Source: Parcubacteria group bacterium GW2011_GWA2_43_13
Lineage (GTDB): Bacteria > Patescibacteriota > Patescibacteriia > UBA9629 > GWA2-43-13
DNA: 50,314 nt
Reading direction: 5' to 3'
Assembly (NCBI GenBank): GCA_000999025.1
Contig: LCFM01000006.1
Span: forward strand, 1 to 50,314
Below are positions 1-50,314 of the stretch, in pieces. Position numbers and translations under genes: made by a program. The notes beneath the pieces were generated by a model that had not been told where the DNA came from, searched no databases, and saw only the letters and a list, made by a program, of their open reading frames with translations. Each line of letters begins with the position of its first letter. The first letter of the stretch is position 1.

Positions 1-107
1 TGTTGATCGCGATAAAAAACCCGACTCCCGGGCCGCGTTGTCACATACACATATCCTCCGACTAATGCCATGATGATAACAAAAAATATCAAAGAAAAAA
101 TTTTCAT
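1..107 (-). CDS. N-terminal fragment of a membrane or secreted protein
   Basis: The gene runs off the left edge, so only about 35 residues are visible. It begins with ATG at 107-105. That start overlaps the TGA stop of the upstream membrane gene in an ATGA arrangement, so the two are probably translationally coupled. The visible part starts MKIFSLIFFVIIMALVGGY, which is one hydrophobic segment suited to a signal peptide or membrane anchor, followed by a polar stretch. No family can be assigned from this fragment. A redox partner of the upstream haem-type membrane protein would fit the coupling, but that is only inference. Confidence 0.6.
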   Translation of the reverse strand, partial: MKIFSLIFFVIIMALVGGYVYVTTRPGSRVFYRDQ

Positions 108-880
108 ATAATTCTTCCCCACAAGAATGTGGCGACAAAAATTCCAATCAAAAGAAAAAATCCAACAGGGATAATCACCTTTGGCGCTTTTGTTTTTCCA
201 ATTTCTGAAATTCGAACCGAAAAGACATACGCTATAATCCAACCGACCAACAGACCTGCGCCAGGCCATTCGGGATGGACAAGATTTGACGCTCCACCAT
301 TTTTATACCAATCAACCCATCCAGAAAATTTCATAATACCGACATGGAGCGCCACAGCAATGAACGCACATCGAATCCCCCAACTATGAATACACCACCA
401 CACTTTTCCGCTAAAAATCTTTACTGCGTTTTTATGGGAAAGGATCCAAAGAATACATACAATAGAAAGCGCAGTAATCCCAAACACAAACGGCCATAAT
501 CCAGACGTAAAAAATCGGGCGCGCGAAAAATAATCAGATAAAAAAAAGAATGACGATACTGAATGCGCAAGCGCTAACACAAACGCTACAATCCCAATTT
601 CTTTACGATATTTCAACCATCTATCAAAAATAGTATACGCACGGCTTAACGGCCCCAATAAAAGCACAATTCCCAAAAGGATTGCAGATGTCCCTGCAAA
701 TATTTTATTCGCAATATACAAATCATAATATCCGCGACGATAATACAAATACACTGATAGTACAACAAATAGTATTCCTGCGATTGTCATTGCAACACCA
801 TATTCCCACATTCGTCCATGGACTTTCATCGGTTGTGTGGCTGATTTTTTTACTATTGGAGTTAGCTGAATGTGAGGCAT
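104..880 (-). CDS. ferric-reductase-like (MsrQ/FRD-type) membrane protein
   Basis: A 258-residue polytopic membrane protein with about six hydrophobic segments. Histidines sit in or next to two of them (ALAHSV near residue 106; WCIHSWG and VALHVGIM near residues 164-180). This pattern matches the bis-haem four-helix core of ferric-reductase-like transmembrane domains, which pass electrons across the membrane. No FAD or NAD domain is fused, so a partner protein would be needed if it is a reductase. Its stop overlaps the start of the truncated gene at 107. It is divergent from the gene at 979. The fold assignment rests on helix and histidine pattern only; the electron donor and acceptor are unknown. 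Confidence 0.6.
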   Translation of the reverse strand: MPHIQLTPIVKKSATQPMKVHGRMWEYGVAMTIAGILFVVLSVYLYYRRGYYDLYIANKIFAGTSAILLGIVLLLGPLSRAYTIFDRWLKYRKEIGIVAFVLALAHSVSSFFFLSDYFSRARFFTSGLWPFVFGITALSIVCILWILSHKNAVKIFSGKVWWCIHSWGIRCAFIAVALHVGIMKFSGWVDWYKNGGASNLVHPEWPGAGLLVGWIIAYVFSVRISEIGKTKAPKVIIPVGFFLLIGIFVATFLWGRII

Positions 881-909
881 AGGAATTATGAGTACAGTAT
901 ATCATACTC

Positions 910-938
910 TTGATAAAAAAAGATGTGTATGATAATTT
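910..938 (+). promoter_or_regulatory. candidate promoter of the 979 gene
   Basis: TTGATA at 910-915 and TAATTT at 933-938 are separated by 17 bases and lie about 40 bases before the chosen start at 979. The -35 is good and the -10 is weak. An upstream in-frame TTG at 910 would lie inside the -35 box, which argues against it as a start codon. Confidence 0.35.
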
Positions 939-978
939 TGTCTCCATCACACCGTATCTCTTTCTCAAGGAGAACACG

Positions 979-1842
979 ATGTCACCTGAAATCGTACTCC
1001 ACCCTCGAGGAGTCGTATGCCAAACAGCATACGATGTGAGCAGAATGATCCAATACTTGCTCACTGCCCAAGGATCTTCATGGAACTACAATGAGCATGC
1101 CGTCCTTGCACGCCTGCCAGGGATAAAAACCGAAGAGCAGAAACAGGACGGCAGGGTACAACTTGCCGTATTCGGAAGGGAATTTTTTAAGCAGACCTAC
1201 TTTCGTGTAGGTGTTGTGCGTCTCCCTGAAACATACGATGCGCGTTATGGCGCCGTACTGTTTAACGGAGAAACGGGAAAGGCCCTTTTGGATGCAGAGA
1301 ATACACTCTCCACACAGACACATCTCCCAAGGGGCTTTTCAGATATCACACTTGAAATGCGATTCGTGCAGGAAGAAAGGGACACACTCATCCTCCCTCT
1401 CTTTCCTACGCTCTCCACCCTCCTGCGTACGCTCAACGACTACCTCGAAGGCAGTAAAGAGCGCACAGGACAAAAAGTCGCACAATCTTTAGTCCTACAC
1501 AGTCAAAAGATCATTGGCGGACTGAAGATGAAATTGTATCCGCCAATGCCAGATCACTCCCTGATTACGCTGGGGATTGAACAAAGCACTCCAACAGCAC
1601 GGGACGTCGCATGGGCAGTGTCTCGAATCCGCTTTGATGAAGAAAACAGCGTTATTGCCCTGCACCTTCATCAAAATATTACACCTGCACATCCCATACA
1701 TCTCGTCATTTCGTATGTCAGCGGAGTCAGAATACGGGGGAATGAATACCTCCCCATCTTCAACCTCCCCAGAGCATACGAGGTGCTCAATCTGTTTTCA
1801 CGATTCGCACCAACGCACCGCTCTTTCCCGGCTGAACCCTGA
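979..1842 (+). CDS. uncharacterised cytoplasmic protein (287 aa)
   Basis: The start at 979 is chosen because AAGGAG at 967-972 lies six bases before that ATG. The open frame extends 23 codons upstream to a TTG, but without a ribosome site. The product is soluble, mixed alpha/beta, with no signal peptide or membrane segment, and opens MSPEIVLHPRGVVCQTAYDV. No family was recognised. It is monocistronic: a candidate promoter lies upstream and a strong terminator hairpin contains its stop codon. It looks richer in C and G at third codon positions than the neighbouring housekeeping genes. It shares this, and the strong AAGGAG site, with the methyltransferase at 22653 and dapF at 48379. Confidence 0.75.
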   Translation: MSPEIVLHPRGVVCQTAYDVSRMIQYLLTAQGSSWNYNEHAVLARLPGIKTEEQKQDGRVQLAVFGREFFKQTYFRVGVVRLPETYDARYGAVLFNGETGKALLDAENTLSTQTHLPRGFSDITLEMRFVQEERDTLILPLFPTLSTLLRTLNDYLEGSKERTGQKVAQSLVLHSQKIIGGLKMKLYPPMPDHSLITLGIEQSTPTARDVAWAVSRIRFDEENSVIALHLHQNITPAHPIHLVISYVSGVRIRGNEYLPIFNLPRAYEVLNLFSRFAPTHRSFPAEP

Positions 1843-1858
1843 TTCAGCCGATTTTTTT
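1829..1858 (+). terminator. Rho-independent terminator
   Basis: An eight-base-pair stem (CGGCTGAA at 1829-1836 with TTCAGCCG at 1843-1850) is followed by ATTTTTTT. It contains the stop codon of the 979 gene. The stop of the convergent YgjP-like gene also falls inside the hairpin. A T-run exists only on the plus side. Confidence 0.85.
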
Positions 1859-2491
1859 ATGACGATATAATCGCAACTGTTTTCTCCGCTCTTGCCAGTT
1901 CGGAATTGTATGCGCAACCAACGCCCAAAAACGCGAAGAATGATTGTGCTCTTTTAAATGGCACAATTCATGCACAATAATATAATCTGCCAATTCTTGG
2001 GGTAAAAAAATAATGTTGTAATTAAAATTAAGATTCCTTTTAACAGAACAACTCCCCCATAACGTTTTATGTTTCTTTATCACAACTCTGTTATAAACAA
2101 ATCCATATATCTGATTAAAATGTCGCAACCGCACTTGCACCAAAGAGCATGCCTGCTGTTTTATATGCGGATATTCTTTTAAACGTACCTGCGGAAGAAT
2201 GGTCGTTCCCGCGCGTACTCTTGTGTTCATCTTTCCTCTCATCAAATCATAGTTATCTCTTAAAAAATGTTCAGCGCGGGTAATAGAAACTCCCGGAGGG
2301 CGAGTCACTGCAATCCTGCCGTCATAATAAAACGATATTCGAATATGACGAGCACGCTTATGAACTCGAGAAAGATAACAAATACTCTCTGTTCCTATGG
2401 TAAGCGTCCGAGGTACTCCTCCCATATACTCTACAGTCGCAAATAGACGCCCCTCCGCCAGCCGGCGGAGGGGCGTCTCTACAACAATCAT
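1844..2491 (-). CDS. YgjP/DUF45-type zinc metallopeptidase-like protein
   Basis: A 215-residue protein with the HExxH zincin motif in HELCHLKEHNHSSRFW near residue 175, and the preceding WGSCS segment typical of the YgjP/WLM (DUF45) family. Members are predicted zinc-dependent hydrolases of poorly known substrate. It is the last gene of the glmS-argS operon, starting five bases after the GlmU-like gene. The first 15 or so codons coincide with a palindromic repeat (2445-2483), so the annotated N-terminus (MIVVETPLRRLAEGRLF) is repeat-derived. The native start may instead be the ATG that opens MGGVPRTL, at residue 23. Confidence 0.8.
   Translation of the reverse strand: MIVVETPLRRLAEGRLFATVEYMGGVPRTLTIGTESICYLSRVHKRARHIRISFYYDGRIAVTRPPGVSITRAEHFLRDNYDLMRGKMNTRVRAGTTILPQVRLKEYPHIKQQACSLVQVRLRHFNQIYGFVYNRVVIKKHKTLWGSCSVKRNLNFNYNIIFLPQELADYIIVHELCHLKEHNHSSRFWALVAHTIPNWQERRKQLRLYRHKKIG
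2445..2483. repeat. palindromic element, GTAGAGACG family (family 1)
   Basis: Arms of 15 bases (2445-2459 and 2464-2478) pair perfectly around a four-base loop and end in the CTCTACA signature shared by the other copies in the window. The element lies inside the 5' end of the YgjP-like frame. Confidence 0.8.
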
Positions 2492-2496
2492 AAAAA

Positions 2497-3588
2497 TTAA
2501 AACTCAACTGATTTCTTTTTTACTTTTGCCGCTTTGCGATCGCGGTTCGTTGATTCAAACGCCTGCCGTAAGATATGCTTATCTTCATTTGATGCTTCTT
2601 TATCGCGCCGGGCAAACATCCGCTCCTGCATGGCAAGCGCGGATTTTAATTCAAATTCATATTTCCCTTTTGGCGTCGCGTGCGTAAATGAAGGGACGTT
2701 TTCGGAAATGATTCCATAACACGACGCCGCAACGCCAATGATTTTGCCGGTATACAGAGCAGTATTCACAGCGGTCTTTGCGTAATCAGCGATAATGGAT
2801 CCCAAAAACTGCATACCAGTATCAATCTTTTCCCACCCGACTTGCATACGAACCGTGCCATAAGTATTTTTTAAATTCGATGTAGATGATCCCCCTCCCA
2901 TATTCACCCATGACCCCACATACGAATGGCCTAAAAATCCAATATGCGCTTTATTAGAAAATGATTCAATAATAGAATGCGCCACTTCTCCTCCCACTTT
3001 CACCTGCGCGCCTGCGATAACCTTTGGCCCGATCACAGAACCGGCCCGAACGACTGTTTTAGAACCGATATACAACGGCCCACGCAATACAGTAAATGCT
3101 TCCACAATACTATCATCATCAAGAATAATCACGCCCTCTTGAGTATCAAAAACAACACTATCATCAATAGTAACATTTGATCCGGCATACACACCCTTTA
3201 ATCCCCTTACCTCTTTCATCGCCTGCGCTTTATGCACAAGATTTTCCGCGCAGTATTCCTCATTCCATTTAATTACATCCCACGGATATTCAATCATTGG
3301 ATATTTTTTCACTGGCATCTTGCCCTTGTCTGTATATTTTTTCACTTCCTCAAACACGGAAACAGCTGGGACAAGCCGGGCATTGATACTTAATACATCA
3401 TCTTTTGCTTTCCAAACCGGTTCTTCTTTTTTTGACGACTGAAAAATCACATCAGCTGATTTCCACATTTCTTTCACAAGAGTTTCCAGCGTCAAGCCGG
3501 CAATAGTAATCTGTGACGCTTTTCGCGTTAGCGTAATAGGACTCAATTGATCAATATGCGAATCCTCAACAATAATAATATGCTTCAT
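2497..3588 (-). CDS. GlmU-like sugar nucleotidyltransferase/acetyltransferase (alternative bacterial GlmU type)
   Basis: 363 residues. The C-terminal half carries left-handed beta-helix hexapeptide repeats (for example VYAGSNVTIDDSVVF and GPKVIAGAQVKVGGEV) followed by a stretch like the GlmU acetyltransferase site (GHSYVGSWVNMGGGSSTSNLKN). The N-terminal half is a shortened, divergent sugar-nucleotidyltransferase region without the usual GxGxRM signature. This matches the alternative GlmU family of CPR bacteria and Bacteroidetes. The probable role is making UDP-N-acetylglucosamine from glucosamine-1-phosphate. It sits in the same minus-strand operon as glmS, which supplies glucosamine-6-phosphate. 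The charged lysine-rich C-terminal tail is unusual. Confidence 0.75.
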   Translation of the reverse strand: MKHIIIVEDSHIDQLSPITLTRKASQITIAGLTLETLVKEMWKSADVIFQSSKKEEPVWKAKDDVLSINARLVPAVSVFEEVKKYTDKGKMPVKKYPMIEYPWDVIKWNEEYCAENLVHKAQAMKEVRGLKGVYAGSNVTIDDSVVFDTQEGVIILDDDSIVEAFTVLRGPLYIGSKTVVRAGSVIGPKVIAGAQVKVGGEVAHSIIESFSNKAHIGFLGHSYVGSWVNMGGGSSTSNLKNTYGTVRMQVGWEKIDTGMQFLGSIIADYAKTAVNTALYTGKIIGVAASCYGIISENVPSFTHATPKGKYEFELKSALAMQERMFARRDKEASNEDKHILRQAFESTNRDRKAAKVKKKSVEF

Positions 3589-3600
3589 AGTGTTTGTGTT

Positions 3601-5346
3601 TTACATGTTCGTTGGTGTTGATATACAACAGAGAGCAAGCCCGATATCAAGAACCTCTTTCACTGCCCCAAGTAACGCGGCTCGCGCCTGTACAAGGGCT
3701 GGGGTCTCTGCCTGAAGCACGCGATACGTTTGATAAAATGCATTCGTTTCCTGCGCCAACGTATATAAATACTGCGTAAGCGCTGACGGATTATAATATT
3801 TTTTTTCTAACAAATGATTATGGAGTTCATGAACGAGCGAAGGAAACTGCAAAACCAACAGTGCCAATACATGCTCTTGCCGTTCTATTAATACAGTATA
3901 ATCAATCTTTTTTTTAAGTTCAACCTGCGCAAGGATGTGTGAGATTCGCGCAACAGTATATTGAAGATACGGACCAGTCGCGCCGTCAAATGAAATGGAC
4001 TCTGCAGGATTATAAATCATATCCTGTCGGGGCTGAACGCGCAAAAGGTAAAAACGAAGCGCGGCTTGCGCAATCATTTCAGATCGAGAGTGTAATTCAA
4101 CAGAGTCAATATCCTGCCAGCGCGTTTGAACCTCTTGTAAAGCAAGACGCGCCAATTCATCTAATATATCATCTGCGTCAACCACTGTTCCTTCGCGCGA
4201 TTTCATCCTGCCGCTCGGTAAATTCACCAAACCATAGCTGACATGCACGCATGTATCCGCCCAAGTAAACCCCAACCGCTTCAGCAACTCAAACAACACC
4301 TTGAAATGATACTCTTGTTCACACGCGACAATGTACAGCACTCCTTCTAAATCCGGATGCCGCGCGGTGCGCATCAAAGCCAATGCCAAGTCCTGCGTGA
4401 TATAAATAGCAGTCCCATCACTGCGCAACACAACCTTTTGATCAAGCCCCACATCGGTTAAATCGGCATATATCGCGCCGTCATCTCGCTTTTTAAAAAC
4501 ACCTCTGGCTAATCCGTCAGCAACAACCTGTTTCCCTTTTTCAAAAATATCGCTTTCAAAATCTTCCTCCTCAAACGAAACACCCAACCGCTTATACGTC
4601 TGCTTCATACCATCAATAACCCAGGCATTCATACGCTCCCAGAGTGAACAAATTTCTTGTTCACCCTGCTCGTACTGTTGCAATAACTTCTGTGCCTCTT
4701 CTTCAAGGGACGGGTCATCTTTTACGCGATGACTAAATAACACATAATAGTTGCCAACAAAATGATCTCCTTTGATATGCGCTGATTCAGGCGTTTCATC
4801 GTTCCCCCATTTTTGATAGGCAAGGATGGATTTCATGATATGAATCCCTCTGTCATTTATAATTTCAGCGGAAATTGCCCGATGTCCGCAATACTTCAAA
4901 AATGCAATCAATGCTTGGCCAAGCGCGATATTGCGGATATGCCCCACATGAAGCGGTTTATTTGTATTGGGTGATGCGTACTCAACAATATAGGTAAGCG
5001 GTTTTTCCGTCTGTGGCGCGCCGTATGATTGTCCTGCCTGTAAAGCCGCGTCTATGGCTTGATACAAAAATGCTGAATCAAGAGTGATGTTTACATACCC
5101 GGCATCTGCTCGAGCCACAGCAATACATGGAACTTTTTCTGCAATATGATCGGCTATCTGTTGAGCAACCTCATGGGGGTTCTTGTGTATTTTTTTGGCG
5201 CATGCAAAACATGGGAATGAAATATCTCCCCATTGCGATGGCGACATGATCATTGTACGCGATATTTCCTCGATACCATCCGTATTCTTTATAATACCTC
5301 CTATCGCGAAAGATATATCGCGCACTATATCATCAAGCACTGGCAT
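3601..5346 (-). CDS. argS: arginyl-tRNA synthetase
   Basis: 581 residues, close to the usual length. Class I signatures are clear: ASPNTNKPLHVGHIRN carries the HIGH motif (as HVGH), MKSREGTVV replaces KMSKS, and the C-terminal anticodon-binding domain begins near residue 460 (FDGATGPYLQYTVARI). The N-terminal additional domain is also present (WGDISFPCFACAKK). It charges tRNA-Arg in the cytoplasm. It starts five bases after the stop of the upstream membrane-protein gene and is followed after 12 bases by the GlmU-like gene, so it is an internal operon cistron. Confidence 0.97.
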   Translation of the reverse strand: MPVLDDIVRDISFAIGGIIKNTDGIEEISRTMIMSPSQWGDISFPCFACAKKIHKNPHEVAQQIADHIAEKVPCIAVARADAGYVNITLDSAFLYQAIDAALQAGQSYGAPQTEKPLTYIVEYASPNTNKPLHVGHIRNIALGQALIAFLKYCGHRAISAEIINDRGIHIMKSILAYQKWGNDETPESAHIKGDHFVGNYYVLFSHRVKDDPSLEEEAQKLLQQYEQGEQEICSLWERMNAWVIDGMKQTYKRLGVSFEEEDFESDIFEKGKQVVADGLARGVFKKRDDGAIYADLTDVGLDQKVVLRSDGTAIYITQDLALALMRTARHPDLEGVLYIVACEQEYHFKVLFELLKRLGFTWADTCVHVSYGLVNLPSGRMKSREGTVVDADDILDELARLALQEVQTRWQDIDSVELHSRSEMIAQAALRFYLLRVQPRQDMIYNPAESISFDGATGPYLQYTVARISHILAQVELKKKIDYTVLIERQEHVLALLVLQFPSLVHELHNHLLEKKYYNPSALTQYLYTLAQETNAFYQTYRVLQAETPALVQARAALLGAVKEVLDIGLALCCISTPTNM

Positions 5347-5351
5347 ACGCT

Positions 5352-6032
5352 CTATGATGAGGGCTCTTGTTGAAACAGCTGACTCCCGTTTACAACGTGC
5401 GCCGACATAATAAGTTCTCCTGTTTTTAATTCTATGTGTGTAATCTGTCCCACGCTCTTAATATGAGCATTGGCCTCATCCATTTTCTTTCCCAAAGCGG
5501 TTTTTACAAGAGAATCTGCAAACGTACGAGGGACGGTTAATCCGCCAATAGCAACTTCTTGAATGTCAAAATTAAGCGTCCCATCTTTCATCACCGGCAG
5601 TGCTTTAATCAACAACTGCCCTTCAAACGGTTGAGTTACTGTGCCTGACACTTCAATGCCATCCGAGTGAATTGCGGCTTGAGCAGAAGTCAAAGGCAAA
5701 TCGCCTGATCCGGAAAGCAAAAGAGCTGTTAACTCGCGCTCTGTCACTGTTAATGAAATATCAACCGGATTTTCAGGCGTTGCCGTTCGCATAAGAAAAG
5801 CGATTTCACCAATTTTATTTTCAAGCCCGGCGCGTTCTTTTTCTCTCTCGCTTTCGGAAAGTTCAATCCGGCGCACTGCATCTTTGGGTGAAGAAAAAAA
5901 TTGCGAAAGCCACGGAATGCGAAGAATACCGACAGCTGATAATACGATAACGATGGCCGCGGAAACCAACACTATAAACATCAGCGCGCATAATCCGCAT
6001 CCTTTTTTCTTTTGTGACATGGGATCGCTCAT
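5352..6032 (-). CDS. membrane-anchored protein of unknown function
   Basis: 226 residues. A short basic, cysteine-containing N-terminus (KKKGCGLC) is followed by one transmembrane helix at about residues 15-38 and a beta-rich extracytoplasmic part. That part has alternating hydrophobic strands (VDISLTVTERELTALLL, IEVSGTVTQPFEGQLLIKA), faintly like LmeA/DUF2993-type lipid-binding proteins. No family is claimed. It lies three bases after glmS and five bases before argS, in the operon centre. A second in-frame ATG at codon 5 is an equally good start. Confidence 0.75.
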   Translation of the reverse strand: MSDPMSQKKKGCGLCALMFIVLVSAAIVIVLSAVGILRIPWLSQFFSSPKDAVRRIELSESEREKERAGLENKIGEIAFLMRTATPENPVDISLTVTERELTALLLSGSGDLPLTSAQAAIHSDGIEVSGTVTQPFEGQLLIKALPVMKDGTLNFDIQEVAIGGLTVPRTFADSLVKTALGKKMDEANAHIKSVGQITHIELKTGELIMSAHVVNGSQLFQQEPSS

Positions 6033-6035
6033 ACA

Positions 6036-7808
6036 TTATTTCACTGTAACGCTTTTTGCCAAATTTCTTGGTTTGTCAGGATTATTTCCCTTTAAAATTC
6101 CTAAATTATACGCCAATAACTGAATCGGTAAAACATTGACCATATACGAAAGTTCCCCAACATCAGGAACATGAAGCCAGTAATCAAACACTTCATGCTT
6201 GTGCGGCCCAATGCCGATAATAACCCCTCCGCGTGCCTGCACTTCTTTGGCATTCGATATGATATCTATGGTATCGCCATCATTGCCTGTTAATACAATC
6301 ACCGGCGTTTTTTTGGTGATAAGCGCAAGCGGTCCGTGTTTCAATTCGCCTGCCGCAAAACTTTCAGCATGAATATAACTGATTTCCTGTAATTTAATAG
6401 ATGACTCTTTTGCAATCGGGACATTGACCCCGCGTCCTAAAATATACACATGTTCCTGTCGTACTAACATTTTTGCTATTTTTTTTACATACTGTCCGTA
6501 ACGCGGATTGAGTAAGTCGTTCATCTGTCCGGCAACTTCAACCAGCAGGCGCTTGCCTTCGGCAATATCTCCTCGAACAGCATACGCCAATAATGTCATC
6601 ACCGCATATTGAGCAGTCACCGCTTTTGTTGATGCCACAGCCCGCTCCGGACCGGCATGAATAGGAAACACATAATCCGCAAGCCGCGCAATGGTTGAAC
6701 TTGTATTATTCAGTATGCCAATCACTTTTACCTTTTTTTTCTTTGCGGTCTCAATCGCTTCAATAACATCAGCCGTCTCACCACTTTGAGAAACAACAAT
6801 CATCAAACTCCGCGGAGTTAAAAAACCGGAAAAATGTTTAAACTCGCTTGCCTCAACAGCGTTAATGTGCCGATTCCCAATCTTTGCAAATACATATTCA
6901 CCAAGCTTGCATACCGCGGCGGCAGACCCGCAACCAACTAAAAAACTCCCATATGCGTGATCAATCATGTCTGCAACTTTTTTCAATTGCTGTTCATCTT
7001 GTTCCACGGCCCGACGCGTGGTCTCTTTCTGCTCCATAATCTCTTTAATCATGTAATGAGCATAATCTCCTTTTTCTGCGTCTTTCGCTTTTATATCAAC
7101 GGTAATTTTACGGCGCGCGACATGAGAGCCGTTTGAAAGTGAAAAAAACTCTGGTCGCGCGTCTTTAACACAAACCATTTGGCCATCATCAAGATAATAC
7201 ACTGTATTTGTATACGCAATAAAAGCGGGAATATCAGATGCGATAAAAACTTCATGAGGCGCGACGCCGACAATAAGCGGAGAGCCATTCCGCGCGGCAA
7301 TAATCTCCTGACTCCCTTGCTCCATGACAACAATCGCATTTCTCCCTTCTAAATCCTTCATCGTTCGCCGCACCGCCTCTTTAAGCGGATGCTTTTTACG
7401 ATATTCCTCAATAGTATTTGCAATAACTTCAGTATCTGTTTCAGACAAAAAGACATACCCTTTTTTTTCGAGATTTTTTTTCAGCGCTCCATAATTTTCT
7501 ACAATCCCGTTTTGGACGAGAACAACTTTTTTGTTCATCGAAAAATGGGGGTGCGCATTTTTGACCGTCACACCTCCATGAGTTGCCCAGCGCGTATGAC
7601 CGATACCATCGCGCGCTTGAGATAACTTCAAATCAGCCATGGAGACCGATCCTATTTCTCCGGTATTGCGTACACGATTCAACACTCCGGTTTCAGACCG
7701 AACGGCAATACCCCAGGAATCATATCCCCGGTATTCAAGATATTTAAGCCCTTCTAAAATCCGCTGTCGTGCGTCATGAGGACCCTGATACGCAACTATA
7801 CCGCACAT
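6036..7808 (-). CDS. glmS: glutamine-fructose-6-phosphate aminotransferase (isomerizing)
   Basis: 590 residues. The N-terminal glutaminase domain starts with the catalytic Cys2 (MCGIVAYQG) and includes RWATHGG and NGIVENY. Two SIS sugar-isomerase domains follow (GCGSAAAVCKLGEY, SQSGETADV, GRGVNVPIAKESSIKLQEI), and the chain ends KSVTVK as in the family. It converts fructose-6-phosphate and glutamine to glucosamine-6-phosphate, the first step to UDP-GlcNAc and peptidoglycan. It heads the operon that also carries argS and the GlmU-like gene. TATAGT lies five bases before the ATG, so transcription may start close to the start codon. Confidence 0.97.
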   Translation of the reverse strand: MCGIVAYQGPHDARQRILEGLKYLEYRGYDSWGIAVRSETGVLNRVRNTGEIGSVSMADLKLSQARDGIGHTRWATHGGVTVKNAHPHFSMNKKVVLVQNGIVENYGALKKNLEKKGYVFLSETDTEVIANTIEEYRKKHPLKEAVRRTMKDLEGRNAIVVMEQGSQEIIAARNGSPLIVGVAPHEVFIASDIPAFIAYTNTVYYLDDGQMVCVKDARPEFFSLSNGSHVARRKITVDIKAKDAEKGDYAHYMIKEIMEQKETTRRAVEQDEQQLKKVADMIDHAYGSFLVGCGSAAAVCKLGEYVFAKIGNRHINAVEASEFKHFSGFLTPRSLMIVVSQSGETADVIEAIETAKKKKVKVIGILNNTSSTIARLADYVFPIHAGPERAVASTKAVTAQYAVMTLLAYAVRGDIAEGKRLLVEVAGQMNDLLNPRYGQYVKKIAKMLVRQEHVYILGRGVNVPIAKESSIKLQEISYIHAESFAAGELKHGPLALITKKTPVIVLTGNDGDTIDIISNAKEVQARGGVIIGIGPHKHEVFDYWLHVPDVGELSYMVNVLPIQLLAYNLGILKGNNPDKPRNLAKSVTVK

Positions 7809-7861
7809 AGTGAACTATAAAAAATAACAAAGCCGCATCTTCTTGTTTTTTATTTTCGTCA

Positions 7862-8443
7862 TCAGTTGACAGATGCAGTCGCTCGTATCGCGAACTCATC
7901 TTTTACCACAATTTTCTTGCTAATCATAATATCATATAAAAAACGATCAGTAATAGAAAGCCGATAACGGTACTCATCTATAGGGAAAAAGCTGTATCGA
8001 ATGGGCTGTCCAAACTTTTGAGAAAACCGGGCAAGTAATGGCTCCAGACGTTTTCTATCAAGTATAGAACCGGCCATCAGTAAATCGGATTTTGTATGCG
8101 CTCCTGTAAATACGCCCGTTAAAATAATAACATCCAAATCTCCCAAACTTTTCAACTCTTCAGCAACGTCACTTTCAATCACCGTATCCGCTTTTGTAAA
8201 CAGCGCTCGCAATTCATCAAATAAAATAAAATTCTCTTTTGCTTTATAATACATTTTTTGATCTTTTGCCTCCTCTGACAGCAATCCGAACTTAACCAAA
8301 TTCGCGAGTTCTCGGCGAATGGAATGGATATGTTCCCCAGTCAGGCGAGTAAGCTCACGCACATAATACGCCTGCTCTGGATTTCGCAGAAAATAATTCA
8401 ATAACTTCACTCTTGTTTTTGAACTAAAAATGTGTTCAAGCAT
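7862..8443 (-). CDS. winged-helix DNA-binding protein with nucleotidyltransferase-like C-terminus
   Basis: 193 residues. The start ATG at 8443 is preferred because GAGGAAAGG lies ten bases upstream; an in-frame TTG further up would include that site. Residues 1-75 form an ArsR/MarR-type winged helix (SKTRVKLLNYFL...YYVRELTRLTGEHIHSIRRELANLVKFGLL). The rest resembles the transcriptional regulators with MNT-like nucleotidyltransferase folds common in CPR genomes (DLDVIILTGVFTG). No catalytic GS-D motif is obvious, so the domain may be inactive. It lies 53 bases upstream of glmS on the same strand and could share its transcript. The region between it and the divergent 8508 gene holds a 12-base palindrome, ATAGTATACTAT. 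Confidence 0.7.
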   Translation of the reverse strand: MLEHIFSSKTRVKLLNYFLRNPEQAYYVRELTRLTGEHIHSIRRELANLVKFGLLSEEAKDQKMYYKAKENFILFDELRALFTKADTVIESDVAEELKSLGDLDVIILTGVFTGAHTKSDLLMAGSILDRKRLEPLLARFSQKFGQPIRYSFFPIDEYRYRLSITDRFLYDIMISKKIVVKDEFAIRATASVN

Positions 8444-8507
8444 ACCTGACTGACCTTTCCTCAAACAACTTAGTATAGTATACTATCCGCAACACCATTC
8501 TGCAACT

Positions 8508-10700
8508 ATGGCGAACGAACTTGAGCATATTCTCCTCAATACCTACGATGATCAAACCCCTATTAAGTGTATCACTGGGAAAACCGGAAATGCGGGGACC
8601 TGCATTATCATGGGAGGATTTATAGGACATGGAAACCAATGGGGAAGCGCACTCCCTCGTGTTATTGACACCATTCAAAAGGGATATTCCGATGCCGTAA
8701 CAAACGACCCAGAAGCGGCGCTTGAAAGATCGTTGCAAAGCGCCAATTACACAATAGCTCAAATTATAAAAGAATTTGGCAAAGAATGGCTTGCGAATTT
8801 CTATTTTATAGGGATAGCAAGAAAAAAAAATCAGGTTCACTTCAGCCGAGTCGGAAAAATGCACGCATTTCTTATTTTTAAAAACACAATTACAGACCTT
8901 GCTCCATTAACCTACGATGACTACGAAAAAACGAACCCACTTAAAACATTTTCTTCAATTATAAGCGGAGATCTCACCCCGCACTCCCAGCTTGTCATAT
9001 GCACAGACAGCGTACTTGATTACCTTTCGCTTGAACGACTTAAAAGAACTGTCGCAGATACCGTTGTTGGAAAAAGAGAAGAAGCATTTCGTTCCCTTCT
9101 TGCAAAAGCGCCCGGACACTTGCCGTTTGGCATTGCTATCATTAACCATGAAAACGGCGACTATCCTTCTCGTCCTCTCTCTGCGCAAAAATCATCTCAA
9201 CACAAACCCGTACATATCACCGAGGAACTCCACTCAATGCCACTTCAAACACCACCCCACACACAGGACCAACATCCATCGCGATTAGTACCCAAACACG
9301 CTATCTCAAAAACATTCCGCACTCCGCCTCTTTTCCCAACAGGAGAAATCAAACAAACATTAACTCAAATACTCAGTCGCTTATGGACAAAATGGTGCTT
9401 TTTTATTAAAGATATTAACCGTCCAAAATCAGCGACATCAGTGCGACAAAGAAGTTATCTTTCTCTAAAAAATGCGTCTAAAAAAAACATACTCATCCTT
9501 ATTCTTCAAAGCATTTCAGCCATTGGAATAATCACTGGCCGAGGATTAACCTCTGCGCGTTCATGGTGGAAGCATGCGGCGCGCATAACCAAACTTCTCT
9601 TAACATTCGCCTGTATCCTTTTAATCCTGTTTCTTTTTAATCTTTCACGAACGCATCGCTCTCAAATAAAAGAAAAAGACATTGAAACCTACAACCAAAC
9701 CCTTGAAATGATTCAATCTCTGCAAGATCGAACCACATCTGCTTTACTGTACAGCGACAACGCAAAGGCAGAGGAACTCCTTGAAGAAGCTCACCAGTTG
9801 GTTCAATCCCTGCCAACTGATACTCAAAGCAGAAGCGAAAAGCAAGCCATGCTGTTAGAACAAATAACCACGCAACTCAACAAAACAAAAAATCTTTCAA
9901 CCATAACCGATCCGCTCCTTGTGGTTGATCTTGAAATAGCAGATACCTCTATCAACCCAAAACAACTGTTAACCATACAAAGAATCCTCTATACCTATAG
10001 CTCTGCCACAAACACTCTCTTTGCAATTAACCCGGCGGAAAAATCCGCAACACGCATTCAAGCAACTCCAGCTATCACCGGCTTTTTTGAACAAGCGTCA
10101 GTCAGCGATACAGGTATGCTTGTGTTTTATCATAATAATAACGGCTTTATCGCGTTTGACCCTAAAACACAAACATACAACGCTCTGCCGATTGATATCG
10201 GCGACGGCACTGTGGATCGATTTCTCCTCTACCAGAAAAAATTCTACCGCTTTGATAGCGCGCGCAAACAAATTTATCGCCATAACGCCACTGGAGACGG
10301 ATTCGGTCCGGGTACTCCGTGGGTTACGGACGGACTTTCACAAGATAGCGCTCAAGCCCGCGATATTGCAATAGATGGGTCTATTTACTTGCTTCTGCCA
10401 TCAGGAAATATTATAAAATATCTTTCAGGAAAACCAGAGACGTTTGTTCTGTCAAAGATTGATCCGTGGTTTTCTTCTCCAACGCGTATCGTAACGAACG
10501 CTGACATGAAAAATATATATATCCTTGACCCGCAAAGCAAACGATTGGTGGTTATCACCAAAAGTGGCGAGGTAATAAACCAATACACATCAAACGTATT
10601 TGATGATCTTCGCGATGTCGTTATAGATGAAAGCAAACAAATGGCGTATCTATTGAACAATAAAAAAATTTATGCTATCGCGTTGAGTTCGCAACAATAA
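8508..10700 (+). CDS. membrane protein: degenerate PP2C-like domain, one TM helix, C-terminal beta-propeller-like region
   Basis: 730 residues in three parts. Residues 1-210 resemble a PP2C/PPM phosphatase (FSRVGKMHAFLIF where GDSR-AYL is usual; VICTDSVLDYL where LLCSDGL is usual). The metal-binding aspartates of the first motifs are missing, so it is probably a pseudophosphatase. A proline- and histidine-rich linker leads to a transmembrane helix at about 361-379 (LLLTFACILLILFLFNL) and then a coiled coil (DIETYNQTLEMIQSL). The C-terminal 260 residues have repeated propeller-like blades (ARDIAIDGSIYLLLPSGNIIKYL, NIYILDPQSKRLVVITKSGEVI). This suggests a cytoplasmic sensor joined to an external propeller. 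The gene is monocistronic and ends at a strong terminator. Confidence 0.75.
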   Translation: MANELEHILLNTYDDQTPIKCITGKTGNAGTCIIMGGFIGHGNQWGSALPRVIDTIQKGYSDAVTNDPEAALERSLQSANYTIAQIIKEFGKEWLANFYFIGIARKKNQVHFSRVGKMHAFLIFKNTITDLAPLTYDDYEKTNPLKTFSSIISGDLTPHSQLVICTDSVLDYLSLERLKRTVADTVVGKREEAFRSLLAKAPGHLPFGIAIINHENGDYPSRPLSAQKSSQHKPVHITEELHSMPLQTPPHTQDQHPSRLVPKHAISKTFRTPPLFPTGEIKQTLTQILSRLWTKWCFFIKDINRPKSATSVRQRSYLSLKNASKKNILILILQSISAIGIITGRGLTSARSWWKHAARITKLLLTFACILLILFLFNLSRTHRSQIKEKDIETYNQTLEMIQSLQDRTTSALLYSDNAKAEELLEEAHQLVQSLPTDTQSRSEKQAMLLEQITTQLNKTKNLSTITDPLLVVDLEIADTSINPKQLLTIQRILYTYSSATNTLFAINPAEKSATRIQATPAITGFFEQASVSDTGMLVFYHNNNGFIAFDPKTQTYNALPIDIGDGTVDRFLLYQKKFYRFDSARKQIYRHNATGDGFGPGTPWVTDGLSQDSAQARDIAIDGSIYLLLPSGNIIKYLSGKPETFVLSKIDPWFSSPTRIVTNADMKNIYILDPQSKRLVVITKSGEVINQYTSNVFDDLRDVVIDESKQMAYLLNNKKIYAIALSSQQ

Positions 10701-10717
10701 CATATTCCGTGGAATAT

Positions 10718-10747
10718 AAAAAAGAGACCAATTATGGTCTCTTTTTT
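10718..10747. terminator. bidirectional terminator between the 8508 gene and rplL
   Basis: AAAGAGACC at 10721-10729 pairs with GGTCTCTTT at 10736-10744, with A-runs and T-runs outside. It therefore works for the plus-strand membrane gene and for the minus-strand rplJ-rplL operon. Confidence 0.85.
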
Positions 10748-10764
10748 ATTCACTCAATCATGGC

Positions 10765-11172
10765 TTACTTAACCGACACTGTCGCCCCTGCTTCCTCCAA
10801 CTGCTTTTTCATTTTTTCGGCATCTTCTTTATTCACGCCTTCTTTGACTGTTTTCGGCGCGCCTTCAACTAAGTCCTTTGCTTCTTTCAGCCCAAGATCA
10901 GTAACAGCGCGAACGGCTTTGATAACATTGATTTTGTTATCGCCAGACGATATTAATTCAACAGTAAAGCTGGTTTTTTCCTCTGCCACTTCGGCAGGTG
11001 CGCCTGCTCCGGCAGGGCCTCCTGCCATCATCATAGGCGCGGCGGCTGATACGCCGAATTTTTCTTCTAAAATCTTTACAAGCTCTGAAAGATCTAATAC
11101 TGACATCTTCTCGATTTGCTCTACAAGCGCCTTAAATTTTTCTGGCACTTCGATTATTTTTTCATCACTCAT
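10765..11172 (-). CDS. rplL: ribosomal protein L7/L12
   Basis: 135 residues, slightly longer than average. The N-terminal dimerisation domain ([16 protein letters not shown]) is followed by an alanine/glycine hinge ([10 protein letters not shown]) and the conserved C-terminal domain ([38 protein letters not shown]). It forms the ribosomal stalk that recruits translation factors. It is the second gene of the rplJ-rplL operon, 99 bases after rplJ. The intervening sequence has loose repeats of the type ATGAAC-TATGAAC. Confidence 0.97.
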
Positions 11173-11271
11173 AGATAGATAGTTAAATCAATAAACCGAT
11201 GAACGTATGAACCTATAAACATCTCTGTTCACTGGTTCTCATATTCTTCAGTTATTCGATTCATGTACCAA

Positions 11272-11796
11272 TTAACTCTTTGCCTCTTTTATAGCGTTTA
11301 AAACATTTATAACACTGCGAACATTTCCTGCTAATACATTCACAAACCCGGATAATGGCGCTTTGATAGTACCAACGGTCATTGCGATCAATTCCTCTTT
11401 AGATGGCAAGAGCGCAAGCGACACAATCTGACTGGCATCTAATATCTGCTGTTCAAGAATACCGCCTAATATTTTGACGTTTTCATTCTCTTTTGCAAAC
11501 GACTGAATGGTTTTTGCCGGAGCAAGAGCGTCTGTGCGTCCGAAAGCCACCATAAGTGTTCCCGTCGCATCGTCAATATTCACATCAGTAATATTTTTTC
11601 CCGCAAACAATCTCTTCATCAGCGTCTTTTTAACAACAGTCATATCAACACCTGACTCTTTCATCTTGCGACGAAGATGTTCCAATGCAGATATCGGCGT
11701 TGCAGTGAATTGGGCTATGACTATTGATTTCGCTTGATCAAACCGAGACCCGATATCGCTTAAAATAGCTACTTTTTGCTGTCGTGTTTTTGGCAT
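11272..11796 (-). CDS. rplJ: ribosomal protein L10
   Basis: 174 residues with the L10 core (SIVIAQFTATPISALEHLRRKMKESGVDMTVVKKTLMKRLF) and an LSGFVNVLAGNVRSVINVLNAI C-terminal helix that binds L7/L12 dimers. It anchors the stalk to 23S rRNA. It is the first gene of the operon and lies behind a structured leader with a classic L10-binding element and an attenuator, so autoregulation is expected. Confidence 0.96.
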   Translation of the reverse strand: MPKTRQQKVAILSDIGSRFDQAKSIVIAQFTATPISALEHLRRKMKESGVDMTVVKKTLMKRLFAGKNITDVNIDDATGTLMVAFGRTDALAPAKTIQSFAKENENVKILGGILEQQILDASQIVSLALLPSKEELIAMTVGTIKAPLSGFVNVLAGNVRSVINVLNAIKEAKS

Positions 11797-11890
11797 ATAT
11801 ACTATTTCCTTTCTTGTCCGCCAGAGATGGATTGAAACTGCTTGCGAAATGTTCTTCGCTTACGCTCGAATATTTCGAACCAGTTTTAAC

Positions 11891-11919
11891 AAAAAAACGA
11901 CTCTGGCATTCCATAGTCG
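11891..11919 (-). terminator. attenuator hairpin in the rplJ leader
   Basis: Read on the minus strand, CGACT and AGTCG (with TGG/CCA above one mismatch) form a hairpin followed directly by seven T. It lies between the L10-binding element and the rplJ start, where a transcription attenuator would act. Confidence 0.65.
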
Positions 11920-11947
11920 ACCTTTCGCCCAACACTAAAGATGGTTG

Positions 11948-12012
11948 AACGCTCCTCGGTAAGGTTAGGTTATTAAGCTCTTTTTGTGCGAGCCCTTACG
12001 GTCTACGGAATA
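11948..12012 (-). promoter_or_regulatory. L10 ribosomal-protein leader element
   Basis: On the minus strand the leader contains CGTAGACCGTAAGG, then GCTTAATAACC and CCTTACCGAGGAG. This order and these words match the L10 leader motif (CGTAGAC...GGCTTAAT...CCTACCGAGG) that binds L10 or the L10-L12 complex. It lies between the rplJ promoter and the attenuator hairpin. Confidence 0.8.
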
Positions 12013-12019
12013 CGAGAAT

Positions 12020-12048
12020 ATAGTATCAAATAATAAAAATACTGTCAA
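12020..12048 (-). promoter_or_regulatory. rplJ-rplL promoter
   Basis: On the minus strand a perfect TTGACA (12048-12043) and TACTAT (12025-12020) are separated by 17 bases, immediately before the L10 leader. Confidence 0.85.
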
Positions 12049-12072
12049 CACAAACCAAACAAGAATGTATCT

Positions 12073-13095
12073 TCACACCTTTTCTTTTCCTGGTATACGA
12101 CCACGAATATGACGACCCCGCGCTTTTTGGAGTGATTCCAAATACAGGACCCCACTGTCCTGCTCCACTCCCATATTCCCAAGCAGTCGAAAACTCCCCT
12201 CTCCAAATGTCTCTTCAACAAGGCGAGCAATTGGCAACAACCTGCCAGTAAAATGCGCTTGTAAAAATTCTTTAAAAACATCGTCTACCACTGAAAACCG
12301 ATCCGGAAACTCTTTTTGAATTTCCTTACACACATACTCAAGCACTCTCCTTTGGGATGCATATCCCATGCCCTCAAAATCATCAGGATCACTTTTACTC
12401 ACCCAAATAATCTCATCTTCTGATAAATCATGCTTCTCTGCGAATCGCTTTTTCTTCGCCAAAGCCTCGTCTGATAATAGCCAATCTTTTTCTTCTTCCA
12501 ATACCGTGAGTGAAAGCAACCTATGTGTGAATTCTTTTTGTTGGCACGCAATAATCGCCTCGTCTAATCCACTAAAATGCTTATGTAACTCATCTTGGAA
12601 TGTTCCTCCAGCAGAAACACCTGCTCTATAGTAATAAATCCATAGATCATCCCCCTCTCCCTGAACTAATAGCGAGAGATGCGCTTTTATATGAAGAGTT
12701 TCATGAAATACACAGGAACCGAAATAAACAGGACTTTTGCGAACATGATCAGCATTAAAAACCATCGATTGCTCTATCCATTGATGCTCTGCGTGTCCAA
12801 ATAAAGATATCTCTTTATAAATATCGGCAGGTAGTATGTGATAATTTTCTACTGGCACATCAAAAACATCAATTCCACATTGCTCAAGCAATTCATTTGT
12901 TGCCTTATTCACACAAGCAATCAAAGCAATTTCTTGCTCTATTTTAGGCAGTTCATTCTGCTGAAATTTTTCTCGCAAATCATTGGGCAAATACTCAATA
13001 TGATGATGAAATGCGTTATCAATATCTACTCTCACTTTTTCTTTGCCTTCCTCTGACGCATTGCCAATAATACGAACACGAGATCCTCGTTCCAT
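12073..13095 (-). CDS. uncharacterised protein with an HExxH (HETLH) motif
   Basis: 340 residues from ATG 13095, which lies four bases after the mltG stop. A longer frame begins at TTG 13140 and would overlap mltG by 41 bases. Near the middle is GSCVFHETLHIKAHLSLL, an HExxH zinc-protease-like signature in a hydrophobic helix. Acidic residues further on (GLDEAIIAC) could supply a third ligand. There is no signal peptide or membrane segment, so the product should be cytoplasmic. The C-terminal half is helical and charged. No known family was recognised. The tight linkage to mltG suggests cotranscription, but not necessarily a cell-wall role. Confidence 0.65.
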   Translation of the reverse strand: MERGSRVRIIGNASEEGKEKVRVDIDNAFHHHIEYLPNDLREKFQQNELPKIEQEIALIACVNKATNELLEQCGIDVFDVPVENYHILPADIYKEISLFGHAEHQWIEQSMVFNADHVRKSPVYFGSCVFHETLHIKAHLSLLVQGEGDDLWIYYYRAGVSAGGTFQDELHKHFSGLDEAIIACQQKEFTHRLLSLTVLEEEKDWLLSDEALAKKKRFAEKHDLSEDEIIWVSKSDPDDFEGMGYASQRRVLEYVCKEIQKEFPDRFSVVDDVFKEFLQAHFTGRLLPIARLVEETFGEGSFRLLGNMGVEQDSGVLYLESLQKARGRHIRGRIPGKEKV

Positions 13096-13099
13096 AGGT

Positions 13100-14158
13100 T
13101 TACCGAAGATACTTTGCTTTATTCCGTTTATGCTCTTCAAAATTCTTGCTAAAAATGGTTGTGCCGTCGGGAGTACTCAAAAAATACCAATATTCATTTT
13201 GAGTCGGATATACCGCGGCTTCTAATGAATCAGACCCCGGATTGCTGATTGGCCCGGGTGGCAAACCGCGATATTTATACGTATTGTAAGGTGAATCAAT
13301 TTTTGTGTCATCAAGCGAAATTCCAGGTGTTTTTTTCTTGGTAACATAATTCACTGTTGAATCCGCCTGCAGTGCAACCCCCTCATCTAATCTGCGCCAA
13401 AACAAATCCGCAACCATCTTTTTATCCTCCGGCGTTCTAACCTCGCGCTCTAAAATAGAAGCCAATGTTACAACTTCAAAAACTGTTCTCTTTTGCGACG
13501 CGATATCAGCTCGCATATCACCTGTCATCACAACATCAAACTCCCCTATCATACGATTCACAATATCTTCAGCAGTCGCATCTTTAAAAATGCGATAGGT
13601 GTCTGGAAACAAATATCCCTCAAGCGACGCATTGAGAGGCGCATCGGCAAGTACGGGAAATGCTTGACGTAATGATTGTGGGATTCCGGAATCAGCAAAA
13701 ACAATGTCTAAAAATTCATCCCCGACTACAACTCCTTCTCTCATCAAATAATCATTCATATCAGATATATTCCAACCCTCGATAGTTGTGATCACTTGCT
13801 CATTAGAAAGCGGGCCTGTAGAAAGCACGTTTGCTATTTTACCCAATGACCACCCCTGCTCCAATTCATATGCCCCTGCCAATAGTTTTGCCTGCAACCC
13901 CTTGAGCACAATATATGTTTTAAACCAAAACTCGGACTCAATGTACCCCGCCTGCTTAAGCCGATTGGCAATCACAGACACTCCCTCCCCTTGCTCTATA
14001 ATAAATGTATTCTCTTCCACCTCTGGTGTATCATTCGGCTGATTATCTTTATTACCAGAAACAAAAAATACCCCTAATCCTAAAACAACGATAATCCCAA
14101 GCAGAATATATTGTGTTTTTTTGCGATGATGTTGTTTTTCAAATACATTTTCTTCCAT
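13100..14158 (-). CDS. mltG: endolytic murein transglycosylase
   Basis: 352 residues. One N-terminal transmembrane helix (about 17-34, YILLGIIVVLGLGVFFVSG) is followed by a LysM-like region (FIIEQGEGVSVIANRLKQAG) and the YceG/MltG catalytic domain. That domain shows the catalytic glutamate in LASILEREV and the conserved NTYKYRGLPPGPISNPG. It cuts nascent glycan strands at the membrane and helps set glycan chain length. It follows manC by 23 bases and precedes the HETLH gene by four. Confidence 0.95.
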   Translation of the reverse strand: MEENVFEKQHHRKKTQYILLGIIVVLGLGVFFVSGNKDNQPNDTPEVEENTFIIEQGEGVSVIANRLKQAGYIESEFWFKTYIVLKGLQAKLLAGAYELEQGWSLGKIANVLSTGPLSNEQVITTIEGWNISDMNDYLMREGVVVGDEFLDIVFADSGIPQSLRQAFPVLADAPLNASLEGYLFPDTYRIFKDATAEDIVNRMIGEFDVVMTGDMRADIASQKRTVFEVVTLASILEREVRTPEDKKMVADLFWRRLDEGVALQADSTVNYVTKKKTPGISLDDTKIDSPYNTYKYRGLPPGPISNPGSDSLEAAVYPTQNEYWYFLSTPDGTTIFSKNFEEHKRNKAKYLR

Positions 14159-14181
14159 AGTATAAAATATCGTTCATCATT

Positions 14182-15324
14182 TTATAAATACTCCTCAAGG
14201 CCTGTGTCTTGCATCTTTTTAACAAGTTCTTTGACTCTTTGCGCCTGATCTTTCGGGCAAATAAGAAGCGCATCAGGAGTGTCTATAATAATCATATCAG
14301 AAATACCAATAGTTGCGATAAGCCGGTTCGCTTCTGAATAAATCAATGAGTGTTGCGTATCTATGCCAATATGCTTTCCCTTCACGATCATGCCCCAAGA
14401 CCCCTCACTACCCTCCCCTTGGTAAAGGGAGGAAGCAAGAGGAGTATCGCCTCCCTTAGGAGAGAGGGACGATGATAAAATATCCTGCACCGCGCGCCAA
14501 TGACCGATATCAAGCCAACCGATGTCTGCCGGAATAACTAATAAATCAGGTATTTTTTCCATAATCGCATAGTCAATCGAAATAGCAGGCAGAGCATCGT
14601 AAATATTTCTCTTTTTATCTTCATCCTCTATCTGCATCATCGCCTGAACTCCTGTATATATTTCTGGCGCATACTGCTCATATAAAGAAAGAAGATGTTT
14701 GACAGTAAAAAAAAACTGAAGTGGATTCCATAAAAAATTTTCTTGTTTGATATAATCTTTTGCTGTTTCAATATCCGGTTTTTCAACAAATCGTTTAACC
14801 GTATAAACACAAGTATTTGATATTTGATATTTGATATTTGATATTTCGTACTCGATATATCCATACCCTGTTTCCGGATATTGAGGAACAACGCCCAACA
14901 AAACGCCTTCATTTGGATGAGCCAACAAAATATCCGGAATAGAAGAAAGAATATCTTTATACCTGTCTTCATTGGCAATATACGCGTCTGCCCCACAAAT
15001 CCCAATTAAACCATCAGGATCGCGCTCTGCAATTGTCATAGTGGCAAGACAAATCGCAGGAGCATTATCCCTGCGAGACGGCTCGCAAATGATATTAGCA
15101 GGAGCAATCGTTTCTGTTTGAGAAGCGACAAGGTTACGATACTGTTCATGCGTTGAAATAAAAATTCGGTCGCGTTCAATGACCGATTCAAGCCGCTGTA
15201 TGGTTTTTTGCAATAACGTATCTGTATCTAAAAACGGGCGCACCTGTTTTGGAACGCCTTTGCGCGAAACCGGCCAGAGCCGCGTTCCATGCCCACCGGC
15301 AAGTATCACTATGTTTAATGCCAT
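14182..15324 (-). CDS. manC: mannose-1-phosphate guanylyltransferase
   Basis: 380 residues from ATG 15324 (MALNIVILAGGHGTRLWPVSR); a GTG six codons upstream is possible. The GTP-binding signature GGHGTRLWPVSR..PKQ, FVEKPD and the C-terminal GWLDIGHW motif identify a GDP-mannose pyrophosphorylase. The enzyme makes GDP-mannose for cell-surface glycans. The coding sequence has two in-frame low-complexity insertions. A palindromic repeat pair at 14401-14469 encodes SPKGGDTPLASSLYQGEGSE. An AT-rich heptamer repeat at 14813-14848 encodes ISNIKYQISN. No GDP-mannose-using enzyme is in the window. Confidence 0.93.
   Translation of the reverse strand: MALNIVILAGGHGTRLWPVSRKGVPKQVRPFLDTDTLLQKTIQRLESVIERDRIFISTHEQYRNLVASQTETIAPANIICEPSRRDNAPAICLATMTIAERDPDGLIGICGADAYIANEDRYKDILSSIPDILLAHPNEGVLLGVVPQYPETGYGYIEYEISNIKYQISNTCVYTVKRFVEKPDIETAKDYIKQENFLWNPLQFFFTVKHLLSLYEQYAPEIYTGVQAMMQIEDEDKKRNIYDALPAISIDYAIMEKIPDLLVIPADIGWLDIGHWRAVQDILSSSLSPKGGDTPLASSLYQGEGSEGSWGMIVKGKHIGIDTQHSLIYSEANRLIATIGISDMIIIDTPDALLICPKDQAQRVKELVKKMQDTGLEEYL
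14401..14469. repeat. family 2 palindromic element(s) inside manC
   Basis: Two stems of the CTCCCTT/AAGGGAG type lie back to back. They are read without frameshift as a glycine/serine/proline-rich loop in ManC. The words CCTCAC, TACCCTCCCCTTGG and CTCCCTTAGGAG recur in prmC, miaA and intergenic copies. Confidence 0.7.
14813..14848. repeat. short tandem repeat TATTTGA inside manC
   Basis: Four consecutive copies of TATTTGA are followed by TATTTCG. They lie in frame in manC and encode ISNIKYQISN on the minus strand. Confidence 0.8.
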
Positions 15325-15350
15325 ATCAAAACTATTAAACACCTCTTTCT

Positions 15351-15380
15351 ATAGTATCATTCCCTTTCTCTTTTTGACAA
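15351..15380 (-). promoter_or_regulatory. candidate manC promoter
   Basis: On the minus strand TTGTCA (15380-15375) and TACTAT (15356-15351) are 18 bases apart. Transcription would start near 15344, giving a very short leader for ATG 15324. Confidence 0.6.
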
Positions 15381-15400
15381 CTACAGTCTTGTACAATACA

Positions 15401-16756
15401 AGATGAGCCCCAAATAGAGAGTGCCTCTAATGCGAAATGAGCCCGAAAGGGGCCCATTTGCAGAAATGGTGAGAGTGTCATACTGAAGGTTGTATGACTA
15501 TCATTATGAACGACTCTCACCTGTGCAGTATCGCACATCTCAACGCTTTCTTAAAGGTCTCAAAAAGTATCGAGTTCAGGGGAGCATCACAGAAAGAAAA
15601 ATATACATGGATAGAAATCATTCTCGGACGTTTCAGATATTTCTCACTGCGTAAAAAAGACAAGACCAGTGTCAAGTCGTATCTGACACGGATGACGGGA
15701 TACTCTGATTCCCAGATGACACGACTTATTAGTAAGAAAAAGCGTGTTGGCAAAATTGTCGCATATTCAAACAAGCGTCATCATTTCCCAACCCGATATA
15801 CTCCACACGATATCGCACTCCTTGCAGAAACGGATCTTGCGCATGAACAGCTTTCAGGTTATGCAACAAAACGTATCTTGGTTCGTGAGTATGAGCAATT
15901 TCATCACGACCAGTATGAACACCTTACTCATATTTCCGTATCTCATCTGTACAACCTGCGTGGCACACGCCAGTATATGAGTAGGACGAAATATTTCACT
16001 AAGACGTCCCCCACACAGAGCGCGATTGGAGAACGCAGGAAACCGCGGCCAGAGGGAAAACCAGGGTTTTTGCGCGTAGATACAGTACATCAGGGAGATA
16101 TGGGGGGAGAAAAGGGCGTGTACCATATCAACCTTGTAGATGAAGTATTGCAATGGGAAGTAGTAGGGGCTGTAGAAGGAATTTCAGAACAATTCCTGTC
16201 GTCATTATTGGAAGAGTTATTAAATCAGTTCCCGTTTTGCGTGAAAGCATTTCACTCGGATAATGGGTCAGAATATATCAACCACGTCGTTGCAAAATTA
16301 CTGAATACGCTGTTGGTTAAACAGACAAAATCCAGAGCGCGGCATTGCAATGACAACGCATTGGTGGAAAGCAAAAATGGAGCAGTGGTACGAAAGCACA
16401 TGGGATACGCGCACATCCCACGGAAATATGCTACGCCAATCAATGAGTTTTATCAGGAACATTTCAATGTGTATTTAAACTACCATCGTCCGTGTGGATT
16501 TGCGACGGTACTCACGGACGAGAAGGGAAAGCAGAAAAAAGTATACCAGACATATCAGACGCCATACGAACGATTACGAGCACTGCCGGAAGGAGAGAAG
16601 CACTTGAGGAAAGGAATGACGTTTGAGATATTGGACAAAATTGAGCATGAGCAAAGTGACAATGAATGTGCACTGCTCATGCAAAAAGCAAAGCATGAAT
16701 TATTCGCAACATTCAAAAAATGACGCTCTCACCCTCCACTTTTTTGGGGCTCATCT
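15401..16756 (+). mobile_element. insertion sequence 1 (DDE integrase-core transposase)
   Basis: Perfect 14-bp terminal inverted repeats AGATGAGCCCCAAA (15401-15414; complement at 16743-16756) enclose one transposase gene. Inner inverted repeats GGTGAGAGYGTCA lie at 15468-15480 and 16721-16733. A hairpin at 15435-15459 precedes the gene and may block read-in transcription. No convincing target duplication is visible. The left end lies next to the dyad CTTGTA-CAA-TACAAG (15388-15402). Confidence 0.8.
15494..16723 (+). CDS. integrase-core (rve) transposase of insertion sequence 1
   Basis: 409 residues. An N-terminal helix-turn-helix-like region with many basic residues (MTGYSDSQMTRLISKKKRVG) precedes an rve/DDE catalytic core. 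Its three acidic positions are visible in LRVDTVHQGD, FHSDNGSEYIN and NALVESKNG. The start ATG 15494 has AAGG six bases upstream. The frame is intact and both element ends are present, so the copy may be active. It is related in layout to the transposase at 27410, but the two differ clearly. The family is IS481/IS3-like or unclassified; a search would be needed to name it. Confidence 0.9.
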   Translation: MTIIMNDSHLCSIAHLNAFLKVSKSIEFRGASQKEKYTWIEIILGRFRYFSLRKKDKTSVKSYLTRMTGYSDSQMTRLISKKKRVGKIVAYSNKRHHFPTRYTPHDIALLAETDLAHEQLSGYATKRILVREYEQFHHDQYEHLTHISVSHLYNLRGTRQYMSRTKYFTKTSPTQSAIGERRKPRPEGKPGFLRVDTVHQGDMGGEKGVYHINLVDEVLQWEVVGAVEGISEQFLSSLLEELLNQFPFCVKAFHSDNGSEYINHVVAKLLNTLLVKQTKSRARHCNDNALVESKNGAVVRKHMGYAHIPRKYATPINEFYQEHFNVYLNYHRPCGFATVLTDEKGKQKKVYQTYQTPYERLRALPEGEKHLRKGMTFEILDKIEHEQSDNECALLMQKAKHELFATFKK

Positions 16757-16788
16757 CTTGACTGGAAAAGACTACTACGCAACCCATT

Positions 16789-16824
16789 GTCTTACTTTTT
16801 TCACGGCCGTGAAAAAAGTAAGAC
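16789..16824. repeat. 36-base perfect palindrome beside insertion sequence 1
   Basis: GTCTTACTTTTTTCACGG is followed directly by its exact reverse complement, with no loop. AGCCCC (16825-16830) and GGGGCT (16852-16857) just beyond form a further stem. It lies 33 bases outside the right end of the insertion sequence. Confidence 0.85.
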
Positions 16825-16834
16825 AGCCCCATAA

Positions 16835-16888
16835 AATAAAAAAGAAGGTACGGGGCTAAGCATGTTGGACGTGCGTCGCTCAAGTACC
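16835..16888 (-). terminator. terminator of the minus-strand small RNA locus
   Basis: On the minus strand GGTAC (16888-16884) and GTACC (16851-16847) close a hairpin that contains GACG-CA-CGTC. A U-rich tract read from 16846-16832 follows. Confidence 0.55.
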
Positions 16889-17010
16889 TCCTCATCTCCC
16901 CTTGGTTAAGGCGGAGATGCTATTGGTGTTTCCCCTATTCTTTATTACTACGCAGAGCATACCCTAGGGTAAGGTTTCTCCACGGTCGCGATGTTTCGTT
17001 CATCGGGACA
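16840..17010 (-). ncRNA. putative structured small RNA (about 170 nt)
   Basis: This stretch between the insertion sequence and the PAP2 gene has its own promoter (17044-17017) and a terminator-like end. It contains stable hairpins on the minus strand: CGATG/CATCG near the 5' end, TACCC/GGGTA, and CATCTCC-CCTT/AAGG-GGAGATG (near 16892-16922). A 22-codon frame starting MLCVVIK is present but lacks a good ribosome site. It does not match 6S, SRP, RNase P or tmRNA signatures I can recall. It could be a regulatory RNA or the remains of a mobile element. Confidence 0.4.
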
Positions 17011-17016
17011 ATTAAC

Positions 17017-17044
17017 ATAATACACTATTACAAATATCTGTCAA
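17017..17044 (-). promoter_or_regulatory. promoter of the small RNA locus
   Basis: On the minus strand TTGACA (17044-17039) and TATTAT (17022-17017) are 16 bases apart, just downstream of the PAP2 stop codon. No protein gene follows in this direction for about 1.7 kb except the oppositely oriented transposase. Confidence 0.7.
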
Positions 17045-17065
17045 TAGCGTGCGCATAAATCACTA

Positions 17066-17587
17066 TTACGACAACATGTGTGTTTTAGAAATGATATATG
17101 GCACAAGCCCGCCGATAAAAAAACCAGCCAACACGTCGCTTGGGTAATGTACGCCAACCATGACACGGCCCAGCCCCACCAATAGCGCCGCGATAATAAA
17201 CCCCGTTTTCACATTTTTTGAAGCCAAAGGGTAGGCACTGATAAAAACACCTACCAAAGCCATCGCAACTGCCGCATGAGACGAGGGAAATGACCCTGAC
17301 GGATTCGGTTCCCCTATCGCAATAACTGCTCCTGTTTCCTGAACAAACGGTCTCTCCCGAGGCACGATAATCTTAACCGCATACACAACTGCTAATGTTG
17401 ATAAAACGCACAACACAAAAAACAGCAATCGTTGTCGTAATGGATACAATGTTCGTTTCATCAACACTAGTGCAAACACAACCATTGCAATGCCCCACAC
17501 CAAAACCTGACTACATAAAATCGCAATTGACTGCCCGGCTTCCGAATTACTCAAGCTATTGATAATAAAAAAAAGAAATGACTCCAT
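17066..17587 (-). CDS. PAP2-family phosphatase (undecaprenyl-diphosphatase-like)
   Basis: 173 residues with five to six hydrophobic segments and the three PAP2 motifs: KIIVPRERP, SFPSSHAA and GRVMVGVHYPSDVLAG. Both catalytic histidines are present. By family it dephosphorylates a lipid diphosphate at the membrane outer face, most likely undecaprenyl diphosphate recycled from peptidoglycan synthesis (BcrC-like). It lies downstream of the tandem mutase genes, separated by a repeat-filled 132-base gap. Confidence 0.88.
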   Translation of the reverse strand: MESFLFFIINSLSNSEAGQSIAILCSQVLVWGIAMVVFALVLMKRTLYPLRQRLLFFVLCVLSTLAVVYAVKIIVPRERPFVQETGAVIAIGEPNPSGSFPSSHAAVAMALVGVFISAYPLASKNVKTGFIIAALLVGLGRVMVGVHYPSDVLAGFFIGGLVPYIISKTHMLS

Positions 17588-17594
17588 ATATAAA

Positions 17595-17670
17595 GGGTAT
17601 TAACCCTGTGTTATCTGCGCTCGCTCGGAAGAGCAAATGATTTTGCTCTTCGCTCACTCGCTTGATAATA
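17595..17670. repeat. family 3 repeat, copy 1
   Basis: It begins GGGTATTAACCCTGTGTTAT, continues CGCTCGCTCGGAA, has a short variable hairpin (GAGCAAA/TTTGCTC) and ends CGCTTGATAATAA. The copy at 27289-27370 shares the same ends with a different centre. Confidence 0.75.
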
Positions 17671-17679
17671 AAAATGATA

Positions 17680-17717
17680 TACCTCCCCCTACCCCTCCTA
17701 TTTTAGGAGGGGGGGGC
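17680..17717. repeat. family 2 palindromic element (intergenic)
   Basis: CCCCTCCTATTTTAGGAGGGG forms a stem-loop between the PAP2 gene and the first mutase. It has the same sequence style as the copies inside prmC, manC and miaA. Confidence 0.65.
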
Positions 17718-17719
17718 TA

Positions 17720-19294
17720 TTACACCAACGACGTCCCTTTCATTTCTTTAGGTTGGGGGATATGTAAAATTTTCAACACAGTCGGCGTAACATCTGCCAA
17801 TACACCAGATGGAATCAATTGATATAGTTCTCTATTTTGATCGTGATTTTTAAACTGCTCGCCAATAATCAACACAGGCACAGGCAACGCTGTATGTTGT
17901 TTATTGATATGCCCGGTTTGAACATCAAACATAATTTCCGCATTCCCGTGATCTGCTGTTATGATTAAACACCCGTCCGGCTGAATCAACTGATACAACC
18001 GTCCCAAACATTCGTCAACAACCTCAACCGCCTTAATCGTTGCTTTTAAATCGCCAGTATGACCCACCATATCAGGATTCGCGTAATTTACTATAACAAC
18101 ATCATAGAGCCCCTTTGCCAATTCCTCTTCTATCCGAGCTGTGATTTCATACGCTGACATCTCAGGCTTTTCGGCGTATGACGCAATGCGAGGAGAAGGA
18201 ATCAAAATATCATCTTCATTTTCCGTTTTCCCTTCCTTCCCTCCATTCAAAAAATAGGTTACATGAGCGTATTTTTCCGTTTCAGCAATATGCAATTGCC
18301 ACAACCCTGCCTGCGCCAACTGACACGGCAATGGACACTCAACCTCCTCTGGAGGAAACGCCACAAAAACAGGCTGGCTGGCTTCGTATTCAGCCATTGT
18401 AACAAAATATATGTTTTCCAATTTTACGCGTTCAAATCCTGAAAAATCAGCAGAAACAAATGCGTGCGTCAACTCACGCGCCCGATCAGGCCGAAAGTTA
18501 AAAAACAGAACACTATCTCCACTTTGGATCGTCGCAATCGGCGCGCCGTCTTTTTCAATAACTGTCGGCTCAATCTCTTCATCATAAATTTTCTTTGCGT
18601 ACCACGATTCAATTGCTTCAATCGGATCGCCAAACCGATATTCTGAAGCCCCTTCTGTTATCGCGCGATACACCTTTTCAATCCGCTCCCAATGATTATC
18701 ACGATCCATGGCATAAAATCGTCCAGTAATACTTGCAATACTCCCCACGCCTGATCCTTTTATATAATCTGATAATTGCCGTACAAATTCTTTTCCACTA
18801 TTAAACGGCGTGTCGCGACCGTCAAGAAACGCATGAATCCAAACCTTTTTTGCGTTCTTTTTTTTACATATATCAAGAATCGCGTACAAATGATCTAAAA
18901 AACTATGCACACCGCCAGAAGACACCAGCCCCATGATATGAACTGATCCGTTATTTTTTTCCGCCGTATCAATAGCTACATTCAGCACGGTATTCTTATA
19001 AAAACTTTTGTCAAAAATAGCATGATTGATCCGTGGCAAATCCTGATAGACGATTTTCCCGGCGCCGATATTTAAATGCCCTGTTTCGGAATTCCCCATC
19101 TCTCCTAACGGTAATCCAACTGCTTCACTGCTCGCCTGAACCGCAAGCGCTGTATATTCTTGCACAAACGTATCAATATTCGGTGTCTTTGCCAAACCAA
19201 TCGCATTCGCAGGATTATTTTCCGCAATACCAAAACCATCTACTATGGCAAGAATGAGTGGTTTAGGAGAGATACTTGGTTGTGATTGAGTCAT
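17720..19294 (-). CDS. gpmI: 2,3-bisphosphoglycerate-independent phosphoglycerate mutase, copy 1
   Basis: 524 residues, full family length. All hallmark sites are present: IVDGFG metal site, catalytic serine in GNSETGH, FLDGRDTP, GRFYAMDRD, FRPDRAREL, NPDMVGHTGD and ITADHGNAE. It interconverts 3- and 2-phosphoglycerate in glycolysis with two manganese ions. It starts only three bases after a second complete mutase gene, so the two form a tandem pair from one transcript. The copies differ at many positions, which indicates an old duplication or separate origins. Confidence 0.95.
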   Translation of the reverse strand: MTQSQPSISPKPLILAIVDGFGIAENNPANAIGLAKTPNIDTFVQEYTALAVQASSEAVGLPLGEMGNSETGHLNIGAGKIVYQDLPRINHAIFDKSFYKNTVLNVAIDTAEKNNGSVHIMGLVSSGGVHSFLDHLYAILDICKKKNAKKVWIHAFLDGRDTPFNSGKEFVRQLSDYIKGSGVGSIASITGRFYAMDRDNHWERIEKVYRAITEGASEYRFGDPIEAIESWYAKKIYDEEIEPTVIEKDGAPIATIQSGDSVLFFNFRPDRARELTHAFVSADFSGFERVKLENIYFVTMAEYEASQPVFVAFPPEEVECPLPCQLAQAGLWQLHIAETEKYAHVTYFLNGGKEGKTENEDDILIPSPRIASYAEKPEMSAYEITARIEEELAKGLYDVVIVNYANPDMVGHTGDLKATIKAVEVVDECLGRLYQLIQPDGCLIITADHGNAEIMFDVQTGHINKQHTALPVPVLIIGEQFKNHDQNRELYQLIPSGVLADVTPTVLKILHIPQPKEMKGTSLV

Positions 19295-19297
19295 ATA

Positions 19298-20866
19298 TTA
19301 CTTTTTCAATACACTCTCACACGTCATTGCATCTGGCTTTTTAATTCCTAAAAGATCGCAAATGGTGGGGGCGACATTTCCCAATACTAATTCTTTTTTT
19401 GTCATATCAAGCTCATGCGAAGATGAAATAAGATACAAAGGAACAGGAGTTGACGAATGTTCAGTATTCACTTCCCCTGATGCCGGATCAAGTACGCACT
19501 CTGCGTTGCCATGATCCGCAGTAATCACAAGATGTCCATTGTATTTTTTCACTTCTTCAAGCAACCGTTCGATATGCGTATCTGTCGCCTCAACCGCCTT
19601 AATAGTTGCCTGCAAATCACCAGTATGCGCAATCATATCCGGAGCCGCGATATTCACTGCATAAAAATCATACCTGCATTTTTCCATTTCAGAAATAATA
19701 CAATCAATAAGTTCTTTTGTCATCATTTCCGGTTTTTGTTCATAATGCGCAAGATCAGGAGACGCAATCATTTGCCGCTCTTCTCCGCCAACAGGATGAG
19801 CGTATCCGCCGTTGAGAAAAAAAGTCATATGCGCAAATTTTTCCGATTCTGCTAAATAAAACTGCCTGATATCACGCAATACCATAGGAAGCGTTTCCGG
19901 AACCGGCTGTGGGTGATATGCGAACATTGCTGTCCCAAGAGAGGGACCGAAATCAGTCAGCCCCACAAACCGCACATTGCGTATCACGCGTTCACGGACA
20001 AATGCTCCTGGGTTGGCTGTTTCAAAATCATCCTGAACAAATACCTTGGTAAGCTGACGCGCGCGATCTGAACGAATATTAAAAAAAATAATTGAATCAT
20101 TATCCTCTATTTTCACAACCGGCTGTCCTTGATCATCAACAATCACAGACGGCTCTAAAAATTCATCTGTCATGTTTTTATTATAGCAATGCGCAATTGC
20201 TTCTTCTGCTGTTGTATAGTGCACCCCCTCTCCTTGCGCAAGCAAGCGATACGCTTTTTCCGTATTCTTCCATTCCTTTTTCCGATCCATGGCGTAAAAC
20301 CTACCAACAACACTTGCAATGGTCTGGCCGGGTTTCATATGCTCGCGTAATTGTTTAAGCAACGTAATGGCGTGATGCGGTGGACTGTCACGGCCGTCGG
20401 TAAATAAATGAATCCATACTTTTTTCAATGCGTACGCATCGCACATCTCAAGCAGAGCCCATACATGACGCGGATCTGCATGAGCGCTTTGCGTATCAGT
20501 CAACAATCCCATGATATGAATATTCGTATCCCACCGCTGAACATGTTCAAGCGCTTCTTTTAAAGATTGGTTTTCATAAAACTGTTTACTTTCAACAGCA
20601 TCTAAAATCACCACATCATCTTGTTTCACAATACGACCGGCTCCAAGATTCATATGCCCTGCTTCGGAATTTCCATTTTGATTATCAGGCAATCCGACTG
20701 CGGCCCCTGACGCGGCAAGCGAAAGATAGCCGACATCTTTATCAAGCTGATCAAATGTCGGCGTTTTCGCAAGCGAAATAGCATTTCCTTTATTTTCAGG
20801 ACCAATCCCCCAGCCATCAATGATGACTAATACGACCGGCTCTTTATGGTGTAATACAGTCGGCAT
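19298..20866 (-). CDS. gpmI: 2,3-bisphosphoglycerate-independent phosphoglycerate mutase, copy 2
   Basis: 522 residues with the same complete set of sites: IIDGWGIG, catalytic serine in GNSEAGH, FTDGRDSP, GRFYAMDRK, IRSDRARQL, APDMIAHTGD and ITADHGNAE. Nothing in the sequence suggests loss of activity. It is the upstream member of the pair and lies 46 bases after the histidine kinase. Two active alkaline-phosphatase-superfamily mutases side by side are unusual in a small genome. One may have a shifted substrate or condition of use. Confidence 0.95.
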   Translation of the reverse strand: MPTVLHHKEPVVLVIIDGWGIGPENKGNAISLAKTPTFDQLDKDVGYLSLAASGAAVGLPDNQNGNSEAGHMNLGAGRIVKQDDVVILDAVESKQFYENQSLKEALEHVQRWDTNIHIMGLLTDTQSAHADPRHVWALLEMCDAYALKKVWIHLFTDGRDSPPHHAITLLKQLREHMKPGQTIASVVGRFYAMDRKKEWKNTEKAYRLLAQGEGVHYTTAEEAIAHCYNKNMTDEFLEPSVIVDDQGQPVVKIEDNDSIIFFNIRSDRARQLTKVFVQDDFETANPGAFVRERVIRNVRFVGLTDFGPSLGTAMFAYHPQPVPETLPMVLRDIRQFYLAESEKFAHMTFFLNGGYAHPVGGEERQMIASPDLAHYEQKPEMMTKELIDCIISEMEKCRYDFYAVNIAAPDMIAHTGDLQATIKAVEATDTHIERLLEEVKKYNGHLVITADHGNAECVLDPASGEVNTEHSSTPVPLYLISSSHELDMTKKELVLGNVAPTICDLLGIKKPDAMTCESVLKK

Positions 20867-20912
20867 ACAGAAGCGTTAACAATTGACAATACTCATTTCC
20901 AACCACCTCATC

Positions 20913-22592
20913 TTATCCCGTCTGTGAGCGCTTGGCAATGCGACGCGGTGGGTTCACGGTGCCATCAGCTACTGCCACCACCTCAACGGGTGGATTTGCT
21001 TGCAGTGATAGAGGCAGAGTAAAAATAAATCTCGCACCTTGCCCTATTCCGTTACTCTCGGCCCAAATCCGGCCACCATGCATCTCAATAATTTTACGCG
21101 CAATATATAAGCCAATACCAGAGCCCGTCGTATTAGTGGTCAACCCTTTTTCACCACGAGAAAACTTTTGAAACAATTTTACTATCGTTTCTGCGTCAAT
21201 CCCCATACCAGTATCTTCTACCACGCATTGCACCGCGTGTGGCTCTGGCTTTAATGTTATTGTAACACTGCCTTTTTGAGTATATTTCAAAGCATTATCA
21301 ATTACATTCATCACCACGTCATGCATTTTATCTTTATCAATATACAACGCAGGGATAACAGCTGTAGCCGGAACAAAACGAAGGTTAAGATTTCTGCGTT
21401 TTGCCTCTGGTCTCAACTCTATCATCACGCTTTCAATAATTTCTTGTATCGTATTAAGCTGATATTTCATCTGTAATTTACCTGCCTCTATGCGGGATAC
21501 ATTTAAAAACACGGTTACAAGCCGCGACAACCTGTCTGCCTGCATAAACACATCTTGTAACCGATCTTTTACTACCGCATTCCCCACATCTCCCATATCG
21601 CCTTTAAGTATCATATCCAAATATCCCTTAATACCAGTAAGTGGCGTACGTATCTGATGCGCGGCAATAGACAAAAACTCTGTTTTCGCGCTATCTAATA
21701 ATTTTAATTTTTTATTGGCGCGTGTGAGTTGTTTTGCGAGTTGTTCCACACGTTCGCGCCCGGCTACTTCTTTAGAGACACTGCGTATCAGCAAAATACC
21801 AAAAATCAGCATCAGAATAAATAAAATAATATCAGGTAATGCCGCTCGTACACTATCAGCGCTTATAACACGCACCATGAGCGTAATAATAATCGCAAAT
21901 ACCAAAACCTGGGTTGCGATAATTTTAATGTTCAAAAGTTTATATCGCACAATGGCATACGCGGTTAAAATAACATACACAGAAACCAAAATATTTCCTA
22001 TCGGAGGAATAGGAATACGATACCATAGAAAATAATTAGTAATACCGCCACTAAATCCCAACACCATCCCAAGCAACATATATCTCACTTGCGAGCGCAA
22101 TAATCCTGATGACGAATGATAGGCCTGCACAAGCAAAGATGTTGTGTATATCACTGTCAAGAGCCACACAAAAAGGCCTGCCGCATACAGGGGTCCTGCA
22201 ATAGGCCAAAATGCAAATCCCGCCACTGGTTCAACATGCGAAACCATGTGTGGTGAAAAACTCAACAGCGCAAAAACACTAAAATAGATATAACTGCAAA
22301 CAAGGATAATTTGTTTAACGCGCAATTTATTAACAAGCGCTAAAACAAAATGCAAATATGTGGCAGGAATAAACGAAGCAAAAAACATTAAAATACGGGA
22401 AAACAACAGCGCGTCAGATTCAGACGACGCAAGTTGCCAAAAATAATACCACACACTCCATAAACCGACGGAAGAAGCGAATAATGTAAAACTTATACGC
22501 ACACGAGAATTTTTTGCGCGCAAAAAAACAAATCCCCCAAGTATGATGCTTGTGATTGCATTCACCAAAGCAGAAAATGCGTAAAATGTCAT
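20913..22592 (-). CDS. membrane sensor histidine kinase (7TM N-terminal type), orphan
   Basis: 559 residues. About seven transmembrane helices fill residues 1-235 and resemble the 7TM histidine-kinase N-terminal region. One further helix lies at about 250-272. Then come a coiled coil, a HisKA dimerisation domain with His312 in SIAAHQIRTPLTGIKGYLDM, and an HATPase domain with NALKYT, DTGMGI and GSGIGLYIARKI. It should autophosphorylate in response to an unknown signal. No response regulator lies next to it. It is followed after 46 bases by the mutase pair, so it may be cotranscribed with glycolytic genes. Confidence 0.93.
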   Translation of the reverse strand: MTFYAFSALVNAITSIILGGFVFLRAKNSRVRISFTLFASSVGLWSVWYYFWQLASSESDALLFSRILMFFASFIPATYLHFVLALVNKLRVKQIILVCSYIYFSVFALLSFSPHMVSHVEPVAGFAFWPIAGPLYAAGLFVWLLTVIYTTSLLVQAYHSSSGLLRSQVRYMLLGMVLGFSGGITNYFLWYRIPIPPIGNILVSVYVILTAYAIVRYKLLNIKIIATQVLVFAIIITLMVRVISADSVRAALPDIILFILMLIFGILLIRSVSKEVAGRERVEQLAKQLTRANKKLKLLDSAKTEFLSIAAHQIRTPLTGIKGYLDMILKGDMGDVGNAVVKDRLQDVFMQADRLSRLVTVFLNVSRIEAGKLQMKYQLNTIQEIIESVMIELRPEAKRRNLNLRFVPATAVIPALYIDKDKMHDVVMNVIDNALKYTQKGSVTITLKPEPHAVQCVVEDTGMGIDAETIVKLFQKFSRGEKGLTTNTTGSGIGLYIARKIIEMHGGRIWAESNGIGQGARFIFTLPLSLQANPPVEVVAVADGTVNPPRRIAKRSQTG

Positions 22593-22652
22593 ACGTTACG
22601 AAATAAAAAAAGAGGAGATATGGCGTACTGTTCAATAGTATACCATATTCCC

Positions 22653-23738
22653 CTATTCCCGTTGAGGTTTTCGTCCCCACACCACAACGTGAATGTGGTG
22701 TGGTTCAACTTGAAGACGCACATCGTCGAATCCAGCCTCAATCATCAAATTGGCAACTTGTTCTGGTGTGCGGTACACCATTTTAGGCCAGTTGATGACT
22801 GTATGGAGAAAACGCCTTTCAACGTTCTCCATAATATTAGCGGTTACGAACACGCCGTTGCTCACCATCGCTTCCAAGATCAACTTGAATAGTCGGATGG
22901 CGCGCTCATCGTCAAGATAATCCAAGTATCCGACCATCTCGACTATATTAGGTTTTTGTAAACGAAGCTTTTTTACCACTGCATGAGAGATGTCCCGCGT
23001 TTCCGCGCAAACGCTATCGCTTATTCCCAAAATTTCTGCGGTCTCTTTGATATACTCCACTGCTGTGGGGTCATAATCAGAGAGATACACAGAAACAGGG
23101 ATTTCCTCTGCGGTTTGTACAATGCCGGACAAAACCGCAGGTGCGCTTCCGCACGCCAATGACGCAACACGCACCGGCAATTCGTATTGCGACATCTCTG
23201 TTAAAAGGTCGCCAATGAGTCGAGTGACGATTCGCAAACGATTACGTACCGCTTGCGCATTCATCATCCCAACCCAAAAATCATCACACTGCGCCCCAAA
23301 ACTGGGCACCTTTTGCACTTCGTAAAAATAGATTTGGTGCAATGATTTCCAGCCGGAAGCATTTTGCCGGATAGTGCTGTTTGCTTGCCCGCGCCAGTCA
23401 AAGAATGGGCTTGCAAACGCACTCCCATGTCCAATACGACGCATCGCATCCTCGACAAGGGCATCAAGAATGCCTTGTTCACCCATCTGCTGATAAGGTG
23501 AACTATGAGACTCGAACTCCCCCGACATCATCGGGACAGTGCCCTGTTCAGCATTGATGAATGTCCCTTGCTTCATCAATTCCTGCCACATTTCCCATGA
23601 CACTCCTTCAACAGACCGAAGGAGTATCCAGTCGAGCAACGCAGGCGTTGGGGAAAGGATTTTAGGAATAGGATAGTTGGGTGCGACTCCCACTCCTGGT
23701 AAATCCGTTGCCACTACCTGCAATGCACTACTTTGCAT
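22653..23738 (-). CDS. class I SAM-dependent methyltransferase-like protein
   Basis: 361 residues. AGAAGGAG lies six bases before ATG 23738. The centre has a Rossmann SAM-binding signature (VRVASLACGSAPAVL), an acidic end of strand 2 (VYLSDYDPTAVEYI) and a later GVFVTANIMENVE strand. The C-terminus looks like a typical methyltransferase (NLMIEAGFDDVRLQVEP). The first 150 residues are unlike common methyltransferases and may recognise the substrate. Its richer GC3 and strong ribosome site set it apart from its neighbours. It is probably monocistronic from the promoter at 23811. Confidence 0.75.
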   Translation of the reverse strand: MQSSALQVVATDLPGVGVAPNYPIPKILSPTPALLDWILLRSVEGVSWEMWQELMKQGTFINAEQGTVPMMSGEFESHSSPYQQMGEQGILDALVEDAMRRIGHGSAFASPFFDWRGQANSTIRQNASGWKSLHQIYFYEVQKVPSFGAQCDDFWVGMMNAQAVRNRLRIVTRLIGDLLTEMSQYELPVRVASLACGSAPAVLSGIVQTAEEIPVSVYLSDYDPTAVEYIKETAEILGISDSVCAETRDISHAVVKKLRLQKPNIVEMVGYLDYLDDERAIRLFKLILEAMVSNGVFVTANIMENVERRFLHTVINWPKMVYRTPEQVANLMIEAGFDDVRLQVEPHHIHVVVWGRKPQRE

Positions 23739-23782
23739 TGCATACTCCTTCTGGTGTGAGTTTGGTTAAAATGACAAATATA

Positions 23783-23811
23783 AAAATATAATAAAACTAC
23801 AATTCTGTCAA
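23783..23811 (-). promoter_or_regulatory. promoter of the methyltransferase gene
   Basis: On the minus strand TTGACA (23811-23806) and TATTTT (23788-23783) are 17 bases apart, immediately after the gapA terminator. Confidence 0.6.
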
Positions 23812-23840
23812 ATAAAAAGACGCGCTCGCAACGCGTCTCT
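23811..23840 (-). terminator. gapA terminator, related to family 1 palindromes
   Basis: On the minus strand AGACGCG and CGCGTCT close a seven-base loop and are followed by TTTTATTT. The flanking TAGAGACG matches the family 1 palindrome end, so a repeat may have been co-opted as a terminator. Confidence 0.75.
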
Positions 23841-23861
23841 AGTTCATTATAAAAAAACTCA

Positions 23862-24869
23862 CTACGCCACTTCTTCTGCCAGTTCGACAAGCCGATGGGA
23901 ATAACCCCACTCATTGTCGTACCATGCGATAACCTTGACCATATCGCCGTCTACAACTTGCGTTAACGACAAATCCACAATGGCGGAATAAGAACTCCCC
24001 ACAAAATCAGAAGAAACCAATTGTTCATTAGTAACAGCTAAAATATTTTTATAATTCGCCTGTTTACTTGCTTTTATAAATGCGTCATTTATGTGATCTT
24101 TTGTAACTTTTTTCTTAAGCACCAATGTGATATCAGAAAGCGATACCACTGGCACCGGCACACGAATTGCCACCCCGTCAAATATTCCTTTCAACGCCGG
24201 GATTGTCTCGGTCGTCGCAATGGCGGCGCCAGTCGTGGTTGGAACAATATTTACAGCCGCGGCACGCGCTCTGCGCAAATCCTTATGCGGACCGTCTTGT
24301 AAATTCTGATCCGCAGTGTATCCATGCACCGTTGTCATCATGGCTTTTTTAATACCAAACTCGGATTCCAACACATTCATAACTGGTGAAATGCAATTGG
24401 TTGTGCACGATGCGTTTGAGTGAACTTTGCTTTTTGCTTTTTTGATATGTGCGCTGTTGACACCGCGCACAAATGTCCCAATATTTCCACCTTTGCCTGG
24501 TGCTGAAATAATCACGCTTTTTGCACCAGCAGTAATATGCGCACTTGCTTTTTCTTCTGACGTAAACATACCAGTGCATTCCAACACAACATCAACATTC
24601 AACTTTTTCCACGGCAACATTGCTGGGTCTTTTTCCGCGTACACTGGAATTTTTTTACCATCAACAATCAATGCGTCTTGTGTTGCTTTCACTGTCCTTG
24701 CGTATTTTCCATACGCTGTATCGTACTGCAATAAATGCGCCAATGTTCGCGCGTCTGTTAAATCGTTAAGTGCGGCAACAGTGATATTCTTTTTTTCAAA
24801 CGCGACCTTAAACGCGCATCGTCCGATTCTGCCAAATCCGTTGATTGCGATAGTAATATGTTTTGCCAT
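23862..24869 (-). CDS. gapA: glyceraldehyde-3-phosphate dehydrogenase
   Basis: 335 residues. The NAD-binding N-terminus INGFGRIGR, the catalytic cysteine in SNASCTTNCISPV, and the WYDNEWGYSHR C-terminus are all present. It oxidises glyceraldehyde-3-phosphate in glycolysis. It follows pyrH by 20 bases. With the two phosphoglycerate mutases nearby, lower glycolysis is concentrated in this part of the chromosome. Confidence 0.97.
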   Translation of the reverse strand: MAKHITIAINGFGRIGRCAFKVAFEKKNITVAALNDLTDARTLAHLLQYDTAYGKYARTVKATQDALIVDGKKIPVYAEKDPAMLPWKKLNVDVVLECTGMFTSEEKASAHITAGAKSVIISAPGKGGNIGTFVRGVNSAHIKKAKSKVHSNASCTTNCISPVMNVLESEFGIKKAMMTTVHGYTADQNLQDGPHKDLRRARAAAVNIVPTTTGAAIATTETIPALKGIFDGVAIRVPVPVVSLSDITLVLKKKVTKDHINDAFIKASKQANYKNILAVTNEQLVSSDFVGSSYSAIVDLSLTQVVDGDMVKVIAWYDNEWGYSHRLVELAEEVA

Positions 24870-24889
24870 AGAAAATAAAAAATTATCTT

Positions 24890-25588
24890 TTATTCAGGTG
24901 TTACCAATGTGCCGATATTTTCGCCACGCGCGACACGAACTAAATTATCATGAGAAAATTCAACAACGCGAATGGCAATACCGGCACTGCGAGCTTTTTC
25001 AAGCGCTTCTTTGTCCATAATTTCAAGCTCGCGCGCAAGCGCGTCCGCCATGGTCAGTGTTTCAAACTTTTGCGCATCGCCATTATTCACAGGGTCTTTA
25101 TCATACACGCCGTCAACTTTTGTCGCTTTCACAATCACATCAGCATGCAAATCAATCGCTCGCTCCACCACGCCAGTATCTGTTGTTACATACGGCACAC
25201 CAGTGCCTGCAGAAAACACCACGACTTTTCCTGAACTTGCCGCTTGGATTGCAGAAGACGGATCTACTCCATCAATAACCCGTTCAATAGGCCAAGCAGA
25301 TTGCAATACCGCCTCTCCTCCTGCCACGCGCAACCGATCCCACAATAACAACCCATTGATAATAGTCGCCGTGATTCCCATATAATCAGCAATAATTGGG
25401 TCAACATCAGTATGCTCAACATACCGCTTGCGAAAAATATTGCCCCCGCCCACAACAACGCCTATTTCAGCGCCTTCATTTTTCATGGCAAGCACAGCGC
25501 GGGCGAGTTCATCTGTTTTTGCGACATCAATCGCCTGCCCTTCTCCTCCTCCAAAAAATTCTCCTGACACTTTAAGTAAAATACGCAT
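24890..25588 (-). CDS. pyrH: UMP kinase
   Basis: 232 residues of the amino-acid-kinase fold: LLKVSGEFFGG at the N-terminus, GVVVGGGNIFR, and the C-terminal TKVDGVYDKDPVNN loop. It phosphorylates UMP to UDP. It has its own candidate promoter after the tsf terminator and is followed by gapA. Confidence 0.96.
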   Translation of the reverse strand: MRILLKVSGEFFGGGEGQAIDVAKTDELARAVLAMKNEGAEIGVVVGGGNIFRKRYVEHTDVDPIIADYMGITATIINGLLLWDRLRVAGGEAVLQSAWPIERVIDGVDPSSAIQAASSGKVVVFSAGTGVPYVTTDTGVVERAIDLHADVIVKATKVDGVYDKDPVNNGDAQKFETLTMADALARELEIMDKEALEKARSAGIAIRVVEFSHDNLVRVARGENIGTLVTPE

Positions 25589-25604
25589 AGAGGTTATGAT
25601 AAAA

Positions 25605-25633
25605 ATTGTACGTCTTTCTTATTAAAAAAACAA
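25605..25633 (-). promoter_or_regulatory. candidate pyrH promoter
   Basis: On the minus strand TTGTTT (25633-25628) and TACAAT (25610-25605) are 17 bases apart, and the -35 is imperfect. It overlaps the U-tract of the tsf terminator. Confidence 0.4.
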
Positions 25634-25651
25634 TCACCCATAGGGTGATTG
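25624..25651 (-). terminator. tsf terminator
   Basis: CAATCACCC and GGGTGATTG (25631-25651) form a near-perfect hairpin. On the minus strand it is followed by seven T. Confidence 0.88.
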
Positions 25652-25655
25652 CCTT

Positions 25656-26276
25656 TTATTCTTTTATAGCACAGATGATTGACTCGGTTTCAAGCGAATA
25701 CCGACTAAACCTGCGAATAACAACCTTTTCCCCCAATTTCGCAGTCGCGCTATTTACAATATCCTGAATGGTTTGCGAATCATCTTTCACAAACAACTGA
25801 TTCATTAAACACACATCACTGAAAAATTTATTCATCTTTCCTTCAAGTATTTTTTCAATCATGTCTACGGGTTTACCTTCGTTGTGTAATTTTTCCCGCT
25901 CAATCTCTTTTTCTTTTTCAATCACTTCATTCGGCACATCGCCTGATGTAATAAATCGGGGGCTCATAGCGACAATATGCATGGCAATATCATGAGCGAG
26001 CGATTTAAACTCGCTATTGCGTGCTACAAAATCGGTTTCGCAATTTAATTCCAACAGCACGCCGACACGGCCGTTGCCGTGGATATAACTTTCAATCAAC
26101 CCTTCATGCGCTGTACGCTCGGATTGTTTTTTCAGCGCAATTTGCTGGCCTTTTTTCCGAAGCCATTCAATGGCTTTTTCAGTATCACCGCCTGATTCTT
26201 CCAAAGATCGTTTTGCATCCATCATTGCGGCTCCTGTTTTTTCTCTCAATTCTTTAACCGCTTGTGCTGTAATCAT
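25656..26276 (-). CDS. tsf: elongation factor Ts
   Basis: 206 residues, shorter than the typical form of about 280. The N-terminal UBA-like domain (VKELREKTGAAMMDAKRSLEE) and the core TDFVARN motif are intact. The usual second half is reduced, as in many small bacteria. It exchanges GDP for GTP on EF-Tu. It follows rpsB after 20 bases, the standard rpsB-tsf pairing. Confidence 0.96.
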   Translation of the reverse strand: MITAQAVKELREKTGAAMMDAKRSLEESGGDTEKAIEWLRKKGQQIALKKQSERTAHEGLIESYIHGNGRVGVLLELNCETDFVARNSEFKSLAHDIAMHIVAMSPRFITSGDVPNEVIEKEKEIEREKLHNEGKPVDMIEKILEGKMNKFFSDVCLMNQLFVKDDSQTIQDIVNSATAKLGEKVVIRRFSRYSLETESIICAIKE

Positions 26277-26296
26277 AGTACGTCAAGTGTCAATAG

Positions 26297-27097
26297 TTAT
26301 ATATTTTTTGTTTCTTGTTTTTTATCACTTTCATCTTCTTCTGTCTCTTGTTTCTGTTCTTCAATTACGATTTGTTCAATTTCTTTTTCTTTATGCTCGT
26401 TCTTCTCTCCCTTCTTTTTGCCTACTTTTACTGCAGATGCAATACTGCTGATAATAAGATCAAGGGACTTAATAGCATCGTCATTTGCCGGAATTGGATA
26501 TTGGGCATTATCAGGATTCACATTAGTATCAACCATTGCGATAATCGGAATCTTCATGCGGTTTGCTTCTTTGAGCGCTGTTTTTTCTTCTTTTAAATCA
26601 ACAATAAATAACGCGTCAGGAAGTTTAAATAATAACTCAACCCCACCAACTTCCTCGGTTAACTTTTCTATCTCGCGTTCAAACATCAACTGCTCGCGCT
26701 TTGTGTATTTTGCCAATTCCCCTCTTTCGCGCTGTTCTTTTAATTTTCGCAGTTTTTTTATCTTTTGAGAAACCGTTGCCCAGTTGGTAAGCAATCCGCC
26801 TATCCATTTTTCAGTAATATACGGCGCTCCGCACTCTTGGGCGTATGTTAAAATAATTTCGCGCGCTTGGCGCTTTGTGCCTAAAAATAAAACAACTCCA
26901 CCTTCTGCTGTCACGCGCTCAATAAACTGCATCGCCTGTTCAAGCAGTTCGCGCGTTTTTTCAAGATGGATGATATGCGTCCGACTGCGGGTAGTGTAAA
27001 TATAGGGCTCCATTTTAGGATGCCACCGCGCCTCGTTATGCCCAAAATGGACACCTGCTTTTAATAATTCCTCTATTGAGGGAATAGTCATTGCCAT
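26297..27097 (-). CDS. rpsB: ribosomal protein S2
   Basis: 266 residues with S2 hallmarks (LLKAGVHFGH, FLGTKRQAREI, PDALFIVD, IPIIAMVDTN). The last 40 residues form a highly charged low-complexity tail. The last nine codons (DKKQETKNI) and the stop lie in a repeat that matches 20 bases exactly upstream of dnaE. The start used opens MAMTIPS; a second ATG two codons on is equally possible. Its leader contains a CCTATA/TATAGG hairpin before a T-rich run. Confidence 0.96.
   Translation of the reverse strand: MAMTIPSIEELLKAGVHFGHNEARWHPKMEPYIYTTRSRTHIIHLEKTRELLEQAMQFIERVTAEGGVVLFLGTKRQAREIILTYAQECGAPYITEKWIGGLLTNWATVSQKIKKLRKLKEQRERGELAKYTKREQLMFEREIEKLTEEVGGVELLFKLPDALFIVDLKEEKTALKEANRMKIPIIAMVDTNVNPDNAQYPIPANDDAIKSLDLIISSIASAVKVGKKKGEKNEHKEKEIEQIVIEEQKQETEEDESDKKQETKNI
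26300..26325. repeat. family 5 low-complexity repeat at the rpsB 3' end
   Basis: The string TTTTTTGTTTCTTGTTTTTT is identical here (26304-26323) and at 38876-38895 upstream of dnaE. Here it encodes the C-terminal residues of S2 on the minus strand. Confidence 0.7.
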
Positions 27098-27188
27098 AGT
27101 TTTTGCCTCTACAGCCGGCGATAAAAACCTATAATATAGGCACTACTTTAGCGCGCAACATGGCTGTATGTGTGATTAAAGATATCTC

Positions 27189-27218
27189 TATTTAATCCGA
27201 TTTATCACAACTTGTCAA
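27189..27218 (-). promoter_or_regulatory. rpsB-tsf promoter
   Basis: On the minus strand TTGACA (27218-27213) and TAAATA (27194-27189) are 18 bases apart. An 85-base leader with a small hairpin follows before rpsB. Confidence 0.65.
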
Positions 27219-27288
27219 TATTTTGCTGAAATAAAGGGTATTATACCCCAGAGCAAGCTCTGGACTCTCGTTCCGTAACAGAGCTACA

Positions 27289-27370
27289 GGGTATTAACCC
27301 TGTGTTATCTTCGCTCGCTCGGAAATGTGAAAGCACGGCTTTCCCACTTCTCTCGCTCGCTCGATAATAA
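27289..27370. repeat. family 3 repeat, copy 2
   Basis: It has the same GGGTATTAACCCTGTGTTAT start and the same CTCGATAATAA end as the copy at 17595, with CTCGCTCG words on both sides of a variable centre. Two small palindromes precede it at about 27238-27263. Together with the rpsB leader these fill the gap between rpsB and insertion sequence 2. Confidence 0.75.
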
Positions 27371-27401
27371 CAGAAAAATACGCTTATTATTGCCATACCC
27401 C

Positions 27402-28680
27402 GCTATAGATCATGGCAAAGTGTTACCGAAATCTGTCGATTCATATTTTGTTTTGCCGTAGCGCTTTTGAGTATCATACACTGCTTTGAGCCGGCGCTCA
27501 ATGTCGCGTTTCAGTATGAGCGGGTTGAGTGATGCGTGCTCCTTACGAAGTCGCTCCTTGACTTCTTTCTCTACTGCTGGATGTTCGATAATGCGCTGGT
27601 ATGGCGTTTTGGGTGTCTTTTCATACTTGCGCCGGTAGTGTGATTGTACTTTTTCTTTCTCCACTGTTCGTCTCACCGCGACGAAATGCATAAGATAAGG
27701 AGTAAGAACGCCATAGAGCGCATTGAGCACATCCATCGCTTCAGGACAATCAAGCCGGATATACCCCACATGTTTTCTGATGACATGGCCGTTCCGTTCC
27801 TCCACATACATGTTGTCGTTTTTCTTTCCTGGTCTTGATCGAGAAAGCTCGATGTTTTCTTCTTTGCACCATGCCACGACAAACTGATTGATGAATTCTG
27901 ATCCAGTATCCGGATGCGCACCGTGCCAACGAAACGGGATTCGTAAGTTGATATGCTTCATGCTTTCCCTTGTTGCCTGCATGCCTTTGTTCCATTGCGC
28001 TCTGGGGACCACCAGCAATGTTGCCGCATCCGTGTAATTGAGCGTATATACCAAATCTCCAAGCAAACTCGAACCGCAGTGCACGACAGTGTCAATGTGC
28101 CCCCATCCGGGTGGCTTGTCTTCCCATGGACCGGTAAACACCGGAACAATCTGCTTTAATGCGCTTGGCTTTGTTGCTGATATCCCTTTCCTGCCACGTC
28201 GGATCTTGAAGAATCCTCCTACGCGTCGCTTCATTGTTCCAACACTCATCTTCCGAAGTTTTCCCGTAGCAACTGCGCTGTGTTTCCACATCCCGTCCCT
28301 CAGTAGGATGTCCACATATTCGCCGACAAGCGGGTGAAGTAATTCGCCGCACACCTCGTTACCTATTTCCCATATGTCTTTAAGTGTAGCGATGACATCA
28401 GGGGTATAGATGATTTTCGGTCCAGGCCGTTTCCGTTCTTTTAAGCGACTCCTCATCTGTTCACGCTTGATCGCGCGAATCAGAGATTTACGCGGCATGC
28501 CGAGAACCGCTTCCAGATGATCCAAGATGTGGGACTTGTCGGTGCGGGACGCTTTGAGGTATACCATGAGTTGTTCTTGTAAAACCTCGGTTTTAGTTGC
28601 CATAGTCATATATGACTACGGTAACACTTAATATGATCTATCCGCTTTCTCTTCGGTAACATTTAATTTGATCTATAACG
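27402..28680 (-). mobile_element. insertion sequence 2 (DDE integrase-core transposase)
   Basis: Imperfect terminal repeats of the form TATAGATCA-n-TGTTACCGAA occur at 27404-27430 and, inverted, at 28652-28677. A second inverted copy lies inside the right end (28619-28641). TACCCC occurs directly outside both ends (27396-27401 and 28681-28686) and may be a six-base target duplication. The left repeat overlaps the transposase stop codon. Confidence 0.78.
27410..28609 (-). CDS. integrase-core (rve) transposase of insertion sequence 2
   Basis: 399 residues. The N-terminal region is basic and helix-turn-helix-like (HLEAVLGMPRKSLIRAIKREQ). The DDE core shows its acids in GHIDTVVHCG, HPDTGSEFIN and NMYVEERNG. 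The frame is full length and both ends are present, so it is probably a recent and possibly active insertion. The stop codon lies in the terminal repeat. It separates the rpsB operon from the structured RNA locus at 28722. Confidence 0.9.
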   Translation of the reverse strand: MTMATKTEVLQEQLMVYLKASRTDKSHILDHLEAVLGMPRKSLIRAIKREQMRSRLKERKRPGPKIIYTPDVIATLKDIWEIGNEVCGELLHPLVGEYVDILLRDGMWKHSAVATGKLRKMSVGTMKRRVGGFFKIRRGRKGISATKPSALKQIVPVFTGPWEDKPPGWGHIDTVVHCGSSLLGDLVYTLNYTDAATLLVVPRAQWNKGMQATRESMKHINLRIPFRWHGAHPDTGSEFINQFVVAWCKEENIELSRSRPGKKNDNMYVEERNGHVIRKHVGYIRLDCPEAMDVLNALYGVLTPYLMHFVAVRRTVEKEKVQSHYRRKYEKTPKTPYQRIIEHPAVEKEVKERLRKEHASLNPLILKRDIERRLKAVYDTQKRYGKTKYESTDFGNTLP

Positions 28681-28686
28681 TACCCC

Positions 28687-28715
28687 TTGACAAATCAAAT
28701 AGATTTAAATACTGT
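28687..28715 (+). promoter_or_regulatory. strong promoter at the right edge of insertion sequence 2
   Basis: A perfect TTGACA (28687-28692) and TACTGT (28710-28715) are 17 bases apart. Transcription would start near 28722 and enter a region with no ordinary gene. Confidence 0.8.
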
Positions 28716-28799
28716 ATGAGCATTGTTGCCGTATCAAGAGGGGCTTCCCCAATGACGGCACAACAAAGACGAACTCAGTATCCTTGAGGAGGATACGAG

Positions 28800-28889
28800 A
28801 TGGGCGGAAACTGCATCCTCTGCACACAGATGCCTGCATGTTATTTGACGTCGAACATCGTGACGATCGGCGACTTCGTCCGGTCCTAA
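28800..28889 (+). CDS. mini-ORF encoding a 29-residue cysteine-containing peptide
   Basis: GAGGAGG at 28786-28792 lies seven bases before ATG 28800, one of the best ribosome sites in the window. The peptide begins MGGNCILCTQMPACYL, with a CxxC pair and a third cysteine, and ends in DFVRS. The ribosome site is held in a short hairpin. It could be a leader peptide, a small metal-binding protein or chance. Nothing is known of it. Confidence 0.35.
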   Translation: MGGNCILCTQMPACYLTSNIVTIGDFVRS

Positions 28890-29136
28890 GCGACGACGCG
28901 GCGTGGTAACTTCCTTGTATCTTGACAAAGGGTATGTGAACATGTGAGCTCGTCTCGCATGATCAGTACACAGTCACATACGAGAAAGTTACCCTCGGGT
29001 GCAAGCAACTCAAAAGTAACCAACACGGGTTCAGCCCCACGCCACCGAGTTGCTTGTGCCCTTGCAATTATACATACGTTCTTTATTTGAAGCGGGTCCC
29101 CTGCCATATTCGATGGCTCCTTATCCCCCGCTTCTG

Positions 29137-29166
29137 ATGGCTTGCACCGCGCAAGCCATTTTTTTT
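29137..29166 (+). terminator. terminator of the structured RNA locus
   Basis: ATGGCTTGC (29137-29145) pairs perfectly with GCAAGCCAT (29151-29159) and is followed by seven T. Confidence 0.9.
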
Positions 29167-29171
29167 ACCTC

Positions 29172-29200
29172 TTGCAAAATTCTCCAACTCCTGATATTTT
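29172..29200 (+). promoter_or_regulatory. candidate rpmE promoter
   Basis: TTGCAA (29172-29177) and TATTTT (29195-29200) are 17 bases apart, directly after the preceding terminator. Confidence 0.5.
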
Positions 29201-29294
29201 AAACCTTGTTTACATTAAAAATTACTCCCCTATCCCCTTCCTTCACTGCTTTCAGGACAAGCTCTTAAAAAGGAGGCATACTGGTAATTACTCT

Positions 29295-29624
29295 ATGAAA
29301 AAAGAAATCCATCCAACCTACCATGATAAAGCAAAAACAACGTGCGCGTGCGGCACGGTCTTTGAAATTGGCTCAACAGCAGAATCCATGCACATAGAAC
29401 TGTGCTCTCACTGCCACCCGTTTTACACCGGCGGAGGCCAAAGAATCATTGACACCGCAGGCCGTGTGGACCGGTTTAAAAAACGCGCAGAAAAAGCAAC
29501 CACTACGACTGCCACTGCGAAAAAACGGCAATCAACCACAGCTCGAAAAGTTGCGGCAAAAGAATCGCGCACACTCAAAGCGCAAGGCGAAGCGATTAAA
29601 AAGAAATTGGCAGAAAAAAAATAA
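29295..29624 (+). CDS. rpmE: ribosomal protein L31 with a long basic tail
   Basis: 109 residues from ATG 29295. The first 70 are L31 of the zinc-binding type (CAC and CSHCHPFYTGGGQ supply four cysteines; GRVDRFKKR follows). The last 40 form an alanine/lysine/threonine-rich extension not found in standard L31. An in-frame extension upstream exists but is not L31-like. The sequence AAGGAGG at 29270-29276 is 18 bases from the start, an unusually long spacing. The gene lies just upstream of prfA, a common pairing. Confidence 0.95.
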   Translation: MKKEIHPTYHDKAKTTCACGTVFEIGSTAESMHIELCSHCHPFYTGGGQRIIDTAGRVDRFKKRAEKATTTTATAKKRQSTTARKVAAKESRTLKAQGEAIKKKLAEKK

Positions 29625-29643
29625 CCTCTGTTAAAAAACACAG

Positions 29644-29675
29644 GAGCCATGGTAGTGTACCATGCTCTTTTGTTT
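29644..29675 (+). terminator. rpmE terminator
   Basis: GAG-CATGGTA and TACCATG-CTC form a hairpin around 29644-29667, followed by TTTTGTTTT. Confidence 0.8.
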
Positions 29676-29688
29676 TCATGGTACAATT

Positions 29689-29752
29689 GTAGAGACGCAA
29701 TAATAATGCGTCTCATACATCGCAAAGACGCTCCACCGGAGCGTCTCTACAC
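29689..29752. repeat. family 1 palindromic element, double-hairpin copy
   Basis: GTAGAGACGC at the left end pairs with GCGTCTCTAC at the right end. Inside are GCGTCTC and AGACGCTCC-ACC-GGAGCGTCT hairpins. It ends 15 bases before the prfA start. Confidence 0.8.
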
Positions 29753-29766
29753 CGAACCGAAATTCT

Positions 29767-30816
29767 ATGCACTACCCAACCGAACAACTTGAACAACGCA
29801 AAAGCGAACTTGAAATAGTGCTCTCTGATCTTTTGATTGTGCGCGATCAAAAAAAATTCGCCAGCGTATCGCAAGAATACTCGGATATAACAAATATTCT
29901 TTCTGTTATCAAAACATACAACCAACTCAATAACCAATGCATTGAATTGGAACAAGACGCGCAATCACATGACCCTGAAATAGCGCAATTGACTCGCGAA
30001 GAAATTGCATCTCTGCAAGCGCGCATTGAAACATTACACAAAGATATTGAAGAATATTTTCATCCGGCAGATCCATTGGATAAAAAAAATATTATTGTAG
30101 AAATCCGCGCAGGCGCGGGCGGGGATGAATCAGCGCTTTTTGTGGCTGAATTATTTCGCATGTATTCGCGCTACGCAGAAAAACAGAATTGGAAAGCAAC
30201 TCTTCTTTCTTCAAATCGCATAGGCATTGGCGGATATAAAGAAGTTATTTTTGGCATTAAAGGAAAAAACGTCTACTCACGGCTGAAATTTGAAAGCGGT
30301 GTGCATCGCGTGCAAAGAGTTCCGGAAACAGAAAAAAACGGTCGCGTACACACCTCTACTATAACAGTCGCGATATTGCCGGAAGCCGAAGAAATTGATA
30401 TTCAACTCAAACCGGAGGAATTAAACATAGAAACAACAACCGCATCTGGACATGGCGGACAATCTGTAAACACTACCTATTCCGCTGTGCGCATCACCCA
30501 TCTTCCAACAGGAGTAACGGTTTCATGCCAAGACGAACGCTCTCAACAACAAAATAGAGAACGGGCGCTTACAATTTTACGATCTCGTCTGTTGGTCGCG
30601 GAACAAGAGCGAAAAATGAACGAGGACTCCCAAGCGCGCAAAGCGCAAATTGGGACCGGCGATCGTTCTGAAAAAATCCGCACCTACAATTTCCCGCAAG
30701 ATCGCATTACCGACCACCGCATCAACCAAAACTTCAACCAAATCCCTCGTATATTAGATGGCGAGCTGGATGATATTATTGAAGAATTGCGAAAGCGAGA
30801 AAGGGAGCAACGGTAA
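29767..30816 (+). CDS. prfA: peptide chain release factor 1
   Basis: 349 residues. The catalytic GGQ is in [11 protein letters not shown], the RF1-type recognition region reads [20 protein letters not shown], and the C-terminus has [15 protein letters not shown]. It terminates translation at UAA and UAG. It is followed by prmC, its methyltransferase, after a repeat-containing gap. The residue after GGQ is serine, where histidine is common. Confidence 0.95.
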
Positions 30817-30968
30817 TGTTAAATTTTAACTTACAAACATAAAATCAATGACCAATTTTGACATTATGGCATTTGGCATTCATGTGACATTTGTAATTTG
30901 AAATTTCATCCATCACTATCCAGTCATTATTACAATCCTTCCATCTCCTCGATCACCTCGACAACGAG

Positions 30969-31922
30969 GTGCTTTTGGCATGGGCAATTGGAAAAGATCG
31001 GACATGGGTGTTGACGCATCCGGAATATGCATTAACCGAAAGTGAACAAAAAAAGTATTCAGATGCACTAAAACGCAAAGAAAACCATGAGCCAGTCGCG
31101 TATATCACTGGAGAAAAAGAATTTTATGGACTGCCATTTTATGTCACTCGCGATGTGTTGATCCCGCGCCCGGAAACGGAATTGTTAGTGGATAAGGCAA
31201 TTGAGTACCTGACTACCTCACCCCTGCCCTCTCCTTATAAAGGAGAGAGGGACATACAACCAATAGACACTATTATTGATATTGGCACCGGAAGCGGGAA
31301 TATCATTTTGAGTGTCGCGTTAAAAACCTCACCCCTGTCATTTCGTCCGCCATCGGGCGGACTTCAGACGGGGCAAGCCCTACCCTCTCCTTGTAAAGGA
31401 GAGGGAGACGCCGCTCCCCTCCTCCTTAATAAGGAGGAGGTTGGGTGGAGGTATACCTTCATCGCAACCGACATATCCCCTGCCGCACTCGCAATCGCGC
31501 AAAAAAATCACGAGCGGCTATGCCCGGATATTCCGATTCAATTTATTGAATCCGATTTATTAAACTTTCTCGTACACAAAACCTCACCCCCCGCCTTGCC
31601 GGCGGGCATGCAACCCTCTCCTAAGGAGGGGATGACGAATATCCTCATCCTTGCTAATCTCCCCTACCTTCCAACATCTGACAAAAGACAAATAACAAAA
31701 AACATCCTGAACTACGAACCGCATACAGCACTTTTCTCTGGCAAAGACGGGATTAACCACTATCGCCGTCTTATCAAACAAATCGAGACAATAAAAAAAC
31801 CAGGGCAAACGATTACCCTGATTATAGAATCAAATCCAAACCAGCATCAAAAACTCAAGCAATTAGCTGATAGCTCATTCAACGTCACCACCCCCTTTAT
31901 ATCCATCACTGTGTTTAAATGA
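30969..31922 (+). CDS. prmC: peptide-chain-release-factor glutamine methyltransferase
   Basis: 317 residues from GTG 30969, probably too short at the N-terminus. The frame stays open and PrmC-like for 22 codons upstream (TIQSLLQSFHLLDHLDNE) but contains no ATG, GTG or TTG before a stop at 30894. Core motifs are IPRPETE, DIGTGSGN, and NLPYLP in place of NPPY. It methylates the glutamine of the GGQ loop in release factors. Three family 2 palindromic elements interrupt the frame without breaking it (31215, 31325, 31580), and a family 5 repeat lies at 31681. It overlaps the convergent pseudopilin gene by eight bases. Confidence 0.9.
   Translation: MLLAWAIGKDRTWVLTHPEYALTESEQKKYSDALKRKENHEPVAYITGEKEFYGLPFYVTRDVLIPRPETELLVDKAIEYLTTSPLPSPYKGERDIQPIDTIIDIGTGSGNIILSVALKTSPLSFRPPSGGLQTGQALPSPCKGEGDAAPLLLNKEEVGWRYTFIATDISPAALAIAQKNHERLCPDIPIQFIESDLLNFLVHKTSPPALPAGMQPSPKEGMTNILILANLPYLPTSDKRQITKNILNYEPHTALFSGKDGINHYRRLIKQIETIKKPGQTITLIIESNPNQHQKLKQLADSSFNVTTPFISITVFK
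31215..31252. repeat. family 2 palindromic element in prmC, first
   Basis: CTCTCCTT-ATA-AAGGAGAG (31229-31247) preceded by CCTCACCCCTGCC, read in frame as SPLPSPYKGERD. It lies before the SAM-binding motif. Confidence 0.8.
31325..31450. repeat. family 2 palindromic elements in prmC, second (composite)
   Basis: About 125 bases hold three stems: GTCCGCC/GGCGGAC, CTCTCCTT-GTA-AAGGAGAG and CTCCTCCTT/AAGGAGGAG. They are read in frame as a roughly 42-residue loop containing PSPCKGEG. It lies between SAM-fold strands. Confidence 0.8.
31580..31631. repeat. family 2 palindromic element in prmC, third
   Basis: CCTCACCCC, then CCGCC-TTGCC-GGCGG, then CCTCTCCTAAGGAGG, read in frame as TSPPALPAGMQPSPKEGM just before the NLPY motif. 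Confidence 0.75.
31681..31704. repeat. family 5 low-complexity repeat in prmC
   Basis: ACAAAAGACAAATAACAAA and the following bases match 38820-38843 at about 22 of 24 positions. They are read in frame as DKRQITKN. Confidence 0.5.
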
Positions 31923-32400
31923 TAGGCGCAATCTCTGAACATGTTATCGCCTTATTTGTAACGGCTGTGATGAGCTTTGAAGACCCTATATTGCAAAAAT
32001 TATTTGGCGCATCTCCAACTTGAATACAATAACTATTAATATAGACACCGGACGCATTTATCAAATTAACCTGCACCATCTTACGCCAACTAAACTCAAA
32101 AAAATAATCATATACCCATCCTGCGCATGGCGGTGTTGGCCATGTTGCCATATATGATGTAATAGGATTCGCAGTAGGCGCGCCACGATCTGTGGCCTCA
32201 TTCGTATCTCGTGGCCAAGCGTTATTGGCATCATAATACAACTGGACTGCAGTATCCATTGACTTCATGTCCGCAACCGCTTTTGCGTACCGCGCTTTTG
32301 AACGCGCGCTGTTTAAGCTCGCGACGCCAATAGCGGAAAGTAATGAAATAATAGAAATAACAACCAACAACTCAATTAATGTAAATGCTTTGTGTGTCAT
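31915..32400 (-). CDS. type IV pilin-like / pseudopilin protein
   Basis: 161 residues with the class III signal KAFTLIELLVVISIISLLSAIGVASLNSARSKAR. It has a short leader, a cleavage site before Phe and Glu at position +5. The residue before cleavage is alanine, not the usual glycine. The C-terminal part is beta-rich with four cysteines (PPCAGW, SYCIQ, NFCNIG, ITCSE) that could form disulfides. It would be assembled into a pilus or secretion pseudopilus, and in CPR bacteria such pili may also serve DNA uptake or attachment. It follows a second pilin gene by 38 bases. Confidence 0.88.
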   Translation of the reverse strand: MTHKAFTLIELLVVISIISLLSAIGVASLNSARSKARYAKAVADMKSMDTAVQLYYDANNAWPRDTNEATDRGAPTANPITSYMATWPTPPCAGWVYDYFFEFSWRKMVQVNLINASGVYINSYCIQVGDAPNNFCNIGSSKLITAVTNKAITCSEIAPII

Positions 32401-32438
32401 AGAAAAATAGAATCAACACTTCAAAATATTTTTTTAAT

Positions 32439-32936
32439 TTACTTTCCAATCATGTAATTAATACCGGTTACTCCCACATTATCCCACCCCCCGAACCCGC
32501 CAGTTTGTTGGTTAATAAGCGCTGAAACACCTGCTTTTTCCAGTTTAGTCGCAAGGACATACGATTGCGTGCCAAGTGTGTTTGAGTTAAATGAATTGGG
32601 ACCTGTCATTGAATATCCGGGGGCATAATAATAGCCATATTTTGTCGCCTGATTTAACGGATCAATCGGCACGGTCATAAACTCTGTCAATCCGCTTGTC
32701 TGCAGTGTTCCGGCTGTCGTGGTCAACCCTCCCGCAAGGTACGCATCATATTTATCATAATACAAATCAAGCGCTGTTGAAATGTTTTTCAAATCAGCGG
32801 TCCGCTTTGCGTCGCGCGCTTTTGAACGCGCGGTATTCAAACTCGCAACACCGATACTTGAAAGCAGTGCGATAATAGAAATAACAACCAATAACTCAAC
32901 CAATGTAAATGCTGTGTTTTTTTTAGATAACACCAT
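32439..32936 (-). CDS. type IV pilin-like / pseudopilin protein
   Basis: 165 residues. The N-terminus TAFTLVELLVVISIIALLSSIGVASLNTARSKARDAKRTADL is the class III pilin signal and helix, again with alanine before the cleavage point and Glu at +5. The globular part is short and tyrosine-rich. It begins one base after the DUF3048 gene stop, so all three genes are one minus-strand operon. The first 60 residues closely match the neighbouring pilin, pointing to duplication. Confidence 0.9.
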   Translation of the reverse strand: MVLSKKNTAFTLVELLVVISIIALLSSIGVASLNTARSKARDAKRTADLKNISTALDLYYDKYDAYLAGGLTTTAGTLQTSGLTEFMTVPIDPLNQATKYGYYYAPGYSMTGPNSFNSNTLGTQSYVLATKLEKAGVSALINQQTGGFGGWDNVGVTGINYMIGK

Positions 32937-32937
32937 A

Positions 32938-34038
32938 TTATTGAAATGTAACGCGTTTTCCCTCCGGAACGACTTCTATCCACGTTGCTCCGGGCAGTAA
33001 TGGCGCAAGACGATCTCCCTTCTGACTATGAATAAAAAATTGCGTTGGCTGATTATCTTTTTCCCGTTTCCATATTCCATCTGCACATTCGCCTGCACTG
33101 CATATCAGCGTTTTCCCTTCTCCAATAGTTTGCATTGTCAGCCGCAATTCATCTTCCAGCCCAACCTGAATATATTGTACTATAATATTGTCAGCAAAGA
33201 TAGCTTTATCACTTTCAACAACCTCAGGAATGCCATTGCGAAATCGTTGATACGACTGCGCGCTATTTTTTTGCTTCCATTCAACAGTATACGACGTGCG
33301 TGAAAAATCAACAAGAATAGATGACCCCGGGTTGCCTTGTATGCCGTCAGTTGTACCACGCGCCCAATCCCATGGTTTGATGGTATCTTGATCAATCACA
33401 GGTCGCCATTCTTTTTTCTTCCACGGGAGGCGAGAGCTTGCGATAAAAAGATTATGAGGCGCGCTTCGATATGGATCGCGAAAAAAATACATTCCATCTC
33501 CGCTGATTTCATTCAACTCATCTATTTCTGTTATGGAAATTAATTTCAACGCAGTCGGACTGCCACCGGCATGCACTAATACCGCGTCAAATCCCTGCGC
33601 CCAGTCGGCAAAATATGGCCGAACCGAACGAACAGGTCCGATTTTTTCAACAGAGGCAATAGGATCAAACAACGCCATCAACCGCGTTACTCCGCCCTCA
33701 ACAAGCGCTTCAACCACAACTGACGCTTTATCAAGCCCTGCCGGCACTCCGCTGTCTATGCCTTGATCAATCATCACGGCATAGGGCCGAGCGCGCGCGT
33801 CTTCTTCGCGTTCCACTGCGCGCCCGTCAAGCCACCACTGCAACCGCGGATCTGTACGCACAGCGAGCGGATCATCCCATACTATCAATGATTGATATTC
33901 CGATTCATGGGATAAAAGAAAAAACAATCTGCCTAATACAACAACAATCACAGATCCAATCACAAGCAATAGCCACAACGGCGCTGTAAATTTTTTTCGC
34001 ATTAACACGCGAACACATTTCTTTTTAGACAACGCCAT
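32938..34038 (-). CDS. DUF3048 (YerB-like) membrane-anchored protein
   Basis: 366 residues. A transmembrane anchor lies at about 20-42. The extracytoplasmic part follows the DUF3048 pattern: RPYAVMIDQGIDSGVPAGLDKASVVVEALVEGGVTRLMALF, then IGPVRSVRPYFADWAQGFDAVLVHAGGS, and a C-terminal region with ECADGIW. The family is linked to the cell surface, but its function is not settled. It is the first gene of the operon with two pseudopilins. Confidence 0.85.
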   Translation of the reverse strand: MALSKKKCVRVLMRKKFTAPLWLLLVIGSVIVVVLGRLFFLLSHESEYQSLIVWDDPLAVRTDPRLQWWLDGRAVEREEDARARPYAVMIDQGIDSGVPAGLDKASVVVEALVEGGVTRLMALFDPIASVEKIGPVRSVRPYFADWAQGFDAVLVHAGGSPTALKLISITEIDELNEISGDGMYFFRDPYRSAPHNLFIASSRLPWKKKEWRPVIDQDTIKPWDWARGTTDGIQGNPGSSILVDFSRTSYTVEWKQKNSAQSYQRFRNGIPEVVESDKAIFADNIIVQYIQVGLEDELRLTMQTIGEGKTLICSAGECADGIWKREKDNQPTQFFIHSQKGDRLAPLLPGATWIEVVPEGKRVTFQ

Positions 34039-34069
34039 ATACTATAAGTATATCAAAGTATGTACAAAT

Positions 34070-34104
34070 AAAAAATGAGCACCATAGATGGCGCTCATTT
34101 TTTT
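34070..34104. terminator. bidirectional terminator after rplY
   Basis: ATGAGC (34075-34080) and GCTCAT (34093-34098) with an inner CCAT/ATGG stem. A-rich and T-rich flanks lie on both sides. Confidence 0.75.
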
Positions 34105-34125
34105 GATTGTCAAAGGTTACTGACA

Positions 34126-34800
34126 TTATTTCCCCTCCTCACCCGTATCTTCTGCGTCAGCTGGCTTTTCCTCTGCGCCTTCAATGTGAGCAATCGCCTC
34201 TTGTTCACTCACAGGCGCGGCAAGTTCTGCCTCCAGCTCTGCTTCTGAACGCGGTTCTTCAACAAACACAATAGTAGCATCCATATCATTTTGAACCTCA
34301 AGTCCTTGAGGCAACACAATATCTTTCACATGAATTACATCATCAAATGTTTTAAGAACAGAGATATCAACGTCAATCGCGTGCACCAAATCGCCTGGCA
34401 AACACTCAACCTCAAGCTCATCCATATTTTTAACTAATGTGCCACTCAATTGTTCAACAGCAGGCGATTCGCCGATAAACTCCAATGGGATATGGGTTGT
34501 AATCTTTTCTTTCATATTGACTTGATAAAAATCAATATGAACAACGTCATCGCGCACCGGATGATACTGCACATCATGAATCAGCACCTTTACAGGATCC
34601 TTGTCGCCAATACTTAAATCAACCAACGTGCTTTCGCCTGCTTGGCGCAGTGTTTTTTGAAAAGCAATGGCATTCACGGCAACGTGTGTCGGTTCTATTT
34701 TATTACCATACACAACAGCAGGAATAGCGCCACCCTTACGCAACACAGCAAGATTCTCGTCTTTGGCTCTATCAACGCCTTTTAATGTTTGAACCTCCAT
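34126..34800 (-). CDS. rplY: ribosomal protein L25 (general stress protein Ctc type)
   Basis: 224 residues. The L25 5S-rRNA-binding domain is at the N-terminus (GGAIPAVVYGN, VLIHDVQYHPVRDDVVHIDFYQV). It is followed by the TL5/Ctc C-terminal domain (VECLPGDLVHAIDVDISVLKTFDDVIHVKDI) and an acidic tail. It binds 5S rRNA. It is monocistronic between its promoter and terminator. Confidence 0.95.
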   Translation of the reverse strand: MEVQTLKGVDRAKDENLAVLRKGGAIPAVVYGNKIEPTHVAVNAIAFQKTLRQAGESTLVDLSIGDKDPVKVLIHDVQYHPVRDDVVHIDFYQVNMKEKITTHIPLEFIGESPAVEQLSGTLVKNMDELEVECLPGDLVHAIDVDISVLKTFDDVIHVKDIVLPQGLEVQNDMDATIVFVEEPRSEAELEAELAAPVSEQEAIAHIEGAEEKPADAEDTGEEGK

Positions 34801-34824
34801 AAAAAATCATTTTAATACGGGAGA

Positions 34825-34853
34825 ATAATACTAAAATAAAAAAAAAGAGTCAA
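34825..34853 (-). promoter_or_regulatory. rplY promoter
   Basis: On the minus strand TTGACT (34853-34848) and TATTAT (34830-34825) are 17 bases apart, about 25 bases before the start codon. Confidence 0.7.
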
Positions 34854-34880
34854 GCTCGCGAGTCGCGATGCGCGTTTCGC

Positions 34881-34910
34881 TGTAGAGACGGGGTTAACCC
34901 CGTCTCTACA
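34881..34910. repeat. family 1 palindrome, minimal 30-bp copy (intergenic)
   Basis: A perfect 30-base palindrome whose left half is TGTAGAGACGGGGTT. The copies inside thrS (44211) and miaA (46105) differ from it at only two or so positions. Confidence 0.9.
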
Positions 34911-34935
34911 CATTAAAAAAGCAAAAAATCATGCA

Positions 34936-35277
34936 TTACTCCCCCTCAATCAAAGCAACGACAGCATTTTTATGCTGTAACTCGCGGTGAAGATCAAGAA
35001 TATCATCGCTCGATATGGCAGGAGCATACTGAAACCGCCTGATATCACGCTCTGTCAAATCCGTAACCAAGCCGATTGAGCTAATGCCCATCAACCCCAT
35101 TACCACAAGCGCAATAATAGATGCCCCACACTGATCACATTCAACATAAATCAAATTGGCATCATCTTTTTGTTCTAAAATTGATGCCTGATTCGGCTGA
35201 TATTGGGCATTGCATAACGGACAAAACGCAACCAACCGAAAATTTTCCAATGATTGTGAATACGATGACTGGCTCAT
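34936..35277 (-). CDS. small double-CxxC zinc-ribbon protein
   Basis: 113 residues from ATG 35277; an in-frame TTG five codons upstream lies within the promoter. CPLC near residue 18 and CDQC near residue 48 form a likely zinc ribbon. A hydrophobic stretch (IIALVVMGLMGISSIGLV) and an acidic helical tail follow. No family was recognised. The -10 box ends seven bases before the ATG, so the mRNA is probably leaderless. Confidence 0.75.
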   Translation of the reverse strand: MSQSSYSQSLENFRLVAFCPLCNAQYQPNQASILEQKDDANLIYVECDQCGASIIALVVMGLMGISSIGLVTDLTERDIRRFQYAPAISSDDILDLHRELQHKNAVVALIEGE

Positions 35278-35283
35278 ACTATT

Positions 35284-35312
35284 ACTATACAATTATTATG
35301 ATAATGAGTCAA
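35284..35312 (-). promoter_or_regulatory. promoter giving a leaderless mRNA for the zinc-ribbon gene
   Basis: On the minus strand TTGACT (35312-35307) and TATAGT (35289-35284) are 17 bases apart. The ATG begins at 35277, where transcription should start. Confidence 0.7.
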
Positions 35313-35328
35313 TAAATCGTTAAAGATA

Positions 35329-35453
35329 GTAGAGACGCCCCCTGCCTGCCCGCCTTTGGCGGGGGGCGTCTCCGTAAGACGTAACGTAACCCGAGCTGTT
35401 TGAGACGCGCCCCTCAAAAGGCGGACAAAGTAGAGGCACGTCTCTACAACGAC
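35329..35453. repeat. family 1 palindromic elements, composite
   Basis: A first unit runs from TAGAGACGCCCCC to GGGGGCGTCTC (35330-35372). A second, degenerate one runs from GAGACGCGCCCCT to GCACGTCTCTACA (about 35401-35453). No gene is seen here. Confidence 0.7.
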
Positions 35454-35491
35454 ATACAAACGACGCCCTTCAAACTTATCCACACGAACTA

Positions 35492-35520
35492 TTGACACAT
35501 GTTTTAATGAGAAGTATGGT
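35492..35520 (+). promoter_or_regulatory. promoter of the mini-ORF/RNA locus at 35527
   Basis: A perfect TTGACA (35492-35497) and TATGGT (35515-35520) are 17 bases apart. Confidence 0.75.
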
Positions 35521-35614
35521 AAAAGTGCGTTCATTAGCAACATCCGTTGCGTGATGTACGCAGTGTCGTTGAACCAACTGCGACGAAGCGCAATACTGGG
35601 AAGGAACCCCAGGC

Positions 35615-35695
35615 ATGAATGTGCGCATGGCAATGGTTTTCTCGACCACGTTCGTAGCGAAGAAGGGCACGGCAAACGCCAAGATGGCGAGCTGA
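35615..35695 (+). CDS. mini-ORF encoding a 26-residue peptide
   Basis: AAGGAA at 35601-35606 lies eight bases before ATG 35615, in the loop of a hairpin. The peptide opens MNVRMAMVFSTTFVAKKG: a short hydrophobic part and then a basic one. Its role is unknown. It may be a leader peptide whose translation remodels the RNA downstream, or chance. Confidence 0.3.
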   Translation: MNVRMAMVFSTTFVAKKGTANAKMAS

Positions 35696-35750
35696 CGACG
35701 CGTCCGCGAGGGACACGAATCACCCCGCAGAATACAGAAGGAGGGTGCCA

Positions 35751-35843
35751 ATGGCACACATGAGGCCTCGCTCACAGCGCTGGCTCCATAGCGCCAGCCG
35801 CGATCGCCTCCTCGGTCCGAACTACGGGCCGGGACGATTCTGA
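35751..35843 (+). CDS. mini-ORF encoding a 30-residue arginine-rich peptide
   Basis: GAAGGAGGG lies about four to eight bases before ATG 35751, a strong ribosome site. The peptide begins MAHMRPRSQRWLHSASRDRL and ends NYGPGRF, with six arginines, so it would bind nucleic acid well if made. It immediately precedes the three-way junction. No homologue is known to me. Confidence 0.35.
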   Translation: MAHMRPRSQRWLHSASRDRLLGPNYGPGRF

Positions 35844-35965
35844 ACGTTCTTTTCTACTCTCTATGGTGGTTCGCGCCACATTACGGCGACCACTCATTGA
35901 CGCGATGTCAACGAGTAGAGAGTGCGTTCTTTCCTTTCTCTATTTCTGGACAACTTTCTCGCGGG

Positions 35966-36011
35966 GCGGGTTTAGTGCACATACGTGTCGCGCTTAACCC
36001 GTCTTTTTTTT
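35966..36011 (+). terminator. terminator of the 35527 locus
   Basis: CGGGTTTAG (35967-35975) pairs with CTTAACCCG (35993-36001) with one mismatch and is followed by an eight-base T-run. Confidence 0.75.
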
Positions 36012-36014
36012 ATC

Positions 36015-36042
36015 TTGACATACTTTTTAAAACAGCTACCAT
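36015..36042 (+). promoter_or_regulatory. second promoter in the gene-poor stretch
   Basis: TTGACA (36015-36020) and TACCAT (36037-36042) are 16 bases apart, directly after the preceding terminator. The predicted transcript begins with a nine-base-pair stem, GTACGCCTC (36047-36055) with GAGGCGTAC (36095-36103), and then CCCCTC/GAGGGG. Confidence 0.45.
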
Positions 36043-36155
36043 TACTGTACGCCTCATCCCACGATGACCGAACCACCAAGTAAATTTTTGCTCAGAGGCG
36101 TACCTTTCCCCTCCCCCGCTTTGAGGGGTACCCAAATAGGTTGCGCAAAAATACC

Positions 36156-36184
36156 TTGTCAAACTGCGATAGGGTCTATATCGT
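36156..36184 (+). promoter_or_regulatory. third promoter in the gene-poor stretch
   Basis: TTGTCA (36156-36161) and TATCGT (36179-36184) are 17 bases apart. The next strong signal is a terminator about 20 bases on, so the product would be a very short RNA of about 55 nt. Confidence 0.4.
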
Positions 36185-36201
36185 GAACCACCCGTCGCAG
36201 A

Positions 36202-36243
36202 CCCCCATGAAACACCTGTCGTGTTTCTGGGGGCTCTTTTTTT
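36202..36243 (+). terminator. strong plus-strand terminator
   Basis: CCCCCA-GAAACAC (36202-36215, one bulged T) pairs with GTGTTTC-TGGGGG (36221-36233). It is followed by CTCTTTTTTT. Confidence 0.85.
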
Positions 36244-36252
36244 CTGGAGAAC

Positions 36253-36325
36253 AAAGACGTGGCAACGCCACGTCTCTACAACGACACATGTACAAAGACA
36301 CATGGAAATGCGTCTCTACACGCAA
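36253..36325. repeat. family 1 palindromic elements upstream of the rodA 3' end
   Basis: AGACGTGGC-AAC-GCCACGTCT followed by CTACA (about 36253-36281), and a partial copy ending ATGCGTCTCTACA near 36320. They fill the gap between the terminator and the rodA stop. Confidence 0.7.
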
Positions 36326-36326
36326 T

Positions 36327-37448
36327 CTACCCCCGCTCAACTGTTCCAATATTATGCCTGTGTGTTGCCACTGACTGCGCAATGCCAAGCGCAATCAACA
36401 GCGCAAGCAAAGAACTTCTGCCATAGCTCACTAATGGCAAAGGCAAACCAGTTACTGGCGCAATGCCGATATTCATACCGATATTGATAAACATGTGCAA
36501 TGCAATCACTAATACCACGCCCAAACAAAACAGCCCTCCAAACGGATCAGTCGCGCGCAATGCAATCACAATTAACCTGTACATTAAAAATCCCAAAAAT
36601 CCAATCACTAACACCACGCCCACAAATCCGAGTTGTTCCGCGATCACGGCAAAAATAAAATCTGTTTCTCGTTCAGGCAAAAATTTCAACTGACTCTGCG
36701 TCCCCTGCCCCAACCCTCTGCCAAATATCTGGCCTGATCCCACGGCAATCACTGATTGGGTAACATGGTATCCACTTCTCAACGGATCGCGCGACGGATC
36801 AATAAATGTCAAAATTCTGTCTTTTTGAAAATCTTTAAACAAAAAAAACCACGAAATAACTGCCATTAAAATCATAACGCCACACATGCCAAGTAAAAGC
36901 CCTTTGCGCGTTTTAATAAAAAACAAATACCCGAGAGCGCATGCCATCAGCACAAACGCTGATCCAAAATCCGGCTGTGCCAACACGAGCCCGACCGGAA
37001 AAATAACAAAAAAAATAAAAAATAACAGCCGATGCGTTTCTATAAGATGATACGAAGAATCAGCTAAAAATTTTGAAAGAAAAATAATAAATGTAATCTT
37101 GACAAACTCAACCGGCTGAAACGATAATGGGCCCAATTCAATCCATCCTGTTGTTCCGCGCAATGTCGCTCCCCACACCAACACAGCTCCTAACAGCACA
37201 ATCCCCATGACATACCACACCCAAGCGGTATCCTTAAAAATACGGAAATCCAAAAATCCGACAGCAACCATCAGTACAACTCCTATCCCTGCCAACAATA
37301 GTTGTTTTTGAAATCGCTCCGTGGCAATAGCATCATGAGATAGCGTTAAACTAAACAACGTAGCAAGCCCAAACACAAGCAATAATAAGGTAACTATCAT
37401 GAGCGGCCAATCAAGGCCTTTGATCATTCGTGAAAATGAGAGAACCAT
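36327..37448 (-). CDS. rodA: RodA/FtsW-family SEDS peptidoglycan polymerase
   Basis: 373 residues from ATG 37448; a TTG-started extension of 13 codons is less likely. About ten transmembrane helices carry SEDS motifs: GWIELGPLSFQPVEFVKI, QPDFGSAFVL, and NIGMNIGIAPVTGLPLPLVSYGRSSLLA. It polymerises lipid II into glycan strands with a class B penicillin-binding protein. It resembles RodA more than FtsW in the loop IDPSRDPLRSGYHVTQS. No penicillin-binding protein or mreB gene is in the window. The upstream gene on the same strand is an unknown membrane protein. Confidence 0.93.
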   Translation of the reverse strand: MVLSFSRMIKGLDWPLMIVTLLLLVFGLATLFSLTLSHDAIATERFQKQLLLAGIGVVLMVAVGFLDFRIFKDTAWVWYVMGIVLLGAVLVWGATLRGTTGWIELGPLSFQPVEFVKITFIIFLSKFLADSSYHLIETHRLLFFIFFVIFPVGLVLAQPDFGSAFVLMACALGYLFFIKTRKGLLLGMCGVMILMAVISWFFLFKDFQKDRILTFIDPSRDPLRSGYHVTQSVIAVGSGQIFGRGLGQGTQSQLKFLPERETDFIFAVIAEQLGFVGVVLVIGFLGFLMYRLIVIALRATDPFGGLFCLGVVLVIALHMFINIGMNIGIAPVTGLPLPLVSYGRSSLLALLIALGIAQSVATHRHNIGTVERG

Positions 37449-37497
37449 AACCCTCACATAGTAGCAGGCAGTAGAGATGATATGCAAGAAATGGAAA

Positions 37498-38367
37498 TTA
37501 AAACTCTGTCCGTGATGGGCTTTCCGTTTTCATCACAATATCTTCATCCAATACATCAACATAGACAGCCGCTTCCAAAAGAGCAGAAGACGACAACGCA
37601 GGACCGCGCCAGGCAAATGCCTCTGTTCTCTGCTCAAGCGCTTTAAGCGCCTCAATAGAAATATCAGTAAATCCGGTAACTTTATTATTCTCAAATGCAA
37701 TAACCGCAAGCCGCGCGTGCCAATATCCCTCAACAGAGGTGTTTTGAATAACAGCACGCACCCCGGGTAGCGCAACCCCTGTTTCAGGAATATATCCAAT
37801 CTCCTCAACAGTAATATCTGAAAGCTTTGTAATAGTTTGTTTTTGCTCAACTTTCAAGCGCTCCCATTCTGCGGAAACAGTAAGCTCGCCTGCGTCAATC
37901 TGACTCACAGATGAAAGAGCACCTACTCCAAACCACTGCTTTTGCCCGGGATACATGCGGATAAAAGATATGCCACGCGCATTAGGAGCCGAAGCAAGAG
38001 AAAAGGAAACAACTGCAGAATAATCACTATTCTGATTTGTCGCAGACCATACCACCTGATTGCCTGCGTCGCTTTTTATAAACATCATGTCATCAACTAT
38101 GATATCAGCAAGCGGATGCGCCACGCGCCATTGTTCATACGGGAGCCCGGCGCGAACAAGCTGACTAACCACTGCCCTATTGGCAAACACATACCGCATC
38201 CATGTAAATACCGCAAAACCAATCAGCGCGCAACTGATACCCACAATCACAACTTTCAGCCACAACTTGACCCTGCCTTCATGATCAAGCCACCACATAC
38301 TCAACCGCAATCCTTGGTCATCAAGCGGATGAAACTGTTGAGGCAATGGCGATTGCTGTACGCTCAT
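37498..38367 (-). CDS. single-pass membrane protein of unknown function
   Basis: 289 residues. A cytoplasmic N-terminus of about 36 residues (MSVQQSPLPQQFHPLDDQG...) is followed by one transmembrane helix (VVIVGISCALIGFAVFTWM) and a beta-rich external domain. That domain has repeated strand-turn units (YSAVVSFSLASAP, GYWHARLAVIAFENNKVTGF), like FxLYD-type or immunoglobulin-like folds. No family is claimed. It precedes rodA by about 50 bases on the same strand and may be cotranscribed. Confidence 0.75.
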   Translation of the reverse strand: MSVQQSPLPQQFHPLDDQGLRLSMWWLDHEGRVKLWLKVVIVGISCALIGFAVFTWMRYVFANRAVVSQLVRAGLPYEQWRVAHPLADIIVDDMMFIKSDAGNQVVWSATNQNSDYSAVVSFSLASAPNARGISFIRMYPGQKQWFGVGALSSVSQIDAGELTVSAEWERLKVEQKQTITKLSDITVEEIGYIPETGVALPGVRAVIQNTSVEGYWHARLAVIAFENNKVTGFTDISIEALKALEQRTEAFAWRGPALSSSALLEAAVYVDVLDEDIVMKTESPSRTEF

Positions 38368-38388
38368 AGATATTCATATCATATCACA

Positions 38389-38418
38389 TTGCACATATAC
38401 TTACTATTGAGGTATACT
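38389..38418 (+). promoter_or_regulatory. promoter of the 38526 gene
   Basis: TTGCAC (38389-38394) and TATACT (38413-38418) are 18 bases apart. The leader down to 38525 contains AT-rich imperfect direct and inverted repeats (TTTACTTTTTGCATT twice). Confidence 0.55.
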
Positions 38419-38525
38419 ACATACAGTAAAGAGCAAAAATTAAAAAGCAAAATGACACATCAAAATTCAAAATTTTACTTTTTGCATTGTCGTTTTACTT
38501 TTTGCATTTTAACCTTGCCTTTTAT

Positions 38526-38834
38526 ATGATAGAAACATCAAAAGACCTGTTAAATATTGTTTTATCTATTTCCATTGTCTGGATTACGGTTTTTTTATGC
38601 TGGGCGTTATACTACATCATCCGCACACTTCATGATCTACGGTCTGTGTCTAAAAATCTGCGACACACGTCAACTATTTTTATTGATTTTTTAGATGAAC
38701 TCAAAGATAAACTCATTATTGCCGCAACATCTACAAAAGCGATTTCTACTGCGGTAGAGCAATTAGTGTGCCATGTTACACAAGTATTTGGCACGAAAAA
38801 AACACAACGAAGGCAAAAAACAAAAGACAAATAA
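38526..38834 (+). CDS. small single-pass membrane protein
   Basis: 102 residues from ATG 38526. One N-terminal transmembrane helix (IVLSISIVWITVFLCWALYYII) is followed by an amphipathic helix (LHDLRSVSKNLRHTSTIFIDFLDELKDKL). This is a layout seen in small DUF948-like CPR proteins. The last 14 residues (TKKTQRRQKTKDK) and the stop codon come from a low-complexity repeat. It lies just upstream of dnaE on the same strand. Confidence 0.7.
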   Translation: MIETSKDLLNIVLSISIVWITVFLCWALYYIIRTLHDLRSVSKNLRHTSTIFIDFLDELKDKLIIAATSTKAISTAVEQLVCHVTQVFGTKKTQRRQKTKDK

Positions 38835-38896
38835 CAAACAACAAAAAACAAGAAACAAACAACAGGCACCACATGTTTTTTGTTTCTTGTTTTTTG
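38820..38896. repeat. family 5 low-complexity inverted repeat before dnaE
   Basis: AAAAAACAAGAAACA (about 38842-38858) is complementary to TGTTTCTTGTTTTTT (38881-38895). The left arm contains ACAAAAGACAAATAACAAA, also found in prmC, and the right arm is shared with the rpsB 3' end. Confidence 0.7.
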
Positions 38897-38906
38897 TCTC
38901 CAACAT

Positions 38907-41900
38907 ATGAGTTTTGTGCACTTGCACACCCACAGCAACTACAGTTTACTCGATGGGCTGGGGAAAATCAGCGATCTTATCAAACAGGCGCAGGGCTATG
39001 ACATGCCCGCTTTGGCATTAACTGACCATGGCGTGCTCTATGGGGCGATTGAATTTTATGAAAAAGCAAAAGAAGCAGGCATCAAACCGATTATCGGAGT
39101 TGAAACATATATCGTCAATAACCGATTCAACAAACAAACAACACATGACAGAGCCAATCACCACCTTATTCTGCTTGCTAAAAATTACACCGGCTATAAA
39201 AACCTGATGAAACTCATCACCCGCGCTCACCTTGATGGATTTTATTACAAACCGCGCATTGACCACGACATCCTTGCGCAACACAGCGAAGGGCTGATTG
39301 CCATGTCCGCGTGCTTAAAAGGCGAAATCCCATCAGCCATTTTAAGCGAAGATGAAAAAAAAACCCGCGAAAAAATAGAATGGTATCAGCGCACATTTGG
39401 AGATGAAAATTTTTACCTTGAACTTCAGCATCATCCGCATATTCCCGAAGTCGCGCTGGTGAATAAAGAAATCATCCGCCTTGCTCGCGAATACAGCATC
39501 CCGCTTGTCGCAACGAACGACGTCCACTATGTCAAACACGAAGATGCCGAAGCGCATGACATTCTGATTTGTCTGCAAACAAAAAAGAAAGTGTCAGATA
39601 CCGAGAGAATGCACTATCTCCCTGAAACATTCGAAATGACATCGCCGGAGCAAATGAAAGAATTTTTTTCTGAAACGCCCGAGGCGCTTTCAAATACTGT
39701 TGCAATCGCGGAAAAATGCGATCTTGCTATCCCAATGGGAACTTCAATTCTTCCAAAATTCACTGTTCCTGAAGGATTCACGGATCAGGGCTATGTGCGG
39801 GAATTGTGCTACCGCGGAATAAAAAAACGATTCGGATACGATATCACCGAAGTACATGCAGATACCCCTGCTCAAGCCATTCAAACTCAACACAAAGAAC
39901 GTCTGGAATATGAGCTTTCTGTGATCGAAAAAACAGGATATGCTTCATACTTTCTCATTGTGCAGGATTTTATCAATTGGGCAAAAGAGCACGGCATTGT
40001 GGTTGGTCCGGGCAGAGGAAGCGCGGCCGGATCATTTGCTTCGTATCTCTTAGGCATTACCAATATTGATCCGATTCAATACGATCTTTTATTTGAACGA
40101 TTTTTAAACCCGGAACGCATCAGTATGCCTGATATTGATGTTGATTTTGCAGACACGCGCAGAAATGAAGTCCTTGAATATGTCAAACAAACATATGGAG
40201 AAAATCGGGTATGCCAAATTATTACATTCGGCACCATGGCGGCGAGAGCCGCGGTCCGCGATGTGGGCAGAGTTCTTGATTTCCCGTACGCGTATTGCGA
40301 TGAGGTGGCAAAAATGATCCCCCAAGGCGCGGGTATGACAATAGAAAAAGCGCTTGAAGTGAATCCTGAACTAAAAACAAAATATACCACTGACCCTGAC
40401 TGCAAACGGCTGATTGAAAATGGTAAAAAATTAGAAGGCGTCGCGCGCCATTCATCGGTTCACGCGTGCGGAGTCGTTATCAGCAGAGACCCGCTTGACG
40501 AATATGTCCCGCTTCAATACGCGTCTCCGTCTGACCCCACCATTGTGAGCCAGTACAGCATGGTGCCGATTGAAAAAATCGGTTTATTGAAAATGGACTT
40601 TTTAGGATTAAAAAATCTCACAATTATTGAAACCGCATTAAAAATCATCAAAAAAACCCGACAGGAAATTATTGATATTGACGCGATCCCGCTTGATAGC
40701 CCTCCGGTGTATGAACTTTTTAAGCGAGGAGAAACGATTGGCGTATTCCAATTTGAAAGTTCGGGCATGCAACGGTATGTACGCGAACTTGAACCAACAT
40801 ATTTAGAAGATCTTGTCGCTATGGTCGCGCTCTATCGGCCAGGCCCAATGGAACTGATCCCTGACTACATTGCAGGGAAAAAAGGGTTGAAAGAAATCAC
40901 CTATCATCACCCTATACTCAAACCGATTTTAGAAAAAACATTCGGCATCGCGATCTATCAAGAACAAGTATTACAAATGGCACGGGATCTCGCCGGTTTT
41001 ACCATGGGAGGCGCTGACATGCTCCGAAAAGCGATTGGAAAAAAGAAAAAAGAATTATTAGAAGAACAGCGTGAAAAATTCATTGAAGGGTGTATACAAA
41101 CAAACGGTCTCGCGCGCGATCTCGCAGAAACAATTTTTTCATTTGTGGAACCATTCGCTCGTTACGGATTCAACCGGTCGCATGCCGTGTGCTATGCCAT
41201 GATCGCGTATCAAACCGCGTACTTAAAAGCGCACTACACTCCTGAATTTTTAGCCGCCCTCCTGACCTCTGACCGCCATGATACTGAACGTGTTGCTATT
41301 GAAATCGCGGAAGCGGAACGATTTGGCATCAGAGTGCTTGCGCCGGATATCAATGAAAGTTTTGCCCAATTTGCCGTCGCGCCAAACCCGGAACATCAGC
41401 AACAATCCCCTATTCGATTTGGACTCGGTGCCATTAAAAACGTTGGAGAGCATATTATTGATGTTATTATAGACGAACGCAAAAATAACGGCCCATACGC
41501 CGACCTTGCCGATTTTTTAACCCGTATCCAAGATAAGGACTTAAACAAAAAATCAATGGAATCGCTCATTAAAGTGGGCGTATTTGACCGATTTGCAAAC
41601 CGAGTCCTGTTACTTCACAACATCGAAACACTACTTCAATTTTCAAAAGCATTACAGCAAGAAAAAAATTCAGGCCAATTCAACTTATTTCAAAACAGCG
41701 ACGGCACCCGAGTCGCTCCTATGCTCCGACTCAATGAACACGTCCCTGAAATTTCCAATCGCGAACAATTAGCATGGGAAAAAGAACTGCTCGGATTATA
41801 CATTTCCTCTCATCCGCTCAAAGAATGGCACAGCGCTTTAGCGGAAAAAACTCATCCGCTGTCAGCATCGGGAACATGGAAAGATCGACAAGCTGTAACA

Positions 41901-42455
41901 ATCGGCGGCATGGTCAACAGCATCAAAAAAATTTTTACAAAATCAAATGAACCCATGTTGTTTGTAACTATAGAAGATCTTACCGCAAGTATTGAGGCCA
42001 TTGTATTTCCAAAAATTCTCGAAAAAACCAGCGATCTATGGCAGGCAGATGAACTCGTCCTTATTACAGGGCAGTGCTCTCTTAAAGACGGGGTACCAAA
42101 ACTCATTGTTGACAGCGTCGCTCGACTGTCTCATGATGAACTTGAAAAAAAGCCAAATGCCACCCGCATCGCAGAGGACACGCCTGCACAAGAACTCATG
42201 CACCCGGTTGTTTCCATTACACTACCGCATACGGTTTCACGAGACGCATTGGCTCAATTAAAAGCCGTTATTCTCGGCTATCCCGGCGATTGGCAGGTTC
42301 ATCTTATTTTTAATCACTCGATCTCTAAACGGATTAAAACACAGTATTGCGTCTCATATTCTCCCGAATTTGTCAAAGCAGTAAAATCACTAATTGATCA
42401 ATGCTCGATTCAACCAAAAATGATTCGCGAACCATCACATTCATTCCTTGAATAA
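38907..42455 (+). CDS. dnaE: DNA polymerase III alpha subunit
   Basis: 1182 residues, start at ATG 38907 (MSFVHLHTHSNYSLLDG). The N-terminal PHP domain has its metal-binding HLHTH and FYYKPRIDH. The polymerase core shows GPGRGSAAGS, MPDIDVDFAD (catalytic aspartates) and GFNRSHAVCYAMIAYQTAYLK. A helix-hairpin-helix region and an OB domain (VTIGGMVNSIKK) lie toward the C-terminus. It is the replicative polymerase of the DnaE type. The gene directly follows a repeat and precedes a surface-protein gene by 17 bases. Confidence 0.98.
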   Translation: MSFVHLHTHSNYSLLDGLGKISDLIKQAQGYDMPALALTDHGVLYGAIEFYEKAKEAGIKPIIGVETYIVNNRFNKQTTHDRANHHLILLAKNYTGYKNLMKLITRAHLDGFYYKPRIDHDILAQHSEGLIAMSACLKGEIPSAILSEDEKKTREKIEWYQRTFGDENFYLELQHHPHIPEVALVNKEIIRLAREYSIPLVATNDVHYVKHEDAEAHDILICLQTKKKVSDTERMHYLPETFEMTSPEQMKEFFSETPEALSNTVAIAEKCDLAIPMGTSILPKFTVPEGFTDQGYVRELCYRGIKKRFGYDITEVHADTPAQAIQTQHKERLEYELSVIEKTGYASYFLIVQDFINWAKEHGIVVGPGRGSAAGSFASYLLGITNIDPIQYDLLFERFLNPERISMPDIDVDFADTRRNEVLEYVKQTYGENRVCQIITFGTMAARAAVRDVGRVLDFPYAYCDEVAKMIPQGAGMTIEKALEVNPELKTKYTTDPDCKRLIENGKKLEGVARHSSVHACGVVISRDPLDEYVPLQYASPSDPTIVSQYSMVPIEKIGLLKMDFLGLKNLTIIETALKIIKKTRQEIIDIDAIPLDSPPVYELFKRGETIGVFQFESSGMQRYVRELEPTYLEDLVAMVALYRPGPMELIPDYIAGKKGLKEITYHHPILKPILEKTFGIAIYQEQVLQMARDLAGFTMGGADMLRKAIGKKKKELLEEQREKFIEGCIQTNGLARDLAETIFSFVEPFARYGFNRSHAVCYAMIAYQTAYLKAHYTPEFLAALLTSDRHDTERVAIEIAEAERFGIRVLAPDINESFAQFAVAPNPEHQQQSPIRFGLGAIKNVGEHIIDVIIDERKNNGPYADLADFLTRIQDKDLNKKSMESLIKVGVFDRFANRVLLLHNIETLLQFSKALQQEKNSGQFNLFQNSDGTRVAPMLRLNEHVPEISNREQLAWEKELLGLYISSHPLKEWHSALAEKTHPLSASGTWKDRQAVTIGGMVNSIKKIFTKSNEPMLFVTIEDLTASIEAIVFPKILEKTSDLWQADELVLITGQCSLKDGVPKLIVDSVARLSHDELEKKPNATRIAEDTPAQELMHPVVSITLPHTVSRDALAQLKAVILGYPGDWQVHLIFNHSISKRIKTQYCVSYSPEFVKAVKSLIDQCSIQPKMIREPSHSFLE

Positions 42456-42472
42456 TTTCATTCTTTCTCACT

Positions 42473-43645
42473 ATGGCACTTCCTCAACTTCACCCTGCTA
42501 CCTATCGTATTATCGCGCTTGTATTTTTAGTGCTCATTATTGTCGGAGCGCTTGCCGTTGTCCATTCAGCTCTTGCACGCGCAACAATCGAAGTAACTGC
42601 AAAAGCAGACAGAACAACTGCAGTGTCAACCCTCGCTGTTCAATTTTCACCTACTCCCTCACCCGACACCTCGCAACCGCTGACAGGAAAACTCATTTCA
42701 GTATCGGCCTCAAAAACAGAATCATTTTCACCTCAAAGCGATGGAAAAAAAATCCCTGATAAAGCGCGGGGAATGGTTGTATTCGTCAATACATCATCAC
42801 TGCCACAACCTCTGCTTGCAACAACCCAACTCCAGCTCACTGCCGGAGGCATGATTTATCGAACAGAAAAATACGTCGTTGTTCCGGCGAAAGGAGAAAT
42901 TGAAGTTGAGATTACGGCGGATGAAGAAGGAAAAGAAGGTGAACTACAAGCCCCTGCACAATTGTCTGTCGTCAAGCTCAATGCGTCTCGACAAAAAGAA
43001 ATTTACGCGGATGTGCGAAAATCAATCACTGGCGGAGAAAAAACCATTGCAGTCCTGTCTCAAGCGGATTTTGACGCGGCGCAAGAAAAAATCACCGCAC
43101 TTCTCAAAGAAGACGCGAAAAAGAAACTCTCTCAAACAATCGGATCAGAAGTGACTGATGATCATGTGATGTATGGCGATGTTAAAGTAACATCAGAACA
43201 AAAAATTGGAGATGAAACAGATACATTTGTCATGACAGGCGCGCTGGATGCGGAAATGCCATCGTTTTCTCAAGATGCGATTCTTGCAGTCGCAAAGCAG
43301 AATTACACGTCAACGCTCCCGGCGGGATATTCATTACTGGGATTCAACGATACGAGCTTAAAATGGAATGTGGAATCATTGAACGAACAAAAAACAGAAG
43401 CAACTCTGCGCACCGAACTTGAAGCGTTTACAACGCTAACGCCTAATGCCGAAATCATCAATCCCCAAGAATTAGTCAACTTGGATGTTGAAAAAATCAA
43501 AGAAAAACTCTTGTCAAACCCGAATGTTTCTTCAATCCGTGTTACATTTTGGCCGTTTTGGAGAACAACCGCGCCAGCGTTTGCAAACCGAATTACTGTA
43601 ATAATAACAAGCAGTGATCAGCCAGAAACGACGACTGACAATTGA
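42473..43645 (+). CDS. membrane-anchored baseplate-J-like domain protein
   Basis: 390 residues. An N-terminal transmembrane helix (IIALVFLVLIIVGALAVVHSAL) is followed by a long exposed region. Its centre (KARGMVVFVNTSSLPQPLLATTQLQLTAGGMIYRTEKYVVVPAKGEIEVEITADEEGKEGEL) resembles baseplate J/gp47 domains found in CPR surface proteins. The C-terminus ends in a threonine-rich tail. It starts 17 bases after dnaE. Its function is unknown; a surface-structural role is inferred. Confidence 0.7.
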   Translation: MALPQLHPATYRIIALVFLVLIIVGALAVVHSALARATIEVTAKADRTTAVSTLAVQFSPTPSPDTSQPLTGKLISVSASKTESFSPQSDGKKIPDKARGMVVFVNTSSLPQPLLATTQLQLTAGGMIYRTEKYVVVPAKGEIEVEITADEEGKEGELQAPAQLSVVKLNASRQKEIYADVRKSITGGEKTIAVLSQADFDAAQEKITALLKEDAKKKLSQTIGSEVTDDHVMYGDVKVTSEQKIGDETDTFVMTGALDAEMPSFSQDAILAVAKQNYTSTLPAGYSLLGFNDTSLKWNVESLNEQKTEATLRTELEAFTTLTPNAEIINPQELVNLDVEKIKEKLLSNPNVSSIRVTFWPFWRTTAPAFANRITVIITSSDQPETTTDN

Positions 43646-43670
43646 CAAAAAAAACTGTTTTCCCTACACT
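43642..43670 (+). promoter_or_regulatory. thrS promoter
   Basis: A perfect TTGACA (43642-43647) and TACACT (43665-43670) are 17 bases apart. Transcription would start about 43677, exactly where the T-box stem begins. Confidence 0.85.
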
Positions 43671-43676
43671 CTATTA

Positions 43677-43851
43677 TGTACACGTTTGCACGCCGACTCA
43701 CCACCGACGGAGTGTACAAAACAATTCATGAAAAGAATGAGCGGTCTCTCGCAGGGAGACAATTGAGGTGGAACCTCCGACAGTTACATTGTTGGACCTC
43801 AAGCGATATTTATTATCCTTCAAGATAATGCCTATCGCTTGAGGTTTTTTT
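43677..43851 (+). promoter_or_regulatory. compact T-box riboswitch controlling thrS
   Basis: The leader starts with a closing stem TGTACAC (43677-43683) / GTGTACA (43712-43718). Its short loop carries CACCACC, giving a threonine ACC specifier. A small hairpin GTCTC/GAGAC follows. The T-box word sits in GAGGTGGAACCTCCG (43765-43779); its TGGA would pair with a tRNA ending UCCA, as expected if tRNA-Thr has U as discriminator base. It ends in a terminator with a perfect 13-bp stem (43796-43808 with 43833-43845) and seven T. Stem I is far shorter than in standard T-boxes. This is an inference from motifs, but all parts are in order. Confidence 0.8.
43796..43851 (+). terminator. T-box terminator before thrS
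   Basis: The stem ACCTCAAGCGATA with TATCGCTTGAGGT is perfect, with an inner TTATC/GATAA hairpin, and a T-run follows. Uncharged tRNA-Thr would favour the alternative antiterminator. Confidence 0.88.
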
Positions 43852-43877
43852 AAACTCAATTTTTTACTTTTCATTCT

Positions 43878-45680
43878 ATGAATATCGAAACTCAACGCCA
43901 TTCACTGGCGCATATCATGGCATATGCCGTGCAAGAACTGTTCCGCGATAAAGGGGCTGTCTCTTTTGGTGTCGGCCCGGTGATTGAAAATGGATGGTAT
44001 TATGACATTCACACTGAACAGCCGATAACAGAAAATGATCTTAAACGCATCGAAAAAAAAATGCTCGATATCATTAAACAAAAAGTATCCTTCACTCGCA
44101 CCGAACTCCCTATTGACGACGCAATAATACAGTTTAAAAAAATGAACCAGCAGTATAAAGTTGAACTCCTGCATGACCTTAAAACACATGGCACAACAAA
44201 CCTAAACGAGCGTAGAGACAGGGTTAACCCCGTCTCTACAGACACCGTATCAATCTATACAACTGGCGATTTTGTAGACCTGTGTCGTGGCCCGCATGTT
44301 GAAAACACCCAAGAAATTACTGTTGCATTCAAACTCACATCCCTTGCCGGCGCATACTGGCGTGGAGATGAAAAAAATCCTCAACTCCAACGCGTATATG
44401 CTGTGGCATTTGAAACACAGCAAGAACTTGATGACTATCTCCATATGCGCGAGGAAGCCATAAAACGCGATCATCGAAAAATCGGAAAAGAACTCGGGCT
44501 CTTTGTATTTTCCGATCTTGTGGGCCCAGGGCTTCCGCTGTACACGCACCATGGGATGACCATTCTTTCAGCTCTTAAAAACTACTCCCGAGAACTCCGA
44601 ACAAAAATGGGATACCAAGAAGTACAAACCCCGCAAATCAATAAAGCTGCGCTTTTCCATACTTCCGGCCACTATGATAAATACAAGCAAGATATGTTCC
44701 GCGTGGTGTCAAATTACACAGATGAGGAATATTACCTCAAACCAATGAACTGTCCCCAGCACACCCAACTCTACGCATCGCGTATGAGAAGTTATAAGGA
44801 TTTACCTGTCCGCATTGCTGACTTTTCTCTGCTGTATCGCGATGAAAAACCAGGCGAACTTTCAGGACTCACTCGATTACGATCATTTTCCCAAGATGAT
44901 TCGCACTGTTTTTGCCGGGAAGATCAAATTGAGCATGAATGTTCGCTCTTGTTAAACGCCATTCAAGAGGCAATGCAAACCTATGGCATGAACTATTCAA
45001 TACGGTTATCATTGCGGGATGAATCACAAAAAGAAAAATATTTAGGTGATGATAAAATCTGGGAAACATCACAAAATGCTTTACGCTCAATGTTAAAACA
45101 GAGTGGAATTAATTATGAAGAAGCTCCAGGAGAAGCGGCGTTTTATGGACCTAAAATGGATTTACTCGCGCATGACGCATTAGGCAGAACATGGCAACTT
45201 TCCACTATTCAACTTGATATGAACATGCCCGAAAGATTTGGCTTGGAATATATTGATGAAGATGGATCGCAAAAAACACCGCTCATGATCCACAGCGCAT
45301 TAGTCGGATCACCTGAACGATTTTTCGGTATTTTGATTGAACACCACGCAGGCGCATTTCCGGTCTGGCTCTCGCCTGTTCAAGTTGCCATTCTGCCGGT
45401 GAGTGAAAAATTCCTTGATAATGCACGGAAACTTTCATTGCACATGCAATCTACAAGTATTCGCGTTGAGATTGACGAATCCAATGAATCAGTCGGTAAA
45501 AAAATCCGCAATGCCGAAACATCAAAAATCCCCTATATGCTTGTACTTGGCGAGAAAGAAGCACAATCAGACACTCTTGCAGTGCGCAAGCGTGGAAGCA
45601 AAGAAACCATACCCCTTTCTCGTGATGAATTCTGCGCAATGATACAAGAAAAAATCAGAACAAAATCTTTAGAAGTGTAG
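43878..45680 (+). CDS. thrS: threonyl-tRNA synthetase lacking the TGS domain
   Basis: 600 residues. The protein starts directly at the N2 editing domain (HSLAH at residues 8-12, DLCRGPH), without the usual N-terminal TGS domain. The class II core has MNCPQH for zinc, RSFSQDDSHCF, and the C-terminal anticodon domain (PVQVAILPVSEKF). It charges tRNA-Thr. A 30-bp family 1 palindrome (44211-44240) is inserted in frame as RRDRVNPVST in the editing domain, just before the strand VSIYTTGDFVDLCRGPH. It is controlled by the T-box upstream. No ribosome site is obvious. Confidence 0.96.
   Translation: MNIETQRHSLAHIMAYAVQELFRDKGAVSFGVGPVIENGWYYDIHTEQPITENDLKRIEKKMLDIIKQKVSFTRTELPIDDAIIQFKKMNQQYKVELLHDLKTHGTTNLNERRDRVNPVSTDTVSIYTTGDFVDLCRGPHVENTQEITVAFKLTSLAGAYWRGDEKNPQLQRVYAVAFETQQELDDYLHMREEAIKRDHRKIGKELGLFVFSDLVGPGLPLYTHHGMTILSALKNYSRELRTKMGYQEVQTPQINKAALFHTSGHYDKYKQDMFRVVSNYTDEEYYLKPMNCPQHTQLYASRMRSYKDLPVRIADFSLLYRDEKPGELSGLTRLRSFSQDDSHCFCREDQIEHECSLLLNAIQEAMQTYGMNYSIRLSLRDESQKEKYLGDDKIWETSQNALRSMLKQSGINYEEAPGEAAFYGPKMDLLAHDALGRTWQLSTIQLDMNMPERFGLEYIDEDGSQKTPLMIHSALVGSPERFFGILIEHHAGAFPVWLSPVQVAILPVSEKFLDNARKLSLHMQSTSIRVEIDESNESVGKKIRNAETSKIPYMLVLGEKEAQSDTLAVRKRGSKETIPLSRDEFCAMIQEKIRTKSLEV
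44211..44240. repeat. family 1 palindrome inserted in frame in thrS
   Basis: The 30 bases begin CGTAGAGACAGGGTT and continue AACCCCGTCTCTACA. They start at codon 112 and are read RRDRVNPVST. Apart from two bases the sequence equals the intergenic copy at 34881. Confidence 0.9.
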
Positions 45681-45738
45681 AGACGTGCCGATGGCACGTC
45701 TGTATCAATAAAGACGCCCTCGCCAGCTGGCGGGGCGT
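45678..45738. repeat. family 1 palindromic elements between thrS and miaA
   Basis: TAGAGACGTGCC-GAT-GGCACGTCT and AGACGCCC-TCGCCAGCTGGC-GGGGCGTCTTTAT lie back to back. The second hairpin is followed by TTTAT and may terminate thrS transcripts. Confidence 0.75.
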
Positions 45739-45750
45739 CTTTATACTACA

Positions 45751-46764
45751 ATGTCAAAAAAACTCCAAAAACTCATTGCAATTGTCGGTCCCACAGCATC
45801 AGGGAAAACTGATCTCGCATTTGCATTGGCAAAAAAATTCAATGGATATATTATCTGCGCTGATTCCAGAACTATTTATAAAGAAATGAATATCGGAACT
45901 GCCAAACCCTTTGCATCACGAATGGCTCACGAAACCTCACCCTCCCCTCTCCTTCTAAAAGAGCGGGGGGCGAATGACTCACGAACAGGGAAAATTGAAG
46001 GTATTGAGCACTACGGGCTTGATCTTATCGCCCCTACAGAATATTTTAGCGCGGCGCAGTTTAAAGAATACGCGGAAAGTATTATAGATATGCCACTCTT
46101 GCCTTGTAGAGACAGGGTTAACCCTGTCTCTACAAAACACTGCTCTATTATCCCCTTCCTCGTTGGCGGCACTGGTTTATATATTTCGGCCGTCGTTGAC
46201 AACCTCTCATTCCCAGACGCGCCTCCAAACAACAATTTTAGAAAAGAAAAAGAAGTCCTTAGTATTGATACGCTTGTTAACGATCTCCTTAAAAAAGATC
46301 CAGATGCGCAGGATGTTGTTGATCTCAAAAACAAACGTCGCGTTATCCGCGCGCTTGAATGTATTGAACACACAGGAACCGCATTCAGCCGGCATTACAC
46401 ACAAAACCCGCAAAAATATGATGTCCTCCTGCTGGGCGTAAAACGCGATCGTAAAGAACTTTACGACCGAATCAACACACGCGTTGATGAAATCATGAAA
46501 CAAGGATTTTTAGAAGAATTTGAACTGCTGTATACAACATACAGGTGCGCTGTTCCTGGCATGACAGGCATTGGTTATCGCCAATTCTGTTTATGGAAAC
46601 AAGGAAAACTCTCTCTTGAACAAGCAATAGAAAAATTCAAACAAGGAGATCGTAATTTAGCAAAACGCCAAATGACGTGGTTTAAACGCGACAACCGTAT
46701 TCATTGGATCAACAACACCCAACAAGCCAGTTGTCTTATAGAACCTTTTCTCTCATCATTTTAA
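45751..46764 (+). CDS. miaA: tRNA dimethylallyltransferase
   Basis: 337 residues. The P-loop GPTASGKT is at 13-20, followed by DSRTIYKEMNIGTAKP, FLVGGTGLYI, and the C-terminal MTGIGYRQF and RNLAKRQMTWFKRD. It prenylates A37 of tRNAs reading UNN codons. Two repeat insertions lie in frame. A family 2 element (45934-45973) falls after NIGTAKP, giving TSPSPLLLKERG. A family 1 palindrome (46105-46134) gives CRDRVNPVST just before the IIPFLVGGTGLYI strand. Both fall in loops relative to typical MiaA. Confidence 0.95.
   Translation: MSKKLQKLIAIVGPTASGKTDLAFALAKKFNGYIICADSRTIYKEMNIGTAKPFASRMAHETSPSPLLLKERGANDSRTGKIEGIEHYGLDLIAPTEYFSAAQFKEYAESIIDMPLLPCRDRVNPVSTKHCSIIPFLVGGTGLYISAVVDNLSFPDAPPNNNFRKEKEVLSIDTLVNDLLKKDPDAQDVVDLKNKRRVIRALECIEHTGTAFSRHYTQNPQKYDVLLLGVKRDRKELYDRINTRVDEIMKQGFLEEFELLYTTYRCAVPGMTGIGYRQFCLWKQGKLSLEQAIEKFKQGDRNLAKRQMTWFKRDNRIHWINNTQQASCLIEPFLSSF
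45934..45973. repeat. family 2 palindromic element in miaA
   Basis: CCTCACCCTCCCCTCTCCTT and the following CTAAAAGAGCGGGGGG share the family 2 words. It is read in frame as TSPSPLLLKERGA, a different frame from the prmC copies. Confidence 0.65.
46105..46134. repeat. family 1 palindrome inserted in frame in miaA
   Basis: A perfect 30-base palindrome with left half TGTAGAGACAGGGTT. It begins on a codon boundary (codon 119) and is read CRDRVNPVST, the same frame and peptide as in thrS. Confidence 0.92.
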
Positions 46765-46802
46765 AAAAACAGGGCTGGTACATAATCATATTCACCAGCC
46801 CT
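46763..46802 (-). terminator. terminator between miaA and the 523-aa gene
   Basis: AGGGCTGGT (46771-46779) pairs perfectly with ACCAGCCCT (46794-46802). A run of seven T follows on the minus strand. Confidence 0.85.
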
Positions 46803-46807
46803 ATTCG

Positions 46808-48379
46808 TTATGTTGTCAGCGTTGCGCGAGCACGAATTGCCTCGTACCAGCCCGGGAGCGCGTCTACCCAAGTGGCAAACGGCCGGCAATTCCAGTACGC
46901 CAAGGAACGAAATATCCCGATCATGTCGCGCAGTGCTTCTGCGCGAATCCGTTCAAACTGCCCACTGAACACTTCTGCAACGCGCAAAAGCACTTTCGGC
47001 TGATACTCACGATCGAGCTCATCCTTGCGTGACTGTTGCTGATCTTTGGGAAGTGTCCGAAACACCTCTCCCATTTTTGAGTTGTAGTCAGCCACTCGAG
47101 CCAGAACGCTCCGGGCCTGCGCGGCAATATCACTCCCCACATAACCCTCGTCAATCAGCACGGGGATCACATCCTCAAGCTGACCAGAGAGTTGTTCAGC
47201 ACGACGCTGTGCCTGTTCGGACATCTCGCGCCAGTGCATGCCAATCTCGCGCACAGTAACAGGACCTGTACCCCAAACACGCTGAAGGTATTCAGGAAGT
47301 ACCACACGACCATCAACGTCTGCGAGCGCATCAAGCGCGTTCACCTGCAGGGTATGCATTTCATGGAGAGCTTTGAACTCTCCTCCCACTGACTTGGCGA
47401 ACGCGAGCGCCTGGGGGATGTACGGTGATCCTTTTTCAGGAATCACACACGGTCCACTCCGCAGGATCGTAAGAATGATCGGGATGGCCTTGCCAAGAAT
47501 GGCAACCACCTCCCCTTGCAGAGCAATCCGAGTTCGCAGGCGATGCACCGTGTCCCCACTCTGGTATTCAAGCGGAACACGAACCAGCTCGTTTGTGGCG
47601 TATTTTCTTACCACTGCGTAAAAAGGAAGATCCCCCTCCTTCAAAACGGCAATAGCTTCCTGCCCTTGGGATATTGCCTCGTTATAGACATTACGCAGGT
47701 ACGTGTACTGCGAAAGAAAACGAGCAAGAATCCCTTTCTCGTCCTCGCATTCGCCGTACGCCTCAAGCGATGTTGTAACTTGAACGCGACTCTCAGTAAC
47801 CCCACATTTCTCCAAATATTCTCGGAGAATGCGTGGCGCAACAACTCCCAGCCGAAACGACGGATTCGCGGCAAAGTCAAACAGCGCGTCAAACAGCGGT
47901 GGCGTCTGTTTGATGAGCAGGGCTTGCCGAAGATTGTCACGGATGGTTTTACGGAAAATGGCGTATGCCCCCTTGAACTGCTCAATCTTCACTCCATGAG
48001 CAACAAGGTCGGACTGTGGCAGAGAAACGCCGAACCATTCCCCTTCGGTTATCTGCATGACTGCTTTTTCAACAGAAAGACCTATGCCAGTAGCCATGCG
48101 TTTAAGATTCACGCCACGATTGGTCAGCTCATTCGGCGGTAGCGCCATCCGTCCCAGAAACAACGCCGACTCGACAGATGCGGTCCATTGGGAGAGCCGT
48201 CCATCAGGCAGGTATGCCTCTGGCGCGACTGTTACTGCACATGCCCCTTGGGGCGGACGGCTGAACACATCAGCTGTATGCACATCATGCACTACTATAT
48301 GCCCCATGTCCGCGAGACACCGCGCCTTGAGCCCTGCGTCCCACAGAATGTTCTGATCACCTGTCCGCAGTACACTCAT
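46808..48379 (-). CDS. uncharacterised 523-residue protein cotranslated with dapF
   Basis: Its ATG shares one base with the TGA of dapF (TGATG), so the two are translationally coupled. The product is soluble. The N-terminal third is mixed alpha/beta (VHDVHTADVFSRPP, MALPPNELTNRGVNLKRMATGIGLSVEKA). The rest is mostly helical and charged, with a possible coiled coil near WREMSEQAQRRAEQLSGQLEDV and tryptophans near the C-terminus. I recognise no family and see no catalytic motif. Richer GC3 sets it and dapF apart from thrS and miaA. The coupling suggests a job connected with diaminopimelate or its product. Confidence 0.75.
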   Translation of the reverse strand: MSVLRTGDQNILWDAGLKARCLADMGHIVVHDVHTADVFSRPPQGACAVTVAPEAYLPDGRLSQWTASVESALFLGRMALPPNELTNRGVNLKRMATGIGLSVEKAVMQITEGEWFGVSLPQSDLVAHGVKIEQFKGAYAIFRKTIRDNLRQALLIKQTPPLFDALFDFAANPSFRLGVVAPRILREYLEKCGVTESRVQVTTSLEAYGECEDEKGILARFLSQYTYLRNVYNEAISQGQEAIAVLKEGDLPFYAVVRKYATNELVRVPLEYQSGDTVHRLRTRIALQGEVVAILGKAIPIILTILRSGPCVIPEKGSPYIPQALAFAKSVGGEFKALHEMHTLQVNALDALADVDGRVVLPEYLQRVWGTGPVTVREIGMHWREMSEQAQRRAEQLSGQLEDVIPVLIDEGYVGSDIAAQARSVLARVADYNSKMGEVFRTLPKDQQQSRKDELDREYQPKVLLRVAEVFSGQFERIRAEALRDMIGIFRSLAYWNCRPFATWVDALPGWYEAIRARATLTT

Positions 48380-49113
48380 CAGAAATCCCTTTCTCCATTC
48401 GTTCGCTCAAAAGAACCACTTCCTTCAAGCACCACAGCATCTTTCTCACACGACACCAGAAGCTCGTGATTGTGCATTGCAACGCGCGTCACGCGAGAAC
48501 CAGCAACCAATGCCGCGGCACACGCGCCGGTCCCACATGATTGCGTCTCTCGGTTTACTCCGCGCTCAAATGTCCGCGCATCAATCCTCCTTCCGTATCC
48601 TGACACAATCGTAAGATTCGCCTGTGGAACAACCTGTAATCCAAGATGCTCTATTGGGAAATTCCACACATTGGGAACATTCACCACGATATGGGGTTCG
48701 CCATGAACCCGAATATGCTGACCGCAATAGGTAATCCCCGGTTGCAAAGAAAACGTGCGCTCTTCCTCAAACACCGGAATGCTCATCACCGCGCGTGAAT
48801 AACTCCCAAAAGATTCAACATCAACACAACCGTACGCTGTCTCTATTTGAATCTTTTTCCCCAAAGAAACCACCATTCCTGCCAACCGCGCGCCATTGCC
48901 ACACATCTCGGAAACCGAGCCATCATGCTCAACAACGTGCATACGCCAGACATGATGAGAATCTGACCTGACAAGAATCAATCCACTGTCAAATGTCCAT
49001 GCCCTCTGGTTGCGAATGCGCTCAAGAAGTGTAAAAGAACCATTGGAATGAGAACCGTCCTCGATGCAAACGAGAAAGCGGTTCCCACTCGCTTCACCGA
49101 TCCATTGGAGCAT
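48379..49113 (-). CDS. dapF: diaminopimelate epimerase
   Basis: 244 residues, about 30 shorter than the usual enzyme. Both catalytic cysteines are present, in SEMCGNGARLAG and TQSCGTGACAAA, with the partner motif GEPHIVVNV. It converts LL- to meso-diaminopimelate for peptidoglycan and lysine. AAAGGAG lies six bases before the ATG. The VanX-like dipeptidase gene lies upstream on the same strand, and the 523-residue gene overlaps its end. No other lysine-pathway genes are in the window. Confidence 0.93.
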   Translation of the reverse strand: MLQWIGEASGNRFLVCIEDGSHSNGSFTLLERIRNQRAWTFDSGLILVRSDSHHVWRMHVVEHDGSVSEMCGNGARLAGMVVSLGKKIQIETAYGCVDVESFGSYSRAVMSIPVFEEERTFSLQPGITYCGQHIRVHGEPHIVVNVPNVWNFPIEHLGLQVVPQANLTIVSGYGRRIDARTFERGVNRETQSCGTGACAAALVAGSRVTRVAMHNHELLVSCEKDAVVLEGSGSFERTNGERDF

Positions 49114-49183
49114 AAAGCTCTCCTTTCATTGTCGGCTCGGTCGTGGATGTCATGACACATCTCCACGAGTAAGCCAACAACAA

Positions 49184-49903
49184 TCAGACAAGTACCGTTT
49201 CTTTGCTCCCATACAATGCATACTTTTGTTTCTCAAAAATTGCCCAGTATTGATCACCGTAAGAATAATGCCACCATTCAGTTGGAAGATTCACACATCC
49301 CGCCTTTCTCATTGCCGTATACAACAACTGACGGTTCTTTTGAGCTGTCATCTGAATATGATCATCCCAAGTGAAAGAAGCATCTGATGCAGAATTCATT
49401 GGCGAGCCCATGTCATAATCATTTCCTGTCTTTACATGCGTAACCGTGCAATCGAGCGCCCCTCCGGTTGAATGCGGGGGACAGCGATTCGGATCAGCAA
49501 CAAACTGCGTAACATATTCCCATAATTCGCTCCCTTCAAGGCCTTGTTTTTCTTGCGTCTCTCTCATGAGCTCATTAAAATAGATGCGTTGCCGTTCAAG
49601 TGGCCGGAATGCGTCAGTAATTTTAAGCGTTGCAGTGCCTTGTGTCTCTTTTTGGAGATACGAAACAGCTCTTTTTATCCTCTCCCACACCTCTTTCCGA
49701 ATAAACATTTTTGTAGACTTAGAATCTTCCGGCTGTAAGCACAAAGGAATCTGCTCTTTTGATATTTTCTCAAACAATTCAACACACACCTCCTCGCTTT
49801 CGCGAATAGGATATTCAGTCGCAAGCCCTTCAGGGACATACCATATTTTCCGCTCATTTTCAGGCATTGCTTGAAAAATTTTTATAGATGTTACTGTATT
49901 CAT
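49184..49903 (-). CDS. D-alanyl-D-alanine dipeptidase (VanX/DdpX, M15D)-like
   Basis: 239 residues from ATG 49903; a TTG seven codons upstream lies in the T-run of the leader hairpin. The M15 zinc motifs are clear: PPHSTGGALDCTV (SxHxxGxAxD-like) and PTEWWHYSYGDQYWA (ExWH). The conserved arginine lies in ITDAFRPLERQR. The family splits D-Ala-D-Ala or related dipeptides. There is no signal peptide, so it should act in the cytoplasm, recycling dipeptides. It follows a structured leader and precedes dapF by 70 bases. Confidence 0.9.
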   Translation of the reverse strand: MNTVTSIKIFQAMPENERKIWYVPEGLATEYPIRESEEVCVELFEKISKEQIPLCLQPEDSKSTKMFIRKEVWERIKRAVSYLQKETQGTATLKITDAFRPLERQRIYFNELMRETQEKQGLEGSELWEYVTQFVADPNRCPPHSTGGALDCTVTHVKTGNDYDMGSPMNSASDASFTWDDHIQMTAQKNRQLLYTAMRKAGCVNLPTEWWHYSYGDQYWAIFEKQKYALYGSKETVLV

Positions 49904-49925
49904 AGTGTATGCATAAAAAAACAAA

Positions 49926-49953
49926 AACCGCCGTCTTTGATACGCGCGGTGGT
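49926..49953 (-). terminator. leader terminator/attenuator before the VanX-like gene
   Basis: On the minus strand ACCGC and GCGGT (49952-49928 region) form a hairpin followed by TTTTTGTTTTTTT. The T-run ends about 10 bases before the start codon. Confidence 0.65.
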
Positions 49954-49954
49954 C

Positions 49955-50095
49955 TCTAAAGTCCTTATCTTTGCTGTTTACTGATCACTCCTTAAAGTTT
50001 TAATTCACGTTACAATGCAACACAAAGATCCCGAGACCACATACGCCACGGCGATACCAATGCATCATCATCTGTGAATTAAGAAAACTCATACG
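49955..50095 (-). promoter_or_regulatory. structured leader RNA of the VanX-like gene
   Basis: On the minus strand a TTAATTCAC/GTGAATTAA stem (50083-50074 region and 50008-50000) closes a large loop. GTGGTCTC inside that loop can pair with GAGACCAC just before the terminator stem, giving a possible antiterminator. A 23-codon frame in the loop (50071-50000) reads MMMHWYRRGVCGLG..., but no ribosome site is seen. The set suggests a riboswitch or leader-peptide attenuator. No known aptamer class was recognised. Confidence 0.45.
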
Positions 50096-50100
50096 ATACT

Positions 50101-50130
50101 ATTATTAGCACTATGAGAAAATTTTGTCAA
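50101..50130 (-). promoter_or_regulatory. promoter of the VanX-like gene leader
   Basis: On the minus strand a perfect TTGACA (50130-50125) and AATAAT (50106-50101) are 18 bases apart. Confidence 0.6.
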
Positions 50131-50229
50131 ATTGATGCAGTCACCAGTACCCGACTTCGCCACCCATAAGGTAACCCTAAATTACTACAACTATAACAAG
50201 TAAAAAGCAAGATAACTCTTATACCATAA

Positions 50230-50260
50230 CCCCCCTCTATTCAAAAGAGGGGGATTATTT
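50230..50260. repeat. family 2 palindromic element or terminator
   Basis: CCCCCTCT and AGAGGGGG close a six-base loop and are followed by ATTATTTTT. It could terminate plus-strand transcription or be an intergenic family 2 copy. The sequence beyond it to the window end holds a cut-off hairpin and no gene. Confidence 0.6.
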
Positions 50261-50314
50261 TTGTATTCAACCAGATACAATTCTACTGAAGAGAATTGAG
50301 AAATTGTATGGTCA

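Follow-up and report, generated by a model that had tools for sequence, protein, structure and literature searches.

Can a transcriptional T-box riboswitch read its tRNA with a Stem I that ends at the specifier codon? The question is raised by the leader of thrS in Parcubacteria group bacterium GW2011_GWA2_43_13, which lies within a 50,314-nt stretch of contig LCFM01000006.1 (the whole stretch analysed, hereafter the window). Most descriptions of T-boxes come from Gram-positive bacteria. For those acting on transcription, a long Stem I gripping the elbow of the tRNA is described as a requirement, and the same review (PMC7583486) poses as an open question whether a T-box can do without a K-turn. 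A preliminary description of this leader had read it as a reduced transcriptional T-box. The analysis reported here makes it very likely that this is a T-box riboswitch controlling transcription, whose Stem I is naturally truncated and of the ultrashort type; its function is inferred from sequence alone.

Anatomy of the thrS leader

The leader is preceded by an unnamed ORF (42473-43645) and followed by thrS, both flanking genes lying on the same strand as each other. It contains, in order, a promoter, a Stem I of about 40 nt, Stem III, an antiterminator and a terminator, as listed here with the evidence for each in brackets (R1 is a covariance model described below).

43642..43670, + strand: sigma-70-type promoter, TTGACA-17 nt-TACACT (10/12 consensus positions)
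43678..43717, + strand: miniature Stem I (register by homology with the relative G001)
43700..43702, + strand: specifier codon ACC (Thr), followed by A, complementary to the anticodon GGU of tRNA-Thr (sequence; equivalent ACC in relatives' loops)
43739..43743, + strand: GAGCG, the RRRNG purine motif 5' of Stem III (sequence; motif per PMC7778990, PMC7583486)
43744..43760, + strand: Stem III, GUCUCUC-GCA-GGGAGAC, 7 bp, followed by AA at 43761-43762 (folding, R1 model match)
43763..43802, + strand: antiterminator, A1 TTGAGG/CCTCAA and A2 TCCGACA/TGTTGGA (RNAfold, R1 model match)
43769..43775, + strand: T-box bulge UGGAACC, its UGGA complementary to the UCCA 3' end of tRNA-Thr (sequence, fold, tRNA genes)
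43796..43851, + strand: intrinsic terminator, 13-bp stem and U7 (folding of the leader)
43878..45680, + strand: thrS, threonine--tRNA ligase, 600 aa (TIGR00418, 666.6 bits vs cut-off 383.65)

Since about one site comparable to the promoter is expected by chance per 600 bp, support for it comes from its position. The presumed transcription start and the U-tract are about 175 nt apart, and 26 nt separate the end of the terminator from the thrS start codon. Both flanks of the T-box signature RRRNG-Stem III-AA described in PMC7778990 and PMC7583486 are met around Stem III. When the RNA was cut before the terminator, RNAfold returned exactly the 7-nt bulge between A1 and A2 of the antiterminator, TTGAGG[TGGAACC]TCCGACA/TGTTGGACCTCAA (43763-43802). 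The minimum free energy fold of the full leader is the terminator (z -4.9 vs 200 shuffles), a perfect 13-bp stem ACCTCAAGCGATA/TATCGCTTGAGGT (43796-43845) with seven T at its end. CCTCAA (43797-43802) is common to both structures, which are mutually exclusive. The first A2 pair is U43776-A43796 and not the conserved G.U wobble; among 33 relatives this pair is G.U in 21 and U-A in one. The wobble is a conserved detail that varies in relatives too, and its absence does not exclude the leader from the T-boxes. The preliminary description had placed a promoter, a short Stem I with ACC, the word TGGAACC and a perfect 13-bp terminator in order within about 175 nt. This arrangement held, with the estimated length of Stem I slightly corrected from about 42 to about 40 nt.

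A miniature Stem I with an apical ACC

An automatic hairpin rule requiring a stem of at least four perfect pairs fails to pick the window's own Stem I because of a C.A mismatch, and the homologous hairpin of the nearest relative, G001, was needed to read it. In the resulting register a base helix GUACAC/GUGUAC is followed by an internal loop GUUUGCAC/GGA, an upper helix GCCG/CGAC containing the mismatch, and a 9-nt apical loop ACUCACCAC, giving GUACAC-GUUUGCAC-GCCG-ACUCACCAC-CGAC-GGA-GUGUAC; the hairpin of G001 reads GUAUG-UGUUUAU-GUCG-CCUCACCAA-CGAC-CAG-CAUAC. The letters of the base helix have changed relative to G001 (GUAUG/CAUAC) and its pairing has been kept. RNAfold favours an alternative register, UGCAC-G-CCG/CGG-A-GUGUA, at -9.0 vs -4.1 kcal/mol for the homologous one. 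ACC is apical in both candidates; the exact register is uncertain. A second ACC directly follows the specifier (43703-43705).

The view that the hairpin has no room for the distal elbow-gripping loops was also upheld. A 40-nt Stem I leaves no space for the IDTM, and a pattern scan for it (AGAGA ... UGxRA) gave no match in the window leader, other matches being near chance level. On inspection by eye for a K-turn, the 3' GGA is present and the 5' strand GUUUGCAC lacks UGA; UGA/GGA is retained in some relatives whose loop has 9 nt. Only 26 nt (43718-43743), with one weak hairpin, lie between Stem I and Stem III, and there is therefore no Stem II (S-turn, IIA/B pseudoknot).

tRNA genes and other T-boxes of the same genome

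ARAGORN, run on the tRNA loci of the 971-kb genome, gives three tRNA-Thr genes (GGT, TGT and CGT), each with a U discriminator. This is what UGGA requires, so the fourth-base match of the T-box is met, and the earlier proposal that TGGA fits a tRNA-Thr with a U discriminator is confirmed. Beyond that proposal, the genome also carries two T-boxes of standard size, long and miniature forms thus occurring side by side:

G000:C7:37460-37694 (L225): T-box before proB (glutamate 5-kinase), TGGT, tRNA-Pro discriminator A
G000:C2:37207-37498 (L226, L153): T-box before trpE (anthranilate synthase I), TGGC, tRNA-Trp discriminator G

Both genes were named by reading their translations and not by a family scan. 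The fourth bases of both T-boxes match their tRNA discriminators, and both contain IDTM-like segments (AGAGA ... GGUGAAA / GGCUGAAA).

Detection by covariance models

The Rfam T-box model RF00230, a search with which had been proposed in the preliminary description, gave no match at E<=10 in the window or in the 261-bp leader. We ascribe this to insensitivity of the model, because relatives with a long Stem I score well: matches before thrS in L032, L034 and L053 have E values of 1e-9 to 2e-4. T-boxes are common in the CPR class, a point absent from the preliminary description, which named Firmicutes and Actinobacteria as their best-known hosts: matches at E<=0.01 occur in 124/286 genomes, and the gathering cut-off is exceeded in only six of the 286. 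A second model, R1, was built from the Stem III and antiterminator regions of 33 relatives with the window left out. It finds a single match in the 50-kb window, at 43735-43802 in the thrS leader (45.9 bits, E=4.8e-9), and this is its best match in the whole genome. Across 380 genomes drawn from the phylum, R1 matches at E<=1e-4 in 88.

Truncated T-boxes before thrS in relatives

A T-box is present in 37/84 thrS upstreams of relatives in this CPR class. Most of these lack a long Stem I and carry the specifier in a hairpin loop, so that the truncated form, a point not anticipated in the preliminary description, is the usual one before thrS in the class. Since the word TGGAACC was used in selecting the 37, constancy of its A is evidence only in the thrS leaders found through Rfam, where A occupies the fourth position in 24/24. 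In Stem III and the antiterminator, 15 of 16 pairs covary.

The commoner type of specifier hairpin has a 7-nt loop, NN-ACC-RR (mostly CU-ACC-AA), and is preceded by a conserved GAUUG. Its six closing pairs are 98.2% paired across 46 distinct sequences, against 51% when shuffled and no more than 49% when the register is slid, and all six show two-sided changes (covariation 1.235 vs 0.25 shuffled). These hairpins were selected for having three or more stem pairs, which biases the inner pairs towards pairing; neither the outer pairs nor the range of pair types depends on that selection. A second covarying helix, in which letters 5' of GAUUG pair with letters 3' of CUAA, brackets the specifier hairpin together with another hairpin and reaches at least 4 bp in 33/40 leaders (permuted mean 6.6, maximum 15), the best-pairing CUAA site being taken where several exist. 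A rarer type has a 9-nt loop, NNNN-ACC-AA/U, and is found in G001, G093, the Saccharibacteria locus L074, the Doudnabacteria locus L099 and others; the Stem I of the window belongs here. The comparison of relatives' thrS leaders suggested in the preliminary description thus shows stems that covary, the specifier hairpin included. The anatomy of the window leader, its codon and discriminator match, and homology and covariation in relatives are established by these data.

The specifier codon follows the downstream gene

Downstream genes of the relatives' T-boxes were recognised from protein sequences, and the loops carry cognate codons: ACC before thrS, GAC/AAC before aspS, GUC before valS, GGC before glyS, AUC before ileS and CCC before proS. 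Hairpin-loop ACC occurs in 58/69 thrS leaders vs 0/13 aspS leaders, all 13 of which have GAC or AAC. The automatic rule finds a cognate codon in 75/94 leaders, compared with a mean of 46 and a maximum of 57 for permuted labels (5000 permutations); the rule is strict, and the majority of valS and glyS loops, which do not satisfy it, were read by eye.

Within the aspS leaders (loci L156, L159, L160, L161, L165, L168, L169, L235, L238, L239, L243, L252 and L258), those with AAC come from genomes in which an asnS over the cut-off is absent (9/9), and those with GAC from genomes in which asnS is present in three of four (Fisher p 0.014, AAC vs GAC). This pattern would be predicted were the AspRS of genomes without asnS to serve tRNA-Asn as well. 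On this inference, the aspS specifier seems to report which tRNA limits a non-discriminating AspRS. Covariation with the aspS discriminator is only partly clean: UGGU faces a G discriminator, a wobble at best, in G011 and G279.

T-boxes also lie in relatives before trpB-like (tryptophan synthase beta chain) genes (L170, L234, L250, L281), and further ones before trpD-like and argG-like genes. As these genes were judged by eye, we suggest only tentatively that amino-acid biosynthesis is under putative T-box control in CPR genomes.

Other elements in the window and genome

A near-perfect palindrome of about 30 bp, TGTAGAGACAGGGTTAACCCTGTCTCTACA, has about 20 copies in the 971-kb genome, against none for a reversed control pattern. 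Copies in the window lie at 44214-44241 (in thrS), 46107-46134 (in miaA) and 34886-34905; those in thrS and miaA are in frame and each encode RDRVNPVST. The palindrome resembles the palindromic elements that are found inserted within protein-coding genes of Rickettsia. A ribosomal protein L10 leader (RF00557) is found at 11883-12026 on the - strand with 47.3 bits, over its gathering score. G+C-rich, strong palindromic hairpins of the GACGCCCCTCCGCC type, present in more than one copy, occupy 2440-2492 and 35352-35427, and the weak Rfam sRNA matches at these two sites are likely due to chance.

Proposed mechanism and alternative explanations

Binding of tRNA, sensing of its charge and readthrough are inferred, without data on expression or binding behind them. 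In the proposed mechanism, the hairpin of about 40 nt would be transcribed and present the ACC in its apical loop to the tRNA-Thr anticodon GGU, picking that tRNA. The UCCA end of an uncharged tRNA-Thr would pair with UGGA in the bulge, stabilising the antiterminator and allowing readthrough into thrS. On a charged tRNA-Thr the amino acid would block UGGA:UCCA pairing, the 13-bp terminator would form and thrS would be off. The tRNA would be gripped mainly at its two ends, with neither IDTM loops for the elbow nor a recognisable K-turn, and with no S-turn of Stem II to cover the codon-anticodon duplex.

Besides this lack of data, the C.A mismatch, the weaker homologous register, the U-A pair at the start of A2 and the lack of an Rfam match stand against the T-box reading. 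The first three also speak for its most probable rival, a degenerate remnant whose shrunken Stem I no longer binds tRNA, leaving the leader a fixed attenuator. So do the shortness of Stem I, its competing folds and the lack of a visible IDTM, Stem II or K-turn. However, the loop surrounding the specifier, NCUCACCA, and its closing helices are kept between this genome (G000) and G001 while the letters of the base helix have changed, many other T-boxes with a short Stem I retain cognate codons and paired stems, and the window's antiterminator and terminator are still perfect. We consider a remnant unlikely.

Leader-peptide attenuation, in which a ribosome stalled at ACC ACC in a short ORF would shift the leader to the antiterminator, is less probable still. 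Such an ORF exists (ATG at 43676, 50 codons, five Thr including ACC ACC), but no Shine-Dalgarno is seen before the ATG, and the ORF is not conserved: any in-frame start with the specifier occurs in only 30/59 relatives, whose specifier-frame ORFs range in length from 7 to 87 and have mostly one to three Thr. Nor does a leader peptide account for the UGGAACC bulge, the flanks of Stem III or the single hairpin-loop codon that is specific to each gene. With the ORF unconserved and the T-box features unexplained, this explanation was rejected. An ordinary terminator of the upstream gene with a chance TGGAACC is all but ruled out, since, common as terminators between genes are and although the element sits between two same-strand genes, a promoter lies ahead of it, the relative-based R1 match (E=4.8e-9) speaks against a chance word, and the agreement of codon, bulge and discriminator would all need to be chance.

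Identification of the leader as a T-box is therefore firm and very likely correct, its mechanism being inferred. The reduced transcriptional T-box of the preliminary description is supported by every refutation check that could be run computationally, and tRNA-dependent readthrough remains an inference. A bolder reading, which could as readily prove wrong as right, is that a minimal T-box acting on transcription is in use throughout the Patescibacteria lineage. Its tRNA-like hairpin, with a loop of 7 to 9 nt, would kiss the anticodon, so that only the anticodon and the 3' end hold the tRNA; IDTM, Stem II and a canonical K-turn would all be lacking. The thrS loop, typically CU-ACC-AA, would be arranged like an anticodon loop, and in the 7-nt type the specifier hairpin would have a second hairpin as its neighbour within a junction that the covarying GAUUG ... 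CUAA helix closes. To our knowledge, no other T-box has this 7-nt-type Stem I architecture.

If it works, a transcriptional T-box without a long Stem I or Stem II would show how little RNA suffices for reading both a tRNA and its charge, and would bear on the question of K-turn-less T-boxes raised in PMC7583486, for which this leader and its relatives offer natural test cases. It would also reveal control by amino-acid starvation in organisms about whose gene regulation almost nothing is known. The Rfam cut-off misses most of these switches, and regulation in the CPR is therefore under-annotated. Small T-box parts are useful for synthetic biology.

Comparison with known T-boxes

The T-box family itself is already known, as is an ultrashort Stem I from the translational ileS T-boxes of Actinobacteria. 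No paper joining T-box riboswitches to the Candidate Phyla Radiation or Patescibacteria, and no account of a transcriptional, Stem II-less, hairpin-specifier form across Patescibacteria, was found in the literature searched, which excludes most subscription papers and so does not prove novelty.

With the class I transcriptional T-boxes (RF00230, Bacillus subtilis type) the window leader shares Stem III with RRRNG...AA, the 7-nt UGGNACC bulge, an A1/A2 antiterminator opposed to an intrinsic terminator, a specifier codon and a cognate aminoacyl-tRNA synthetase gene downstream. It differs from them in that Stem I ends at the specifier, which lies in an apical and not an internal loop, in the absence of IDTM, Stem II/IIA-IIB and a recognisable K-turn, and in having no Rfam match. 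The short and ultrashort Stem I T-boxes of actinobacterial ileS (Sherwood et al. 2015, via PMC7583486) likewise have a truncated Stem I without IDTM. The actinobacterial ultrashort form also has its specifier in a terminal loop. These T-boxes control translation, and a short Stem I makes Stem II indispensable (PMC7583486); in contrast, the window leader has a transcription terminator with U7, no anti-Shine-Dalgarno sequestrator for translational control, no Stem II, threonine as its amino acid and a CPR host. The glycine glyQS T-boxes, which naturally lack Stem II (PMC7583486), are transcriptional like the window leader, but they retain the long Stem I with IDTM and K-turn.
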